DNA of 64,000 nucleotides, taken from NCBI RefSeq assembly GCF_030160755.1, contig NZ_BSOY01000003.1, positions 1 through 64,000 on the forward strand. The letters are read 5' to 3'. This document shows, one piece after another, positions 1-64,000 of this stretch. How positions within the stretch are numbered: position 1 is the stretch's first letter; each line of letters starts with the position of its first letter. The notes under the pieces are model-generated. The model saw only the letters and a list, made by a program, of their open reading frames with translations, was not told the origin of the DNA and made no database searches. Source of the stretch: Brevundimonas denitrificans (GTDB lineage Bacteria > Pseudomonadota > Alphaproteobacteria > Caulobacterales > Caulobacteraceae). The position numbers and the translations under genes were made by a program.

Positions 1-295
1 CAGCGGCGGCGACCAGTCGGGGCGCTGCGCGCTCCACGGCGCCGTCCAGCCCGTCCCGGGCGTCCCAGAGCGCGTGCGGATCCATGACCTCGACCCGCAG
101 CGCAGGACGCAGGCCCGCCTCGGCGGCCGTACGCGTGGGGGCCGCTCCGGCGCGCTTGCCGTCCACGTCGATGGCGGCGACGGAATTGGCCAGGTTCTCG
201 AAGCGATGCGGATCGCTGTCGATCATGCCGCAGGCGTTCAGGGCGACCGCCGACACGAGGACCATGACTGGACGAATGATGAGGCTGGGCGTCAT
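1..295 (-). CDS. Putative lipoprotein, 3' end beyond the window
   Basis: Reads off the left edge, so only about 98 N-terminal residues are visible. It begins MTPSLIIRPVMVLVSAVA and has a lipobox-like L-N-A-C at residues 19-22, so export as a lipoprotein is likely. The visible mature part is rich in Ala, Arg and Asp and matches no family I recognise. It is divergent from panC; the 75 bases between the two starts must carry both promoters. The open frame has no stop up to the edge. Function unknown. Confidence 0.6.
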   Translation of the reverse strand, partial: MTPSLIIRPVMVLVSAVALNACGMIDSDPHRFENLANSVAAIDVDGKRAGAAPTRTAAEAGLRPALRVEVMDPHALWDARDGLDGAVERAAPRLVAAA

Positions 296-370
296 AAGCC
301 GACACTGGCACGGCAAGATTTGCCGGCCGGTTCACAAGCAGGCTTAAGCCGAAAGGTTAATCCGTTCATC

Positions 371-1243
371 ATGGCCGAGACTGACGCCCTTCCCGTGGTC
401 CGCAGCGTCGCGGCGCTGCGCCAGACTCTAAGCGACTGGCGGCGGCAAGGGTTCACGGTCGGCTTCGTGCCGACCATGGGCGCGCTGCACGAAGGCCATC
501 TGACGCTGGTGCGGGAAGCGGGACAAAGGGCGGACCGGGTGGTGGCCAGCGTGTTCGTGAATCCGGCCCAGTTCGCAGCGCACGAGGACCTGGGGACCTA
601 TCCGCGGCAGGAAGCGAGGGACGCCGAACTGCTGGCCGGCGCGGGCTGCCACCTGCTGTTCGCCCCGTCCGTGGAGGAGATGTATCCGGCGGGGGCGACG
701 ACGACGATCAGCGTCGGCGGACCCGCGGAAGGTCTGGAAGGCGAGTTCCGGCCGCAGATGTTCGGCGGCGTGGCCCTGGTGGTGACGAAGCTGCTGAATC
801 AGGCGCGGGCGGACGTGGCCGTCTTTGGCGAGAAGGATTGGCAGCAGTTAATGGTCGTGCGGCGGCTCGTCCGGGATCTGGACATTCCCACCGAGATCGT
901 CGGGTCCCCGACGATGCGGGACGGGCACGGCCTCGCCCTGTCGTCGCGGAACGCCTACCTGTCAGAAGCGGAGCTTGAGGTCGCCCGACAGCTCAACGGC
1001 GTGCTGGCGGCGGCTGGGGCAGCGGCCGCATCCGGCGGTTCGCTGGACGTCGTCGAGCGGGATGCGCGTGAGGCCCTGCTGCGCGCGGGCTTCAGCCATG
1101 TCGACTACGTCGCCGTCCGCCGCGCCGACGATCTGGCCGTCTTCGAGGGCGGCGTGGCGGACGCGCCGGGCCGGATTCTGGCGGCCGCCTGGCTGGGGCG
1201 AACACGGCTGATCGACAATATGGCGGTCGCTGCGCCGTCCTGA
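371..1243 (+). CDS. panC: Pantothenate synthetase
   Basis: Condenses pantoate with beta-alanine using ATP, the last step of pantothenate (coenzyme A precursor) synthesis, in the cytosol. The 290-residue length is normal. Visible motifs are the HIGH-like PTMGALHEGH (34-43), the FGEKDWQQL block (152-160) and the SSRN block (191-194). The family's usual G-H-F segment reads RPQMFGGV here (128-134), so the His is replaced by Met. The frame is open far upstream, but homology starts just after ATG 371 (MAETDALPVV). No other pantothenate gene is adjacent. Confidence 0.95.
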   Translation: MAETDALPVVRSVAALRQTLSDWRRQGFTVGFVPTMGALHEGHLTLVREAGQRADRVVASVFVNPAQFAAHEDLGTYPRQEARDAELLAGAGCHLLFAPSVEEMYPAGATTTISVGGPAEGLEGEFRPQMFGGVALVVTKLLNQARADVAVFGEKDWQQLMVVRRLVRDLDIPTEIVGSPTMRDGHGLALSSRNAYLSEAELEVARQLNGVLAAAGAAAASGGSLDVVERDAREALLRAGFSHVDYVAVRRADDLAVFEGGVADAPGRILAAAWLGRTRLIDNMAVAAPS

Positions 1244-1252
1244 TGCGCCGCG

Positions 1253-2950
1253 TCAGGTCAGTTTGAGGTCCATGGCGCCGCCGATCCATTCAATGCGCGA
1301 CTGTCGGCGAGCCTCGGCGGCGGCCTCCCCGTTTCCGAGCGCGGCCTCAGCCTCAGCCAGCACGAAATAGCTGTACGGGTCGTTCGGCCAGTCCTCGATC
1401 AGTTCCAGCAGCTTAGCTCTCGCGCCAGCGGCGTCGCCCTTCAACAGCAGGGCGGCGGCCAGGCTGCGACGCGTCGGATACCAGATGATCGGCGGGTCGC
1501 CGCCTTCCTCGCCCTGCCCCTGTATCGCGGCCGCGCGGGTGAAGGCCGCGATGGCCGCATCAGCGTCGCCCGCGATCATCGCCGCGCGGCCCTCAAGCAC
1601 CCGCTGGGTGACTTCGGTGAAGTCGTTGCGCATCTCGCCGTTGGGGCCCGCCGCGAAGCCTGTCTGCGACCGGATGGCGGCGATGGCTGCGGCCTCGGCC
1701 CGCACGGCCGCAGCGTCCCCCGCGCGCGCCGCCGCCTCACCGCGGGCGAGGCGCCAACTGACCCGCAGCATGGGATGGGTTTCGGGCGGCTCGGCGAGCC
1801 CTGCGACCTGATCTGCGGATCCGAACCGGCCGTAGAGGGCGTAGGCGTTGTTGGCCATGGCCTGTCGCCACATGTTGTCAGCGGGAATGTCGGGATAGGT
1901 GGCGAGGAACCACTCGGCGAGCTTGAGGCCCTCCTCGGCTCCGCCCGCCATCAGGGCCCCGCCCATGCCGAAATGGATATTGTGTGCGTGCAGGGCCATG
2001 CCGGGCACGCCGCCAGGCGGTCGCGCCAGGCTGTCATACTTCAGGTCCAGCGCCACGGCGTTGACGTTGGACATCATGGCGTCACGATAGCGGCCTACGC
2101 GATAGAAGGTGTGCGACGGCATATGCACCAGATGGCTGGCCCCGGGGGCCAGCGACGCCAGTCGCTCCCCATACGGGATCGCCTTGTGCGGATCGTCCGA
2201 CCATTCAGTCAGGTGGATATAGAGGTGGATGGCGCCGGGATCGTCGGGCGCCGTCGCCAGCGCCTGTTCGAGGATGCCCATGGCGCGGGTGATGCCGGGG
2301 TCTTTCGCCTTGCCGCCGTCGTCCCACCATTCGTCGGCCTTGAGCATCCAGGCGTCGGCGGTGATGGCCGCGACGGTGATGTCCGATGGATTGCGGCGGG
2401 CGATCCGGTCCATGGCCAGGGCGAAGCGGCGGTCGCGCGATCCCTTCAGACCCGAATAGCGCTGCACCAGGGCGTCGATCATCTGACGTTGCATGGGCGT
2501 GGCGCGGCGGGCCAGCCGGCGGGCGTCTCGCGCGGCCTTCAGGGCGGCGGACTGGCTGTCGTCGTCATTGCCCCCGCCGTTGAGATTGGGGCCGAGCGCC
2601 CAGGCCTCGCCCCAGGCGCACATGCCGCAGGTCGGGTCGAGCAGCCGGGCCTTGCGGAAGGCCCGCACCGATTCCTTGTGCTCGAAGGCCCAGCGCAGCC
2701 GGACTCCGTGGTTGAACCATGCCTGGGCCTCGGGGACGATTGTGTCGACGGCGAAGCCGCCGGTTCCGAAGCCCTCGACCATCACCATGTCGGCGACCGG
2801 GGTTCCGGTATTGGCCGAGACCGCGGGGCCGCAGACCTGGGGCCGCTCGATGCGGTCGAGCGCGGCGCGTTCGGCGGTTGCGTCAGCGACGGCGACGGGG
2901 CCGATCAGCGAAACGGTCAGGGCGACGCCGGCCATCAAGAGTGTGCGCAT
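1253..2950 (-). CDS. Periplasmic TPR-repeat protein
   Basis: A 565-residue protein with a cleavable signal peptide (MRTLLMAGVALTVSLIG, cut near VADA). The N-terminal third has the pattern FNHGVRLRWAFEHKESVRAF, then LDPTCGMCAWGEAWALGPN (about residues 82-127). That pattern is typical of a family of exported tetratricopeptide proteins with a Cys-x-x-Cys in the first TPR pair. Further helical repeats follow, with a Gly/Ala-rich C-terminal TPR block near 460-550. It probably acts as a protein-binding scaffold; no enzyme motif is visible. It converges with panC, only 9 bases apart, and lies downstream of the I78-like cluster on the same strand. Confidence 0.75.
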   Translation of the reverse strand: MRTLLMAGVALTVSLIGPVAVADATAERAALDRIERPQVCGPAVSANTGTPVADMVMVEGFGTGGFAVDTIVPEAQAWFNHGVRLRWAFEHKESVRAFRKARLLDPTCGMCAWGEAWALGPNLNGGGNDDDSQSAALKAARDARRLARRATPMQRQMIDALVQRYSGLKGSRDRRFALAMDRIARRNPSDITVAAITADAWMLKADEWWDDGGKAKDPGITRAMGILEQALATAPDDPGAIHLYIHLTEWSDDPHKAIPYGERLASLAPGASHLVHMPSHTFYRVGRYRDAMMSNVNAVALDLKYDSLARPPGGVPGMALHAHNIHFGMGGALMAGGAEEGLKLAEWFLATYPDIPADNMWRQAMANNAYALYGRFGSADQVAGLAEPPETHPMLRVSWRLARGEAAARAGDAAAVRAEAAAIAAIRSQTGFAAGPNGEMRNDFTEVTQRVLEGRAAMIAGDADAAIAAFTRAAAIQGQGEEGGDPPIIWYPTRRSLAAALLLKGDAAGARAKLLELIEDWPNDPYSYFVLAEAEAALGNGEAAAEARRQSRIEWIGGAMDLKLT

Positions 2951-3016
2951 GAACGTGGGCCTCCCCTGCCCTCGCCGCCACCTTGTCGCGAAAGGCCGGG
3001 TTCGCCAAGGGCGGGA

Positions 3017-3298
3017 TCAGCCGCAGTCCACGCTCTCGATGATCCCGGTGGCCTCGACGAAGCGGATGTTGAGCCGGTCAGGCCGGAGGTCCTTCGTCGT
3101 CGGACAGGTGGTGCAGACCATCCGGACATTGGCGCCTTGCGGGAAGGACACCGCGCCGACATGCGCCCCGATCAGCGAGCGGGCGGCGGCGGCGTCGCAG
3201 CGCTGCGGAATCGGCGTCTCGTCCGGCGCCGGATCGACCGGCGCGCAGGCCGTCAGCGCGAGACCGGAGGCGGCCAGGATCAGGGCTCTCATCCGCAT
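3017..3298 (-). CDS. I78-family inhibitor-like lipoprotein, copy 1
   Basis: A 93-residue protein with a short signal peptide and lipobox L-T-A-C. It is followed by a compact domain ending in RPDRLNIRF ... GIIESVDCG, the C-terminal signature of peptidase inhibitor I78 proteins, which block serine proteases. It has an extra CTTC segment just before that signature. It is the last of three tandem paralogues on the minus strand. The start at 3298 overlaps the upstream paralogue by 10 bases; ATG 3292 would give a classical 4-base ATGA overlap and is equally plausible. Protease inhibition is inferred from family only. Confidence 0.75.
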   Translation of the reverse strand: MRMRALILAASGLALTACAPVDPAPDETPIPQRCDAAAARSLIGAHVGAVSFPQGANVRMVCTTCPTTKDLRPDRLNIRFVEATGIIESVDCG

Positions 3299-3594
3299 TT
3301 GACCTCACGGATCACGCCGGTGGATTCCTCGAACAGGACGTTCAGACGGCGCGGGTTGTAATCCATGGTCACCGGACAGGTGGTGCAGGTCACGCGCCAG
3401 ACCTCGTCGGCCGGCCGCGCCGGCAGTTCCGAACGGTTGCGGCCGATGAAGCGCTGGTACTGTTCGGCCTTGCACTGGGTGGGGCCGTCTTCAGGCGGCA
3501 GGGGCGGATCGCCGGCGTCAACCGGTGCGCAGGACGCGATCAGCAGGGCGACCGCAGCGAGACTGAAGGACTGGATTTTCATCGGCGTCGTCAC
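3289..3594 (-). CDS. I78-family inhibitor-like lipoprotein, copy 2
   Basis: A 101-residue exported protein with hydrophobic leader and lipobox I-A-S-C. Its C-terminal half carries VTCTTCPVTMDYNPRRLN and ends GVIREVKCG, the I78 core. Canonical I78 inhibitors have one disulfide; this group has four Cys in the mature domain (one near the N-terminal helix, two in CTTC, one at the end). It sits between the other two copies with short spacing, so co-transcription is likely. ATG 3582 is an alternative start. Confidence 0.75.
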   Translation of the reverse strand: MTTPMKIQSFSLAAVALLIASCAPVDAGDPPLPPEDGPTQCKAEQYQRFIGRNRSELPARPADEVWRVTCTTCPVTMDYNPRRLNVLFEESTGVIREVKCG

Positions 3595-3604
3595 CCGTGA
3601 TGGC

Positions 3605-3997
3605 TTAACCGCAGCGAACCTGTTCGACGATTTCGGTCTGTTCGTTGAAGAAGATGTTCAGGCGGGTCGGCGAATAGTCCTCGGTCACCGGGCAGGTGGT
3701 GCAGGTCACCCGCCGGTTCACGACATCGACCGGAACGGGGATGTCCGTCTTCGGTTTCCCGACCAGCCACTGCAACTCGCCCGCGCGGCACATGTCGGCG
3801 GTGGGATTGGAGGGTCGCGACCCGGTCGGCTGATTGATCTGGGCCTCTTCGATCGTGCGCGGCGCGGAGGCGTCGGAGGCGGGCGTGGAACAGGCCGCGA
3901 GCGCGAGAAGAGCGATCAGGCCGCCTTTTCCCAGCGTCCTTCCGGAGACTGTTTCCAGTAGGCCAGCGCGGCTCCCTGGTCCTTCAACGTCTTCCAC
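3605..3997 (-). CDS. I78-family inhibitor-like lipoprotein, copy 3
   Basis: First gene of the I78 triplet. The hydrophobic stretch GGLIALLALAAC (lipobox L-A-A-C) is the export signal. The mature part has a linker rich in Thr/Ser/Pro and then RRVTCTTCPVTEDYSPTRLN, ending EQVRCG. The start is uncertain: GTG 3997 (used here), ATG 4054 or an internal CTG. Any of the first two lies inside the end of holC, which would make this an unusually long out-of-frame overlap. The I78 domain itself is clear. Confidence 0.65.
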   Translation of the reverse strand: MEDVEGPGSRAGLLETVSGRTLGKGGLIALLALAACSTPASDASAPRTIEEAQINQPTGSRPSNPTADMCRAGELQWLVGKPKTDIPVPVDVVNRRVTCTTCPVTEDYSPTRLNIFFNEQTEIVEQVRCG

Positions 3998-4377
3998 CGG
4001 ACCCGCGCGCCCGTCAGCGCCGTCTCGTCCCGCCCGTCGAAGATGATGAAGCATCGCTCGAAGCCTTTCGTGTCGCCCAGTTCTGAGCCGTCCACAATGA
4101 ACAGCGCCTGAGCGGCGTTCAGGTTCTCCTGTGATTCGGTCAACAGGATGGGCTGGCGCGCCGCCTCCGGACCGGACGCCCGTCCATGCGCCAGGAAGCT
4201 GTCATCGCGATACGTCCACAGCCGCTCGTCGATATCGTCGAGCAAACGGGCGTCGGCGGCGCGCACCAACGCCCGCCAACCGCGCTCGCGCGTCTTCTCC
4301 ATCAGGCCGGGCAGCACCTGTTCCAGGGTCGACCGCTCGAGGTGGTAGAACCAGATTTCCGGCTTGGCGTCAGACAC
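3916..4377 (-). CDS. holC: DNA polymerase III chi subunit
   Basis: A 153-residue protein beginning MSDAKPEIWFYHLERSTLEQVLPGLMEK. This is the standard start of the chi subunit, which links the clamp loader to single-strand-binding protein. The block LLDDIDERLWTYRDDSFLAHG and later FIIFDGRD match the Rossmann-like chi fold. It lies directly downstream of pepA on the minus strand (22 bases), the usual pepA-holC arrangement of proteobacteria. Its 3' end overlaps the possible starts of the first I78-like gene. Confidence 0.92.
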   Translation of the reverse strand: MSDAKPEIWFYHLERSTLEQVLPGLMEKTRERGWRALVRAADARLLDDIDERLWTYRDDSFLAHGRASGPEAARQPILLTESQENLNAAQALFIVDGSELGDTKGFERCFIIFDGRDETALTGARVRWKTLKDQGAALAYWKQSPEGRWEKAA

Positions 4378-4399
4378 CCGGTTCTACCTTTTCAGAGAC

Positions 4400-5875
4400 T
4401 TACGACTCGTAGCTGTCGGCAACCATCCGGTCGAGCGTGCGCACGCCCCAGCCGACGGCGCCGTCCGGCACGGTCGGATGGCGGCTGTCCTTGACCCAGG
4501 CGGTCGGGGCGATGTCGATGTGGGCCCAAGGCACGCCGTTGGTGAAGCGCTGCAGGAACAGGGCGGCGGTGATCGAACCGCCGGCGCGGCCGTTGCCGGT
4601 GTTCTTCACATCGGCGATCGGGGTGTCGATGTGGCGTTCGTAGAAGGCCGGGATCGGCATCCGCCAGGCGTTCTCCCCGACCTTGGGACCCGCGGCGAGG
4701 AAGTTGTTCGCCAGTTCGTCGGAGTTGGAGAACACCCCGGCGTATTCGAGGCCGAGGGCCACGATCATGGCGCCCGTCAGGGTGGCCAGGTCGAGCATGA
4801 ATTTCGGCTTGAACCGGTCCTGGGTGTACCAGAGGCAGTCGGCCAGGACGAGGCGGCCCTCGGCGTCCGTGTTCAGGATCTCGACCGACTGGCCGGACAG
4901 CGACATGACCACGTCGCCCGGACGCTGGGCGGCGCCGTCCGGCATGTTCTCGACCAGGCCGATGACGCCGATCGCGTTGACCTTCGCCTTGCGGCCGGCG
5001 AGGGCATGCATCAGGCCGACCACGGCGGCCGAACCGCCCATGTCCCACTTCATTTCTTCCATGCCGTCGGCCGGTTTGATCGAAATGCCCCCGGTGTCGA
5101 AGGTCACGCCCTTGCCGACGAAGGCGATGGGCTGGTCGCCCTTCCTGCCGCCGTTCCACTTCATGATGACGACCTGGCTCTCGCGCACGCTGCCCTGGCC
5201 CACGGCCAGAAGCGTGTTGAAGCCGAGTTTCGCGAGTTCCTTCTCGCCGAGGACCTCAACCTCGAGACCCAGCTTTTCGAGCGCCTTCACGCGCGTCGCA
5301 TATTCTGCCGGGTAGAGGACATTGGCCGGCTCGGCGACGAGGTCGCGGGCGAACTCCACGGCGCTGGCGACGGCGGCATGGGCCGCCCAGGCAGCCTCAG
5401 CGGCCTTCGGGTCGGCGGCGACCACCTTGATGGTTTCGATCGACGGCGTCTTCTCGGGCTTCAGCTTGGTGCGGTATTTGAGGAAGCGATAGGCGGCCAG
5501 ACGGGCGGCGAAGGCGGCGCGCGCGGCCTGGTCGGCGGTCAGGTGATGGGCGTCGATGGTCAGGACGGTCGCGCCCGACAGCTTGACGGCGTGATAGGCG
5601 GCGCCGGCGGCGGTCTCGAGCGCGAGGTCGTCGAACTTGCCCGTCTCTCCCGCGCCGCTGAGCACGAGGGTCGCGGCGTCGACCCCGGCCGGAGCCGCCA
5701 CAATCAGGGTGCTGTTCGAAGCGCCGGTGAAGCGGCTGGCGGTCATCGCCTTCGTCAGGGCGCCGGAGGTGGCCGTGTCGAGCTGGGGCCCCATGCCGGA
5801 GAGAACCCGGCCTTCGTGGACCAGAATGGCCAGAACCTCGGCAGCGCCCGCGGACGCGACGAACTCGATCTTCAT
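4400..5875 (-). CDS. pepA: Leucyl aminopeptidase, M17 family
   Basis: A 491-residue cytosolic metallopeptidase that removes N-terminal residues from peptides. The catalytic C-terminal half shows VGKGVTFDTGGISIKP (about 253-268) with metal and substrate ligands Lys, Asp and Lys, and the family signature NTDAEGRL (335-342). The N-terminal regulatory domain is shorter in conserved motifs, as usual. It is transcribed with holC and is divergent from lptF across 135 bases. Confidence 0.95.
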   Translation of the reverse strand: MKIEFVASAGAAEVLAILVHEGRVLSGMGPQLDTATSGALTKAMTASRFTGASNSTLIVAAPAGVDAATLVLSGAGETGKFDDLALETAAGAAYHAVKLSGATVLTIDAHHLTADQAARAAFAARLAAYRFLKYRTKLKPEKTPSIETIKVVAADPKAAEAAWAAHAAVASAVEFARDLVAEPANVLYPAEYATRVKALEKLGLEVEVLGEKELAKLGFNTLLAVGQGSVRESQVVIMKWNGGRKGDQPIAFVGKGVTFDTGGISIKPADGMEEMKWDMGGSAAVVGLMHALAGRKAKVNAIGVIGLVENMPDGAAQRPGDVVMSLSGQSVEILNTDAEGRLVLADCLWYTQDRFKPKFMLDLATLTGAMIVALGLEYAGVFSNSDELANNFLAAGPKVGENAWRMPIPAFYERHIDTPIADVKNTGNGRAGGSITAALFLQRFTNGVPWAHIDIAPTAWVKDSRHPTVPDGAVGWGVRTLDRMVADSYES

Positions 5876-6010
5876 TTACTACTCCCGCCGGGCGGTACGC
5901 CCCGGCTGTATGTGGGTTGGGTTGAGTGCGCGCGGTTTCACCGGCGCATTCGGGTGTGTATTAGATGCTCTCCCTCGCCGCCGCCTGCAACGGGCGATTT
6001 CCTGCCGCAT

Positions 6011-7144
6011 ATGACCCTGATTCAAGGCTATCTTTTCCGGCAGATCGCCCGCCCCGTCGTGGGCGCGTGCGCCGCCCTGGCCGGAATCGGCATTCTGAGC
6101 CAGAGCCTCGACCAGCTGGAAGTCATCGTCGAGCGCGGCCAGAGCGTCTGGGTCATGGTCAAGCTGACCCTGCTGGCCGTGCCGCAGCTTCTGGCGGTCA
6201 TCATTCCCATCGGCCTGTTCGTCGGCGCCCTGATCGCCCTGACGCGGCTGCAGCGGGAGCAGGAGCTGACTGCGGTGTTCGCCTCCGGCGTCACGCGCTG
6301 GGCGGCGATTCGCCCGGCGGTGCGGATCGCGGCCATCGCGGCCCTGCTGACGCTTGTCGTCACCACGGTCGGCCAGCCGTGGGCCCAGCGTCAGGCGCGG
6401 GCCGAGGCCTTCGCCGTCCGCACCGATCTGGCGGCCTTGCTGGTCGAGGAGGGCCAGTTCGTCGAGGGGCCCGGCGGCCTGACCGTCTATGTCCAGCAGA
6501 TCGAACAGAACGGCCTGCTGAAGAACCTGTTCGTCTATCTGGAAGACGGCGACAAGGTGACGACCTGGGACGCGGCCGAGGCCCGGTTCAGCCGGATCGA
6601 CGGGCAGCCCTACCTGACCCTGCTCAACGGATCGTGGCAGCGGTACTCGTCGCGCGGCGTGCTGGAATATCTGTCCTTCGGCCGGCAGGACGTGCCGCTG
6701 GCCCAGTATTCGGAAGTGACGGACCGGGTCCGCTACAAGCCGTCGGACCTGTATCTGACGCAGCTGTTCAACCCCTCCCCCGCGGACCTGGAGCGGGTCG
6801 GGTCGGCCGGGGAGCTGATGGCCGAGGGACATTCCCGGCTGTCGGCCCCGCTCTACGCCCTGATGGCCATGGCCATGGCGTTGACGGCGATCATGGGCGG
6901 GCAGTTCAGCCGGACCGGCTACAGCCTGCGAATCGCCAAGGTCGCGGGCCTGTTCCTGATCGTCCGCATCGCCGGCTACGGCGTCGTCTCGGCCAGCGCC
7001 TGGAACGGCTGGCTGAACATCTTCCAGTATCTGCTGCCGATCGTGGCGACCATCGTCGCCCTGAGGCTGCTGTTCCGGGCGCTGAAGCCCCGCCGGCGTC
7101 CGGTCTGGCCGGCCTATGAGCGGCTGAAGGCGCGGTTCGCATGA
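6011..7144 (+). CDS. lptF: LPS export permease LptF
   Basis: A 377-residue inner-membrane permease of the LptB2FG complex, which extracts lipopolysaccharide from the inner membrane. Starts MTLIQGYLFRQIARPV. It has a pair of N-terminal membrane helices, a helix near 100-120 (IAAIAALLTLVVTTV), a periplasmic beta-jellyroll with SRIDGQPYLTLLNGSWQRYSS, and three C-terminal helices from about 285. ATG 6011 was chosen because family homology begins there, although the frame is open far upstream. It overlaps lptG by 4 bases (ATGA). Divergent from pepA. Confidence 0.93.
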   Translation: MTLIQGYLFRQIARPVVGACAALAGIGILSQSLDQLEVIVERGQSVWVMVKLTLLAVPQLLAVIIPIGLFVGALIALTRLQREQELTAVFASGVTRWAAIRPAVRIAAIAALLTLVVTTVGQPWAQRQARAEAFAVRTDLAALLVEEGQFVEGPGGLTVYVQQIEQNGLLKNLFVYLEDGDKVTTWDAAEARFSRIDGQPYLTLLNGSWQRYSSRGVLEYLSFGRQDVPLAQYSEVTDRVRYKPSDLYLTQLFNPSPADLERVGSAGELMAEGHSRLSAPLYALMAMAMALTAIMGGQFSRTGYSLRIAKVAGLFLIVRIAGYGVVSASAWNGWLNIFQYLLPIVATIVALRLLFRALKPRRRPVWPAYERLKARFA

Positions 7145-8271
7145 TCAGCCGCACCTCCCTGCCCGTGCCCTGGCTGAGACTGGGCCGAATCGAACGCTAT
7201 GTGCTGGTCCAGCAGGCGCGGTCGCTGGGTATCGCCCTGGGCGTCATCGCCGCGCTGATCATGCTGATCGACTTCGTCGAGGTGTCCCGCGGGGTGGGCT
7301 CCGATGTCGATCTCTCCGGAGCGCGCATTCTCGGCCTGATGCTGCTGAAGTCGCCGCAGGTGATCATCCAGCTGCTGCCGTTCGTCTTTCTGTTCGGGAC
7401 GCTGGCGGCGTTTGTCGGACTGAACCGGCGCAGCGAGCTGATCGCCATGCGGGCGGCGGGCGTCTCGGCATGGCGGTTCGTGCTGCCCGCGGCGGGCGCG
7501 GCCCTGATGTTCGGCGCGATCACGGTCGCGGCCCTCGGGCCGCTGGCGGCGTCGGCGGACGGTCTGTTCCAGCGCGAGCGGGCGCGACTGTCCGGCTCGG
7601 CCGCCGGGGCCGAGGCCAGCCCCACCGTCTGGATTCGCGAGGGCGACGATACGCGCCAGATGGTCATCCGCGCCCAGCGGCAGGACCGGTCGAGCGCGCG
7701 GCTGCTGGACGTCACCTTCTTCATCTACACCAATGACGCCGAAGGGATGCGGACCTTCTCGGAGCGGATCGACGCGGACACGGCGTCGCTTTCGAACGGC
7801 AGCTGGCGGCTGGTCAATGCGGTCGGGGCGGAGATCGGCCAGCGGGCGGTGCGCTACGCCACACTGGATCTGCCCTCCAGCCTGGCGGATGAAGAGGCCT
7901 TCGAACGCTTCGCCCGACCGCAATCGACCTCATTCTGGTCCTTGCCGGCCCAGATCGACCGTGTCGAGGCCGCGGGCTTTTCATCGACCGCCTACCGGCT
8001 TCGGCTGCAGCAGCTGCTGGCCACGCCGCTGATGTTCGCCGCCATGTCCATTCTGGCCGCAGCCTTCTCGCTCCGCCTGATGCGGCTGGGCGATCTGGCG
8101 CGGATGAGCGTGGCGGCGGTGGTGCTGGGGTTCGGCTTCTTCTTCGTCAATCAGGCGGCGTCCGCCTTCGGTTCGGCGGAAGTGATTCCGCCCTGGCTGG
8201 CGGCCTGGCTGCCGCCCTTGCTGACAGCGCTCGCCGCCTTCACCTTGCTGTTCTATACCGAAGACGGCTAA
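7141..8271 (+). CDS. lptG: LPS export permease LptG
   Basis: A 376-residue partner of LptF. The N-terminal amphipathic stretch RIERYVLVQQARSLGIALG leads into the first membrane helix, followed by DFVEVSRGVGSD. A second pair of helices lies near 70-140, then a periplasmic domain, then three helices ending LLFYTEDG. It starts on the ATGA that overlaps lptF, so the two subunits are translationally coupled. lptD follows after 58 bases on the same strand. Confidence 0.93.
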   Translation: MISRTSLPVPWLRLGRIERYVLVQQARSLGIALGVIAALIMLIDFVEVSRGVGSDVDLSGARILGLMLLKSPQVIIQLLPFVFLFGTLAAFVGLNRRSELIAMRAAGVSAWRFVLPAAGAALMFGAITVAALGPLAASADGLFQRERARLSGSAAGAEASPTVWIREGDDTRQMVIRAQRQDRSSARLLDVTFFIYTNDAEGMRTFSERIDADTASLSNGSWRLVNAVGAEIGQRAVRYATLDLPSSLADEEAFERFARPQSTSFWSLPAQIDRVEAAGFSSTAYRLRLQQLLATPLMFAAMSILAAAFSLRLMRLGDLARMSVAAVVLGFGFFFVNQAASAFGSAEVIPPWLAAWLPPLLTALAAFTLLFYTEDG

Positions 8272-8329
8272 GCGATCCGGCCTGCCTCCCGGCTTGCCGG
8301 ACCGTACGCCCTCCAGAGTGATTTCTCGC

Positions 8330-10759
8330 ATGCAGCGTGACCGCCGCGCGCCCGATTTGGGAGCCTTGCGCTACCGGCTTCTGGCCGGTGCGGCCGCAAT
8401 CGCGCTGGCGTCCCTGGCGGGCGCCGCCCAGGCGCAGCAGGCGCCCGCTGCGCCCGCGGCCGTGGGACCGGGCGCCGACGGGCTGACCCCCGACGCTGTC
8501 TATATCGAAGCGGATTCCGCGTCGCGAACCGGCGATCTCATCACGGCGGAAGGCGTCGGGGCCGACCGCGTGCTGGCCCGGTTCCAGGGCGCGACCCTGA
8601 GAGCCGGCGCCGTCAGCTATGACCTCGGCCTGGGCATCGCCACGGCGGACCGGCAGGTCGAGTTCAGCGACCCCGACGGCAATGTCGTCTTCGCCAGCCA
8701 TCTGGAGCTGGACTCGGACCTGAAGGCGGGCGTGGCGGTCGATTTCGCCACCCGCTTCCGCAACGGCGCGAGCCTGATGGCGGCGACGGCGGTGCGCCGG
8801 AGCGAGAACGTCAATGAGCTGAACTACGTTCTCTTCACGCCCTGCCCGATCTGCGACGCCGACGGGAATCCCAGGGAACCCAGTATCGCCATCCAGGCGG
8901 AGAAGGTGGTCCAGGACGAGGAACTGCGTGCGATCCTGTACCGCAACGCCGTTTTCCGGGTCGGCGGCGTCCCGGTCTTCTACCTGCCGTTCTTCGCCCA
9001 TCCCGATCCGACCGTCGAACGGGCCTCGGGTTTCCTGGTGCCGATTCCCAGCTATGACGAGGGACGGGGCCTGAGCCTTGAAATCCCCTATCTGCGGGTG
9101 GTGTCTCCGTCGGAAGACTGGCTGATCAGCCCGCAGTTCAACACCGACGTCGCGCCCCTGCTGAACCTGCAATGGCGCCGCCGGTTCGCCGACGGGATGA
9201 TCGTCGCGCGCGGCGGCTATACCTATGAACGCAGTTTCGGCGACTTCGACCTCGACGGCGACGGCGACGCCGAGAGCAACGTCAAATACGGCGACCGCAC
9301 GAGCCGCAGCTATTTCCTCGGCCATGGCCGATTCGATCCCGCAGGCCCCTGGCGCTGGGGCTTCACCATCGAGCGCGTGTCGGACAAGACCCTGTTCGAC
9401 CGCTACGACGTCCGGGACCCCTATCAGGACAACGGTCTCTACTATGGCGACCAGCGCCGCCTGATCAGCCAGTTGTTCGCCGAGCGGCAAACCGCGCGCT
9501 CCTACCTGTCGATCGCAGCCTTCGACCTGCAGAGCCTGCGGGTCACCCGGTTTGATCCGGTCACCCCGGCGCTCAACGAGTTCGAGGCCGACGGCGCCCT
9601 GCCCGTCGTGGCGCCGCTGGTCGAGGCGCGTTGGGAGCCGTCCGGGCCGGTTCTGGGCGGCCGACTTCGGCTGCGGGGATCGGCCGTGGCGCTGTATCGC
9701 GACGACTATGTCGGCGGACCCGTGTTGCGCCCCGCCATTATTCCTGCGGGACCGACGCTCGGGCTGCCCGGCGTCGACAGCCGGCGCATCTCGGGTCAGG
9801 CCGAATGGCGACGCACCCTGATCTCGCCCCTCGGCGTGCGGTGGGAACCGTTCGCCGACGTGCGCGCCGACTTCTATTCCGTCGGAGACCTGCCGCCCAT
9901 GTTGGGGCTGGAGGAGGAAGCCCTTTCCCGCGGACGGGCGACCGCAGGCCTGGACATCAGCTATCCCCTGTTCCGCAGCATCGGCCCCGGCGCCGATCTG
10001 ATTCTGGAGCCGATGGCCCAGCTGTCGGTCTCGACCGCCTCGGACCTGGACCCGCGCATTCCCATCGAGGACAGCCAGACCCTGGAGCTGGACGAGAGCT
10101 CGCTGTTCAGGACCGACCGCTTCCCCGGCTACGATCTGTACGAGGGGGGCCCCCGCCTGACGATCGGCGCCCGCGCGACAATGCGCTGGAACGAGGGCCG
10201 GCAGGCCAGCCTGTTCATCGGCCGCAGCTATCGCGCCGATGAAGAGCCTGCCTTCCTGACGCCGGTTCCGGATTTGCCGGCCCAGCTCTATGACCCGACC
10301 GGCCTGGCATCCCAGACGTCCGACTGGGTCGTGCAGGGCAGTTTCTCGCCTTCGGACCGCATCCGCGGCTGGGGCCACGCGACCTTCGACGCCTCCGGTG
10401 AAATCCGTCGGGCGGAGACGGCGGTGGACGGCCGCTGGGGCCGACGCAATCTGGCGACGGTCAGCTACATCATCGACCGTTCAAATCCCCTGGCCGGGCC
10501 GCTGAACCGCAACTACGAATTCGTGCAGCTGTCGGGCCAGCAGTTCGTCTATGGCAACTGGGGCGTGGCGGCGTCGGGCATCGCCGATCTGGAGCGGGAC
10601 ATCATCACCCGCTCCGAAGTCGGCCTGCTGTTCGACGATGACTGTTTCCGGTTCGAGATCGGCTACCGGCGCGACAATACCCGCGTACGCCCGACGGGAC
10701 CGTCCGAAGGCGTCTATGTGCGCCTAAACCTCGCCACTTTCGGCGGTACAGGGTATTGA
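8330..10759 (+). CDS. lptD: LPS-assembly outer-membrane protein LptD
   Basis: An 809-residue outer-membrane barrel that inserts LPS into the outer leaflet. It has a signal peptide (ALRYRLLAGAAAIALASLAG, cut after AAQA), then an OstA/LptA-like beta-jellyroll (about 35-190) with the FTPCPICD Cys pair. A long C-terminal barrel follows, rich in alternating aromatic residues. GTG 8318 and TTG 8294 are alternative in-frame starts, but ATG 8330 places the signal peptide best. Part of the lptFGD-surA-pdxA-rsmA cluster. Confidence 0.92.
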   Translation: MQRDRRAPDLGALRYRLLAGAAAIALASLAGAAQAQQAPAAPAAVGPGADGLTPDAVYIEADSASRTGDLITAEGVGADRVLARFQGATLRAGAVSYDLGLGIATADRQVEFSDPDGNVVFASHLELDSDLKAGVAVDFATRFRNGASLMAATAVRRSENVNELNYVLFTPCPICDADGNPREPSIAIQAEKVVQDEELRAILYRNAVFRVGGVPVFYLPFFAHPDPTVERASGFLVPIPSYDEGRGLSLEIPYLRVVSPSEDWLISPQFNTDVAPLLNLQWRRRFADGMIVARGGYTYERSFGDFDLDGDGDAESNVKYGDRTSRSYFLGHGRFDPAGPWRWGFTIERVSDKTLFDRYDVRDPYQDNGLYYGDQRRLISQLFAERQTARSYLSIAAFDLQSLRVTRFDPVTPALNEFEADGALPVVAPLVEARWEPSGPVLGGRLRLRGSAVALYRDDYVGGPVLRPAIIPAGPTLGLPGVDSRRISGQAEWRRTLISPLGVRWEPFADVRADFYSVGDLPPMLGLEEEALSRGRATAGLDISYPLFRSIGPGADLILEPMAQLSVSTASDLDPRIPIEDSQTLELDESSLFRTDRFPGYDLYEGGPRLTIGARATMRWNEGRQASLFIGRSYRADEEPAFLTPVPDLPAQLYDPTGLASQTSDWVVQGSFSPSDRIRGWGHATFDASGEIRRAETAVDGRWGRRNLATVSYIIDRSNPLAGPLNRNYEFVQLSGQQFVYGNWGVAASGIADLERDIITRSEVGLLFDDDCFRFEIGYRRDNTRVRPTGPSEGVYVRLNLATFGGTGY

Positions 10760-10858
10760 CGCAGCGACGGGCGCTGACGGCCGCGCAGCCCGGGGGCGCG
10801 CGGTTCGAAAATCCGGGACGAAAACCGGACCAGCGCCGCTTGAGGAACCAGGACTGAC

Positions 10859-12196
10859 ATGGGTTTGCAGCGTTATATGACGGGCGTGGCGATCGCCGCC
10901 CTCCTGGCCAGTTCGGCCATGGCCCAGACCGCACCTCCGGCGCAGCCGGCCGCCGCCGGCAATCTGAACCCGGCGGCTGAAGCCGCACCGGTCGCCCCGC
11001 CTGCCGCACCGGCCTTCCAGATGTCGGACGGCATCCTCGCGACGGTCAACGACAGCGTCATCACCGGGTTCGACCTGCGCCAGCGCATGCTGCTGCTGAT
11101 CGCCATGACCCAGGTCCAGCCCACGCCCGAGAACATTCCCGCCATCCAGCAGCAGGCTCTGAACGCCCTGATTGATGAGCGGCTGCAGGTGCAGGAACTG
11201 GCCAATTACGAGGACCTGGTCGTCAGCGACGAACAGGTCGAGGAAGAGATCACGGCCATGGCCCGCGAAGTGGGCGCCGCGCCCCAGGCCTATGTCGATT
11301 TTCTGGCCCAGGGCGGCATCCGCCCCAGCACCCTGCGCGAGCAGCTGCGGACCCAGATCGGCTGGTCGCAACTGGTCGGCGGCCGGTTCCAGAGCCGCGC
11401 CCGGGTCAGCCGCGCCGCCGTGGCCGCGGCCATGCGTCAGATCTCTGAGGCGGCCGCCAAGAAGCAATATCTGATCGGTGAAATCTACATCGAGTCCGCC
11501 CGCGTCGGCGGCCAGCAGGCGGCGCTGAACGGCGCTAACCAGCTGGTGCAGCAGATGGTCCAGGGCGCGCCCTTCCAGGCCGTGGCCCAGCAGTTCTCGG
11601 CGGCGCCGTCCGCGACGCGCGGCGGCGACGCCGGCTGGGTTGTCGAAGGCACCATGCAACCGGCCCTGCAGCAGGCGCTGGATCAGCTTCAGGTCGGACA
11701 GCTGTCGCGGCCGATCCCGGTCGATGGCGGGGTCTATATCATCTATATGCGCGACAAGCGGGACGGGGCCTCGGCCAGTCTTGTGCAGATCAAACAGGTC
11801 ATGATCGAACTGCCGGAGACGGCCACGGACGCTGACGTCGCCGCGGCGACCCAGCGGCTGGAGGCTCTCCGCCCCCAACTGACCTGCGACACCATGCTGG
11901 CCCGGGCGACGTCGGAGCAGGGTCTGCTCGGAGCCGATCTGGGCGAGGCCGATGTGCAGAACCTCGCCCCGCAGTTCCAGCAGGTCGCCCGTTCCGCCGA
12001 GGTCGGTTCGGTCAGCACCCCCGTGCGCACCCCGCTGGGCGTCCACCTGCTGGGCGTGTGCGGCCGCCGCGTCGGCGGGACCGAGGCACCCAATCCGCAG
12101 GAAGTCGAGAACACCCTGTTCCGGCAGAACCTCGCCACCCTCGGCCGTCGCTATATGCGCGACCTGCGCGAGGACGCACTCATCGAGTATCGGTGA
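10859..12196 (+). CDS. surA: Periplasmic peptidyl-prolyl isomerase SurA
   Basis: A 445-residue periplasmic chaperone for outer-membrane proteins, including LptD encoded just upstream. It has a signal peptide ending SSAMAQ, a Pro/Ala-rich linker, then the SurA N-domain beginning SDGILATVNDSVITGFDLRQRM. One parvulin-type rotamase region lies near 190-300 (QQFSAAPSATRGGDAGWV) and a second is degenerate. AGGA precedes ATG 10859. Its TGA shares one base with the pdxA ATG, so the two are coupled. Confidence 0.9.
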   Translation: MGLQRYMTGVAIAALLASSAMAQTAPPAQPAAAGNLNPAAEAAPVAPPAAPAFQMSDGILATVNDSVITGFDLRQRMLLLIAMTQVQPTPENIPAIQQQALNALIDERLQVQELANYEDLVVSDEQVEEEITAMAREVGAAPQAYVDFLAQGGIRPSTLREQLRTQIGWSQLVGGRFQSRARVSRAAVAAAMRQISEAAAKKQYLIGEIYIESARVGGQQAALNGANQLVQQMVQGAPFQAVAQQFSAAPSATRGGDAGWVVEGTMQPALQQALDQLQVGQLSRPIPVDGGVYIIYMRDKRDGASASLVQIKQVMIELPETATDADVAAATQRLEALRPQLTCDTMLARATSEQGLLGADLGEADVQNLAPQFQQVARSAEVGSVSTPVRTPLGVHLLGVCGRRVGGTEAPNPQEVENTLFRQNLATLGRRYMRDLREDALIEYR

Positions 12197-13197
12197 TGAC
12201 CGCCGGCCCCGCGCCGCTGGCCCTGTCCATGGGCGAACCGGCGGGCGTGGGGCCCGAGATCATCGCCAGGGCCTGGACCGCGCTGCGGGCGGAAGGCCCC
12301 GTCTTCGCCGTCATCGGCGACGCCGCCCTGATGCGAGCCCAGGGCCAGCCGGTCGAATCGATTCTGTCGGCCGCTGACGCTCCAGCCGTCTTCGGTCGGG
12401 CCATTCCGGTCCTCGACACCCCCCTGCCCGCGCCCGTCACGCCCGGCCGTCCCGAAGCCGCCAACGCCGGCGCCGTGGCCGACTGGATCGAACAGGCCGT
12501 CAACCTGGCCCTGTCCGGCGAGGCTTCGGGGGTCGTCACCGCGCCCATCGCCAAGGCTCCGCTCTATGCGGCCGGCTTCCGCTTCCCGGGCCATACGGAG
12601 TTCATCGCCGAACTGACCGCCGACACGCCCTTCATCGGGACGCGCGGGCCGGTGATGATGCTGACCGCCAGGGATCTGCGCGCCTGTCTGGTCACCATCC
12701 ACGCGCCGCTGGCCGAGGTTCCTGAGCTGGTCACCGCCGAGCGGGTCTGCCGCACCGCCCGGGTCGTGCACGAGGCGATGAAGCGCGACTTCGGCATCGC
12801 CGCCCCGCGCCTCGCCCTAGCGGCCCTGAACCCGCACGCGGGCGAGGGAGGATCGATCGGGCTGGAGGAGATCGCGGTGCTGATCCCGGCCGCCGCGGCC
12901 CTGCGCGCCGAGGGCATCGCCATCACCGATCCCAGGCCCGCCGACACCCTGTTCCACGACGAGGCCCGCGCGACCTATGACGCGGTCCTGTGCCTCTATC
13001 ACGATCAGGCGCTGATCCCGGTCAAGACGCTGGACTTCTGGGGCGGGGTGAACACGACCCTGGGCCTGCCGGTGATCCGCACTTCGCCCGACCACGGCAC
13101 GGGGTTCGACATCGCCGGGAAGGGCGTGGCGCGGGCGGACAGCCTGATCGCGGCAGTGCAGTTGGCGGGAGAGATGGCGGCGGCGCGGGCGAAGTGA
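12196..13197 (+). CDS. pdxA: 4-hydroxythreonine-4-phosphate dehydrogenase
   Basis: A 333-residue enzyme that oxidises 4-phosphohydroxy-L-threonine in the DXP-dependent vitamin B6 pathway. Motifs: SMGEPAGVGPEII near the start, FPGHTEF, LALAALNPHAGEGG, and YHDQALIPVKTLDF followed by TSPDHGTGFDIAGKG. The metal-binding His and Asp residues sit in these blocks. The surA-pdxA-rsmA order is widely conserved. It starts one base inside the surA stop, and a GC-rich repeat pair separates it from rsmA. Confidence 0.95.
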   Translation: MTAGPAPLALSMGEPAGVGPEIIARAWTALRAEGPVFAVIGDAALMRAQGQPVESILSAADAPAVFGRAIPVLDTPLPAPVTPGRPEAANAGAVADWIEQAVNLALSGEASGVVTAPIAKAPLYAAGFRFPGHTEFIAELTADTPFIGTRGPVMMLTARDLRACLVTIHAPLAEVPELVTAERVCRTARVVHEAMKRDFGIAAPRLALAALNPHAGEGGSIGLEEIAVLIPAAAALRAEGIAITDPRPADTLFHDEARATYDAVLCLYHDQALIPVKTLDFWGGVNTTLGLPVIRTSPDHGTGFDIAGKGVARADSLIAAVQLAGEMAAARAK

Positions 13198-13199
13198 CC

Positions 13200-13357
13200 G
13201 TCTCCTCCCTGTCGCGGAGCGATGGGGAGGTGGATCGACGGCGAAGCAGGCGAGACGGAGGGGCGGGTTCCGCCGCACGATCGCGAAGGCCGCATGACCC
13301 CTCTACCATGCTTCGCATGGTCCCCCTCCCCGTTCGCTGCGCGAACAGGGAGGAGAC
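13200..13357. repeat. Inverted pair of GC-rich palindromic repeats (type A)
   Basis: Two degenerate copies of a roughly 55-65 base unit face each other between pdxA and rsmA. Their outer ends are perfect 11-base inverted repeats: GTCTCCTCCCT at 13200-13210 and AGGGAGGAGAC at 13347-13357. Each unit has the layout gTCTCCTCCC, small hairpin, GGGGAGGnGGA, second small hairpin, GGAGGGGC. The same unit occurs twice inside pdhC near 42.5 kb. The element ends about 30 bases before the rsmA start. No open frame of its own. Confidence 0.75.
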
Positions 13358-13387
13358 GGACCGCGCCACGTCCCGTAAGGGAGGGGT

Positions 13388-14266
13388 GTGACCCCCAACG
13401 ACCTCCCCTCCCTTCGCGAAACGCTCGACGCCCACGGCCTGCTGGCGAAGAAGAGCTTCGGGCAGCATTTCCTGCTGGACCTGAATGTGACGCGCAAGAT
13501 CGTGCGTCTGGCCGGGCCGTTCGAGGGCCGGGCGGTGATCGAGGTCGGCCCCGGTCCGGGCGGCCTGACCCGCGCCCTGTTGGAGAGCGACGCGGGCACG
13601 GTGGTGCTGGTCGAGAAGGATCCGCGCTTTCTGCCCCTGTTGGGCGAACTCGACGACGGCTCCGGCCGGCTGACCGTGGTCGAGGCCGACGCCCTCGGGG
13701 TGCGCGAGGCCGAGCTGGTCGAGGGGCCGGCGCACATCGTCTCCAACCTGCCCTACAATGTCGGCACCCCCCTGCTGATCAAATGGCTGACCGGGCCGTG
13801 GACCCCGCACGCCCTGACCCTGATGTTCCAGAAGGAGGTGGCCGAGCGGATCACGGCCGCCCCCGGGGACGAGGCCTACGGACGGCTGGCGGTGATCAGC
13901 CAGGCGGTATGCGAGGCGAAGCTGGTCATGCACCTGCCCGCCGCCGCCTTCACCCCGCCGCCCAAGGTGGCCAGCGCCGTGGTGCATCTGGTTCCGCGCG
14001 CGGACCGGCCGGATCAGGACCTGCTGAAGGCCCTGGAGCGGGTGACGGCGGCCGCGTTCGGTCAGAGGCGCAAGATGCTGAGGTCCAGCCTCAAGCCGCT
14101 GGGCGGGGCGGCGCTGTGCGAGGCGGCGGGGCTGAGCCCCGAGGACCGGGCGGAGGTGATCGATCTGGCGGGGTTCCTGCGGCTGGCGCGGGCCGTGGCG
14201 GGACAGCCACAGCCGGCGGCGCCGGGCGATGGCGGGGCGACGATGATGCGGCGCAAACGGGGGTAG
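13388..14266 (+). CDS. rsmA: 16S rRNA dimethyladenosine transferase
   Basis: A 292-residue SAM-dependent enzyme that dimethylates two adjacent adenosines near the 3' end of 16S rRNA during small-subunit assembly. Motifs: KSFGQHFLLD, the SAM loop EVGPGPGGLTRALL, and the catalytic SNLPYNVGTPLL. GTG 13388 is the only sensible start and sits directly after the strong purine run TAAGGGAGGG. The leader overlaps the end of the repeat-rich gap after pdxA, so the promoter or ribosome site may partly derive from repeat sequence. Confidence 0.94.
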   Translation: MTPNDLPSLRETLDAHGLLAKKSFGQHFLLDLNVTRKIVRLAGPFEGRAVIEVGPGPGGLTRALLESDAGTVVLVEKDPRFLPLLGELDDGSGRLTVVEADALGVREAELVEGPAHIVSNLPYNVGTPLLIKWLTGPWTPHALTLMFQKEVAERITAAPGDEAYGRLAVISQAVCEAKLVMHLPAAAFTPPPKVASAVVHLVPRADRPDQDLLKALERVTAAAFGQRRKMLRSSLKPLGGAALCEAAGLSPEDRAEVIDLAGFLRLARAVAGQPQPAAPGDGGATMMRRKRG

Positions 14267-14316
14267 GCGTCTTCCGCGCCGTCGTTCGCGCAGCCTGGGT
14301 CCCGGCCTTCGCCCCA

Positions 14317-14330
14317 TTGATTTCAATCAA
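14317..14330. promoter_or_regulatory. Perfect FNR/FixK-type box
   Basis: The 14-base sequence TTGATTTCAATCAA is a perfect palindrome of the form TTGAT-N4-ATCAA, the binding site of FNR/FixK regulators that respond to low oxygen. It lies 95 bases before the ATG of the host-attachment-like gene and 51 bases after the end of rsmA. With the centre at -41.5, transcription would start near 14365, leaving a 60-base leader. The regulator is not in the window. Confidence 0.6.
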
Positions 14331-14424
14331 GGCCGCGGCGGGGATCGTGAGTACGGTTCCGGCATGGACGGCAACCGCCTCGCCCGCGAGACGTTCAGCC
14401 GGCCCCCCATACCGGAGACTTCAG

Positions 14425-14823
14425 ATGATACTTTCCCCAGGCGCCCTCGTGGCCGTCGTCGATGGCGAGAAACTGGCGCTGTACGAGAACACGGGACATC
14501 AGGGCGCGGTTCTGTCTCCGAAGCCGACGCCGGCGATCGCCGATCGCGCCTCGGGCGCCGCCGGGCGTATCTCCAGCGGAGCCAATCCCGACAACGACAC
14601 CCAGGCCGAGGACGGCTTCGCCATGGGCGTGGCCGATGTGCTGAACAAGCTGGTGCTGGACCACAAGGTGGAACACCTGCTGGTCATCGCCGCGCCCAAG
14701 ACGATGGGTCAGTTGCGCAAGGGCTGGCACAAGGAGACGGCCGCGCGGGTGGTCGGCGAGATCTCGAAGGATCTGACCGGGCATTCTCCGGATCAGATCG
14801 CGGCGGCGATCGACAAGGCCTAG
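14425..14823 (+). CDS. Host-attachment-protein family
   Basis: A 132-residue soluble protein. The N-terminal strand ALVAVVDGEKLALYEN and the C-terminal block VIAAPKTMGQLRKGWHKET, then EISKDLTGHSPDQIAAAI, match the family called 'protein required for attachment to host cells' (PF10116). That name comes from a plant-associated bacterium; the biochemical role is unknown and the fold resembles release-factor-like domains. GGAG sits about 10 bases before ATG 14425. Single gene, preceded by a FixK-type box and followed by a hairpin shared with gmk. Confidence 0.8.
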   Translation: MILSPGALVAVVDGEKLALYENTGHQGAVLSPKPTPAIADRASGAAGRISSGANPDNDTQAEDGFAMGVADVLNKLVLDHKVEHLLVIAAPKTMGQLRKGWHKETAARVVGEISKDLTGHSPDQIAAAIDKA

Positions 14824-14828
14824 GACGG

Positions 14829-14854
14829 TTCCGTCTCCCCCCGGGGAGACGGAA
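14829..14854. terminator. Bidirectional hairpin terminator
   Basis: A perfect 12-base-pair stem (TTCCGTCTCCCC and GGGGAGACGGAA) with a two-base loop lies between the convergent host-attachment-like gene (ends 14823) and gmk (ends 14859). There is no strong T run on either side, so it may be only a partial intrinsic terminator or mRNA end-protecting hairpin. Confidence 0.7.
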
Positions 14855-14858
14855 GTCC

Positions 14859-15500
14859 TCAGACCGCCTCGTTCAGCAGGGCGTCCTTGTAGGCGTCGAT
14901 CCAGATGTTGCGGAAACGGCGGCTGCGCTCCGCGTGGTAGATGTGGGCCAGTTCGGCGTAGCTGCGGTCGAAGTCGTCGTTGACGAAGACGTAGTCGAAG
15001 TCGCCGCAGTGCTCGATCTCGCCCTTGGCGTTCTGGATGCGGCGCTCAATGACCTCGTCCGCGTCCTGGGAGCGGGTGACCAGACGGCGGCGCAGTTCCT
15101 CAAGGCTGGGCGGCAGGATGAAGACGCGGACGGCGTCCTCAGGGCATTTGACGGCGATGTCGCGGGCGCCCTGCCAGTCGATGTCGAACAGGACGTCGCG
15201 ACCCTCGGACAGGGCACGGTCGATGGGCGCCCGGGGGCTGCCGTAGCGGGCCCCATGGACGTCGGCCCATTCGAGGAAGGCGTCGGCGTCGACGAGACGC
15301 TGGAACTCGGCGTCATCGACGAAATGATAGTCGCGGTCGGCGACCTCCCCGGGGCGGATGCCGCGGGTGGTCATGGAGATCGACAGCTCCAGCCCGCCGT
15401 GGTCGGCCATCAGGCGGCGGCACAGGCTGGTCTTGCCGGCGCCCGAGGGGCTGGCCACGATCAGCAGGACGCCGCGGCGGGGATGGCGTTCATTCGACAT
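14859..15500 (-). CDS. gmk: Guanylate kinase
   Basis: A 213-residue enzyme that phosphorylates GMP to GDP. The P-loop is SPSGAGKTSLCRRL near residues 17-30. GMP-binding residues follow in SMTTRGIRPGEVADRDYHFV and LEWADVHGARYGSP. The DIDWQGARDI block is also typical. It is the last gene of the long minus-strand series fabD to gmk and overlaps yicC by 11 bases. Confidence 0.96.
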   Translation of the reverse strand: MSNERHPRRGVLLIVASPSGAGKTSLCRRLMADHGGLELSISMTTRGIRPGEVADRDYHFVDDAEFQRLVDADAFLEWADVHGARYGSPRAPIDRALSEGRDVLFDIDWQGARDIAVKCPEDAVRVFILPPSLEELRRRLVTRSQDADEVIERRIQNAKGEIEHCGDFDYVFVNDDFDRSYAELAHIYHAERSRRFRNIWIDAYKDALLNEAV

Positions 15501-16371
15501 TCTGGACCTGTTCGCGCAGCTGTTCGATCACGGCCTTGAGCTCCAGGCCGATTCCGGTGAGCGCGGTCGTAGCCGATTTCGAGCAGAGGGTGTTCGCCTC
15601 CCTCATGAATTCCTGCATCAGGAAGTCGAGTTTTCGGCCGGCGGGGGGTTGCTGCAACAGGGTGTGGGCCGAGGCGACGTGGGCGGCGAGGCGATCCAGC
15701 TCCTCGCGGACGTCGGCCTTGGTCGCGAGCGAGGCGGCCTCGAGAAAGATGCGGTCCTCAAGGCCCGGCGCATCGGGGGCCAGTTCGGTCATGCGGCGGG
15801 CGAAACGCTCGCGGATGGCGTCGGTCTGGGCGGAGGCTTCAGTTTCGGCCCGGACGACCAGGGCGGCGATGCGCCCGATGAAGTCCATGACGACGGGCAG
15901 GAGCTGCGATCCCTCGCGGTCGCGCGAGATCTTGAGGGCGTCGAGCGCCTGGTCGATCGACAGCGCCATGGCGGCCTCGACGGCGGCGCGCGCCTCGGCG
16001 TCATCGACCTCCTCGGGAGCCTCCAGCACGCCGCGCAGGGACAGCAGACCGTCGGCGGACGGCGGGGTGGCCCCCTCCTCCGCCAGCTGATTGGCCAGGG
16101 TCAGGTAGTGGGCGAGGATATCCTGATTGACCTTCAGCGAGGCGACGCCGAGGTCGCGTTTGGCCTGAACGCCGAGGGTGACCTGACCGCGGCTGAGCCG
16201 GACCTGGGCGGCGGACTTGGCATGGCGTTCCAGCCCGTCGAAGCCGGGCGGGCCGCGGAAGCGGACCTCCAGATTGCGGCCGTTGACCGAACGGGCCTCG
16301 ACCGACCAGGTCCAGTCGCCCTCAGCGCCGTCGGCCCGGCCGAAGCCGGTCATGCCCGAGATCGCGCTCAT
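15490..16371 (-). CDS. yicC: YicC-family endoribonuclease-like protein
   Basis: A 293-residue protein starting MSAISGMTGFGRADG, the hallmark N-terminus of the YicC family. The C-terminal DUF1732 part carries GRKLDFLMQEFMREANTLCSKS. E. coli YicC is reported to influence RNA stability, and family members are described as endoribonucleases. ATG 16371 overlaps the mltG stop by 4 bases and was preferred over longer in-frame starts. The mltG-yicC-gmk order is common in alphaproteobacteria. Confidence 0.9.
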   Translation of the reverse strand: MSAISGMTGFGRADGAEGDWTWSVEARSVNGRNLEVRFRGPPGFDGLERHAKSAAQVRLSRGQVTLGVQAKRDLGVASLKVNQDILAHYLTLANQLAEEGATPPSADGLLSLRGVLEAPEEVDDAEARAAVEAAMALSIDQALDALKISRDREGSQLLPVVMDFIGRIAALVVRAETEASAQTDAIRERFARRMTELAPDAPGLEDRIFLEAASLATKADVREELDRLAAHVASAHTLLQQPPAGRKLDFLMQEFMREANTLCSKSATTALTGIGLELKAVIEQLREQVQNVE

Positions 16372-17477
16372 CCGGCAGGGGCCGGCGCGGGAATGGTGAT
16401 CACACGGGCGCCGGGAGGAACCGTCGCAGCCTCGGGGGCGGCGGCGGGGGCCGGCTCCGGCGCGGCGGGCGGAAGACCGGCCCGACGGCGTTCGACCTCG
16501 CGCCAACGGGCGACATTGGCGAGATGCTCCTCATAGGTCCGGGCGAAGGCGTGGCCGCCCGAGCCGTCGGCGACGAAGAACAGGTCGGCGGTCGAGGGCG
16601 GGTTGAGCACGGCGGCGACGGCGTCCCGGCCGGGATTGGCGATGGCGGTCGGGGGCAGGCCGTCGATCTGGTAGGTGTTCCACGGATTGGGCCGGTCGAG
16701 CTCGGACCGTCTCAGCCCCCGGCGAAGGGGCACGCCTTTGGTGATGCCGTATTCGATGGTCGGGTCGCTCTCCAGCCGCATGCCGGAGCGCAGCCGGTTG
16801 GTGAAGACGGCGGCGACGCGCGGGCGTTCGGCGGCCACGCCGGTCTCCTTCTCGACGATGGAGGCCAGGATCATGGCCTCCTCGGGCGTACGCACCACAG
16901 TGGCGGGACTACGGGCGGCCCACAGGCGGGCGAGGTTCTCGTCCCGGGCGCGGCGCATGCGGGCGATGACCGAGGCGCGGGTCTCGCCGCGGCTGATCTC
17001 ATAGGTGTCGGGCCACAGGCTGGCCTCTTCCGGGACGGCGTCGATCGTCCCGGTCAGGATGGGCTGCCTGTTCAGGATCTCGACCGCCTGGGCCGAGGAC
17101 CAGCCTTCCGGCAGGGTGACGTAGTGGCGGACCACCCGGCCCTCGACCAGCAGGACGAGCACGGAACGCAGCGAGGCCTTGCTCGGCACCTCATATTCGC
17201 CCGCGCGCAGCTTGCGGTCGGCGCCGGTCAGGGTGGCGGCGGCCTTGAACATGTCGGTCGAACGGATCACGCCCGCCGACTTCAGCGTGGCGGCGATGGC
17301 GCTGACCCCTGCGCCGCTGGGCAGGCTGACGACGGTCGAGTCGCCCTCCCGCGCTGCGGGACCGGGGGCGTAGAAGACGCTCCAGGCGGCGACGAGGGCG
17401 ATGATCAGGAAGGTGCTGAAGGTGGCCGTGGCGGCCAGAAACGCGGTTTTGCGGCCGGATCGGCGCTCCACCGACAT
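16368..17477 (-). CDS. mltG: Endolytic murein transglycosylase
   Basis: A 369-residue inner-membrane enzyme that cuts nascent glycan strands and ends their growth. One N-terminal membrane helix (about 11-33, FLAATATFSTFLIIALVAAW) is followed by a LysM-like region. The YceG catalytic domain carries ILASIVEKETG with the catalytic Glu, LESDPTIEYG, and NTYQIDGLPPTAIANPG. A Pro/Ala-rich tail ends the protein. It shares one base with the fabF stop and 4 with yicC. Confidence 0.94.
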   Translation of the reverse strand: MSVERRSGRKTAFLAATATFSTFLIIALVAAWSVFYAPGPAAREGDSTVVSLPSGAGVSAIAATLKSAGVIRSTDMFKAAATLTGADRKLRAGEYEVPSKASLRSVLVLLVEGRVVRHYVTLPEGWSSAQAVEILNRQPILTGTIDAVPEEASLWPDTYEISRGETRASVIARMRRARDENLARLWAARSPATVVRTPEEAMILASIVEKETGVAAERPRVAAVFTNRLRSGMRLESDPTIEYGITKGVPLRRGLRRSELDRPNPWNTYQIDGLPPTAIANPGRDAVAAVLNPPSTADLFFVADGSGGHAFARTYEEHLANVARWREVERRRAGLPPAAPEPAPAAAPEAATVPPGARVITIPAPAPAG

Positions 17478-18757
17478 CAGCCGACCTTTCGGAAGATGAC
17501 CGAGGCGTTGGTGCCCCCGAAGCCGAAGCTGTTGGACATGGCCACATCGATCTCCATCGGCTGGCCCTTGTCGCGCACCAGATTCAGGGCGGTTTCACGC
17601 TCGGGATTGTCGAGGTTGATGGTCGGCGGGGCGATCTGGTCGCGGATGGCCAGGATGCAGAAGATGGCCTCGATGGCCCCCGCGGCGCCCAGCAGGTGGC
17701 CGGTCATCGACTTGGTCGAGGACAGGGCGACGTTGGGGGCGTGGTCGCCCATCAGCTTCTCGATCGCGCCGGCCTCGATCCAGTCGGCCATGGTCGAGGT
17801 GCCGTGGGCGTTGACATAGTCGATGTCGGAGACGTCGATGCCGGCCCGTTTCACCGCCATCTGCATGGCGCGATAGCCGCCCTCGCCGTCCTCGGCCGGG
17901 GCGGTGATGTGATAGGCGTCGCCGCTCATGCCGTAGCCGACGACCTCGGCGTAGATGGTCGCGCCGCGCGCCCTGGCGTGTTCGTATTCCTCCAGCACCA
18001 CGATGCCGGCGCCCTCGCCCATGACGAAGCCGGAGTGGTCCTTGTCCCACGGCCGCGAGGCCTTCTCCGGGGCATCGTTATAGGCGGTGCACAGGGCCTT
18101 GCAGGCCAGGAAGCCGGCGATGCCGATGGGGACGATGGAGCTTTCCGCCCCGCCCGCGACCATGACGTCGGCGTCGTCCAGCATGATCATCCGCGCCGCG
18201 TCGCCGATGGCGTGGGCTCCCGTGGCGCAGGCGGTGACGACCGAGTGATTCGGCCCCTTGAGGCCGTGGCGAATCGAGATCTGGCCGCTGGTCAGATTGA
18301 TCAGGGCCGAAGGGATGAAGAAGGGGCTGACGCGGCGCGGGCCCTGTTCCTTGAGGATGATGGCGGTGTCGGCGATCGGGCCGAGGCCGCCGATGCCGGA
18401 GCCGACCATGACGCCGGTGCGCTCGCGCTGTTCCTCGGTTTCCGGCTTCCAGCCCGCATCGGCCAGGGCCTCGTCCGCCGCGGCGATGGCGTAGACGATG
18501 AAGTCGTCGACCCGCTTGCGGTCCTTGGGCGACATGACCTTTTCGTGGTCGAAGACGCCCGGCTGGCCGGGGGCGCCGCCGCCGCGGCCATCGACCGAGG
18601 GAATCTCGCCCGCGATGGTGCAGCCATAGCCCTCGGTGTCGAAATTGGTGATCGGACCGATGCCCGACCGCCCTTCGAGGATGCCCTTCCAATTGTGCTC
18701 GACACCCCAGCCGAGCGGGGTGAGCAGACCGAGGCCGGTGACGACGACGCGGCGCAT
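17477..18757 (-). CDS. fabF: 3-oxoacyl-ACP synthase II
   Basis: A 426-residue condensing enzyme that extends acyl-ACP with malonyl-ACP. The catalytic triad is visible: Cys177 in VTACATGAH, His318 in NAHGTS, and His354 in KSMTGHLLGA. A short Gly/Pro-rich insertion (near 57-68) lengthens the N-terminal part slightly. It follows acpP by 107 bases; a strong hairpin in that gap may set the acpP/fabF expression ratio. Confidence 0.96.
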   Translation of the reverse strand: MRRVVVTGLGLLTPLGWGVEHNWKGILEGRSGIGPITNFDTEGYGCTIAGEIPSVDGRGGGAPGQPGVFDHEKVMSPKDRKRVDDFIVYAIAAADEALADAGWKPETEEQRERTGVMVGSGIGGLGPIADTAIILKEQGPRRVSPFFIPSALINLTSGQISIRHGLKGPNHSVVTACATGAHAIGDAARMIMLDDADVMVAGGAESSIVPIGIAGFLACKALCTAYNDAPEKASRPWDKDHSGFVMGEGAGIVVLEEYEHARARGATIYAEVVGYGMSGDAYHITAPAEDGEGGYRAMQMAVKRAGIDVSDIDYVNAHGTSTMADWIEAGAIEKLMGDHAPNVALSSTKSMTGHLLGAAGAIEAIFCILAIRDQIAPPTINLDNPERETALNLVRDKGQPMEIDVAMSNSFGFGGTNASVIFRKVG

Positions 18758-18795
18758 GAGCGCTCCTCGCTACAGATTCCTGACCGCAAACAGTA

Positions 18796-18839
18796 ATGGC
18801 CGCCGGGCGGCCCCGCTAGGGGCGCGCCACGGCGGCCAT
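18796..18839 (-). promoter_or_regulatory. Intercistronic hairpin between acpP and fabF
   Basis: Perfect 10-base arms ATGGCCGCCG (18796-18805) and CGGCGGCCAT (18830-18839) enclose an inner GCCCC/GGGGC stem. On the minus strand it lies downstream of acpP and upstream of fabF. No T run follows, so a partial terminator or a processing/stability hairpin is more likely than full termination. acpP is usually far more abundant than fabF, which fits. Confidence 0.55.
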
Positions 18840-18864
18840 CAAAGCCGTTTTGAAGTGGAGGCGA

Positions 18865-19104
18865 TCAGCCCGCCAGCTTCTCGTCGATGAACTTCACGGC
18901 GTCGCCCACCGTCTGGATGTGTTCGGCGGCGTCGTCCGGGATTTCGATGTCGAATTCTTCCTCGAAGGCCATGACCAGTTCGACGTTGTCGAGCGAGTCA
19001 GCGCCCAGGTCGTCGATGAAGCTGGCCTTTTCAACGACCTTTTCCGGATCGGCGTCCAGGTGGTCGATGACGATCTTGCGGACGCGTTCCAGGGTGTCGG
19101 ACAT
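18865..19104 (-). CDS. acpP: Acyl carrier protein
   Basis: A 79-residue acidic four-helix carrier. The phosphopantetheine attachment site is Ser37 in [21 protein letters not shown] 19104 ([12 protein letters not shown]) was chosen over an upstream in-frame ATG because ACPs begin exactly here. It has its own 149-base upstream gap, long enough for a private promoter, although it is in line with fabD and fabG. Confidence 0.97.
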
Positions 19105-19253
19105 GGGTGTCTCTGCTTTCAGGGCCGCCGCAGCGGCTGTTGTCTCAAATCCTGCCGTATGACGACGGCGACGGCGACGCAAGCCTTGAACGAAGACTCA
19201 GGCCAACCGGTTGCGGAGGCTTTAGCACGGCGGCGCGGGCGGAAAATAGCCCG

Positions 19254-19454
19254 TTACCGGGTTTGACCGCCGCGGTTCACCCACCAGACCAGCCCGCCGC
19301 CCGCCAGCGCCAGGGGCGCGCCGTAGACAGCCCAGATGATCTGACCCGTCATGAAGCTGCCCGGCAGGATGTTGAGCCCCTGCAGCACCCAGATGATCCC
19401 GATCAGCAGCATCGGGCCGCTGAGGATGGTGGCGAGGATGCGCAGGGCTTTCAT
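19254..19454 (-). CDS. Small two-helix membrane protein
   Basis: A 66-residue protein with two predicted membrane helices (about 4-24 and 36-60) and a short Arg/Gly-rich end. Its ATG shares one base with the fabG stop, so it is translationally coupled to fabG. I do not recognise a family beyond generic small membrane proteins. Position between fabG and acpP suggests an accessory role, but this is only context. Confidence 0.7.
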   Translation of the reverse strand: MKALRILATILSGPMLLIGIIWVLQGLNILPGSFMTGQIIWAVYGAPLALAGGGLVWWVNRGGQTR

Positions 19455-20197
19455 CAGATCATCGCCATGCCGCCGTTCACGTGCAGCGTCTGCCCCGTGA
19501 CATAGGCGGCTTCGTCCGAGGACAGATAGACGGCGGCGGCGGCGATCTCGTCGCCCGTGCCGAGCCGGCCGGCGGGGATGTTCTTGAGGATGGTCTCGCG
19601 CTGGGTCTCGTTGAGCACATCGGTCATCGGCGAGGCGATGAAGCCCGGGGCGATGCAGTTCACCGTGATGCCGCGCGACCCGACTTCCTGGGCCAGCGAT
19701 TTCGAGAAGCCGATCATGCCGGCCTTGGAGGCGGCGTAGTTGGTCTGGCCGGGGTTGCCGGTGACGCCGACCACCGAGGTGATACCGATGATCCGGCCCG
19801 AGCGGCGCTTCATCATCCCCTTCATCGCGGCGCGGGAGAGGCGGAAATAGCTCTCCAGATTGACCTTGATGACGTCGGTGAAGTCCTCGTCCTTCATCCG
19901 CATCAGCAGGCCGTCCTTGGTGATGCCGGCGTTGGCGACGAGGATGTCGAGCGGGGCGCCGGCGGCTTCCTCGGCGCGGCCCAGCAGGCCGTCGACCGAG
20001 TCAGCGTCCGACAGATTGGCGGCGGCGGCGAAGGCGCGCTCGCCCAGTTCTTTCGCCAGATCCTGCAGCACCGCCTCGCGGGTGCCCGAGAGGACGACGG
20101 TCGCGCCCTGGGCGTGCAGGGCGCGGGCGATGGCCCCGCCGATACCGCCGGTCGCGCCGGTCACGAGGGCGGTCTTGCCGGTGAGATTGAACATCAT
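19454..20197 (-). CDS. fabG: 3-oxoacyl-ACP reductase
   Basis: A 247-residue short-chain dehydrogenase that reduces 3-oxoacyl-ACP with NADPH. Cofactor loop GATGGIGGAIA (14-24), catalytic Ser141, Tyr154 and Lys158 (in QTNYAASKAG), and VNCIAPGFIASPMT near the C-terminus. A second ATG one codon downstream is an alternative start. Lies between the zinc-ribbon gene and the small membrane gene in the fab cluster. Confidence 0.96.
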   Translation of the reverse strand: MMFNLTGKTALVTGATGGIGGAIARALHAQGATVVLSGTREAVLQDLAKELGERAFAAAANLSDADSVDGLLGRAEEAAGAPLDILVANAGITKDGLLMRMKDEDFTDVIKVNLESYFRLSRAAMKGMMKRRSGRIIGITSVVGVTGNPGQTNYAASKAGMIGFSKSLAQEVGSRGITVNCIAPGFIASPMTDVLNETQRETILKNIPAGRLGTGDEIAAAAVYLSSDEAAYVTGQTLHVNGGMAMI

Positions 20198-20535
20198 GTG
20201 CCTCGTTTGGCTCGGGAATCGAAGGGGTGATACTTACGAAGATCGAGGTCGCACTTCGAGCATTGCTTTTCGGGCCACGCATTGCTCCAGCGTTTCCCCG
20301 AGTGCCAGTAGGCGCTTACCCCACAACGGGGGCAATCGACGAGCTTGTAGGCCGCGAGCCCGACAACAATCAGGGTGGGGCCGAAATAGGCGACAAACGG
20401 AATGCCCGGCGAGCCAAACAGGCGCGCGACCAAAGTCATCTCGCCTATGGCCAGCGCGATCGATCCTACGAAGCAGAGCAGCAGGCCGGGGATGCCCATG
20501 AACCAGCCCCAGCAATAGACACTCGGCCAGCGCAC
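20194..20535 (-). CDS. Membrane protein with C-terminal zinc ribbon
   Basis: A 113-residue protein with two hydrophobic helices (about 12-36 and 44-64) followed by a short domain holding two Cys pairs, CPRC (68-71) and CSKC (92-95), a likely zinc ribbon. It is inserted between fabD and fabG, which are normally adjacent, and overlaps the fabG start by 4 bases. Less GC-rich codons than its neighbours (for example its first 20 residues) hint at later insertion. Function unknown. Confidence 0.65.
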   Translation of the reverse strand: MRWPSVYCWGWFMGIPGLLLCFVGSIALAIGEMTLVARLFGSPGIPFVAYFGPTLIVVGLAAYKLVDCPRCGVSAYWHSGKRWSNAWPEKQCSKCDLDLRKYHPFDSRAKRGT

Positions 20536-20539
20536 GCGC

Positions 20540-21487
20540 CTAGCCCAGAGATTTCACGAACGCTTCCAGATCTTCCGGCGTGTTCAGCGACAGGCTCTCG
20601 GCGTCCGGCGCAATCCGCTTGGCCATGCCGGCCAGCACCTTGCCCGAGCCGATCTCGGCGACGCGGGTCACCCCGCCTTCGCCCGCCATCCATTCCATGC
20701 TCTCGCGCCAGCGGACGCGGCCGGTGACCTGTTCGACCAGCAGGCGGCGCAGGACCTCGGGGTCGCGCTCGGGGCGGGCGGTGACGTTGGCGACGACTGC
20801 GACCGAGGGGGCGACGATGGTCGCGGAGGCCAGGGCTGTGGCCATCTCGTCGGCGGCAGGCTGCATCAACGGGCAGTGGAAGGGGGCCGAGACGTTCAGC
20901 GGGATGGCGCGGGCGCCCAGTTCCTTGGCCTTTTCGATCGCTCGATCGACGGCGGCCTTGTCGCCCGAGATGACGATATTGCCGGCGTTGTTGTCATTGG
21001 CGACGACACAGACGCCGACCTCGGAGCCCGCGGCGGCGGCGGCCTCGGCGAGGGCAAGATCGGTCTTCGGGCCGATCAGCGAGGCCATGGCGCCGCGGCC
21101 CACGGGCACGGCGCGCTGCATGGCCTGACCGCGCAGCTTCAGCAGCCGGGCGGTGTCGGCCAGGGTGATCGAACCGGCGGCGCAAAGGGCGGAGTATTCA
21201 CCGAGCGAATGGCCCGCGACGAAGGCCGCGCGGCTGACGTCGACGCCAAACTCGACCTTGAGCACGCGGGCCGCGGCCAATGAAACCGCCATCAGGGCGG
21301 GCTGGGCGTTCTCGGTCAGGGTCAGCTGGTCCTCCGGCCCCTCGCGCATCAGGACCGACAGCTTCTGGCCCAGCGCTTCATCGATCTCGGCATAGACCTC
21401 GCGGGCGGCGGCGAAGGCGTCGGCGAGCGCGACCCCCATGCCGACCGACTGGCTGCCTTGTCCGGGGAACAGCAGGGCGAGGGTCAT
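20540..21487 (-). CDS. fabD: Malonyl-CoA:ACP transacylase
   Basis: A 315-residue enzyme that loads malonate onto ACP. N-terminal FPGQGSQSVGMG (7-18), nucleophile Ser94 in GHSLGEYSA, and the His-containing SAPFHCPLMQPAA. ATG 21487 begins MTLALLFPGQ as in homologues; in-frame starts further up would add an unconserved Pro/Arg-rich leader. First gene of the minus-strand fab cluster; its promoter should lie in the 320-base gap upstream. Confidence 0.95.
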   Translation of the reverse strand: MTLALLFPGQGSQSVGMGVALADAFAAAREVYAEIDEALGQKLSVLMREGPEDQLTLTENAQPALMAVSLAAARVLKVEFGVDVSRAAFVAGHSLGEYSALCAAGSITLADTARLLKLRGQAMQRAVPVGRGAMASLIGPKTDLALAEAAAAAGSEVGVCVVANDNNAGNIVISGDKAAVDRAIEKAKELGARAIPLNVSAPFHCPLMQPAADEMATALASATIVAPSVAVVANVTARPERDPEVLRRLLVEQVTGRVRWRESMEWMAGEGGVTRVAEIGSGKVLAGMAKRIAPDAESLSLNTPEDLEAFVKSLG

Positions 21488-21586
21488 GGGGGGGTCTCCG
21501 GCGGCGTTGAATCGAGCCGGAGGGGTAGGACGATCAGGCCGCAGGGGCAAGACGGGCCTGCCGGGAGGCATCGGACCGGGAAAGGT

Positions 21587-21755
21587 TCATCACAAAGGGC
21601 ACAAAGGAACACAAAGGACACGAAGCGGCCGGCGGGCCCGCGTCTCCCGTCAGGGAGACACAAGGTAAGGAGATGGCGGGCAAGGGCCCGCTGCAAGCTG
21701 GGACGGGCGCGCTCCCTTAGTGTTCTTCGTGCCTTCTTCGGGCCCTTTGTGATGA
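21587..21755. repeat. MITE-like element with 14-base inverted ends
   Basis: The 320-base gap between fabD and the FAD oxidoreductase holds no gene. It contains a 169-base element with perfect 14-base terminal inverted repeats, TCATCACAAAGGGC (21587-21600) and GCCCTTTGTGATGA (21742-21755). Inside the left end is a tandem of three CACAAAGG-type words, and ACGAAG/CTTCGT words face each other further in. It has no coding capacity and no obvious target duplication (flanks not matching). The rest of the gap, about 21488-21586 and 21756-21807, shows nothing else clear. Confidence 0.65.
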
Positions 21756-21807
21756 GCCGACGAGGCTGGCTCCAGGTGCAAACTCCGGGAAGGGCTCCTT
21801 CCGACCG

Positions 21808-23214
21808 CTAGAACAGCACCGCGGGGTTCATGATCCGGTGCGGGTCGATCGCGGCGCGGACGGCCTGCATGGTGCGGATTTCGAGCGGCGACTTGTAGCG
21901 GCGCGCCTCGTCGGTCTTGAGCCGGCCGAGGCCGTGTTCGGCGGAGATGGAGCCGTCGTAGCGGGCGACGATGTCGTGGACGATCTGCGAACCCTCCTCC
22001 CAGCGGGCGATGAAGGCCGGATGATCGCCGCCGACGGGGCAGAGGACATCATAGTGGAGGTTGCCGTCGCCGACGTGGCCGAAGGCGCTGACCCGCGCGC
22101 CGGGGTGGAAGCGTTCGACGGCGGCGGTCGCTTCTTCGAGGAAGTCGGCGATGTGGGAGAGCGGGACGGAGACGTCGTGCTTCCAGCCGCCGCCCTCGGG
22201 CTTCTGTGCGGCGGACTGCTCCTCGCGCAACTTCCATAGGGCGGCGCGCTGGCTGTCGTTCCGGGCGAGGACGGCGTCGGTGATCAGGTCGGTCTCGAAG
22301 GCCTGGCTGAGCAGCCGCTCCATGGCCGCGTCGGCGGCGCCGGGCTCGCCCGAGACCAGTTCGACCAGGACGTACCAGGGCGGGGCCGAGTCGAGCGGCT
22401 CGCGCGTGTCGGGGATGTTGGCGAGGACGAACGCCATGCCGATCCGCTTCATCAGCTCAAAGGCCTCGACCCCGCCGCCGGTCTCGGCCCTGGCGCGGGC
22501 GAGCAGTTCGATGGCGGCTCCGGGCGCGTCGAGCCCGACCATGGCCGTGGCCCGGCTGCGCATCACGGGGAACAGTTTCAGCGTCGCGGCGGTGACCACG
22601 CCGAGCGTGCCCTCGGCGCCGATCAGCAGCTGTTTGAGGTCATAGCCGGTGTTGTCCTTGCGCAGGCGTTTGAGGCCGTTGAAGACCTCGCCGTCCGGCA
22701 TCACCGCCTCGATGCCCAACACCAGATCGCGCATCATGCCGTAGCGGAGCACGGCCGTGCCGCCCGCATTGGTCGAGATGACCCCGCCGATGGTGGCTGT
22801 GCCCTCGGCGGCGAGGCTGAGCGGGAACATGCGATCGGCGGCGGCGGCGGCCTGTTGCGCCTCCAGCAGGGTGACACCGGCCTCGACCGTCATGGCGTCG
22901 TCCAACGGCGTGACGTCGCGCACGGCGCGCAGCTTCCGGGTCGAAAGAAGCACCTCGCCATAGGGTATCTGGCCGCCGACCAGGCCGGTGTCGCCGCCCT
23001 GCGGGACGATGGCGATCCGGTGCTCGGCGCAGACGCGGACGGCGGCGGCGACCTGGGCGGTCGAGCGCGGCGTCAGCATCAGGGGCGTATGGCCATGCCA
23101 ACGGTTCCGCCACTCAGTCAGCCAGGGCGCGATCTCGACCGGATCGTCAGTCCAGCCGCCGTCGCCGACAGCGGATTTCAGGGCGGCGAGGGCTGCGGGC
23201 GACGGGGCGGTCAT
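21808..23214 (-). CDS. FAD-binding D-2-hydroxyacid dehydrogenase
   Basis: A 468-residue flavoprotein of the GlcD/D-2-hydroxyglutarate dehydrogenase family. The FAD-binding_4 domain (about 40-220) carries [16 protein letters not shown]. The C-terminal domain carries [23 protein letters not shown] and the final [12 protein letters not shown]. It oxidises a D-2-hydroxyacid (lactate, glycolate or 2-hydroxyglutarate) and passes electrons to a quinone or flavoprotein; the exact substrate cannot be read. Single gene, divergent from the Nudix gene. Confidence 0.85.
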
Positions 23215-23270
23215 GGAGTCCTTGTCTCAAAGTCGTGGGCGCGGCGAAAGGGCCGTGTCAGGGTTGGTGG

Positions 23271-23681
23271 ATGTCCGTCTCCCTGCCCACCCCCGTCCCG
23301 TGCGTCGGCGTCGTCTGCCTGCGGGGCGACTCCGTGTTGTTGATCCGGCGCGGGACGCCGCCGCGCCAGGGCGAATGGAGCCTGCCCGGCGGGCGGATCG
23401 AGCCCGGCGAACGGGCGGCGGACGCGGCTCTGCGGGAGCTGCGCGAGGAGACCGGGGTCGCGGCCGAGATCACGGGGCTGGTCGATGTCGTCGACGGCCT
23501 GTTTCCCGAAGCGGGCCGGCACTATGTGCTGATCGACTATGCGGCGCGGTGGCTGTCGGGCGAGCCGGTGGCCGGGGACGACGCCGTCGAGGCGCGGTTC
23601 GTGGCGCTGGGAGAGGTCGAGACCCTGATCGGCTGGTCCGAGACGCGCCGGATCATCCGCATGGCCGCCGCCGCGCGCTGA
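23271..23681 (+). CDS. Nudix hydrolase
   Basis: A 136-residue pyrophosphohydrolase. The full Nudix box [20 protein letters not shown] plus ETGV lies near residues 38-61. The substrate (nucleoside diphosphate derivative such as ADP-ribose or oxidised dNTP) cannot be told from sequence. ATG 23271 was chosen over a longer in-frame start because [15 protein letters not shown] is a normal N-terminal strand. Divergent from the FAD oxidoreductase across 56 bases. Confidence 0.88.
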
Positions 23682-23711
23682 ATGGCGCAGATTACGCGGA
23701 TGTCATCTCCG

Positions 23712-23768
23712 CCCTGTCCGGTTTCTGTGGCGTGCGGGCCACAGGGTGCTAACCTGAGCCGGACAGGG
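23712..23768 (+). promoter_or_regulatory. Nested inverted repeats before the SPFH gene
   Basis: Outer 10-base arms CCCTGTCCGG (23712-23721) and CCGGACAGGG (23759-23768) are perfect. Inside lies a second pair, CTGTGG (23725-23730) and CCACAG (23739-23744). The outer right arm ends 7 bases before ATG 23776 and includes the purine run CAGGGAG that would serve as ribosome site, so folding could hide it. Confidence 0.5.
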
Positions 23769-23775
23769 AGATATC

Positions 23776-24789
23776 ATGGACACGTCGCTTCTATTCACCG
23801 TCGCGCTGGTGGTGCTGGCCTTCGTGCTGCTGTTCAGCGTGGTCAAGATCGTGCCCCAGGGCCGCGAGATGACCGTCGAGCGGTTCGGCAAATACACGCG
23901 CACCCTCAGCCCCGGCATCAGCATCCTCACGCCGTTCGTCGAGCGGATCGGCCGGCGCATGAACATGATGGAACAAGTTCTTGATGTTCCTCAGCAAGAG
24001 GTCATCACCAAGGACAATGCCATGGTGAAGGTGGACGCCATCGTCTTCATCCAGGTGATGGAGGCTTCGGCGGCGGCCTACCGGATCGAGAACCTGCCCT
24101 ACGCCATCACCCAGCTGTGCTCGACCAACCTGCGCACCGTGGTCGGCTCGATGGAGCTGGACGAGGTGCTGTTCCAGCGGGACTCGATCAACTCCCGCCT
24201 GCTGACCGTGATCGACGCGGCGACCGAGCCGTGGGGCGTCAAGGTCAACCGCATCGAGATCAAGGACCTGACCCCGCCGGCCGACATCACCAACGCCATG
24301 GCCCGCCAGATGAAGGCCGAGCGCGAACGCCGCGCCGTCATCACCGAGGCCGACGGCGAGAAACAGGCCGCCATCGCCCGCGCCGAGGGCGCCAAACAGG
24401 CCGCCATTCTGGAAGCCGAAGGGCGGCGCGAAGCCGCCTTCCGCGACGCCGAGGCCCGCGAGCGCGAAGCCGAGGCTGAGGCCAAGGCCACCGCCATGGT
24501 GTCCCAGGCCATCGCGGCCGGCGACGTCAACGCCATCAACTATTTCGTGGCCCAGAAATACGTCGAGGCCTTCGCCGAACTGGCGCGCAACCCGACGGCG
24601 AAGACGGTGATCGTGCCGGCGGAGATGTCTGGCCTGGTCGGCACCATCGCCGGCCTCGGCGAGCTGGTCGGCCTGGCGAAGGAACAACAGCAGGGCCGCA
24701 GCGACGTGCGTCGCGACGCCCCGCCGCCGCCCGCGCCCGCTCGTCCGACCCCGCCGCGCCCGCCCCGCCCTTCCGTTCCGAGGACCTGA
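23776..24789 (+). CDS. SPFH/band 7 membrane protein (QmcA-like)
   Basis: A 337-residue protein with one N-terminal membrane helix (about 5-23), the SPFH domain starting KIVPQGREMTVERFGKYTRTL, and a long charged coiled coil near 180-250 (ERERRAVITEADGEKQAA). A Pro/Arg-rich tail ends it. Family members form membrane-bound oligomeric cages near proteases such as FtsH. The next gene, 3 bases on, encodes its usual NfeD-type partner. Confidence 0.9.
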   Translation: MDTSLLFTVALVVLAFVLLFSVVKIVPQGREMTVERFGKYTRTLSPGISILTPFVERIGRRMNMMEQVLDVPQQEVITKDNAMVKVDAIVFIQVMEASAAAYRIENLPYAITQLCSTNLRTVVGSMELDEVLFQRDSINSRLLTVIDAATEPWGVKVNRIEIKDLTPPADITNAMARQMKAERERRAVITEADGEKQAAIARAEGAKQAAILEAEGRREAAFRDAEAREREAEAEAKATAMVSQAIAAGDVNAINYFVAQKYVEAFAELARNPTAKTVIVPAEMSGLVGTIAGLGELVGLAKEQQQGRSDVRRDAPPPPAPARPTPPRPPRPSVPRT

Positions 24790-24792
24790 TCC

Positions 24793-25251
24793 ATGGAAGC
24801 CCTGACTGACCTGCACGCGGCCCAGCCGTTCTGGATCTGGCTGGCCCTGGGCGTGATCCTTCTGGCGATCGAGGCGGCCTTTTCGACCGAATGGCTGCTG
24901 TGGCCGGCGGTGTCGGCGGGGGTGGTGGCCGTGGTCACCGCCCTCGGCCTGCCGCTGGGCTTCGCCGGAGAGGTGGCCCTGTTCGCCGCCCTGACCGTGA
25001 TCGCCACCCTGCTGTCACGACGGCTGATCCAGCGGGTCAATCCGTCGGACGCGCCGGACATCAACGCCCGAGACGTCCGGCTGATCGGCCAGCGCGCCCA
25101 GGTGGTCCAGGCCTTCGTCGACGGCCGCGGCCGGGTGTTCGTCTCGGGCGCCGAATGGGTCGCCGAGATCGAGGGCGCGGCCCCGCTGGCCGGCGAGAGC
25201 GTCATCGTCGAGGGGATGGACGGGCCGAAGCTGAAGGTGCGGCCGGCCTAA
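24793..25251 (+). CDS. NfeD-family membrane protein
   Basis: A 152-residue protein with membrane helices at about 11-30, 35-52 and 56-72, and a C-terminal OB-fold (about 90-150: ALVV-type strands ending KLKVRPA). Short NfeD proteins pair with stomatin/SPFH proteins and are encoded right after them, as here. Its stop overlaps the convergent rnhA stop (ctaa). Confidence 0.88.
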
Positions 25252-25691
25252 CCCGCCCGCATTTTCTCGATTCCGCGGTTGGCCAGGCCGTCGGCGCGTT
25301 CGTTGAGTTCATGGCCGACATGGCCCTTGACCCAGTGCCATTTGACCTCGTGGCGGGCGCGGGCGGCGTCGAGGCGTTTCCACAGGTCCTCATTCTTGAC
25401 CGGCTTCCGGTCCGCCGTCTTCCAGCCGCGCGCCTTCCACGGACCGATCCATTTGGTGATGCCGTCCATGACGTAGCGGCTGTCGGTGTGCAGATCGACG
25501 CGGCATGGGCGGGACAGGGCCTCGAGCGCGCTGATCGCCCCCATCAGCTCCATGCGGTTGTTGGTGGTCAGGGGTTCGCCGCCGCACAGTTCCTTCTCGT
25601 GACCGCCGCCGGTCTGGAGAATCGCGCCCCAGCCGCCGGGGCCGGGATTGCCCTTGCAGGCGCCGTCGGTGTGGATGATCACGTGGGACAA
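25248..25691 (-). CDS. rnhA: Ribonuclease HI
   Basis: A 147-residue enzyme that cuts RNA in RNA-DNA hybrids. The DEDD metal-binding residues are in [30 protein letters not shown], and [14 protein letters not shown]; the C-terminal Asp lies in [12 protein letters not shown]. Length and basic [11 protein letters not shown] loop are standard. Converges with the nfeD-like gene and is divergent from the antitoxin gene. Confidence 0.96.
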
Positions 25692-25777
25692 GAGCGAACC
25701 TTTGGTCAGCGGCTCCGGCCTCCGGCTGGTTGGAGGCGAATCCGGTTTGGCGTATGTTCCTAGGCAGGAGCGCCGCC

Positions 25778-25966
25778 ATGATCCATCTGAAGATTGCAGA
25801 AGTCGCCGGAAAGCCCGTCATTCAGCTGGATGCGGCGGACCTGGCCTCGCTCGGCGCGGCGGTGGGCGACGTCGTGGCGATCGAAGCCGTGGAGGCCACG
25901 GCGGTCGAACGCGGCAAAGCCTTCGTCGAGCGCTACATCAAGACGTTCGAAGCCCTCGCCAAATGA
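25778..25966 (+). CDS. AbrB-type antitoxin of a Doc toxin pair
   Basis: A 62-residue protein with the swapped-hairpin AbrB pattern: [22 protein letters not shown], then [11 protein letters not shown], and a C-terminal helix for toxin binding. AGGAG sits 9-13 bases before ATG 25778, supporting this start over an upstream one. Its TGA overlaps the doc ATG by 4 bases (ATGA at 25963-25966). Normally the antitoxin blocks Doc and represses the operon. Confidence 0.75.
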
Positions 25967-26355
25967 AGGTCGAGCCACGTTAGCTCGCCAAGGCCGACGT
26001 CATCGAACTGCACGACTACGTTCTGGCCCGCACGGGCGGATCATCCGGTTTGCGGGACGAGGGTTTGCTGGAATCCGCCCTCGCGCGACCCTTTAATCGC
26101 TGGAGTTATGAGGGTGTCGAGGACATCCGCGATCTGGCCGCGAGCTATGGCATTGGTCCGGCCAAGAACCATCCTTTCGTCGACGGCAACAAGCGCGCAG
26201 CCTTCCTTGGCGTGGGCGTGTTTCTGGAACTCAATGGCTGGATACTGGCGGCGACCGACGGGGATGCGGTCAGGGCCTTCTATGCCATCGCGGCCAGCCA
26301 GATGGACGAAGACGCGCTCGCCGTCTGGGTTCGAGCCAACAGCGTGGCGACCTGA
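25963..26355 (+). pseudogene. doc: Doc toxin gene with an amber codon at position 7
   Basis: Read from ATG 25963 the frame gives MKVEPR, then TAG at 25981-25983, then LAKADVIELHDYVLARTGG and the rest of a Fic/Doc protein to 26355. Doc kinases usually have Trp at this spot (EPRWL), so a single TGG to TAG change fits. The Fic motif HPFVDGNKR is intact (about 70-78 in full numbering). Re-start at TTG 26050 would lose the first helix. Doc phosphorylates EF-Tu in the P1 system. Either inactivated, a readthrough case, or a sequencing error. Confidence 0.75.
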
Positions 26356-26449
26356 CGCGGCAATCGCTTGGCGTCGCGCCACTGAACGGCCTATATGCGG
26401 CACAAGTGTTTGAGCGGGCCGCGCATGGGCCCGAACGAGGAGACGGTTC

Positions 26450-26668
26450 GTGGGTACTTTCGGCATCTGGCACTGGGCCATCGTCGCGATCGTCGCCCTG
26501 CTGCTGTTCGGCGGGCGCGGCAAGCTGTCGGGCCTGATGGGCGACGCGGCCAAGGGCATCAAGGCCTTCCGCGAAGGCCTGAAGGACACCGATTCGGACA
26601 AGCCTTCGGACGAGCGCGCGGGCGCCCTGCCCCGCACCGACGCCGAAAAAGAAGACCTGAAGTCGTAG
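26450..26668 (+). CDS. tatA: Twin-arginine translocase subunit TatA
   Basis: A 72-residue protein starting with GTG 26450, preceded by GAGGAG. The N-terminal helix [20 protein letters not shown], the hinge [20 protein letters not shown] and an acidic tail are the TatA pattern. TatA multimers form the pore for folded proteins. First gene of tatA-tatB-tatC. Confidence 0.95.
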
Positions 26669-26697
26669 CCCCCTCATTGACGTCGGAGACCTGACGG

Positions 26698-27231
26698 ATG
26701 GGTGGCCTCGGCCCCGGTATCGGCGGCTTTGAAATCCTCGTGATCGGCATCGTGGCCCTGCTTGTGGTGGGGCCAAAGGATTTGCCGTTGCTGATGCGCA
26801 AGATCGGCCGGGTGATGGCCCGCGCCCGCGCCATGGCCAATGAGTTCCGCTCAAGCTTCGACGAAATGGCGCGCCAGTCCGAGCTGGACGAACTGCGCAA
26901 GGAGGTCCAGGCGCTGCGGACCGGTCAGGGCATGGTCCCGCTGGGGGCCGAGGCCGACGCCGCGTTCCGCGAAATCCGCGACGACCTGAACCGGCCGCTG
27001 GACGAGCCGGTCATGCTGGCCGCGCCGGACGAATGGCCGGACAGCCCGCCGGTGATGACGCCGCTTGAGCCGGCAGACGCGCCGAAGCCCGACGCGAAAA
27101 CCGCGCCCAGGACCGGGACGGCCGCCAAGTCCCGGAAGACCACAACGAAGAAGTCCGACGCGCCGGTCGCCTCCATCAAGACCGCCAGCGGCAAGTCGCG
27201 GCCCATCCGCGCCAAAAAGGTCGACCTGTGA
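26698..27231 (+). CDS. tatB: Twin-arginine translocase subunit TatB
   Basis: A 177-residue protein with N-terminal helix ILVIGIVALLVVGPKDLP (Glu replaced in part, Pro hinge kept), an amphipathic helix to about 70 and a long low-complexity C-terminal tail rich in Lys, Ala and Pro. With TatC it forms the signal-peptide receptor. Its TGA overlaps the tatC GTG by 4 bases. Confidence 0.93.
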   Translation: MGGLGPGIGGFEILVIGIVALLVVGPKDLPLLMRKIGRVMARARAMANEFRSSFDEMARQSELDELRKEVQALRTGQGMVPLGAEADAAFREIRDDLNRPLDEPVMLAAPDEWPDSPPVMTPLEPADAPKPDAKTAPRTGTAAKSRKTTTKKSDAPVASIKTASGKSRPIRAKKVDL

Positions 27232-28112
27232 GCCGCCTGGACACCGACGAGGATGAGATCGAGGCGTCGCGCGCGCCCCTGATGGATCATCTGATCGAGC
27301 TGCGCGGGCGGCTGGTGATCTGCGTGATCGCCTTCATCATCAGCTTCTTCGTCTGCTTCTATTTCGCCGAGCCGCTGTACATCTTTCTGGTCAAGCCGTT
27401 CGCGGCGGCCGCGGCCTTCCACCAGTCGGTCGGCCCCGGCGGCCATGTCTCGCCGCTCGATCTGATCCTTGGCACCGCAGGGCTCAAGCCCCTGCCCGGC
27501 GTCGACGGCCAGACGGTCAATCTGATCTACACGGCCCCGCTGGAAATTCTTTTCACCAAGATGAAGCTGGCGGGCTTCGGGGCCATTGTCGTGTCGTTCC
27601 CCGTCCTGGCCTGGCAGTTGTACCGGTTCGTGGCGCCGGGCCTGTACCGCAACGAGAAGGGCGCCTTCCTGCCCTTCCTGCTGGCGGCGCCGCTGCTGTT
27701 CATGCTGGGCGCGGCCCTGGTCTATTTCGTCATGCTGCCCTTCGTCATGTGGTTCTCCCTGAGCCAGCAGATCACCGGCGGCGGCGTATCGGCGGCCCTT
27801 CTGCCCAAGGTGTCGGACTATCTGAACCTGGTCACCGCCCTGCTGCTGGCCTTCGGCCTGTGCTTCCAGCTGCCGGTGGTGATGACCCTGCTCGGTCTCG
27901 CGGGAATCATCTCCTCGAAGGTCATGGCCGAGGGTCGCCGCTACGCCATCATGGCCGTGGTGGTGGTCGCCGCCGTCGTCACCCCGCCCGATCCGATCAG
28001 CCAGATCATGCTCGCTGTCCCGCTGGTGCTGCTCTACGAGATCTCGATCTGGTGCGTGCGGCTGATCGAATTCCGCCGCAACAAGGCCGATGCGGCCGAA
28101 GGGCTGGCCTGA
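27228..28112 (+). CDS. tatC: Twin-arginine translocase subunit TatC
   Basis: A 294-residue six-helix receptor for twin-arginine signals. N-terminal APLMDHLIELRGRL, then helix 1 (LVICVIAFIISFFVCFYF), the loop with KPF, FTKMKLAGFGAIVVSFPV, and PGLYRNEKGAFLPFL are typical. The C-terminus ends in a charged tail. Starts at GTG 27228 inside the tatB stop. Confidence 0.95.
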   Translation: MSRLDTDEDEIEASRAPLMDHLIELRGRLVICVIAFIISFFVCFYFAEPLYIFLVKPFAAAAAFHQSVGPGGHVSPLDLILGTAGLKPLPGVDGQTVNLIYTAPLEILFTKMKLAGFGAIVVSFPVLAWQLYRFVAPGLYRNEKGAFLPFLLAAPLLFMLGAALVYFVMLPFVMWFSLSQQITGGGVSAALLPKVSDYLNLVTALLLAFGLCFQLPVVMTLLGLAGIISSKVMAEGRRYAIMAVVVVAAVVTPPDPISQIMLAVPLVLLYEISIWCVRLIEFRRNKADAAEGLA

Positions 28113-28152
28113 GCCCGGCGACGCAGTCTGGCCGGTGTGATATTGACACGCC

Positions 28153-29190
28153 ATGGAAACCCCCTCCGCGCTCCTGACCGCCTCCCCTTCCCGCGTGAGC
28201 GCGATCCTGACGCGGTTAAGGGGAATTCCCGGCGCCCGGTACTGGGCCGCGGCCGGCCTCGTGCTCATCTCGCTCTGGGTGCGGCTGCTGCTCTCGCCCT
28301 ATCTCGCCAGCGGCTACGGCTACACCTGCTTCTATCCAGGCGTGATCCTGTCGGCCTATTGGCTGGGCGGCCGGCCCGGACTGATGGCGGCCGGCCTCTC
28401 GACGGTGATCGTCTACAATTTCATGGGGCCGAAGCCCTTCTCCTTCCCGACCGACGGGCGCGCCATGGTCGCCCTGGGCTTCTTCCTCGTCTCCTCCCTG
28501 CTGCTGATTCATGTGCTCAGCACCATCCGCGCGCGGCTGAACACCCTGACCACCAAACACGCCCAGGTCGAAGCCCTGGCCATGGGTCAGGCCGAGCTGT
28601 TCCGCGATCATGCCCAACGGACCACGGATCATCTCCAGCTGATCTCCGCCATCCTGCAACTGCGGGCCCGAGAAGAAGCCGACCCCTTCGTCTCGCGGGT
28701 GCTGACCAACGCCGCCTCGCGCACCCTGGTGATCTCGCGCACCCACCGGGAGTTCACCGGCGGGGTCGACCGTCGCATCCCGTTCGAGGCCTTCGCCCGC
28801 AAGCTGGTCGAGGCCGCCGCGGCCCGTGGGGGCGTGCCGTCCGATCGCGTCAGCATCGCCGGCGGAGCGCGCGACATCCCGCTGGAACAGGCGACATCTC
28901 TGGGGCTGGTGCTGCTGGAGTATCTGAACACCCTGAAAGCCCAGCGGACCGCGGTGTCACTCGCCGTCACCCTCGACGAGGACGGGCGGGACCGGTTCCT
29001 GAATCTCGCGGTGACCGAGGGCGAAGGGCCCGCCCCGGACGACATCCCCCTGTTCGAAGCGATCACCGAACAGCTGGGTGGACGGCTACTGATCACCCGC
29101 GGCGCACCGGGCGGCGGCGTGCGCATCACCTTCCCGGCCGAGGTCCAGCCGGCGGAGAGCTGGAACCCGGTGGCGGTCAGCGTCCACTAG
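28153..29190 (+). CDS. DUF4118 membrane sensor with degenerate kinase core
   Basis: A 345-residue protein. Residues about 30-125 form a DUF4118-type four-helix membrane unit (as in KdpD). A HisKA_2-like block follows (RTTDHLQLISAILQL, 156-170) and an ATPase-like end (TEGEGP 288-293, GGRLLITRGAPGGG 309-322). The phospho-accepting His expected before the Arg is Gln155, with a His shifted to 153, and the N-box and G1 residues are altered. It may be a pseudokinase or a divergent kinase. No response regulator is adjacent. Confidence 0.7.
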   Translation: METPSALLTASPSRVSAILTRLRGIPGARYWAAAGLVLISLWVRLLLSPYLASGYGYTCFYPGVILSAYWLGGRPGLMAAGLSTVIVYNFMGPKPFSFPTDGRAMVALGFFLVSSLLLIHVLSTIRARLNTLTTKHAQVEALAMGQAELFRDHAQRTTDHLQLISAILQLRAREEADPFVSRVLTNAASRTLVISRTHREFTGGVDRRIPFEAFARKLVEAAAARGGVPSDRVSIAGGARDIPLEQATSLGLVLLEYLNTLKAQRTAVSLAVTLDEDGRDRFLNLAVTEGEGPAPDDIPLFEAITEQLGGRLLITRGAPGGGVRITFPAEVQPAESWNPVAVSVH

Positions 29191-29248
29191 GCAGGAACAA
29201 CGGCCGAGCGTGGCCGTTAGCATCGGGTTCCCATTCAGGAGTCCGTCC

Positions 29249-29527
29249 ATGACCATCCGCCACACGCTCACCACTGTCGCCGCGCTGGCGCTCGTCGCCT
29301 TCGGCGCCGCTGCCTGCACCCCGGCCGCCGACGATGCGGACGCCGCCCGCGACACCGACACGACGACGATCATCGAGCGCGAGGTCCCCGCCGCCCCCGT
29401 GGTCATCGAGCGCGAAGTCGCCGTCCCCGGCCCGCCGGTAGTCATTGAAAGCGATCGCCGCGACGGCGACAGCACGACGGTCCGCGCCGGCCGTGACGGC
29501 ATCGAGGTCGAAACCACCAACCGCTAA
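29249..29527 (+). CDS. Small acidic lipoprotein with repeats
   Basis: A 92-residue protein: signal peptide TTVAALALVAFGAAAC with lipobox A-A-A-C, then a low-complexity region with repeated VVIERE/VVIES units and many Asp and Thr residues. Not recognised as a family; likely a surface or periplasmic lipoprotein. CAGGAG precedes ATG 29249. Followed by a strong shared terminator. Confidence 0.65.
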   Translation: MTIRHTLTTVAALALVAFGAAACTPAADDADAARDTDTTTIIEREVPAAPVVIEREVAVPGPPVVIESDRRDGDSTTVRAGRDGIEVETTNR

Positions 29528-29550
29528 ACCCTCGCTCAACAGAATGAAAA

Positions 29551-29580
29551 AGGCGCCGGACGGGATCCCGTCCGGCGCCT
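29551..29580. terminator. Bidirectional intrinsic terminator
   Basis: A perfect 30-base palindrome (arms AGGCGCCGGACGGGA and its complement) is flanked by AAAA on the left and TT on the right. It lies between the convergent small lipoprotein gene and glnA and should end both transcripts. Confidence 0.85.
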
Positions 29581-29605
29581 TTGACTGTCCAGCCTCAGCC
29601 GCCGG

Positions 29606-31012
29606 TCAGCAGCTGTAGTACATGTCGAATTCGACCGGATGCGGATGCAGTTGCAGACGCATCACCTCTTCCATCTTCAGCTCGATGTAGCTGTCGATGA
29701 AGTCGTCATCCATGACGCCGCCCTTCTTGAGGAAGGCGCGGTCCTGGTCGAGGGCGTCCAGCGCCTCCTTCAGCGAGCCGCAGACCTCGGGGATCGAGCC
29801 GCGCTCTTCCGGCGGCAGGTCGTAGAGGTTCTTGTCGGCCGGCGCGCCCGGATCGATGCGGTTCTCGATGCCGTCGAGACCGGCCATCAACAGGGCGACG
29901 AAGGTCAGATAGGGGTTGCCCATCGGATCGGGGAAGCGGGCTTCGATGCGCTTGGCCTTGGGCGAATTGACCCACGGAATCCGGATCGAGGCGGAGCGGT
30001 TGCGCGACGAATAGGCCAGTTTCACCGGGGCTTCATAGCCGGGGACCAGCCGCTTGTAGGAGTTGGTGGTCGAGTTGGCGAAGGCGTTGATGGCCTTGGC
30101 GTGTTTGATGATGCCGCCGATGTACCAGAGACAGAGGTCCGACAGGCCGGCGTATTTGTCGCCCGCGAACAGCGGCTTGCCGTCGCGCCAGATCGACTGG
30201 TGCACATGCATGCCCGAGCCGTTGTCGCCGAAGGTCGGCTTGGCCATGAAGGTGGCCGACTTGCCGTAGGCGGCGGCGACGTTGTGGATCACATATTTAT
30301 AGAGCTGGGTCCGGTCGGCCATGGTCAGGAGGTCGCTGAACTTCAGGCCCAGTTCGTGCTGGGCCGGGGCCACCTCGTGGTGGTGCTTCTCGGGCTGCAT
30401 GCCCAGGTCGCGCATGACGCCCAGCATCTCGCCGCGCAGGTCCTGGGCGCTGTCGGTCGGGTTGACCGGGAAATACCCGCCCTTGTGGGTCGGACGGTGA
30501 CCCATGTTGCCTTCCGAATATTCGGCTCCGGTGTTGGCCGGCAGCTCGATGGAGTCATAGGCATAGCCGGTGTCGTGCGGGGCGGTTGACCAGCGCACGT
30601 CGTCGAAAATGAAGAACTCGGCCTCCGGGCCAAAATAGACGGTGTCGCCCACACCCGAGGACTGGACATAGGCCAGGGCCTTCTTGGCCATCGAGCGGCT
30701 GTCGCGGTTGTACGGCTCGCCGGTGTCGGGGTTCAGCACGTCGCAGAACAGGAACATCGTCGTCTGCTGGTAGAAGGGATCGATCCAGAAATTGGCGAGG
30801 TCCGGCTTGAGCAGCATGTCGGACTCGTTGATCGCCTTCCAGCCGGCGATGGAGGAACCGTCGAACATGGTCCCCTCTTCGAGGAACTCCTCATCGACCA
30901 GGTCGATGTCGAAGGTGACGTGCTGCATCCGACCCTTGGTGTCGGTGAAACGGAGATCGACGTATTTAACGTCCTTCTCCTTGATCTCCTTTAGAATCTT
31001 GCCGGCGCTCAT
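29606..31012 (-). CDS. glnA: Glutamine synthetase, type I
   Basis: A 468-residue enzyme that makes glutamine from glutamate, ammonia and [12 protein letters not shown] near residues 50-58, metal-binding [17 protein letters not shown], and NRSASIRIP are present. The adenylylation region near residue 400 ([10 protein letters not shown]) contains the target Tyr. It follows glnB by 72 bases, with a terminator-like hairpin in the gap. Confidence 0.97.
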
Positions 31013-31045
31013 GTCTTGTGGATCCTGTCTGGCGGGGGAGGAATG

Positions 31046-31071
31046 AAAACGGCCGCCTTGTGGAGCGGCCG
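31046..31071 (-). terminator. Attenuator-like hairpin between glnB and glnA
   Basis: On the minus strand the arms CGGCCGC (31071-31065) and GCGGCCG (31056-31050) are followed directly by TTTT (31049-31046). That is an intrinsic terminator shape inside the glnB-glnA operon, so it probably lowers readthrough into glnA or separates the two transcripts. Confidence 0.6.
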
Positions 31072-31084
31072 GTGGAGGAAGAGA

Positions 31085-32371
<1,287 letters not shown>

Positions 32372-32444
32372 GCGCGACGTCCCGCCCGGTTCAATTCGTC
32401 ATCGAAGCGGCCTATCTCGACGGCTGCGCCGCCGGAGCTCCGTC

Positions 32445-33212
32445 TTGTTGATCGTCCTGTCCCCGGCCAAGCGGCTGGATTTCACCGAAGCCGATCCCGG
32501 CCTGCCCGCCAGCGAGCGGCGCTTCCTTGAGGACACCGCGTCACTCGCCAGAACCGCGCGCGGCCGGACCGTGGCCGAGTTGCGCCGGCTGATGAGCCTT
32601 TCCGACGATCTGGCGCGGCTGAACCGCGAACGCTTCCAGGCCTTGGACCCCGACTCGACCGACGGCGTGCAGGCGGCCTTCGCCTTCGCCGGCGACGTCT
32701 ATGAGGGGCTGAAGGCGCGGGAACTGGATGCGGCCGGTCTGGCCTTCGCCCAGGACCATGTGCGCATTCTGTCGGGCCTGTATGGCCTGCTGCGGCCGCT
32801 GGACCGGATCCAGCCCTATCGGCTGGAGATGGGCACGCGGTTGAAGACCCGGCGCGGGTCCAGCCTGTACGATTTCTGGGGCGACCGGATCGCCAAACAG
32901 CTGAACGCCGACGCCGAAGGCCATGGGCAGCGGGTCCTGGTGAACCTCGCCAGCCAGGAATATTTCGGCGCCGTCGACGCCCGGGCGCTGAAACTGCCGG
33001 TGGTGACGCCGCAGTTCCGCGAATCGAAGGGCGGCGAGAGCCGGATCATCTCCTTCTTCGCCAAGAAGGCGCGCGGCGGCATGACCCGGTTCGCCATCGA
33101 CGAGCGGATCGAACGGGCCGAAGACCTCAAGGCCTTCGACCGCGACGGCTATCGCTTTGACAAGGCGGCCTCGAGCGAGACAGAGTGGATATTCATCAGG
33201 TCGGGAAATTAA
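32445..33212 (+). CDS. yaaA: Peroxide stress protein YaaA
   Basis: A 255-residue DUF328/UPF0246 protein that in E. coli limits free iron damage during peroxide stress. The N-terminus MLIVLSPAKRLDF, KARELDAAGLAFAQDHVRILSGLYGLLRPLD and NLASQEYF are signature blocks. TTG 32445 is the only fitting start, with GGAG 10-14 bases upstream; TTG 32448 is next to it. Length normal. Confidence 0.92.
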   Translation: MLIVLSPAKRLDFTEADPGLPASERRFLEDTASLARTARGRTVAELRRLMSLSDDLARLNRERFQALDPDSTDGVQAAFAFAGDVYEGLKARELDAAGLAFAQDHVRILSGLYGLLRPLDRIQPYRLEMGTRLKTRRGSSLYDFWGDRIAKQLNADAEGHGQRVLVNLASQEYFGAVDARALKLPVVTPQFRESKGGESRIISFFAKKARGGMTRFAIDERIERAEDLKAFDRDGYRFDKAASSETEWIFIRSGN

Positions 33213-33284
33213 TCCCGACTGTCGCCTTCGCAACCGCGAACGGCTAGGCTGGCGACACCAGACTGACGGACGGACGAGACCCTT

Positions 33285-34133
33285 ATGTTCCAATGGCCCA
33301 AACGCGGTGACGGCTCAGAGACAGCCCGCGAGCCCTTCCGCGACATAGGCGACCTGAAGGGTCAGGTGGCGGTGATCTCGGGCTCCACCTCCGGCATCGG
33401 CCTGGCCTTCGCCCGCGCCATCGCCTCGCGCGGCGGCGATGTGGTGCTGAACGGCCTGGGCGATCCGTCCGAGATCGAGCGGACGCGGTCGGAGCTGGAG
33501 GCCAGCTGCGGCGTGCAGGTGCGCTATCACGCCGCCAATATGCTGCGCGGCGACGAGGTCGCTGACATGGTCGCCTATGGCAAGCACCAGCTCGGCCGGG
33601 TCGACATCCTGATCAACAACGCCGGCGTCCAGCACGTCGAGGCGGTCGAGAAATTCCCCTCCGACAAGTGGGAACAGATCATCGCCATCAACCTGTCCTC
33701 GACCTTCTACGCCACCCGCGCGGCCATCCCGATCATGAAGGCCCAGGGGCGCGGCCGGATCATCAACGTGGCCTCGGCCCACGGCCTGGTCGCCAGTCCG
33801 TTCAAGTCGGCCTATGTCGCGGCCAAACACGGGGTGATCGGCTTCACCAAGACCGTGGCCCTGGAAGTGGCGCAGGACAACATCACCTGCAACGCCATCT
33901 GCCCCGGCTTCGTCGAGACGCCGATCGTCGAGAAACAGATCGCCGACCAGGCCCGCACGCGCGGCCTGTCGAAGGAGGCGGTGCTGAAGGACGTCATTCT
34001 CGGCTCCCAGCCGACCAAGCGGTTCGTGACGACCGATGAGCTGACCGGAATGATGCTGTATCTGGTCAGTGATCTCGGGGCGTCGGCCAACGGGGCCAGC
34101 TTCTCGATCGACGGCGGCTGGACGGCGCAGTAG
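33285..34133 (+). CDS. bdhA: 3-hydroxybutyrate dehydrogenase
   Basis: A 282-residue short-chain dehydrogenase. Cofactor loop SGSTSGIGLAFARAIA (about 33-48), NNAGVQHVEAVEKFP, catalytic Ser and Tyr in NVASAHGLVASPFKSAYVAAKHG, and ICPGFVETPIVEKQI are typical of D-3-hydroxybutyrate dehydrogenases. About 20 extra N-terminal residues (MFQWPKRGDGSETAREPFR) are unusual. It would link PHB/ketone body turnover to acetoacetate. Single gene. Confidence 0.85.
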   Translation: MFQWPKRGDGSETAREPFRDIGDLKGQVAVISGSTSGIGLAFARAIASRGGDVVLNGLGDPSEIERTRSELEASCGVQVRYHAANMLRGDEVADMVAYGKHQLGRVDILINNAGVQHVEAVEKFPSDKWEQIIAINLSSTFYATRAAIPIMKAQGRGRIINVASAHGLVASPFKSAYVAAKHGVIGFTKTVALEVAQDNITCNAICPGFVETPIVEKQIADQARTRGLSKEAVLKDVILGSQPTKRFVTTDELTGMMLYLVSDLGASANGASFSIDGGWTAQ

Positions 34134-34136
34134 CGC

Positions 34137-35048
34137 CTACCCCACAAACCCCGCCGCCCGCCTGAGCCGGTCGTTGATCGCCTCGCCGAGCCCCTGCGCC
34201 GGGATGGGCGACACCGCGATCCCCGCCGGCTGCTCCCGGTCCGCTTCCCGCAGCCGTCGGAACAGATTGGCCGCCGCCTCGCGCAGGTCGCCCGACGGGC
34301 TCAGGCTCCAGCGGAGCGCCCCGACGCCGGGGCCGAAGCCGAGCAGGATTTCATCGGGCCGCGGCTCGACGACATCGATCCTGACAGGGGCATCGGGGGC
34401 GTAGTGCAGGGCCATCCGGCCCGGGGAGCGATGGCCCTCCCCGTCCCGGTCGAGCGGGCCGACGACGGCCTCGATCTCCTCTCGGGTGACCGAGCCGGGG
34501 CGCAGCAGGGAGACGCGGCCATCCAGCACCGAGACCACGGTGCTCTCGACGCCGACGGCGCAGTCGCCGCCGTCGAGGGCCGCCGCGGCGAAGGCGCCCG
34601 TCTCCTCGACCGCGTCGGCGAAGGTGGTGGGGCTGGGGCGGCCCGAGCGGTTGGCGGAGGGGGCGACGACCGGGCCTCCAAAGGCGGCGATGACGGCCCG
34701 GGCGCGGGCGTGGCCGGGCACCCGCACGGCGACGCTGTCCAGACCGGCGCGGGCCAGATCGCAGACGCGGTCCCGGTCCCGGACGGGGGCCACGATGGTC
34801 AGGGGACCGGGCCAGAAGGCCTCGGCGAGGGCCCTCGCCCGGGCGTCGAAGACGGCGATGGCCTCAGCCTGCACGGCGTCGGCGACATGGGCGATCAGGG
34901 GATTGAATCGCGGCCGGCCCTTGGCCTCGAAGATGGCGGCGACGGCGACGGCGTTTCCGGCGTCGGCGGCGAGGCCATAGACGGTCTCGGTCGGCAGGAT
35001 GACCAGATGGCCTTCGGCCAGGGCGCGGGCGGCCTCGGCGTCGGACAC
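34137..35048 (-). CDS. Threonylcarbamoyl-AMP synthase (Sua5 type)
   Basis: A 303-residue enzyme that makes threonylcarbamoyl-AMP for the t6A37 tRNA modification. The YrdC domain has LPTETVYGLAADAGN, IFEAKGRPRFNPLIAH, and PSANRSGRPSPTTF. A C-terminal Sua5 domain (about 200-303) separates it from the shorter TsaC. GTG 35048 is 2 bases after the YceI stop, favouring this start over the long upstream open frame. Confidence 0.92.
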   Translation of the reverse strand: MSDAEAARALAEGHLVILPTETVYGLAADAGNAVAVAAIFEAKGRPRFNPLIAHVADAVQAEAIAVFDARARALAEAFWPGPLTIVAPVRDRDRVCDLARAGLDSVAVRVPGHARARAVIAAFGGPVVAPSANRSGRPSPTTFADAVEETGAFAAAALDGGDCAVGVESTVVSVLDGRVSLLRPGSVTREEIEAVVGPLDRDGEGHRSPGRMALHYAPDAPVRIDVVEPRPDEILLGFGPGVGALRWSLSPSGDLREAAANLFRRLREADREQPAGIAVSPIPAQGLGEAINDRLRRAAGFVG

Positions 35049-35050
35049 GG

Positions 35051-35626
35051 TCAGGCGCGGCGCGCCTGAAGCGCCACCCGCACCGTCACCTGCCGTCCGA
35101 CCAGCCTGTTCCAAGGCCCCGATGTCCCTATGCCGAAATCCGCGCGATTCAGCACGAACGCGCCCGTCAGATGCGCCCGGTCGCCGGTCACGCGCAAGTC
35201 CACGGGGAAGGCGACCGGGCGGGTCACCCCCTTCATCGTCACCTCGGCGCGGGCGGTGTAGCGATCCCCGCCGAGCGGCTCCAGCGCCCGCAGGTCGAAG
35301 CGGATCAGCGGATAGCGCGCGGCGTCGAGGAAGGCGGGACCGGTGGCGCGACCCGACACGGCGGCCGGCGACATCGCCAGCGAGGCGGACTGGACGACCA
35401 CCGTGGCCCGGGTCCGGTCCGGGGCGTCGGGATCGAAGACGATGTCGCCACGCCAGTCGCCGAACCGGCCGCTGTGCGAGCCGCCGAAAGCCCGCACCGA
35501 CATCTCGATGCGGGACGCGTCCCGGTCCACCGTCCACGGGATCGCCGCCGCGCCCGTCTGGGTCAAGAGGGCCAGGAGGGCGAAGGCCAGGACGGCGCGC
35601 CGCCTCACGGCCGCCGCGGGATCCAC
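35051..35626 (-). CDS. YceI-family periplasmic lipid-binding protein
   Basis: A 191-residue lipocalin-like protein with a signal peptide ending QTGAAA. The core IPWTVDRDASRIEMSVRAFGG, FDPDAPDRTRA, and FLDAARYPLIRFD match YceI, which binds isoprenoid quinone-like chains. GTG 35626 overlaps the cytochrome b561 end by 22 bases. YceI-cytochrome b561 pairing is common and suggests a periplasmic electron-transfer role. Confidence 0.88.
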   Translation of the reverse strand: MDPAAAVRRRAVLAFALLALLTQTGAAAIPWTVDRDASRIEMSVRAFGGSHSGRFGDWRGDIVFDPDAPDRTRATVVVQSASLAMSPAAVSGRATGPAFLDAARYPLIRFDLRALEPLGGDRYTARAEVTMKGVTRPVAFPVDLRVTGDRAHLTGAFVLNRADFGIGTSGPWNRLVGRQVTVRVALQARRA

Positions 35627-36156
35627 GGGATCATCCTGTGCAGGACATTGTCCCGATCGACGAAATGATGCTTCAGCGCGCCGACGACATGCAGGACGAT
35701 CAGGACATAGAGCGCCTTGGCCGCCAGCTCGTGCATGTCCATCAGCTGGCCCGCCATCTCACGCCCCCCGCCGATGGGCAGCAGCGGCCACGGGACCAGG
35801 CCGAACCACTGGATCTCGCGACCGGCCGCCGACGACGCGGCCCAGCCGACCAGCGGCATGCCGATCATGAAGGCGTAGAACAGGACGTGGGTGGCGCGCG
35901 CCAGTCCCTTCTCCCAGGCGCGCATCGCCGCCGGCAGGGGAATGGCCGGATTGGCGATGCGCCAACCCAGACGGCCGAGCGTCAGCACCAGGATGCTCAG
36001 GCCCACCGATTTGTGGATCTGGACGAACTCGCGCGAGATCGGGCCGTCCGTCGCCTCATGCGCCGCGATCAGGCCGATCTGGGTCGCCACCAGCGCGGCG
36101 ATAAGCCAGTGCAGGATCAGCGAGACGGTCGAATAGCGGTTGCGCGGTTCAGCCAT
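35605..36156 (-). CDS. Cytochrome b561
   Basis: A 183-residue four-helix membrane protein. It begins RYSTVSLILHWLIAALVATQ (helix 1 with haem-binding His), followed by IHKSVGLSILVLTLGRLGWR, a third helix near 95-115 and a fourth near 140-160 with HVVGALKHHFV. Binds two b-type haems. First gene of a three-gene minus-strand set with YceI and Sua5. Confidence 0.9.
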   Translation of the reverse strand: MAEPRNRYSTVSLILHWLIAALVATQIGLIAAHEATDGPISREFVQIHKSVGLSILVLTLGRLGWRIANPAIPLPAAMRAWEKGLARATHVLFYAFMIGMPLVGWAASSAAGREIQWFGLVPWPLLPIGGGREMAGQLMDMHELAAKALYVLIVLHVVGALKHHFVDRDNVLHRMIPWIPRRP

Positions 36157-36280
36157 GGTCCCTCACCCGTCCGGAGCCCCCAGACTGGACCAGCGCAGGC
36201 CTGACGCCAAGGGCCGCGCTTGCATACCGTCGGGGCAAGGCGGCATGAACGCATATCAGACCAGTAAAGGCCCGACCGCC

Positions 36281-38065
36281 ATGACCTACCGCGCCCCCGT
36301 CCGCGATCTCGCCTTCACCCTGCAGGCCGTGGCCGGGATCGACCGGGTCGCGGCCACCGGCGCCTTTCCCGACTATGACGCCGACCTGCTCGGCGCCGTG
36401 CTCGAGGCGGCGGCGCAGTTCTCCGAAGGCGTGCTGGCGCCCCTGAACCGGATCGGCGACCTGAAGGGCTCGACCTGGGCCGACGGCGCGGTGAGCGCCG
36501 CCCCGGGCTTCGCCGACGCCTATCGCCAGTTCGCCGAGGGCGGCTGGACCGGCCTGTCCGCCCCCGCCCACGCCGGCGGCCAGCAACTGCCCAAGGCGCT
36601 GGAGCTGGCGGCCTATGAGACGGTCCACGCGGCCAACATGGCCTTCGGCCTGTGTCCCATGCTGTCGCTGGCCGCCATCGAGGCGCTGGAAGCCCATGGC
36701 ACGCCCTCGCAGAAGGATATCTATCTGTCGAAACTGGTCAGCGGCGAATGGACCGGGGCCATGGTGCTGACCGAGCCGGGCGCGGGGTCGGACCTCGGCG
36801 CCCTGACCGCCACGGCGACCCCGAACGGCGACGGGACCTGGGCCCTGCACGGCCAGAAGATCTTCATCACCTGGGGCGACCACGACGCCACGGACAACAT
36901 CGTCCACATGGTGCTGGCCCGCCTGCCCGACGCGCCTGCGGGGCCCAAGGGGATCAGCCTGTTCCTCGCCTCCAAATTCCTGCTGAACGAGGACGGGTCC
37001 CTGGGCGCGCGCAACGGCTTCCGCGCGGTAGGGGTCGAGCACAAGCTGGGCATCCACGCCTCGCCCACCTGCGTGATGTCCTACGAAGGCGCGACCGCCG
37101 AACTGGTCGGCCAGCCCAACCAGGGCCTGGCCCATATGTTCGTGATGATGAACGCCGCCCGCCTCGCCGTCGGCGTCGAGGGGGTGGGCATCGCCGAGCG
37201 GGCCTATCAGCACGCCCTCGCCTACGCCCGCGACCGGCGTCAGGGCCGCTCCGCCTGGACCGGCGAGGCCAACGCCCCGATCGTCGACCATCCGGACGTG
37301 CGCCGCATGCTGGCGGTGATGAAGGCCAAGATCGCCGCCGCCCGCGCCATCTGCCTGTCGACCGGCGTCGCCGCCGATCTGGCGAAGCACGCGGCCACGG
37401 ACGAGGACCGCCGCCGTTGGAAGGGTCGCGAGGACCTGTTCACCCCAATCGCCAAGGCCTGGTCGACCGACATCGGCTGCGAGGTCGCCTCCATGGGGGT
37501 TCAGATCCACGGGGGCATGGGCTTCATCGAGGAGACGGGCGCGGCCCAATACTATCGCGACGCCCGCATCGCCCCGATCTATGAGGGCACCAACGGCATC
37601 CAGGCCATGGATCTGGTCGGCCGAAAGCTGTCGCAGGACGGCGGCCAGTCGGTGCGGGACCTGATCGCCGACATGAAGGCGACCCTGGCCGTGCTGCCGC
37701 GCCTCTATTCCGGCCGGCCGGTCGAGGCCCTCGCCGAGGGCGTCGCCGCGGTGGAAGAGGCCACGGCCTGGCTGCTGGAGCGCAAGGGCGCCGCGGACGG
37801 CGCCGCCGACGTGCTGGCCGCCGCCGACGGCTATCTGAAGCTGGTCGGCGACGTCACGGGCGGCTGGATGCTGGCGCTCGGCGCGATCCATGCCCGCGAC
37901 CAGCTGGACGGCGGCCAGGGCGACCCGGCCTGGCTCGAGGGCAAGATCACCCTGTACGAGGTCTACGCCGCCAATGTGCTGGACGGCGCGGCGGGACGGA
38001 TGGCCGCCATCCGTCAGGGCGGCGCGCTGCTGGAGCGGATGAGCGCGGACGTGCTGGCGGGCTGA
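36281..38065 (+). CDS. Acyl-CoA dehydrogenase, long form
   Basis: A 594-residue flavoprotein of the group with a C-terminal extension domain (PF12806), seen in DmdC/AcdA relatives. It starts MTYRAPVRDLAFTLQAVAG, has MVLTEPGAGSDLGAL, GMGFIEETGAAQYYRD and the catalytic-loop YEGTNGIQAMDLVGRKL. Oxidises a fatty acyl-CoA to the 2-enoyl-CoA and needs ETF. ATG 36245 adds 12 residues upstream. Divergent from cytochrome b561. Confidence 0.9.
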   Translation: MTYRAPVRDLAFTLQAVAGIDRVAATGAFPDYDADLLGAVLEAAAQFSEGVLAPLNRIGDLKGSTWADGAVSAAPGFADAYRQFAEGGWTGLSAPAHAGGQQLPKALELAAYETVHAANMAFGLCPMLSLAAIEALEAHGTPSQKDIYLSKLVSGEWTGAMVLTEPGAGSDLGALTATATPNGDGTWALHGQKIFITWGDHDATDNIVHMVLARLPDAPAGPKGISLFLASKFLLNEDGSLGARNGFRAVGVEHKLGIHASPTCVMSYEGATAELVGQPNQGLAHMFVMMNAARLAVGVEGVGIAERAYQHALAYARDRRQGRSAWTGEANAPIVDHPDVRRMLAVMKAKIAAARAICLSTGVAADLAKHAATDEDRRRWKGREDLFTPIAKAWSTDIGCEVASMGVQIHGGMGFIEETGAAQYYRDARIAPIYEGTNGIQAMDLVGRKLSQDGGQSVRDLIADMKATLAVLPRLYSGRPVEALAEGVAAVEEATAWLLERKGAADGAADVLAAADGYLKLVGDVTGGWMLALGAIHARDQLDGGQGDPAWLEGKITLYEVYAANVLDGAAGRMAAIRQGGALLERMSADVLAG

Positions 38066-38071
38066 GACCCG

Positions 38072-39475
38072 TCAGATGTGCAGCACCCGCCCCCAGGCGT
38101 CCAGCGACGCTTCGTGCATGGCTTCGGACATGGTCGGGTGCGGATAGACGATGCCGTGGATGTCCTCTTCCGTGGCCTCCATGGCGATGGCGGTGACGAA
38201 ACCCTGGATCATCTCTGTGACCTCGGCCCCGATCATATGGGCGCCGATCAGGGCGCCGGTCTTCGCGTCGAAGATCACCTTGACGAAGCCGTCGGTGTCG
38301 CCGGCGGCGACAGCCTTGCCGTTCACCTTGAAGGGGAAGCGGCCGATCTTCACGTCCAGCTTGGCCTCGCGCGCGCCCTGTTCGGTGATCCCGACCGAGG
38401 CCACCTGCGGCTGGGCGTAGGTGCAGCCGGCGATGGGCGAGTGGACGTTGGGCGTCTTGTAGCCGGCGATGTGCTCGGCGGCGTGGATGCCCTCGTGCGA
38501 GGCCTTGTGCGCCAGCCAGGGCGCGCCGGCGCAGTCGCCGATGGCGTACAGGCCTTTGACGTTGGTCTGGCAGTGGCCGTCGATCGTGATGTGCCCGCGG
38601 TCCATGTTGACGCCCAGCGCCTCCAGGCCGATGCCGTCGGTGTTGGCGGTGATGCCGACCGCCGAGATGCAGACCTCGGCCTCAAGCGTCTCGGCCTTTC
38701 CGTCGGCCTCGATGGCCACCTGCACGCCCTTGCCGCCTTTGGACACCCTGGTGACCTTGCAGCCGACGCGGAACTTCATGCCGCGCTTCTCGAACGACCG
38801 GCGGGCGGCCTTCGAGACCTCTTCGTCCTCAACGGGCAGGATGCGGTCCACCGCCTCGACCACCGTCACCTCGGCCCCGAGGGCGCGGTAGAAGCTGCCG
38901 AACTCGATGCCGATGGCGCCCGAACCGATGACGACGATCGAGACCGGCATCTTCTTCGGCGCCATGGCCTCCCGGTAGGCCCAGATACGGTCGCCGTCGG
39001 CCTCAAGGCCGATCTGCGGGATGGCCTTGGCCCGGGCGCCGACGGCCAGCATGACCGTCTTCGCCTCGACCGTGCGCGAGCCGCCGGCCTTGAGGGCGAT
39101 GACGACCTTGGGGGCCGCGGCGCCTTTTTCCAGCTTCGCCGTGCCCTCGATCACCTCGATCTTGTTCTTCTTCATCAGGAAGGTGACGCCCTTGTTCATG
39201 GTGGCGGCGACGCCCCGTGAACGCTGGATGATGGCGTCGAAGTCGAACCCGACCTTTTCGGCGGACAGGCCGTAGTCCTTCAGGTGCGACAGGCTCTCGT
39301 ATTTCTCGCCCGACTTGAGCAGGGCCTTCGTCGGGATACAGCCCCAGTTCAGGCAGATGCCGCCCAGGCTCTCGCGCTCGACGATCGCGACCTTCAGGCC
39401 CAGCTGGCTGGCGCGGATGGCCGCGACATAGCCGCCGGGGCCGGAACCGATGACGATAAGGTCGAATTCAGCCAT
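38072..39475 (-). CDS. lpdA: Dihydrolipoyl dehydrogenase (E3)
   Basis: A 467-residue FAD enzyme that reoxidises lipoamide with NAD+. N-terminal VIGSGPGGYVAAIRA, redox disulfide in GGICLNWGCIPTKALL, second nucleotide site VIGSGAIGIEFGSFYRAL, and the C-terminal catalytic HPTMSEAMHEA. Serves the E3 role of the pyruvate complex whose E2, E1-beta and E1-alpha genes lie upstream on the same strand, separated by four unrelated genes. Confidence 0.95.
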   Translation of the reverse strand: MAEFDLIVIGSGPGGYVAAIRASQLGLKVAIVERESLGGICLNWGCIPTKALLKSGEKYESLSHLKDYGLSAEKVGFDFDAIIQRSRGVAATMNKGVTFLMKKNKIEVIEGTAKLEKGAAAPKVVIALKAGGSRTVEAKTVMLAVGARAKAIPQIGLEADGDRIWAYREAMAPKKMPVSIVVIGSGAIGIEFGSFYRALGAEVTVVEAVDRILPVEDEEVSKAARRSFEKRGMKFRVGCKVTRVSKGGKGVQVAIEADGKAETLEAEVCISAVGITANTDGIGLEALGVNMDRGHITIDGHCQTNVKGLYAIGDCAGAPWLAHKASHEGIHAAEHIAGYKTPNVHSPIAGCTYAQPQVASVGITEQGAREAKLDVKIGRFPFKVNGKAVAAGDTDGFVKVIFDAKTGALIGAHMIGAEVTEMIQGFVTAIAMEATEEDIHGIVYPHPTMSEAMHEASLDAWGRVLHI

Positions 39476-39616
39476 GGGTCAGGTCTCCTGGGCCGCGCCG
39501 GATGTCCGGCCTCTTTAACGCGCCCACGGCGCCGGGGGCCACTCCCCAGCCGCGCGCGATACAATTTGTCAGCCGTCTGGCCGCAAGGACGGCGATCACC
39601 CCGGCCGGCCTCCCGC

Positions 39617-40642
39617 TCACGGCGCCGGATCGGTGGGCGGGTCGGGCAGAACCCAGCGGTCGATGTCGTCGAAACCTTCGCTGGTTTCCGAAACCCAGAA
39701 GGTGTCCGGCAGCTTGTTCCAGGCGCTGCCCCAGGCGACGCCAAACGACAGGGGAATCCAGGCCAGCAGGAAGAAGGCCAGCAGGTGGACAGCCCCCCGC
39801 CACGCGGCCCCGACGGTGGAGACGGCGTAGTAGCGCCGCGCGGCCAGGGTGAAATAGGCCAGATACGGAAGAGCCAGAAGCCAGAAGCTGAGCCTGAGGC
39901 CGAGCCAGTTCAGCGTCGCGAACAGCACGAGCAGGATGAAGATCAGGCAGTGGGCCCACAGGGCGAAGACGAAATGCTCGACCAGCATCCGCCGCCGGCC
40001 TCCGAACAGCGGCCACAGCATCAGGCCGTAGATCGGCATCAGCAGCCACAGCAGGCGGGGCAGCCAGGTCTCGAGGGTGGCGTTCAGGTCGGTCCAGGCC
40101 CTCTGGTACTGGATGAAGTCGTCGATCGCCCGGGTCTGGACCGCGTCGGCTCCCGGCCGCGCCGCCTCCAGCGCGGCGATGGTCTCCAGCGCCGTCGCCT
40201 GGTCAGCCCGCGGGAACAGGAAGACGTCCCTGAGGGCGCCGCCGATCAGCCGGACCCCGTTCGGGACCAGTTCGGCCGTGATCGGCTCCGCACCGGTCCG
40301 GACCGGCAGGAACTGGTAGATGGCGACGTCCGTCCAGACCAGGAAGACGAAGAACACCGCCGAGACGATCAGGAACAGCTTGAACGGCGTAGTGTAGAGG
40401 CTGCGGCCCTCGCGGAAGGCCACCAGCAGATCGCCGGGCCGACGCAGCATGGCGTCCGCCGTCAGGAAGGTCCGTCCCTCGAGGTTGAAGCTCTCGGCCA
40501 GCACATTGCCGATGAGGTCCTTCATCGGCAGGTTTCGCGAACGATTGTCCTGGCCGCAGGCGTGGCAGAAGCGTCCGACCAGGGCGGCGCCGCAGTCCGA
40601 ACAGCTTTCCTCGCCCTCGCCCGGACCGTCGGTCGTGGTCAA
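39617..40642 (-). CDS. DUF3667 membrane protein with zinc ribbon
   Basis: A 341-residue protein. The N-terminus has a zinc-ribbon CSDCGAALVGRFCHACGQ (about 13-30), then FNLEGRTFLTADAMLRRPGDLLVAF, a DUF3667 pattern, and about five membrane helices in the second half. Function unknown. TTG 40642 starts it inside the stop of the ACT gene (TTGA), so the two are translationally coupled. Confidence 0.75.
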   Translation of the reverse strand: MTTTDGPGEGEESCSDCGAALVGRFCHACGQDNRSRNLPMKDLIGNVLAESFNLEGRTFLTADAMLRRPGDLLVAFREGRSLYTTPFKLFLIVSAVFFVFLVWTDVAIYQFLPVRTGAEPITAELVPNGVRLIGGALRDVFLFPRADQATALETIAALEAARPGADAVQTRAIDDFIQYQRAWTDLNATLETWLPRLLWLLMPIYGLMLWPLFGGRRRMLVEHFVFALWAHCLIFILLVLFATLNWLGLRLSFWLLALPYLAYFTLAARRYYAVSTVGAAWRGAVHLLAFFLLAWIPLSFGVAWGSAWNKLPDTFWVSETSEGFDDIDRWVLPDPPTDPAP

Positions 40643-41043
40643 AGGCCCGTCTCGCGGGTCCAGGCTTCGGAGACCGCGCGTCCCTTCGCCATGTCGTCGA
40701 CCACAAGGATCATCTGATGGTCGTGATCGCTGTACAGAACCTCGATGTTGACGCCGGCCCCGGCCATCCGGCGAGTCAACTGTCCCAGTTGGCCGGGCAC
40801 ATCCTGCCGCAGCCGCTGGACCAGAACCTCGCGTTCCGCGACGACCCGGATGCCCGCGGCTTCCAGCGCGGCACGGGCGGCCGGCCCGTCGGTGAACAGG
40901 AAGTGGGCGACGCCCCCTCCGCCGGCGATCCATGCGCCGCCGCCCTCGATGCTCACGCCGGCGCGCGCCAGGGCTTCGCCCATTTCGGCAAGGGCGCCGG
41001 GGCGGTGGTCGAGGGCGATGGCGAGGTCCCGCAGCGCGGCCAT
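40639..41043 (-). CDS. ACT-domain protein
   Basis: A 134-residue protein with two ACT-like halves: ALDHRPGALAEMGEALARAGVSIEGG (about 10-35) and QDVPGQLGQLTRRMAGAGVNIEVLYSD (about 80-106). ACT domains bind amino acids; no catalytic part is attached, so a regulator role is likely. Lies 1 base after the glutathione peroxidase gene and overlaps the DUF3667 gene. Confidence 0.8.
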   Translation of the reverse strand: MAALRDLAIALDHRPGALAEMGEALARAGVSIEGGGAWIAGGGGVAHFLFTDGPAARAALEAAGIRVVAEREVLVQRLRQDVPGQLGQLTRRMAGAGVNIEVLYSDHDHQMILVVDDMAKGRAVSEAWTRETGL

Positions 41044-41044
41044 G

Positions 41045-41524
41045 TCAGATCAGCTTCTCGATATCGGCCTTGATGGTCTCGGGTTCGACCTGGGGCGCAT
41101 AGCGCGCCACCACCCGCCCCTCCCGGTCGGTGAGGAATTTGGTGAAATTCCACTTGATGTCGCGGCTGCCGAGGAAGCCCTTCTTCTGGCTGGTCAGCCA
41201 GGCGTAGAGGGGATGCCGGTTCGGACCGTTGACCTCGACCTTGTCGAACATCGGAAAATCGACGCCATAGGTGCTGGAGCAGAAGCTGGCGATCTCGGCG
41301 GCCTTGCCGGGCTCCTGGGCGCCGAACTGGTTGCAGGGGAAGCCCAGCACCTGGAACGGTTTGTCCGCATACTGACGATGCAGCGCCTCCAGCCCCGCAT
41401 ACTGGCCGGTGAAGCCGCATTTCGAGGCTGTGTTGACGATCAGGAGCGCCTGACCGCGATACTGCTCCAGCGCCGTCTCGGCGCCGTCGATGGCCGTGGC
41501 GCTGAAGTCGTAGACCGAGGTCAC
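41045..41524 (-). CDS. Glutathione peroxidase
   Basis: A 159-residue thiol peroxidase. The catalytic Cys36 lies in NTASKCGFTGQY (Cys form, not selenocysteine), Gln and Trp partners in GFPCNQFGAQEPG and WNFTKFL. A second Cys in FPCNQ and one in ASFC suggest a thioredoxin-dependent mechanism. It sits 13 bases after pdhC on the same strand. Confidence 0.93.
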   Translation of the reverse strand: MTSVYDFSATAIDGAETALEQYRGQALLIVNTASKCGFTGQYAGLEALHRQYADKPFQVLGFPCNQFGAQEPGKAAEIASFCSSTYGVDFPMFDKVEVNGPNRHPLYAWLTSQKKGFLGSRDIKWNFTKFLTDREGRVVARYAPQVEPETIKADIEKLI

Positions 41525-41537
41525 ACCGCGTCTCCGA

Positions 41538-42842
41538 TCAGGCCAGCATCGTCACGGGATCTTCGATCATCGCCTTGAAGACCTGCAGGAATTTGGCGCC
41601 GATGGCGCCGTCCACCACGCGGTGATCGCAGGTCAGGGTGACGGTCATCACGGTGGCGACCGCCAGCTGGCCATTGACCACGACGGGGCGTTGCTCGCCG
41701 GCGCCGACGCTCATGATCGCGCCCTGGGGCTCGTTGATGATCGAGGCGAAGGACTGGATTCCGAACATGCCGAGGTTGGAGACCGAGAAGGTGCCGCCCT
41801 GGAACTCCTCGGGCTTCAGCTTGCGGTCGCGGGCGCGCTTGGCCAGGTCCTTGGACTCGGTCGCGATCTGCGACAGGGACTTGGTCTCGGCCTTGCGGAT
41901 GATCGGGGTGATCAGGCCGCCGTCGATCGCCACCGCCATCGCCACATCGGCGTGGTGATGCATGGCGATGCCTTCGGGCGAATAGCTGGCGTTGGCCTCG
42001 GGCACGGCCTTCAGGGCCATGGCGCTGGCCTTGATGACGAAGTCATTGACCGAGACCTTGACCCCGTCCTTCTCAAGCAAGGCGTTGACCTTGACCCGGG
42101 CGGCCAGCAGGCCGTCGATGCGGCAGTCGATGGTCAGCGGGAAATGCGGCACGTCGCGGAAGCTGTCGGTCAGGCGCCGGGCGATGGCCTTGCGCATGCC
42201 GTCCAGCGGGACGAGATCGTAGCTGCCGTCCGGAATGCCCATCTGCGCCAGCGACTGGACCTTGCGGGGCTCGGCGGCGACGGCCGGAGCCGTTGCGGCG
42301 GCGGGCCTGGCGGCGCCGGTCAGGGCGCCTTCGAGATCGCGCTTGACGATGCGGCCGTGCGGGCCCGTGCCCTTGATTGAGGCCAGGTCGATGTTGCCCT
42401 GGGCGGCCAGACGGCGCGCCAGCGGCGAGGCGAAGACGCGGGCGCCGTCGGCTTTCGCAGGTGCGGCGGGCGCCCCTCCACCAGCCTTCGGCTGGTCCCC
42501 CTCCCCACCGGCGTGGGGAGGAGACTTGGTGGCGACGGCGGGCGTCTCCTCCCCGCTTTGCGGGGAGGGGGACCGCGAAGCGGTGGAGGGGCTGGCCGCC
42601 CCATCCTCCCCCTTCAGCCGGGCGATCGGCGTATTGACCTTCACGCCCTCGGTCCCTTCGGCCACGAGGATGTCGGTGATCTCACCCTCGTCGACGGCCT
42701 CGACCTCCATGGTCGCCTTGTCGGTCTCGATCTCGGCGATGACGTCGCCGGCCTTGACCACATCGCCGACCTTGACGTGCCATTTGGCCAGAACGCCCTC
42801 TTCCATGGTGGGCGACAGGGCGGGCATCAGGATGTCGGTCAT
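41538..42842 (-). CDS. pdhC: Pyruvate dehydrogenase E2, dihydrolipoamide acetyltransferase
   Basis: A 434-residue E2 core. One lipoyl domain (1-78) with the lipoylated Lys42 in ETDKATM, a linker (about 80-132), the E3/E1-binding domain [19 protein letters not shown] (about 135-170), and the catalytic domain ending with [13 protein letters not shown]. Residues 84-124 are the translation of two inverted copies of the type A palindromic repeat. Overlaps the DUF5076 gene by 4 bases. Confidence 0.95.
42471..42592. repeat. Inverted pair of type A repeats inside pdhC
   Basis: Copy one (42471-42525) and copy two (42544-42592) are inverted with an 18-base spacer, meeting at GAGGAGAC and GTCTCCTC. Each has two small hairpins, for example CCCCGCTTTGCGGGG and ACCGCGAAGCGGT in copy two. 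They are the same unit as at 13200-13357 but in the opposite arrangement (ends GCCCCTCC outward). The whole 122 bases are translated in frame as the Ser/Pro/Gly-rich linker of E2. Confidence 0.8.
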
Positions 42843-43153
42843 TGCAGGCTCCCTGAGGTCGGATCCTCGACCACGGTCGCCACCCCCGGGCCGTTCAGCA
42901 CATCGGAAATGCCGGCGAGAATCTTGTTGTAGGCCTGTTTCTCGTCATGGCCGTGCCGGACGTTGTAGCCGTGGGCCATGTGCTGGGCGGCCAGGGCCAG
43001 GACCTGGCCGAACTGGCGCGGGTCGTTGAAGGCCGGCTTGATCGACATGACCGGCTCGCCCTTCGACCACCAGATGCGCAGGATTTCGACCGCCTCGGCG
43101 TCGGCGGCGACGCTGGCCGGGGTCTTCAGCTGGAATTCGTCAGGCTGGCTCAT
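42839..43153 (-). CDS. DUF5076 protein in the pdh operon
   Basis: A 104-residue soluble protein, [22 protein letters not shown], with the conserved [35 protein letters not shown] block and a C-terminal helix. It matches DUF5076, found beside PDH genes in alphaproteobacteria. It overlaps both pdhB and pdhC by 4 bases, so it is made stoichiometrically with them. Function unknown; a complex accessory role is inferred from context. Confidence 0.78.
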
Positions 43154-44499
43154 GCCATCACCGCCCGGACGGCTTTGACGATCTTGTCCACGCCCGGCAG
43201 CGACAGGGCTTCCAGATTGGCGGCGTAGGGCAGAGGGACGTCCTCCTGATGCACCCGCAGCGGCGGCGCGTCGAGGTAGTCGAAGGCGTGTTCGATGACG
43301 CGGGCCACGACCTCGGCGCCGACGCCCATCGGACCCCAGCCTTCCTCGGCCGAAACCAGGCGGCTGGTCTTCTTCACGCTCTCGACGATGGTCTCGTGAT
43401 CCAGCGGCCGCAGGGTGCGCAGGTCGACCACCTCGCAGGAGATGCCCTCCCCGGCCAGTTGTTCCGCAGCCTGCAGGGCGAAGCCGACCATGCGGCTGTG
43501 GGCGGTGATGGTGACGTCCGTCCCCTCGCGGCGAACCTTGGCCTTGCCGATGGGCAGGACGTAGTCGCCTTCGGGCACGTCGAACTCCAGCCCGTACATC
43601 ATCTCGTGTTCGAGGAAGACGACCGGGTTCGGGTCGCGGATCGCCGCCTTCATCAGACCCTTGGCGTCAGCGGCGTCATAGGGCGCGATGACCTTCAGGC
43701 CGGGCACCTGGGCGTACCAGGCCGAATAGTCCTGGCTGTGCTGGGCGCCGACGCGGCTGGCGGCGCCGTTGGGGCCGCGGAAGACGATGCCGGCGCGGAT
43801 CTGGCCGCCCGACATGTAGAGGGTCTTGGCCGCCGAATTGATGATGTGGTCGATGGCCTGCATGGCGAAGTTGAATGTCATGAACTCGACGATCGGCTTC
43901 AGCCCCGCCATGGCGGCGCCGACGCCGAGGCCGGCGAAACCATGCTCGGTGATCGGGGTGTCGACGACGCGCTTGTCGCCGAACTCCTGCAGCAGCTCGC
44001 GGCTGACCTTGTAGGCGCCCTGGTACTGGGCGACTTCCTCGCCGATCAGGAAGACCTTCTCGTCGCGGCGCATCTCCTCGGCCATGGCGTCGCGCAGGGC
44101 GTCGCGGATGGTGGTCTTGACCAGTTTGGCGTCGGCGGGGATCTCGGGATCACGCAGCTCGACCCTGGGGCCCGGCGCGGCGGCGGGCGCGGCGGGCGCG
44201 GCCGGTTCGGCCGCCTCGGCCCTGGGAGCCTCAGCCTTCTGCGCGGGCGCCGCGGCGCCGGCCTCGCCCGCCAGACGGGCGATCGGCGTATTGACCTTCA
44301 CGTTCTCCGAGCCTTCGGCGACGAGGATCTCGGCGACCTCGCCCTCGTCGACGGCCTCGACCTCCATCGTGGCCTTGTCGGTCTCGATCTCGGCGATGAC
44401 GTCCCCGGCCTTGACCGTGTCCCCCGCCTTGATGTGCCACTTCGTCAGCGTGCCCTCTTCCATCGTGGGCGACAGCGCCGGCATGAGAATGTCGGTCAC
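43150..44499 (-). CDS. pdhB: Pyruvate dehydrogenase E1 beta, with lipoyl domain
   Basis: A 449-residue E1 beta. A lipoyl domain (1-78, Lys in ETDKATM) is fused at the N-terminus, then an Ala/Pro-rich linker and the transketolase-type beta domain ([38 protein letters not shown]). The fused lipoyl domain is the alphaproteobacterial arrangement. Overlaps pdhA and DUF5076 by 4 bases. Confidence 0.96.
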
Positions 44500-45527
44500 G
44501 CTGAGGCCTCCACATAGACGTCGGTGTAGAGCTCGGACGGGTCCGGCTCCGGGCTTTCCTGGGCGAACTGCACCGCCTCGGCGACGATGGTCTTGATCTC
44601 GGCGTCGATCGCCTTGAGGTCGTCCTCAGTCGCGCCGGCCTGGTCCAGCAGCATCTTGACGTGATCGATCGGGTCGCGGGTCTTCTTGACCTCGTCGACC
44701 TCTTCCTTGGCGCGGTATTTGGCCGGATCACTCATGGAGTGCCCGCGATAGCGGTAGGTCTTCATCTCGAGGATGAAGGGGCCGCCGCCCTCGCGGGCGC
44801 GCTTGACGGCGCGAGCCACGGCGTCGCGCACGGCCAGCACGTCCATGCCGTCCACCTGCTCGCCCGGGATGCCGAAGCTGGAGCCGCGCTCGCTCAGCTG
44901 CGTCGTGGACGACGAGCGTTCGATGCTCGTGCCCATGGCGTACTGGTTGTTCTCGATGATGTAGATGGCCGGAAGCTTCCACAGCTGGGCCATGTTGAAG
45001 CTCTCATAGACCTGGCCCTGGTTGGCCGCGCCGTCGCCGAAATAGATGAAGGCGACCGAGTCGTCGCCGCGATAGCGGCCGGCGAAGGCCAGACCCGTGC
45101 CGAGCGCTACCTGCGCCCCCACGATCCCGTGGCCGCCGTAGAAGCCGGTGGCGGTGTCGAACATGTGCATCGAGCCGCCCTTGCCCTTGGACGAGCCGCC
45201 GATGCGGCCGGTCAGCTCGGCCATGACCTCTTTCGGGTCCATGCCGGCGCACAGCATGTGGCCGTGGTCGCGATAGCCGGTGATGATCTTGTCGTGGCCC
45301 TGTTTGACGCTCTCCTGAACGCCGACGGCCACGGCCTCCTGGCCGATGTAGAGGTGGCAGAAGCCGCCGATCAGACCCATGCCGTACAGCTGGCCGGCGC
45401 GCTCCTCGAAACGGCGGATCAGCACCATCTCGCGATAGAAGCGCAGCAGGTCCTCTTTCGAGGCCGTCGGCGTATTGGGGATTTTCGCGGCTTTCGAAGT
45501 CGTCTTCGAAGCGGGGGCTTTCGCCAT
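44496..45527 (-). CDS. pdhA: Pyruvate dehydrogenase E1 alpha
   Basis: A 343-residue E1 alpha. Thiamine diphosphate motif [32 protein letters not shown], and the phosphorylation-loop-like [15 protein letters not shown]. First gene of pdhA-pdhB-DUF5076-pdhC. A 113-base gap separates it from ftsB and should contain its promoter. Confidence 0.96.
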
Positions 45528-45640
45528 CCATCATCTCCCGGCTGGGCCCCGCGTCAGGACCTCTTGTCGTTACGGAAAGGGGGCTTTAGCAGCCTTCGTT
45601 CCCGAAAGGCAAAGCGCTCTGGCCAAGCTGTAACGAAAGT

Positions 45641-45970
45641 TCACGCCCGCGGCGCGGGCCCTGTCGTCGCGGCCGGCGCGGAGACCCTGATGACGTAGTC
45701 GCGCGGGTCGGCGAAGCCGAGGACGGCGCGGGCGCGCTCTTCCAGCAGGTCGCGGGACAGGCTGTCGGTGCGCAGATAGCGGACCCGGACCTCGAGATCG
45801 CGCCGCTGTTCCAGAATTCCGGCCAGTTGCGCCTCGCGCCGCACCATCAGGGCGTCGCGCTCGTGCCCGCTCAGCAGGCCGCGCTGCCCTGTCAGGGCCT
45901 GAACGCCCAGATAGACGACCAGCAACAGCAGAATGGCGGAAGGGAAATACGGCTTCATCCGTTCGGGCAC
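45641..45970 (-). CDS. Septum formation initiator FtsB/DivIC-like
   Basis: A 109-residue bitopic membrane protein with one helix (about 9-25, SAILLLLVVYLGVQAL) and a coiled coil (about 35-75) ending in the RARAVLGFADPRDYVIRV segment of the DivIC/FtsB family, which links FtsL and FtsQ in the divisome. GTG 45970 was chosen because AAGGAG lies 9 bases before it; ATG 45958 and 46006 are alternatives. Follows eno on the same strand. Confidence 0.8.
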   Translation of the reverse strand: MPERMKPYFPSAILLLLVVYLGVQALTGQRGLLSGHERDALMVRREAQLAGILEQRRDLEVRVRYLRTDSLSRDLLEERARAVLGFADPRDYVIRVSAPAATTGPAPRA

Positions 45971-46079
45971 TTTGGACGCTCCTTCTGAGCGTGGACACAC
46001 AATCAATGAATCCTGACCGAAAATGCCTAACGAACCGTAGCTTGGCAGTAGGATTTGGCGCCGCCGCGTCCGTTTTCGG

Positions 46080-48021
<1,942 letters not shown>

Positions 48022-48114
48022 GGCGCAACTCCTTCGGGTGGGAGATACAACGCACGAAAACGGCGCGCGGTGAACCGCGCGCCGTCATTCGGTCGGATAC
48101 AGGCCTGAAAAGAC

Positions 48115-48297
48115 CTAGTCTTCCTTGGGCGTCAGGACCTGGCGGCCGCGATAGGTGCCGGTCTTCAGGTCGATGTGGTGCGAGCGGCGCAGCTCGCCCG
48201 TGTCCTTGTCCTCGACGTGCGGGTTGGAGCCCAGCGAGTCGTGCGAGCGGCGCATGTTGCGACGCGAGGGCGATACTTTGCGCTTCGGAACGGCCAT
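48115..48297 (-). CDS. rpmF: 50S ribosomal protein L32
   Basis: A 60-residue protein starting [20 protein letters not shown], the standard bL32 N-terminus, followed by a [17 protein letters not shown] block. The zinc-binding Cys residues found in some L32 proteins are absent, so this is the zinc-free form. A 93-base gap separates it from the lipoprotein. Confidence 0.95.
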
Positions 48298-48408
48298 GTC
48301 CGTCTCAATCTTCTATAAGGTCGGCGCCGGCGGAGGCGCGAAAACAACAGCGGCGGCCCGAAAGAGCCGCCAGCGAGGGCGGGCTTATGCCTCAACCCGG
48401 CCCGGAGT

Positions 48409-48936
48409 TCAAGCGGGAGCTTGTCCGGCGGTCGCCGCCGCCCGATCCGCGCGCGTCAGGGCATAGTAGAGACTGTCTTTCCACACGCCGCCGACGTTCC
48501 AGGTGCGCTCGGCGAAGCCGGTCCGGATGAAGCCCAGCCGCTCCAGCAGCCGAATCGAGGCGGCGTTCTCCGGATCGACGTCGGCGGTCAGGGATTCGAT
48601 GTCACGTGTCCGGAAGACATGGTCGATGGCCGCCCCGACCGCCTCGGACGCCAGCCCCTGCCCCCAGACGTCAGGATGCAGGATGTAGCCGACGTCCGGC
48701 AGGTTCCAGAAGCCGGCCTTGCCGATGACCCGGCCATCCCGCTCGACCACGAAGTCGGGGTGGTCAGGGCCGTTGGCGATCATGCCGTCCAGCCACTCCC
48801 GGGTCTGCTCCAGCGTCTCGTGCGGCGGCGTCGACCACCAGAGGGTGGCGCGCGGGTCCGACAGGACGGCGTGCATCGCCTCCAGATCGTCCGGGCGGGC
48901 GGAGCGCAGGATCAGGCGGGGTGTGCGGATCTCCAC
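48409..48936 (-). CDS. GNAT acetyltransferase, RimJ-like
   Basis: A 175-residue N-acetyltransferase of the RimJ/RimL type: IRTPRLILRSARPDDLEAMH at the start, PDVWGQGLASEAVGAAIDHVF at the acetyl-CoA site, and DPENAASIRLLERLGF. The target may be a protein or small amine. GTG 48936 is 4 bases after the stop of the next GNAT gene, supporting this start. Confidence 0.85.
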   Translation of the reverse strand: MEIRTPRLILRSARPDDLEAMHAVLSDPRATLWWSTPPHETLEQTREWLDGMIANGPDHPDFVVERDGRVIGKAGFWNLPDVGYILHPDVWGQGLASEAVGAAIDHVFRTRDIESLTADVDPENAASIRLLERLGFIRTGFAERTWNVGGVWKDSLYYALTRADRAAATAGQAPA

Positions 48937-48940
48937 CCGC

Positions 48941-49471
48941 TCAGGCCAGTTCGTGCTGCATGACGATGAAATGCAGGTCGTCACGCTTTGGCAGGCCGAA
49001 ACGGGGATCGCCGTAGGGAAAGGGCAGAGTGTCTCCGGTCCGCCGATAGCCCAGGCGCTCATACCAGGCGATCAGGGTCTCGCGCTGCGGGAACACCGAG
49101 ATCCGCACCCGGCGGGCGCCGAAGCGATCGGTCAGGGCGGCGTGGGCGGCATTGACCAGGCGGCGGCCCAGACCGCCGCCCTGCAGCGTCGGGCGGATCG
49201 ACAACATGCCGAAATAGCCGGTTCCCTCGCCACGGTCGGCGATCAGGACGCAGCCGACCAGATCCTCGCCGCGCCACGCGGTCAGCAAGGCCTGTTTCGG
49301 GTCGGCGAGAATGCCGGCCAGATCGTCCGGGTCAGTGCGCTGACCGTCCAGCAGATCCGCCTCCGTGGTCCAGCCCGCGCGCGACGCCTCGCCGCGATAG
49401 GCGCTCTCGATCAGGGCGTGCAGGGCCGGAATGTCGGCGGCGGCGGCGTCGCGGATCGTGATCTCAGTCAT
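48941..49471 (-). CDS. GNAT acetyltransferase
   Basis: A 176-residue acetyltransferase: ITIRDAAAADIPALHALIESAYRG, then LSIRPTLQGGGLGRRLVNAAHAAL at the acetyl-CoA site, and VFPQRETLIAWYERLGYRRTG. Differs clearly from the RimJ-like gene below it. Overlaps the oxidoreductase upstream by 8 bases. Substrate unknown. Confidence 0.85.
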   Translation of the reverse strand: MTEITIRDAAAADIPALHALIESAYRGEASRAGWTTEADLLDGQRTDPDDLAGILADPKQALLTAWRGEDLVGCVLIADRGEGTGYFGMLSIRPTLQGGGLGRRLVNAAHAALTDRFGARRVRISVFPQRETLIAWYERLGYRRTGDTLPFPYGDPRFGLPKRDDLHFIVMQHELA

Positions 49472-50576
49472 GGGCCAGCATTTCGCTGACCGCCTCGCCG
49501 ATCGCAAGGGAGCTGGTCAGGCCCGGACTCTCGATGCCGAACAGGGCGACCAGGCCGTCGAGACCGTGGACGTCGCGGCCGTGCAGCTGGAAATCGGGTT
49601 GCGGCTCGCCCGGCCCGTGCAGCTTGGGCCGGATGCCGGCGTAGTCGGGGGTCAGGGCGCCGTCGGGCAGACCGGGCCAGAAGCGGCGGATATAGCCTTC
49701 GAACTCGGCGGCCTTGGCGGCGTCGACCGCATAGTCCTCGGATTCGACATAGACGAGGTCGGGGCCGAACACGGCCTGTCCGCCGAGGTCCTTGCGATAG
49801 TGGGTGCCGAGCGCGCCCGGGATCGGCGGCGGATAGATCAGCCGCTCGAACGGCGCCTTGCCGGTCAGGCGGAAATAGACGCCCTTGCCGAAATGGCCCG
49901 GCGGGATGCGGTCGGCCGGATAGCCCTCGATCCGGGCCGCGACGGCCTGGGACCCCAGACCCGGCGCCGTAACCAGCAGGCGGGTGGTCAGGGTGGCGCC
50001 GCCCTCCCCGCCCGCAGTGAGGGTGAAACCGAAGCCGGGCAGCGGTTCGGCCCGTTCGAACGGCGTCGAGACCACGACCGAGCCGCCCGCCTCGCCGATC
50101 TCGCCCTCAAGGGCGAGCATATAGCCGTGGCTGTCGAAGACGCCGCTCTCCGGCGACAGGATGGCGGCGTGGGCGTTGAGACCCGGCTCCAGGGCGCGCG
50201 CCTGGGCGCCGGTCAGGTGCTCCAGGCCTTCGACACCGTTGGCGGTGGCCTGGACGAAGATGGCCTCGATGCGCTCGACCTCGGTCTCGTCCGTGGCCAC
50301 GACCAGTTTGCCGCATTTGCGGTGGTCGACCTTGTGGCTTTCGAGGAAGGCGTAGAGCGCCCGCCGCCCCTCGACGCAGAAGCGCGCCTTCAGCGAGCCG
50401 GTCGGATAGTAGAGACCGCCGTGGATGACCTCGGAATTGCGCGAGGATACGCCCTGACCGATGTGGGGCTCCTTCTCCAGCACCAGCACTGACAGGCCGC
50501 GCTTCGCCAGCGCCCGACCACAGGCGAGGCCGACCGCGCCGGCGCCGACCACCGTCGCGTCGAAGTCGAAACTCAC
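49464..50576 (-). CDS. FAD oxidoreductase, L-2-hydroxyglutarate dehydrogenase-like
   Basis: A 370-residue DAO-family flavoprotein. FAD site VVGAGAVGLACGRALAKRGL, SSRNSEVIHGGLYYPTGSLKA, and C-terminal YAGIRPKLHGPGEPQPDFQL and GIESPGLTSSLAIGEAV match LhgO-type enzymes. It would oxidise L-2-hydroxyglutarate or a similar acid to the keto form. Overlaps the RatA-like gene by 4 bases. Confidence 0.85.
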   Translation of the reverse strand: MSFDFDATVVGAGAVGLACGRALAKRGLSVLVLEKEPHIGQGVSSRNSEVIHGGLYYPTGSLKARFCVEGRRALYAFLESHKVDHRKCGKLVVATDETEVERIEAIFVQATANGVEGLEHLTGAQARALEPGLNAHAAILSPESGVFDSHGYMLALEGEIGEAGGSVVVSTPFERAEPLPGFGFTLTAGGEGGATLTTRLLVTAPGLGSQAVAARIEGYPADRIPPGHFGKGVYFRLTGKAPFERLIYPPPIPGALGTHYRKDLGGQAVFGPDLVYVESEDYAVDAAKAAEFEGYIRRFWPGLPDGALTPDYAGIRPKLHGPGEPQPDFQLHGRDVHGLDGLVALFGIESPGLTSSLAIGEAVSEMLAHD

Positions 50577-51028
50577 GCCTTCGGACCGTAGAGTTTCGCC
50601 GCCCGCGCCTCGAAACAGCCCATCAGCTTGCTGACGGCGCGGTCGAAATTGGCGTGCAGCATGCCGTCCAGCAGCCGCGACCTGAAGGCGAAGTCGATCA
50701 TGAACTCGACCCGCGTCCCGGCCGGATCGGGGAAGAATTCCCAGCGGTTCTTCAGATGCCTGAAGGGCCCCCGGATCAGCCCGACCTCGACCACGTCACG
50801 GTTCCGGTCATGCCGCACCCAGGTCGAAAACCGCTCCTTGAGAAAGGAGAAGCCCACGGCCGCCTCGGCGTCGACCAGGCTGACGCCCGGCGCCTCCTCG
50901 CGCGGGCTCCAGGTCCGCATGGCGGTGACCCAGGGCACGAACTCGGGATAGGCGCGCACATCGGCGACCAGCGCGGCCAGCTGGGCGGGCGTATACGGCA
51001 GGATCTTGGTGACGCGATGGACGGCCAA
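50573..51028 (-). CDS. RatA/Coq10-type START-domain protein
   Basis: A 151-residue protein of the polyketide-cyclase/START fold: TKILPYTPAQLAALVADVRAYPEFVPWV at the start and RVEFMIDFAFRSRLLDGMLHANF at the end. In alphaproteobacteria such proteins are annotated as ubiquinone-binding Coq10 homologues; E. coli RatA binds 50S subunits. Lies just after lipA (7 bases) on the same strand, as in relatives. Confidence 0.88.
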   Translation of the reverse strand: MAVHRVTKILPYTPAQLAALVADVRAYPEFVPWVTAMRTWSPREEAPGVSLVDAEAAVGFSFLKERFSTWVRHDRNRDVVEVGLIRGPFRHLKNRWEFFPDPAGTRVEFMIDFAFRSRLLDGMLHANFDRAVSKLMGCFEARAAKLYGPKA

Positions 51029-51035
51029 GCGCGGC

Positions 51036-51998
51036 TCAGCGTCCGGTCTGCGCCAGTCGCGCCGCGCGCAAGCGGGCGAAGTCGTCGCCGGCGTGGTGCG
51101 AGCTGCGGGTCAGGGGCGAGGAGGAAACCATCAGGAAGCCCTTGGCGCGGGCGATGGCCTCATAGGCCTTGAACTCGTCCGGGGTCACGAACCGGTCGAT
51201 GGCGGCGTGCTTGCGCGTCGGCTGCAGGTACTGGCCGATGGTGATGAAGTCGACGCCGGCGGAGCGCATGTCGTCCATCACCTGCATGACCTCTTCGCGG
51301 GTCTCGCCCAGGCCGACCATGATGCCGGACTTGGTGAACTGGTTGGGATCGCGCTCCTTGACCATCTGCAGAAGACGCAGGCTGTGGAAGTAGCGGGCGC
51401 CGGGCCGGATCTTCAGATACAGCCGCGGCACGGTTTCGAGGTTGTGGTTGAAGACGTCGGGCGTGGCGTCGATCATCACCTCGGCCGCCCCGTCCTTGCG
51501 CAGGAAGTCGGGCGTCAGGATCTCGATGGTTGTGTTCGGCGCCTGCAGGCGGATCTGACGCACCACCTCGGCGAAATGGGCCGCGCCGCCGTCGGAGACG
51601 TCGTCCCGGTCCACGCTGGTGATGACCACGTGGTTCAGACCCAGTTGCGCCACGGCCAGTCCGACCTTGGCGGGTTCTTCAGGGTCCAGCGGCTGGGGCA
51701 GGCCCGTCTTGACGTTGCAGAAGGCGCAGGCCCGCGTGCAGGTGTCGCCCATGATCATGAGGGTGGCGTGCTTTTGGCTCCAGCACTCGCCGATGTTGGG
51801 GCAGGCCGCCTCCTCGCAGACGGTGACGAGGCCCTTGTCCTTCACGATCGATTTGGTGGCGTTGTACTGGCCCGATCCGGGCGCCTTGACGCGCAGCCAG
51901 TCGGGCTTCTTCAGCACCGCCGTCTCTGGACGGTTCTGCTTCTCGGGGTGACGCAACTCGGCCGGCGTCTTCGTCAGGGTGTCGATCAGCGTGACCAT
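51036..51998 (-). CDS. lipA: Lipoyl synthase
   Basis: A 320-residue radical-SAM enzyme that inserts sulfur into octanoyl groups on lipoyl domains such as those of PdhB and PdhC. The radical-SAM cluster is CTRACAFC; the auxiliary cluster Cys lie in [12 protein letters not shown]. The C-terminal [13 protein letters not shown] carries the conserved Ser. Starts the lipA-RatA-oxidoreductase-GNAT-GNAT series. Confidence 0.96.
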
Positions 51999-52076
51999 CG
52001 CCGGGGAACAGGGCTCCTTGCCAGAGCGGCTATGTCGGTCTTTCGGCGCTCAAAGGCAAGGCGGGGCCCGACGGGT

Positions 52077-53618
52077 TCAGGGATTCAGCACGGCGTCGTT
52101 GCGCATCCGCACGCCCAGGCCGAACAGGGTCTCGGCCGTCGGATAGAGGACGGTGTTCTCGAGATCCTTCTGCGTCATCTCGGGCAGGCGACGGGTCAGG
52201 ATGTCGTCCAGCACCGCCAGCCGCTTGCGCTCGTCGGCCGAAAGCCTGGGCGAACGCGACAGCTCACTGACCGCCGCCATCGTCCACGGATACCAGAGGA
52301 AGGTGGACCGCTCGAGCGTGAAGTCGGGCTGGCCGAACAGGTAGGATTCGCTGTCCTGAAGCTGGCAGTTCATGTCCAGCGGCCGCTTCTGGATCGAGGC
52401 GAACTGGCCGTCTCCCTCGCGCAGCCGCCCGAGATAGCCGGTGCGCAGCTCCGCGAAGGCGGCGTCATAGGGGCGCAGGCCCAGCGATCGATCTATGTGG
52501 GCGAGGACGTACATGACCTGGGACGTCAGGCCGAGGCAGTCGCCGTCCGTCCGCCGCACATAGGGGTTGGGCCACCAGCCCTTGGCGCCTTCCTGGCCCT
52601 CGGTGGCGTTCAGCATCAGCCAGCGGGCGCCGCGCCGGATGTCATTGTCCCAGATCCAGCGGGCGTCGCCGCGCACGATGTCGGCGTCCCGCGCCGCCAG
52701 AAAGGCCATCAGGCTTACGACGGTCGAATAGGTGCGCTGGTGTTCGCGGGCGGACGTCGGCGACAACGGGCCCCATCCGCCGTCCGAATGCTGGCGGCCG
52801 GCCAGTTCGCGCAGGTCGGTGAACAGCCGGTCCTTGGCCTGGCCTTCCTCGGCCGGCGTCCAGACCGGCTGGTGCGGGTCGGACTGCAGGGCGAGGGCTT
52901 CGGCGGTCGCGACCCAGCCGATGATCTCGGTCACCGTGGTCCGCGCGCCGTCCTGATAGCCCCAGCCGGTCGGCTGCCGGATGGATTCGATATAGGCGAG
53001 GCTGCGGCGGACCCGCTCGACAGTCTGGGGCCGCGACTCGGCGCTGGACGGCGCCTGGAGCACGCCGGCCAGAACCTGGGCCGTGGTCCAGCCCTGCGGC
53101 CCCATGGCGGCGTTGTCGGTCGCGAACCAGTAGCCGCCATGGTCGGCGCCGGCGCGGACATAGTTCTGGTCGACCATGGCCAGCAGTTCGCCGAGCCGTC
53201 CGGACTGCATCGGCCCCAGGTCGCTGGCGGGCCGCAGGCTCAGGCTGAGGAAAAAGACGAAGGGCGCCAGCACGCCGGCGCCGATCAGGAACGGCAGTTT
53301 GAATTTCAGATGCCGCCGTATCCACAGGAAATAGATCAGGGCGCAGCCGCAGAAATAGCCGGCCCCCAGTCCGAGGACCGTCAGGACGCCCGCGGCGCTG
53401 CTGAAGCTTTCGAAGGCGATGAGGCCGAACGATTCCTGCAGGGCGGTCCGCAGGGAGGCGATGTGCGGCAGCAGGACCGAAAGGTTGGCCGTCAGCACGC
53501 CCAGGGCGCCGGTCCAGGCCACGGCCTTCAGGAACCAGGGCGGCAGGCCGGGCGCCGGCTCGGCCGCATAGGGCGCCGGCAGTTCGGTCAGCTTCTTTGG
53601 CGATTCCTTCCCGGTCAC
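52077..53618 (-). CDS. Membrane-anchored terpene-cyclase-like protein
   Basis: A 513-residue protein. Membrane helices lie at about 28-50, 70-100 (one or two) and 107-128. The rest is a helical toroid with Gly-Trp repeats: GGYWF (161-165), GWGYQDGA (218-225), SDGGWGPL (278-285) and GWWPNP (347-352), as in squalene-hopene cyclase and prenyltransferase families. No DxDD acid motif is seen, so cyclase activity is doubtful. GTG 53618 has AGGAG nearby. Divergent from the acyl ligase. Function unknown. Confidence 0.7.
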   Translation of the reverse strand: MTGKESPKKLTELPAPYAAEPAPGLPPWFLKAVAWTGALGVLTANLSVLLPHIASLRTALQESFGLIAFESFSSAAGVLTVLGLGAGYFCGCALIYFLWIRRHLKFKLPFLIGAGVLAPFVFFLSLSLRPASDLGPMQSGRLGELLAMVDQNYVRAGADHGGYWFATDNAAMGPQGWTTAQVLAGVLQAPSSAESRPQTVERVRRSLAYIESIRQPTGWGYQDGARTTVTEIIGWVATAEALALQSDPHQPVWTPAEEGQAKDRLFTDLRELAGRQHSDGGWGPLSPTSAREHQRTYSTVVSLMAFLAARDADIVRGDARWIWDNDIRRGARWLMLNATEGQEGAKGWWPNPYVRRTDGDCLGLTSQVMYVLAHIDRSLGLRPYDAAFAELRTGYLGRLREGDGQFASIQKRPLDMNCQLQDSESYLFGQPDFTLERSTFLWYPWTMAAVSELSRSPRLSADERKRLAVLDDILTRRLPEMTQKDLENTVLYPTAETLFGLGVRMRNDAVLNP

Positions 53619-53820
53619 GCGCGCTCCTGCCCTCCGCCTCACAGGCGTAGAGAGAACGGCGATCGATTTCCAGAGGTCCGGCGAACCCGATCAGATTCAA
53701 TCAGTCCAAGCGATGAGCCCTTCGGGTCACGCAAGGTAACGCACCTTTTCAATACCGCTCGGCGGCTCTAGTTTGATCCGCGAAGACAAAGGCTGCGGGA
53801 CAACCGCATCCGCACGGAGG

Positions 53821-55380
53821 ATGGACTTGCGCGTACCCCTGGATGCCAAGGACGGCGAACAGACCATTTTCGACGGCCTGATCGCCGCTCGCGACAGGTT
53901 CGGCGACAAGGAAATCCTCGAGGATCTCGATCGCAAGCCCCTGACCTACACCGGGCTGATCCGGGCCGCCTTTGTGCTGGGCCGCAAGATCGCGGCGATG
54001 ACCGAGCCGGGGGAACGGGTCGGCATCCTGCTGCCGTCCAGCGCGGGCGTCGTCGTCACCTACTATGGACTGCACGCGCACGGCCGAGTGCCGGTGATGC
54101 TCAACTTCACCTCGGGCCAGAGCAACATCAAGGCGGCGATCAAGGCGGCCGGGGTGAGGAAGATTCTCTGCGCCAGGCGGTTCGTAAACCAGGCCAAGCT
54201 TGAGGACCTGCTGGACGACCTGGCTACGGTGGCCGAGATCGTCTGGCTGGACGACGTGCGCAAGACCATCGGCCTTCCCGACAAGCTGTACGGCCTGATG
54301 GCCGGCCTGATGCCCAGACAGTTTCGGGTGAAGACCGACCCGTCTTCGCCCGGCGTGGTGCTGTTCACCTCCGGGAGTTTCGGCGCGCCCAAGGGCGTGG
54401 TGCTGAGCCAGTGGAATCTGGTCGCCAACTGCCGTCAGGTGGCCCAGCACATCGACCTGAAGCCCGAATGGGTGATGTTCAACCCGCTGCCGACCTTCCA
54501 CTGTTTCGGCCTGACGGGCGGGGTGCTGCTGCCCATCCTGCACGGGATGAAGGCGTTCCAGTATCCGTCGCCGCTGCACGCCAAACAGATCGTCGAACTG
54601 CTGCCGGACGTGAAGGCCTCGATCCTGTTCGCCACCGACACCTTCCTGAACCAGTACGCCCGTGTCGCGGCGCCGGACGACTTCGCCACCCTGCAGTTCG
54701 TCGTCGCCGGCGCCGAGAAGGTTCGGCCCGAGACCCATCACCTGTTCAACACCCGCTTCCATGGCCTCAAACTGCTGGAAGGCTACGGCGCGACCGAGGC
54801 GGCGCCGGTGGTGGCGGTGAACCACCCGGATCGCAACCGTCCCGGCACCGTCGGCCAGATGATGCCCGGCATGGAGTGGCGCATCGACCCGGTCGACGGC
54901 ATTCCCGACGGCGGGCGGCTGTTCCTGCGCGGACCCAATGTGATGAAGGGCTATCTGTCGGCCGAGGATCCCGAGAGCGTCGAACCGCTGGCCGGCGGCT
55001 GGCACGACACGGGCGACATCGTCGACATCGACAAGGACGGCTATGTCTCGATCCTCGGCCGGATCAAACGGTTCGCCAAGATCGGCGGCGAAATGGTGTC
55101 GCTGACGGCGGTCGAGGGACTGGCCAGCGCGGTGTGGCCCGACGCACGGCACGCCGTCGTCTCCATCCCGGACGCCCGCAAGGGCGAGAAGCTGGTGCTG
55201 GTCACGGACCGCCGGGACGCGGACGTCGCCCGCCTGGCCGAGTGGGCCCGCAGCCACGGCGCCCCCGAACTGGCGGTTCCGAAGAAGATCATGCGCGTGG
55301 CCGAGGTGCCCGTGCTGGGCACCGGCAAGACCGACTACGTGCGGATCCAGCAGATGGCGGAGCTCGAGAAAGCCGCCTGA
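53821..55380 (+). CDS. AMP-dependent acyl-CoA/acyl-ACP ligase
   Basis: A 519-residue ANL-family ligase that activates a fatty acid as acyl-AMP. Motifs: LFTSGSFGAPKGVVLS (P-loop), LPTFHCFGLTGG, YGATEAAPVVAVN, and GWHDTGDIVDID. It resembles the ligase half of Aas (acyl-ACP synthetase). GGAGG directly abuts ATG 53821; TTG 53827 would give better spacing. Divergent from the terpene-cyclase-like gene across about 200 bases with a GATTC site. Confidence 0.85.
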   Translation: MDLRVPLDAKDGEQTIFDGLIAARDRFGDKEILEDLDRKPLTYTGLIRAAFVLGRKIAAMTEPGERVGILLPSSAGVVVTYYGLHAHGRVPVMLNFTSGQSNIKAAIKAAGVRKILCARRFVNQAKLEDLLDDLATVAEIVWLDDVRKTIGLPDKLYGLMAGLMPRQFRVKTDPSSPGVVLFTSGSFGAPKGVVLSQWNLVANCRQVAQHIDLKPEWVMFNPLPTFHCFGLTGGVLLPILHGMKAFQYPSPLHAKQIVELLPDVKASILFATDTFLNQYARVAAPDDFATLQFVVAGAEKVRPETHHLFNTRFHGLKLLEGYGATEAAPVVAVNHPDRNRPGTVGQMMPGMEWRIDPVDGIPDGGRLFLRGPNVMKGYLSAEDPESVEPLAGGWHDTGDIVDIDKDGYVSILGRIKRFAKIGGEMVSLTAVEGLASAVWPDARHAVVSIPDARKGEKLVLVTDRRDADVARLAEWARSHGAPELAVPKKIMRVAEVPVLGTGKTDYVRIQQMAELEKAA

Positions 55381-55394
55381 ACTTCGCCGTTGAA

Positions 55395-55415
55395 CTGAAA
55401 CAGACTCTGTTTCAG
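55395..55415. promoter_or_regulatory. Palindromic operator upstream of doxX
   Basis: A perfect 21-base palindrome: 10-base arms CTGAAACAGA and TCTGTTTCAG around a central C (55405). It lies 26 bases before the doxX ATG and 14 after the ligase stop. The core GAAACAG-N3-CTGTTTC recurs at 56618 in front of the ligB-type gene. Shape and position fit a TetR/MarR-type repressor site. The regulator is not in the window. Confidence 0.7.
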
Positions 55416-55441
55416 TCTTGGGCAATCAGAAGGAGGGCTTC

Positions 55442-55837
55442 ATGTTCGATTCCGTCTCACGCTATCAGCCGCAGCTTCTCAGCGTCCTGCGCATCGTCTC
55501 CGGCCTGCTGCTTCTGCAGCATGGCACGGCCAAGGTTCTCGGGTTTCCCGCCGTCGAAGGCGTGCCGCCGCCGGGCCTGAGCCTCCCGGGGCTGTCGGGA
55601 CCGTTTGAGCTGGTGCTTGGCCTGCTGCTGGCGCTCGGACTGTTTTCGCGCCCGGCCGCCTTCTTCGCCGCGGGCTTCTGCGCCGTCGGCTACTGGGCGA
55701 TCCATGGAACACAGAACCTGTTCCCCATTCTCAACGGCGGAGAGCTGATCGCCCTCTACTGCTTCGTCTTCCTGTATCTGACCGCCGCCGGCCCCGGGCC
55801 CTGGAGCCTGGACGCGGTCATGCGCAAAAGGGCCTAG
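55442..55837 (+). CDS. DoxX-family membrane protein
   Basis: A 131-residue four-helix membrane protein: LRIVSGLLLLQHGTAKVLGFP, then LPGLSGPFELVLGLLLALGLF and two further helices, ending DAVMRKRA. DoxX proteins are linked to quinone or thiol redox stress responses. GGAGG lies 8 bases before ATG 55442. It converges with the LigB-type gene, sharing 4 bases at the stops, and both have the same operator. Confidence 0.88.
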   Translation: MFDSVSRYQPQLLSVLRIVSGLLLLQHGTAKVLGFPAVEGVPPPGLSLPGLSGPFELVLGLLLALGLFSRPAAFFAAGFCAVGYWAIHGTQNLFPILNGGELIALYCFVFLYLTAAGPGPWSLDAVMRKRA

Positions 55838-56595
55838 GCCTGACCAATCCGCACGCCCGTCATCGAGATTGACCCCCCCTCGATGACATCGTTGAAGAAG
55901 CTCACCTCGTCGCCTGGCGCACGCTGGGCGGCGACGTAGAGCAGCGGTAGATAGTGTTCATCGGTCGGGACGCTCAGCCGGGCGTCCTCGGCCAGCCCGA
56001 CCCAGTCGATCAGGGCGTCGTCGTCGCCGCGCAGCAGCGCCGCCTTGACCGCCTCATTGAAGCCCGAGGCCCATGGATACGCCTCGCCGCCAGCCCGCTT
56101 CCAGGTGCGCAGATTGTGCACGAAGTCGCCCGAGCCTGCGATGATGATCCCCTTGTCCCGCAGCGGCGCCAGACGCTTCGCCAGGTCGTGATGGCCGCGC
56201 GCGTCGAGGCCGCGGTCCAGCGACAGCTGAACCACGGGGACGTCCGCCTGGGGCCAGACATGGGCCAGCACCGACCAGGTTCCGTGATCGAGGCCCCACT
56301 GCGTCGTCGGCGTCGCCCCGGTCAGTTCCGAGACCCGCGCCGCCAGCCCGGGCGATCCCGGCGCCGGGTACTGCATCGCATGCAGTTCATCCGGGAAACC
56401 GCCGAAATCATGGATGGTTTCCGGGGTCGCCTGGGCCGTCACAGCCGGTCCGCTGGTTTCCCAATGGGCCGAGACCATGACCACGCCCTTCGGCTTGCCG
56501 ACCGCCTCGCCCAGCGCACGCCAGGCGTCGGCGTAGGGGCCGCCGAGGGCGTTCATCGGCGAACCGTGGCCGAAGAAGATCGCGGGCTGGCGCAT
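55834..56595 (-). CDS. LigB-type extradiol dioxygenase (YgiD-like)
   Basis: A 253-residue class III ring-cleaving dioxygenase: FFGHGSPMNALGGPYADAW, SAHWETSGPAVTAQATPETIHDFGGFP, and GSGDFVHNLRTW hold the metal His residues. Relatives include 4,5-DOPA dioxygenase YgiD. The start overlaps no gene; the operator at 56618 lies 23 bases upstream. Substrate probably a catechol or quinol. Confidence 0.88.
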   Translation of the reverse strand: MRQPAIFFGHGSPMNALGGPYADAWRALGEAVGKPKGVVMVSAHWETSGPAVTAQATPETIHDFGGFPDELHAMQYPAPGSPGLAARVSELTGATPTTQWGLDHGTWSVLAHVWPQADVPVVQLSLDRGLDARGHHDLAKRLAPLRDKGIIIAGSGDFVHNLRTWKRAGGEAYPWASGFNEAVKAALLRGDDDALIDWVGLAEDARLSVPTDEHYLPLLYVAAQRAPGDEVSFFNDVIEGGSISMTGVRIGQA

Positions 56596-56617
56596 CAGGG
56601 CTCACTCCGATTCATTA

Positions 56618-56634
56618 GAAACAGTATCTGTTTC
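56618..56634. promoter_or_regulatory. Operator upstream of the LigB-type gene
   Basis: GAAACAG-TAT-CTGTTTC, with 7-base arms identical to the core of the doxX operator at 55395. It lies 23 bases before the dioxygenase ATG, the same distance and placement as its twin, so one repressor probably controls both convergent genes. Confidence 0.7.
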
Positions 56635-56666
56635 CAATATGAGCTGTGCGGACGTCGCCGCAAGGC

Positions 56667-57134
56667 TCAGGCGCCGATCCGGGGACCGATCGGACAGACG
56701 CGGTCGTAGAAGGCCGGGTCCGCGGGCGCCGGCTGGCCGCGCGTCAGGCGGAAGCGGTGTTCGACCACCATGGCCTGCTGTTCGATGTTCAGCCCGCCCC
56801 AGTCGCAGTCCACGCCGATGGGGTATTCATAGGACGCCGGCCGATCGCCCGCGCGAATCTTGCCGGTCAGCAGATTGACCCCCTGCTGCGCCTGCCAGAC
56901 GTGGGTCAGCTCGTGGATCAGCATGGCCTGAAGCCGCAGGGGCGCCGCGGCGAGGTCCGGCGGCAGGGTCTGTTTCGGCCAGACGATCCAGTCGCGACCG
57001 AACCATCGTCCCGGGACGAAGGCCCGATCGAACGGCCAGGGCGCGGGCAGGAAACGGATGGAGTCGAGGATGAGCGCCTCTCCGAAGGCCCCGACCGCCA
57101 GAGCCCGCTCGCCGTCGGTCAGTCGCCGGATCAC
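56667..57134 (-). CDS. HExxH metalloprotein, Vgr-related
   Basis: A 155-residue protein with a HELTHVWQAQQG motif (about 90-101), a zinc-metalloprotease-like HExxH. It begins VIRRLTDGERALAVGAFGEAL and resembles short proteins annotated as Vgr-related in Caulobacterales. GTG 57134 overlaps the stop of the carboxypeptidase gene by 4 bases (GTGA). No signal peptide, so it is probably cytoplasmic unless co-exported. Whether it is an active protease is unknown. Confidence 0.65.
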   Translation of the reverse strand: MIRRLTDGERALAVGAFGEALILDSIRFLPAPWPFDRAFVPGRWFGRDWIVWPKQTLPPDLAAAPLRLQAMLIHELTHVWQAQQGVNLLTGKIRAGDRPASYEYPIGVDCDWGGLNIEQQAMVVEHRFRLTRGQPAPADPAFYDRVCPIGPRIGA

Positions 57135-58009
57135 GATGGCGGCGGGGGCCCGGCATAACCGCCGACCGGGCTGACCCACTCCCAATGCCAGGGTTCGAAG
57201 GCGTAGGGCACGAAGCCGAACCGCCCGGCGTTCCTGACCAGCCAGCGATAGGTCGCGCCGCGGCTCATGTGCAGGCGGCTGGGCGGCGAGGTGTTGTCGA
57301 CGCCGAGGCCGACGACCTGGCCGACATAGAGGTCGACCGCCGTCCCGGTCCTGTGGGGGGAACACACCGCGCGCCGCAGGCCGTCGCAATTGCCGGACGC
57401 CGCGCAGCGGGCGGCGTCGGCCTCGGGGTCCCGGAAACCGGAGAAGATCTGAAGCAGTTCCGGATCATTGGCGACCTCCGGAACCTCGGCCCGGGCGGCG
57501 GCGACCATCCGGCGGTAGGCCTCCAGCACGTCGCGCCGCAGCAGGCGGGTCAGGCGGTCGGCATGCTCCTCGGACGCGACCAGATAGCCCAGCTGGTACA
57601 GGGGCGGCGGGTCGGGACAGGGCTCGTCGCGGACCCGCGCCATGATGAAGGGCCGCCGCTCCTGCCACAGGCCCCGGAAGATCTGGAAGGTGGCCGGGTC
57701 GAAGATGCCTGTGGACGGCAGTTGGTGCGCGGTCTGGAAATCGGCCAGGCGGCGGGCGAAGACCGGGGAGTTGGCGGCGCACCCGGTGCCCAGCTCCTGC
57801 TGCATCAGCGGGACATAGGTCTCCCACCCCCATTCGGTCGAACCGAACGGCGCCCATTCCAGCGAGTGCAGGGAGATGCCGTTGGCCAGGGCGGGGCCGC
57901 CGAAGTCCTCGATCTGGCGGTCGCAGAACTCGGCCTGCGCCTTCGCCGGCCCGGCGACCAGCACGGTCGCGAGGGCGCCGATCAGCAGCAGGAACAGGCG
58001 CAACAGCAT
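57131..58009 (-). CDS. D-alanyl-D-alanine carboxypeptidase, LAS/M15 type
   Basis: A 292-residue exported peptidase. Signal peptide LLRLFLLLIGALATVLVAGPAKA; catalytic zinc motifs SPHRTGTAVDLYVG and EPWHWEWVSPVGG in the C-terminal domain (VanY-like). It would trim peptidoglycan peptides in the periplasm. ATG 58009 was chosen over an unconserved upstream in-frame start. Coupled to the HExxH gene downstream; divergent from the MFS gene. Confidence 0.82.
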   Translation of the reverse strand: MLLRLFLLLIGALATVLVAGPAKAQAEFCDRQIEDFGGPALANGISLHSLEWAPFGSTEWGWETYVPLMQQELGTGCAANSPVFARRLADFQTAHQLPSTGIFDPATFQIFRGLWQERRPFIMARVRDEPCPDPPPLYQLGYLVASEEHADRLTRLLRRDVLEAYRRMVAAARAEVPEVANDPELLQIFSGFRDPEADAARCAASGNCDGLRRAVCSPHRTGTAVDLYVGQVVGLGVDNTSPPSRLHMSRGATYRWLVRNAGRFGFVPYAFEPWHWEWVSPVGGYAGPPPPS

Positions 58010-58151
58010 GGCGGAAGCTGACCCTGTCTCTGTGTTCGCCGCAAGGCCCTTCACGCCGGGCCAGAATGGGGAGCCGACGCCTCGCGCGGCGCGCGCAAAG
58101 TCGGCATGGTGAAGGGACGGCCGACTCAGGGCCGGACCGCCGGACGCACCC

Positions 58152-59534
58152 ATGACCGACGCCGCCCCGACTGCGCCTGCAACCGCCGCCCCGGCGCGCC
58201 GATCCAACGCCATTCTCGCCGCCTTCTCCGGCCCGTGCCTCCCGCTGGCGGCCTTCGGCGTGGCCCTGCCGGTGACCCTGCCCGAGTTCTACGCGACCTA
58301 TGTCGGGCTGGAGCTGGGGGTGGTCGCGGCGGTCTTCATGGCCGTGCGGCTGATCGACATCGTCTTCGACCCCTTCATCGGCTGGGGCATGGACAAGACG
58401 AAGACGAAATGGGGCCGCTATCGCCCCTGGATGGCGATCTCGACGCCGATCCTGATGCTGTCGGCCCTGATGATGTTTGTGGTGGTCCAGCCGGGTGCCG
58501 GCGCGGCCTATCTCTTCGGCTGGTTGCTGGTCCTCTATCTCGGCTTTTCGATCGGCACCCTGGGCCAGCTGGGCTGGGCCTCGGTCCTCGCCCCGCAATA
58601 CGACCAGCGCAGCCGGGTCTACGGCTGGTGGCAGGTGTTCAACATCATCGGCGTGATCCTGATCCTGATCCTGCCGACCGTGGTGGTGAAGACCGGCCTC
58701 GGCGACTACGCCGCCGGGGTGCGCATCATGGGCTGGGCCATCATGATCGCCCTGCCCGTCACCATCGGCCTGGCCATGTTCGTCGTGCCCGAGCCGGTCA
58801 ACGCCGGCGCCGCCCCGCATGGAGGCCCCAAGGCCTACCTCGGCCTGTTCGGCAAGAAGACGGTGCGCAAGCTGCTCTTCGCCGACCTGCTGCTGGGCGT
58901 GGCCCCGGGCATCACCGGCGCCCTGCTGTTCTTCTTCTTCGGCCAGATCAAGGGTTACGACCACACCGAGGCGTCGCTGTTCATGCTGTTCTACTTCGTC
59001 GCCGGACTGGTCGGGGCGCCGTTCTGGGCCTGGCTGGCGACGAAGATCGGCAAGGACAAGGCGCTGGCGACGGCCAGCCTGGTCTTCGCGGCCTTCTACA
59101 TCGGCGCGACCCTGGTCCCGGGCGGCAATTTCGCCCTGACCGCCGCCGCCATGTTCATCGCCGGCCTGCCCTATGCGGCAGGCCTGTTCCTGCTGCGGGC
59201 CATGATGGCCGACGCCGGCGACGAGATCCGGCTGGAGACGGGCGTCGATCGCACCGGCCTGATGTTCTCCATCCTGTCGGCCACGACCAAGATCGGCCAC
59301 GTCGTGGCGTTGATCCCCTATCTGATCCTGCAATGGGTCGGTTTCCGCGCCATTCCGGGGGTTGAAGGCAACAGCGAGGGCTCGCTGCTGACGCTGCAGA
59401 TCCTGTTCATCCTCGTGCCCGGCCTGCTGCTCGCGGCGGCGGCTCTGGTGCTGAAGGGCTATCCCCTGACGCCCGCGCGGCATGACGAGATTCGCAAGGC
59501 GCTGGAACAACGCGACGGCGCGGCCGCGGCATGA
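58152..59534 (+). CDS. MFS transporter, GPH/melibiose type
   Basis: A 460-residue 12-helix transporter of the MFS_2 (glycoside-pentoside-hexuronide) family: MAVRLIDIVFDPFIGWGMDKTKTKWGRYRPW (loop 2-3 signature, in parts), and helices spread across the sequence. Substrate unknown; sugar or steroid-like molecules are carried by relatives. Overlaps mazG by 4 bases. Confidence 0.87.
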   Translation: MTDAAPTAPATAAPARRSNAILAAFSGPCLPLAAFGVALPVTLPEFYATYVGLELGVVAAVFMAVRLIDIVFDPFIGWGMDKTKTKWGRYRPWMAISTPILMLSALMMFVVVQPGAGAAYLFGWLLVLYLGFSIGTLGQLGWASVLAPQYDQRSRVYGWWQVFNIIGVILILILPTVVVKTGLGDYAAGVRIMGWAIMIALPVTIGLAMFVVPEPVNAGAAPHGGPKAYLGLFGKKTVRKLLFADLLLGVAPGITGALLFFFFGQIKGYDHTEASLFMLFYFVAGLVGAPFWAWLATKIGKDKALATASLVFAAFYIGATLVPGGNFALTAAAMFIAGLPYAAGLFLLRAMMADAGDEIRLETGVDRTGLMFSILSATTKIGHVVALIPYLILQWVGFRAIPGVEGNSEGSLLTLQILFILVPGLLLAAAALVLKGYPLTPARHDEIRKALEQRDGAAAA

Positions 59535-60316
59535 GGCCCATAGACCGCCTGATCGGCATCATGGCCCGGCTGCGCGACCCCGTCGGCGGCTGTCCCTGGG
59601 ACGTGGAGCAGACCTTCGCCACCATCGCCCCCTATACGCTGGAGGAGGCCTATGAGGTCGCCGACGCCATCGAGCGCGGCGACATGGACGAACTGAAGTC
59701 CGAGCTCGGCGACCTGCTGTTCCAGACCGTCTTCCACGCCCGCATGGCCGAGGAACAGGGGCTGTTCGCCTTCGACGACGTGGCGAACGCCATCGCCGAC
59801 AAGCTGGAGCGCCGACATCCGCACGTGTTCGGCGACGAGGCGGCCAAGCCCGACGGCGCGGCCCAGAAGGCGCGCTGGGAGGACATCAAGGCGGCCGAAC
59901 GCAAGGACAAGGAACAGCACGGGGTGCTGGACGATGTGCCGGTCGGCCTGCCGGCGTTGGCGCGCGCGGCGAAATTGACCAAGCGCGCCGCCCGCGTCGG
60001 CTTCGACTGGCCCTCGACCGACGAGGTGTTCGACAAGCTGGACGAGGAGGTCGCCGAGTTGCGCGTCGAGATCGCCGCCGGCGATCTGGACAAGGCCCGC
60101 GACGAGGTCGGGGACCTGCTGTTCGTGGTGGCTAATCTGGCGCGGAAGCTTGGGGTGGAGCCGGAGGACGCCCTGCGTGGGGCGAATGCGAAATTCGTCC
60201 GGCGGTTCGGGTTCATCGAGGCGGAGCTGGCGAAGGACGGGCGGTCGCCTGACCAGTCGGACCTGGCCGAGATGGACGGGCTGTGGGACGCGGCGAAGGC
60301 GGCGGAGCGGGCGTGA
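59531..60316 (+). CDS. mazG: Nucleoside triphosphate pyrophosphohydrolase
   Basis: A 261-residue enzyme with two MazG domains. The first begins IMARLRDPVGGCPWDVEQTF and carries EEAYEVADAIE and DELKSELGDLLFQ; the second carries EEVAELRVEI and EVGDLLFVVANLARK. It hydrolyses canonical and aberrant NTPs and dampens (p)ppGpp. Starts on ATGA inside the MFS stop. Confidence 0.95.
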   Translation: MRPIDRLIGIMARLRDPVGGCPWDVEQTFATIAPYTLEEAYEVADAIERGDMDELKSELGDLLFQTVFHARMAEEQGLFAFDDVANAIADKLERRHPHVFGDEAAKPDGAAQKARWEDIKAAERKDKEQHGVLDDVPVGLPALARAAKLTKRAARVGFDWPSTDEVFDKLDEEVAELRVEIAAGDLDKARDEVGDLLFVVANLARKLGVEPEDALRGANAKFVRRFGFIEAELAKDGRSPDQSDLAEMDGLWDAAKAAERA

Positions 60317-60322
60317 CGCCCG

Positions 60323-61321
60323 CTACTGCGCGATCTTTTCCTTGTTGATCCGCAGGCGGACCACCAGCCCCTGCTCGGCCCAGTCGCGTTCGATGGAGCC
60401 GTCCAGCTGGCGGGCCATGGCTCGCGCCACCATCTGGCTGCCGTAGCCGCCCGGTCCCTTGGGCGGTTGCACCGGCGGCCCGCCCTGTTCCGTCCAGGCG
60501 ATCACCAGTTCGGCGTCATGCGCCGAACAGGAGACGTCGAGGGTCCCGGCCTCGGCCGACAGGGCGCCGTATTTGAGCGAATTGGTCGCCAGTTCGTGGA
60601 CGATCAGGGCCAGGGCGTTGGCCGCCTGTTCGCCCACGCCCATGCGCGGCACCGACACCCGGATGCGGCCGCTGAAGGCGCCGAGATCGTCATAGGGGGC
60701 CAGCAGGACGGACAGGAGGTCCCCCAGCAGCGCCTTGCCTTCCTCGCCCGGTAGCGGGCGGACGAGGTCGTGGGCGCGGCCGAGGGCGGTCAGGCGCTGG
60801 GTCAGCTCGCGGGCCATGTCGGTGGTCGAATCCACCGACCGCGAGGTGATGGCGGTCAGGCCCGAGGCAATGGCCAGCAGGTTCTTGACCCGGTGGCTCA
60901 TCTCGCCGGCGAGCAGTTCGTGGCCTTCCTCGGCCTGTTTACGGCCGGTCACATCGATGAAGATGCCGAACATCTTGCGGCTGACCATGCCGAGGTCGTC
61001 GCCCTGGCCGCGCGCCGAGATCCAGCGGACGTCGCCCTCGACCAGGATGCGGAAGTCGATCTCATAGGGCCCCACCACCGCGCGGGTGGCGGCGAAGGCG
61101 GCCCGCACCCGGTCCCGGTCCGCCGGATGGATGTGGGACGAAAGATCCTCGAAGGTGACGTGCGGCTTGACCGCCATGCCCCAGAGCCCGAAGGCGGCAG
61201 CGTCCATGGCGAAGGTGTCGTCGTCGACGTTCCATGACCACAGGGCGACCCCGGCGGCCTCGAGCCCCCGTTGCAGATTGCCGGCGTCCCAGGTCGGCGC
61301 CCCAGCTTTCGTCTTCGGCAT
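60323..61321 (-). CDS. HWE histidine kinase with PAS domain
   Basis: A 332-residue cytosolic sensor kinase. A PAS domain (about 15-130, ending FGIFIDVTGRKQAEE) is followed by the phospho-acceptor motif EMSHRVKNLLAIASG with His143. The HWE-type ATPase part has VHELATNSLKYGAL and WTEQGGPPV, then YGSQMV. Likely part of the alphaproteobacterial general stress or light-type signalling network. Converges with mazG by 6 bases. The ligand is unknown. Confidence 0.9.
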   Translation of the reverse strand: MPKTKAGAPTWDAGNLQRGLEAAGVALWSWNVDDDTFAMDAAAFGLWGMAVKPHVTFEDLSSHIHPADRDRVRAAFAATRAVVGPYEIDFRILVEGDVRWISARGQGDDLGMVSRKMFGIFIDVTGRKQAEEGHELLAGEMSHRVKNLLAIASGLTAITSRSVDSTTDMARELTQRLTALGRAHDLVRPLPGEEGKALLGDLLSVLLAPYDDLGAFSGRIRVSVPRMGVGEQAANALALIVHELATNSLKYGALSAEAGTLDVSCSAHDAELVIAWTEQGGPPVQPPKGPGGYGSQMVARAMARQLDGSIERDWAEQGLVVRLRINKEKIAQ

Positions 61322-61415
61322 GCAAGGGGTCCAGGCTCAACGGGGCCGCGCGAATCCGCGCGCCCACCCGTGAGCGGATCATCCTAACACAGGGTGCGGT
61401 TCGCCGCGCCCGCTC

Positions 61416-62837
61416 TTATCCGGCCGCGGAAAACTGCCGCTCGAACCGCCCGAGGGCCGCTGGGTGCAGGCGCACGGTCACATGCGTCCGGCCCGCGTCG
61501 TCCGTTTCGCGGCCGGTGACGCGGCCGTTCTCGTACAGCCAGGCCAGCGCCTCGCCCTGTGAGGGCGACAGCACCAGTTCCGTCTCCGGGTCGTCGTCGA
61601 TCAGGCGGGCGATGGTCTCGCGCAGGGGTTCGATCCCCTCCCCGGTCCAGGCCGAGACCGCGACTGCCTTGCCGTCGCGGGACAGGCGTTCGGCCTGGCC
61701 CAGCACGGCCTCGCGGACGTCCTCGTCAAGCAGGTCGATCTTGTTCCAGACTTCCAGCACCCGGCGGGTCTTGCCCTCGGGCGTCTCGATCTGTTTCAGC
61801 ACCGCCTCGACGTCCTTCGCCTGGGCCTCGCTGTCGGGTGAGGCGATGTCGCGGACGTGCAGGATCAGGTCAGCCTCGCCCACCTCCTCCAGCGTGGCGC
61901 GGAAGCTCTCGACCAGTTCGTGCGGCAGGTCGGAGATGAAGCCGACGGTGTCGGCCACGATGGCCGGCCGGCCCTGCGGCAGGCGGATCGTGCGCTGGGT
62001 GGTGTCGAGGGTGGCGAACAGCAGGTCCTTGGCCACCACGTCCGAACCGGTCAGCCGGTTGAACAGGGTCGACTTGCCGGCGTTGGTGTAGCCGACCAGG
62101 GCGATGGTCGGGAACGGCACCTTCTGGCGCTGCTTGCGGTGCAGGCCACGGGTGCGGCGCACCTCGTCCAGCTCGACCTTCAGCTTGACGATGCGGTCGG
62201 CGATCAGGCGGCGGTCGAGCTCGATCTGGGTCTCGCCGGGGCCGCCGGTCGAGCCGGTGCCGCCGCGCTGGCGTTCCAGGTGGGTCCAGGTGCGGACGAG
62301 GCGCGACTTCTCATAGTCCAGCCGGGCCAGTTCGACCTGCAGCCGGCCCTCCTTGGTCCGCGCGCGGCGGCCGAAGATCTCGAGGATCAGGCCGGTGCGG
62401 TCGATGACCTTGCAGTCCCAGGCCTTCTCAAGATTGCGCTGCTGCACCGGCGAGAGGGCGTCGTCGATGACCACCGCCTCGGCCTCGGCGGCGCGTACCA
62501 GGGCGGCCAGCTCCTCGACCTTGCCCGAGCCGAACAGGGTGGCGGGGGTGACCTTGCGGATGCGCACGATCTCCTCGCCGCGCACGTCGAGGTCGAGGGC
62601 GCGGGCGAGGCCGACGGCCTCTTCCAGACGTTCGACGGACTGGCGCGAACTTTCGCCGGCGCCGGAATCGGAGCGTTCCGGATGGATGACGACGGCCCGG
62701 ATCAGGGGGACGGCGTGGTCGATGTGTTTGGCAGTCAGGTGTCGGACTTTCTTTGCGCCGTCATCTCCGGGCTTGCCCGGAGGATCGGATGTTGGGGTGC
62801 TGATCGACAGATAGGAAGTCGACGGCCGTTGGGCCAT
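61416..62837 (-). CDS. hflX: GTPase HflX
   Basis: A 473-residue ribosome-binding GTPase that splits stalled 70S ribosomes. HflX N-domain with VIDDALSPVQQRNLEKAW, GGPGETQIELDRR, G1 loop GYTNAGKSTLFNRL, DTVGFISDLPHELV, and NKIDLL. The first about 30 residues after ATG 62837 are translated from a palindromic repeat, so the true start could lie further in, but no conserved start codon is there. Usual partner of hfq. Confidence 0.93.
   Translation of the reverse strand: MAQRPSTSYLSISTPTSDPPGKPGDDGAKKVRHLTAKHIDHAVPLIRAVVIHPERSDSGAGESSRQSVERLEEAVGLARALDLDVRGEEIVRIRKVTPATLFGSGKVEELAALVRAAEAEAVVIDDALSPVQQRNLEKAWDCKVIDRTGLILEIFGRRARTKEGRLQVELARLDYEKSRLVRTWTHLERQRGGTGSTGGPGETQIELDRRLIADRIVKLKVELDEVRRTRGLHRKQRQKVPFPTIALVGYTNAGKSTLFNRLTGSDVVAKDLLFATLDTTQRTIRLPQGRPAIVADTVGFISDLPHELVESFRATLEEVGEADLILHVRDIASPDSEAQAKDVEAVLKQIETPEGKTRRVLEVWNKIDLLDEDVREAVLGQAERLSRDGKAVAVSAWTGEGIEPLRETIARLIDDDPETELVLSPSQGEALAWLYENGRVTGRETDDAGRTHVTVRLHPAALGRFERQFSAAG
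62760..62787 (+). repeat. Type B palindromic repeat, copy 1 (in hflX)
   Basis: GTCAT followed by TCCGGGC-TT-GCCCGGA (62766-62781) and a GGAT tail. It is read within the hflX frame as part of the N-terminal SDPPGKPGDDG segment. It matches the second copy at 62863-62891 in inverted orientation. Confidence 0.65.
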
Positions 62838-62862
62838 CCCTGAGACACAGGCACACAACGTC

Positions 62863-62891
62863 CGGCCCCCGGGTCATGCCCGGGGGTGACG
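62863..62891 (-). repeat. Type B palindromic repeat, copy 2 (hfq-hflX gap)
   Basis: On the minus strand it reads GTCACCCCCGGGCATGACCC then GGGGGCCGG, with 8-base arms CCCCCGGG/CCCGGGGG (62866-62886). Shares the frame GTCAxCxCCGGGCxTGxCCCGG with copy 1, in inverted orientation. It lies between hfq and hflX and could fold the intercistronic mRNA. Confidence 0.65.
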
Positions 62892-62905
62892 CGTCGAGGA
62901 AGCGA

Positions 62906-63151
62906 TCAGTCCTCGTCCGCTTCCGGCTCGTACAGTTGCACGGGCGCGGACGGCATGATGGTCGAGATGGCGTGCTTGTAGACCAGCTGCGACTGGCCAT
63001 CACGGCGCAGCAGCACACAGAAGTTGTCGAACCAGGTCACGATGCCCTGCAGCTTGACGCCATTGACCAGGAAGATGGTCAGCGGCGTCTTGGTCTTGCG
63101 GACGCTGTTGAGGAAGGTGTCCTGAAGGTTCTTGGACTTGTCTTGCGACAT
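62906..63151 (-). CDS. hfq: RNA chaperone Hfq
   Basis: An 81-residue Sm-like hexameric protein: Sm1 [24 protein letters not shown] (in parts), [30 protein letters not shown] holds the Sm2 YKHAI motif. Pairs small RNAs with mRNAs. The tail is short and acidic (EPEADED), as usual in alphaproteobacteria. Upstream of hflX on the same strand. Confidence 0.97.
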
Positions 63152-63259
63152 GGCAGGTTCAGCCTGTTCTTGCTTGTTCTCCGGCCGAGGGAGCGGCGCG
63201 GGGCTGGATCGGATGTCCGGCCCGGCACCTTAGCCACCGCCCGCGCGGGGCCGCAACGC

Positions 63260-64000
63260 CTAGATGGCGTCGCGCATCGCCCGATCAAGATACAGGGCGC
63301 GCAGCCGGGTCGCGATCGGGCCGGGCTTGCCGTCGCCGATCTTGACCCCGTCGATGGAGGTCGCCGGCATGACGAAGCCGCTGGCCGAGGTGTAGAAGGC
63401 CTCCTTCGCGCGCTTGGCTTCGTCGACGCTGAAGGCCCGCTCTTCCAGCTCGAGCCCCTCGTCGGCGATCAGGGCCATCACCGCCGCGCGGGTGATGCCC
63501 TGCAGGATATTGGCCTGCGCATCCCGCGTCCGCAGCTTGCCGTGCTCATCGACGATCCAGGCGTTGGTGGACGAGCCCTCAGTGACCAGTCCCATCTCGT
63601 CGACCATCCAGGCCTCGGCCGCGCCGCGTTCCTTGGCGGCCTGTTTGGCCAGGACATTGGGCAGGAGCCCCACCGTCTTGATGTCGCAGCGCCCCCAGCG
63701 GATGTCCGGATGGGTGATCACGGCCACGCCCTTCTTCGCGCTGGCGTCGCCTTTCGAGAGCGGCAATGAGCGGGCGGTGACGACGACGCTGGGCGCGGTG
63801 CCCTCGGGCGGGAACGGATGGTCGCGGCGGGCCGTGCCGCGCGTGACCTGCAGATAGACCAGCCCCTCGCGCACCCGGTTGCGACGCACCGTCTCGTTCA
63901 GCACCCGGCCGAGGGCCTCGCGCGTCATCGGGATGTCGATGCGCAGTTCGTTCAGGCTGCGGTGCAGACGGGTCATGTGGCCGTCGAAATCGGCCAGCCG
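63260..64000 (-). CDS. Class IV aminotransferase (D-amino acid transaminase-like), 5' part beyond the window
   Basis: The frame is open to the right edge, so the N-terminus is missing. Visible parts RVLNETVRRNRVREGLVYLQVTRG, IKTVGLLPNVLAKQAAKERG, EGSSTNAWIVD and FYTSASGFVMPATSIDG match D-amino-acid/branched-chain transaminases. The pyridoxal lysine is in the KTVGLLPN block. It probably makes D-amino acids or moves branched-chain amino groups. Precedes hfq on the same strand by 108 bases. Confidence 0.85.
   Translation of the reverse strand, partial: RLADFDGHMTRLHRSLNELRIDIPMTREALGRVLNETVRRNRVREGLVYLQVTRGTARRDHPFPPEGTAPSVVVTARSLPLSKGDASAKKGVAVITHPDIRWGRCDIKTVGLLPNVLAKQAAKERGAAEAWMVDEMGLVTEGSSTNAWIVDEHGKLRTRDAQANILQGITRAAVMALIADEGLELEERAFSVDEAKRAKEAFYTSASGFVMPATSIDGVKIGDGKPGPIATRLRALYLDRAMRDAI

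Follow-up and report, generated by a model that had tools for sequence, protein, structure and literature searches.

To understand why two convergent genes of Brevundimonas denitrificans, one for a DoxX-family membrane protein and one for a LigB-superfamily dioxygenase, are each preceded by the same inverted repeat, we analyzed a window of 64,000 nucleotides (contig NZ_BSOY01000003.1, positions 1 to 64,000) together with the rest of the genome and related loci. The original prediction held that one repressor, TetR- or MarR-like, controls both genes in response to a catechol, quinone or electrophile.

The motif GAAACAG-N3-CTGTTTC is found as the 17-mer GAAACAGACTCTGTTTC at 55397-55413 on the doxX side and as GAAACAGTATCTGTTTC at 56618-56634 on the dioxygenase side, so that the half-sites are indeed identical at both genes (Table 1). 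The doxX-side palindrome is perfect as described, and its full extent is two nucleotides longer than the predicted 21. A count of 26 bases between 55415 and the ATG at 55442 agrees with the prediction, whereas the gap between the dioxygenase-side site and its ATG amounts to 22 bases (56617 to 56596) and not 23. The arms of the latter palindrome comprise 11 nt each, with 10 of the 11 pairs matching in an inverted-repeat check. The two genes converge and have the four bases CTAG (55834-55837) in common at their stops, as had been noted.

Table 1 Features of the doxX/dioxygenase locus (window positions; a dot marks features without strand).
Feature	Position	Strand	Description
AMP-binding gene	53773-55380	+	acyl-ACP/CoA-ligase-like, upstream of doxX; Pfam AMP-binding; context only, not a claimed regulon member
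Putative doxX promoter	55390-55418	+	TTGAAC (55390-55395), 17 nt, CAGTCT (55413-55418); by eye, from sequence and relatives
Operator O1 (putative)	55394-55416	.	23-nt perfect palindrome ACTGAAACAGA-C-TCTGTTTCAGT before doxX
doxX	55442-55837	+	DoxX-family membrane protein, 131 aa; Pfam DoxX 1.6e-10
Dioxygenase gene (ligB)	55834-56595	-	LigB superfamily, YgiD / 4,5-DOPA-extradiol-dioxygenase type, 253 aa; NCBIfam NF007914 1.9e-84, Pfam LigB
Operator O2 (putative)	56614-56638	.	25-nt imperfect palindrome ATTAGAAACAG-TAT-CTGTTTCCAAT before dioxygenase gene
Putative dioxygenase promoter	56636-56663	-	TTGCGG (56663-56658), 16 nt, CATATT (56641-56636); by eye

The dioxygenase belongs to the YgiD family as judged from its NF007914 match, which lies above the cut-off, and from a match to E. 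coli YgiD (PDB 2pw6, 1.9e-69) in which the motifs GHGSP, SAHW, VHNLR and EHYLPLL are kept. The conserved histidine motifs presumably provide metal ligands. The AMP-binding gene upstream of doxX encodes a stand-alone protein similar to the ligase portion of acyl-ACP-phospholipid O-acyltransferase (its PRK06814 match is below cut-off), and a similar gene adjoins doxX or ligB in the loci of many relatives.

A search of the whole genome for GAAACAG-N3-CTGTTTC returned exactly two copies in 3,012,183 bases, both at these promoters, while a reversed control motif gave none. Allowing up to three mismatches, the window holds seven sites against 0.75 expected, a number reached in none of 100 shuffles. 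Many random copies within coding sequence, which would have spoken against the original prediction, were not encountered, the genome-wide count at this tolerance being 80 sites versus 93 for the reversed control. Exact copies occur in 4 of 101 genomes of the genus, namely the window's own, G021, G028 and G016; that of G021 also stands before doxX. In G028 and G016 the palindrome lies, by eye, near a pseudouridine-synthase-like gene and a small lipoprotein-like gene, outside the regulon discussed here. The relatives nearest to the window genome carry Brevundimonas names.

A wider pattern search of the genome revealed two further sites on another contig (C47), placed before a gene whose product matches Pfam Nitroreductase and, above cut-off, NCBIfam PRK05365 (malonic semialdehyde reductase). 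A RutE-like paralogue among apparent rut genes on contig C75 showed no extended motif within three mismatches. Besides the twin sites, the genome contains 11 sites with at most two mismatches: one in the nitroreductase promoter, seven in clear coding frames, one between sucD-like and sucA-like genes and two that could not be placed, coding status being judged by frames counted from start codons. Since seven of these fall in coding frames and one lies between the suc-like genes, the motif is not exclusive to the regulon; we define the regulon by conservation, assessed for three promoters. The copy between the sucD-like and sucA-like genes (L093:1501-1517, contig C70) carries two mismatches and reads GATATAGGCGCTGTTTC. 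Another two-mismatch copy, GACACAGGCGCTGTTGC (L087:1501-1517, contig C14), precedes the start of a 171-aa secreted-looking frame by 82 bases, and this gene is a possible further target.

To assess conservation across the genus, we scored the core pattern GNAAC-Ns-GTTNC with spacers of 3 to 11 in the 130 bases before each gene, at a threshold of at least 7 of 8 bases. The sample of 24 loci consisted of the window, L003-L023 minus L021 (a Caulobacter locus) and three more loci of the genus, L116, L205 and L206; within L003-L023 so reduced, every label reads Brevundimonas except that of L009 (Bordetella). For the dioxygenase unit we took its first gene, which is wrbA where present and otherwise ligB, and excluded L023, where the sequence is cut off, leaving 23 loci; the nitroreductase gene was found at 45 places, spread over 43 of 61 genomes, and 30 of these loci were retrieved and scored. 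With a spacer of 7, the core precedes 10 of the 18 doxX genes found, 21 of the 23 dioxygenase units and 28 of the 30 unlinked RutE-like nitroreductase genes. Forty rounds of dinucleotide shuffling reached maxima of 3, 3 and 4, respectively, and with the eight other spacers the counts peaked at 1, 3 and 7, the last being reached by spacer 5 before the nitroreductase gene (7 loci), which exceeds its own shuffles (maximum 4). As the loci are related and some near-identical (L003, L205, L206), these counts are not independent trials; the spacer control was run on the same sequences. Eight of the 18 doxX genes have no core site, L005 has one at neither doxX nor the dioxygenase unit, and the G021 locus (L116) retains just 6 of 8 core bases before wrbA. 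The nitroreductase promoter has two sites; in stretches chosen by hand, the proximal site passes the same threshold in 26 of the 30 loci, the distal site in 15.

Counted genome-wide, the core by itself shows no excess, with 19 sites versus 24 in the control. Sixteen of these 19 full-core places were viewed in context, two of them in more detail, and on this basis were judged to be chance occurrences. A longer, perfect 23-mer, TTAGNAAC-N7-GTTNCTAA, is present in 4 of 390 genomes of the family, always in the dioxygenase promoter, with the reversed control present in two; its placement was seen directly in L205 and L206, and the remaining two share their site sequences with L003 and L004.

In 17 of the 24 genus loci, ligB is immediately preceded by wrbA (WrbA of G021 is named by TIGR01755). 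The wrbA gene is missing from this position in the window, which contains no wrbA at all, and in L003, L004, L005, L205 and L206, L023 being cut off. In the wrbA-less loci other than L005, the site stands before ligB, behind the same upstream gene. In the lineage of the window (56596-56680), which lacks wrbA at this position, ligB seems to have inherited the promoter and operator of the wrbA type.

How might the sites act? Judging by eye, O1 covers the spacer between the putative -35 and -10 elements of doxX, and O2 starts inside the putative -10 element of the dioxygenase gene. The latter geometry recurs in L003, L004, L205 and L206 and at the proximal nitroreductase site. A strict sigma-70 consensus scan detected no promoter at doxX or the dioxygenase gene. 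Because the sites lie in or on the putative -35/-10 elements, their positions suit a repressor acting by steric hindrance. Three features argue well for common control of doxX and the dioxygenase gene, as originally proposed: the motif is conserved, one spacing is favoured, and the sites fall in putative promoters. A TetR- or MarR-like regulator is one candidate among several (see below).

We therefore propose, with a probability of about 0.7, that a single transcription factor, most likely a repressor whose gene lies at another place in the genome, uses both palindromes as operators and silences the doxX, dioxygenase and nitroreductase genes. The sites, their conservation at three promoters and the fixed spacing of GNAAC-N7-GTTNC are observations; the promoter elements were placed by eye. 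The repressor would keep silent doxX, the YgiD-type dioxygenase gene (together with the preceding wrbA in most relatives viewed) and the unlinked RutE/HadB-like nitroreductase gene, its dimer occupying the site and blocking RNA polymerase. A quinone, catechol or other electrophile would release the dimer, whereupon WrbA and the nitroreductase would reduce the compound, the dioxygenase would cleave the ring and DoxX would help at the membrane. The predicted response to quinones or electrophiles draws indirect support from the company of nitroreductase and WrbA, and from a precedent in E. coli, where ygiD and yqjF are under the hydroquinone-induced control of YhaJ according to excerpts of PMC5031710. 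The motif is most likely the control element of a small detoxification regulon.

No regulator gene adjoins the doxX/dioxygenase pair. Profile searches of the genome identified regulators at 10 TetR places, 6 LysR (PF00126), 18 MarR_2 and 1 HxlR, several of the 18 MarR_2 places being, by eye, ArsR, Lrp, Crp or LexA. The full core was in none of the inspected TetR, LysR, MarR-profile and HxlR loci (1.9-3.3 kb each). Several regulator loci had one-mismatch cores; the copy shortly upstream of an ArsR gene on contig C29 we judged to be chance. The TetR- or MarR-like family of the original prediction therefore finds no particular backing: the inspected TetR and MarR-profile loci lack the full core, and Rrf2 or LysR fits as well, so that Rrf2, TetR, MarR and LysR all stand as candidate families. 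The sole HxlR gene found has an upstream palindrome of its own, TTGGCAACCCTCTTGCCAA (L100:5090-5150, contig C26), which by eye is unlike the regulon motif; a palindrome of a different kind was likewise seen by eye before the MarR gene in locus L187. The alphaproteobacterial LexA site, GTTC-N7-GTTC, is a direct repeat, and the PsrA site, GAAAC-N4-GTTTC, differs in spacing; on this general background both factors were set aside. SydR was likewise dismissed, its site being TATCGCGATA in the excerpts of PMC11633110.

Could the twin sites have a more trivial origin? They lie just 1.2 kb apart, as would suit chance or the local duplication of one sequence. Yet the motif, with its spacing, also precedes a gene unlinked to the pair and recurs throughout the genus, and the flanks differ, with CTG..CAG before doxX and mostly ATTAG..CTAAT elsewhere. 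This origin is disfavoured by the spacing control, and we regard it as most improbable. Scarcely more credible is that the palindromes work as RNA hairpins, terminators or attenuators instead of operators, as two near-perfect inverted repeats in intergenic DNA might suggest: neither a terminator-like site nor an Rfam match was detected, which led us to reject this reading, and what is kept is the sequence rather than the pairing, many relatives having one arm GTTGC and a mismatch in the other.

The identity of the factor leaves more room for debate. Were the factor a YhaJ-type LysR activator, the locus would be the Brevundimonas counterpart of the YhaJ regulon of E. coli. Members of both gene families are under YhaJ control in the excerpts of PMC5031710, LysR genes lie beside doxX and/or ygiD on plasmids of Agrobacterium, Sulfitobacter, Blastomonas and Indioceanicola, YhaJ-like genes occur near ygiD in L036 and L039, and the 7-base gap of AAC-N7-GTT equals that of the YhaJ box, TCA-N7-TGA. 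We nevertheless consider such a regulator unlikely. An exact search for the box recovers it in the E. coli control regions, yqjF and yhaJ-yhaK, but in none of the doxX, ligB and nitroreductase promoters. With the promoters placed by eye, the sites either occupy the spacer between -35 and -10 or begin at the -10, the distal nitroreductase site alone lying upstream of a -35. Moreover, just two of the six LysR genes found match YhaJ, one at 42% over 78 aa, the other at 25% over 264 aa. Upstream of plasmid homologues, nine regions were checked, including three that separate LysR from doxX; the full core was in none of them, the closest being 7 of 8 bases within a 691-base region. The repressor model can also be given a named family, an Rrf2-type quinone sensor like pneumococcal SifR, although we hold this to be doubtful. 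SifR represses catechol dioxygenase and quinone reductase genes via TGTAA-N9-TTACA, and Rrf2 is a reasonable candidate because the arm spacing AA-N9-TT equals that of the SifR and HypR operators (both from excerpts of PMC9218516). The core can be written GNAA-N9-TTNC, and by eye the doxX site, TGAAA-N9-TTTCA, matches the SifR consensus at 8 of 10 positions and the dioxygenase site at 6 of 10; against this, a rough signature scan of the DNA of the examined loci found no Rrf2 gene. A specific version of the repressor model, possible and put forward tentatively, is that a genus-specific quinone- or electrophile-sensing repressor, of a family new to this job in Alphaproteobacteria, reads a new operator of approximately ATTAGNAACAG-N3-CTGTTNCTAAT and took over a ygiD-doxX-wrbA-nitroreductase set that is placed elsewhere under LysR, MarR or HxlR.

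The pairing of doxX with ygiD also occurs outside the genus, where ygiD genes have quinone-related neighbours. We opened 11 plasmid neighbourhoods, picked by eye (two because both proteins matched the same record) and with an incomplete gene table; the two genes lie together in 4 of them, whereas they do not on the Variovorax, Kozakia, Pseudosulfitobacter, Methylobacterium, Rhizobium, Indioceanicola and Bosea plasmids. The plasmid searches yielded no regulator for the motif. A Sphingobium plasmid carries doxX-ygiD, a Sulfitobacter plasmid has the pair beside benABC, and a Blastomonas plasmid shows the order dioxygenase-esterase-doxX-LysR. On Agrobacterium pusense pR76 (L218:1849-5255), LysR is divergent from doxX-ygiD-GST; as the GST is 50% identical to the E. 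coli glutathionyl-hydroquinone reductase YqjG, pR76 appears to carry a compact quinol-defence cluster. The Kozakia plasmid has ygiD-flavin reductase-nitroreductase. In an acidobacterial (Pyrinomonadaceae) locus (L034:2406-5668), the genes ligB-MarR-YceI-doxX-FMN reductase follow each other on one strand, a version of the gene set with a linked regulator; the MarR gene is followed by a palindrome, TTGTTATAACAA, and preceded by a similar repeat. Locus L042 combines ligB, a MarR gene and an FMN reductase. The clusters on pR76, Sulfitobacter p5SUD7, Blastomonas pBSY18_2 and in L034 resemble the Brevundimonas arrangement in having the same pair beside a local regulator gene, but differ in that the regulator is linked, the plasmid upstream regions lack the motif found here and L034 has another palindrome. 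In a survey of 60 ligB loci from outside Brevundimonas, nine had pirin-like genes, a name given from sequence only, and five had FMN-reductase-like genes. A relative of the window DoxX was present in just two of the 60 (L021 and L034), and the doxX-ligB pair is thus not general.

The gene set resembles known quinone- and catechol-defence regulons, and by analogy we would file it with that known kind. As described in excerpts of PMC5031710, the E. coli YhaJ regulon includes yqjF, ygiD, yhaK, yhhW and ybiJ, with the dispersed ygiD and yqjF sharing a box and responding to hydroquinone; YhaJ is also treated in PMC11739112, seen in excerpt. The likeness lies in its targets, ygiD being of the same family as the dioxygenase here and E. 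coli yqjF being annotated as a DoxX family protein, counterparts recognized in the window through NF007914, 2pw6 and Pfam DoxX. A blastp comparison of E. coli YqjF with the window DoxX gave no match at 1e-3. In contrast to the TCA-N7-TGA box and LysR activator of E. coli, we find GNAAC-N7-GTTNC in a repressor-like position, a nitroreductase promoter is included, and the six LysR genes found contain no clear YhaJ orthologue. CatD is a DoxX-family protein, and the dioxygenase controlled by YodB, CatR and QsrR has a different fold from the one here. These HxlR/DUF24 repressors, YodB/CatR of B. subtilis and QsrR of S. aureus, are similar in that they control ring-cleaving dioxygenases and nitroreductases or quinone reductases (excerpts of PMC6212828 and PMC6798810), but the single HxlR gene found here has, by eye, a different upstream palindrome. 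SifR of S. pneumoniae, of the Rrf2 family, shares the catechol dioxygenase and quinone reductase targets and the operator arm spacing (PMC9218516, in excerpt), and differs in its half-site, TGTAA. We found no description of such a regulon in Brevundimonas in the open-licence PubMed Central literature.

Beyond the twin sites of the original prediction, our analysis places the motif before an unlinked nitroreductase gene and, in most relatives viewed, before wrbA. Taken together, this yields a precise candidate operator and three conserved promoters for a putative detoxification regulon in a common environmental genus, and the operator makes the missing regulator directly findable by pull-down. 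YgiD-type dioxygenases and DoxX proteins are both poorly understood, and the findings further support their co-regulation as a pairing met again in distant bacteria, where the regulators differ.
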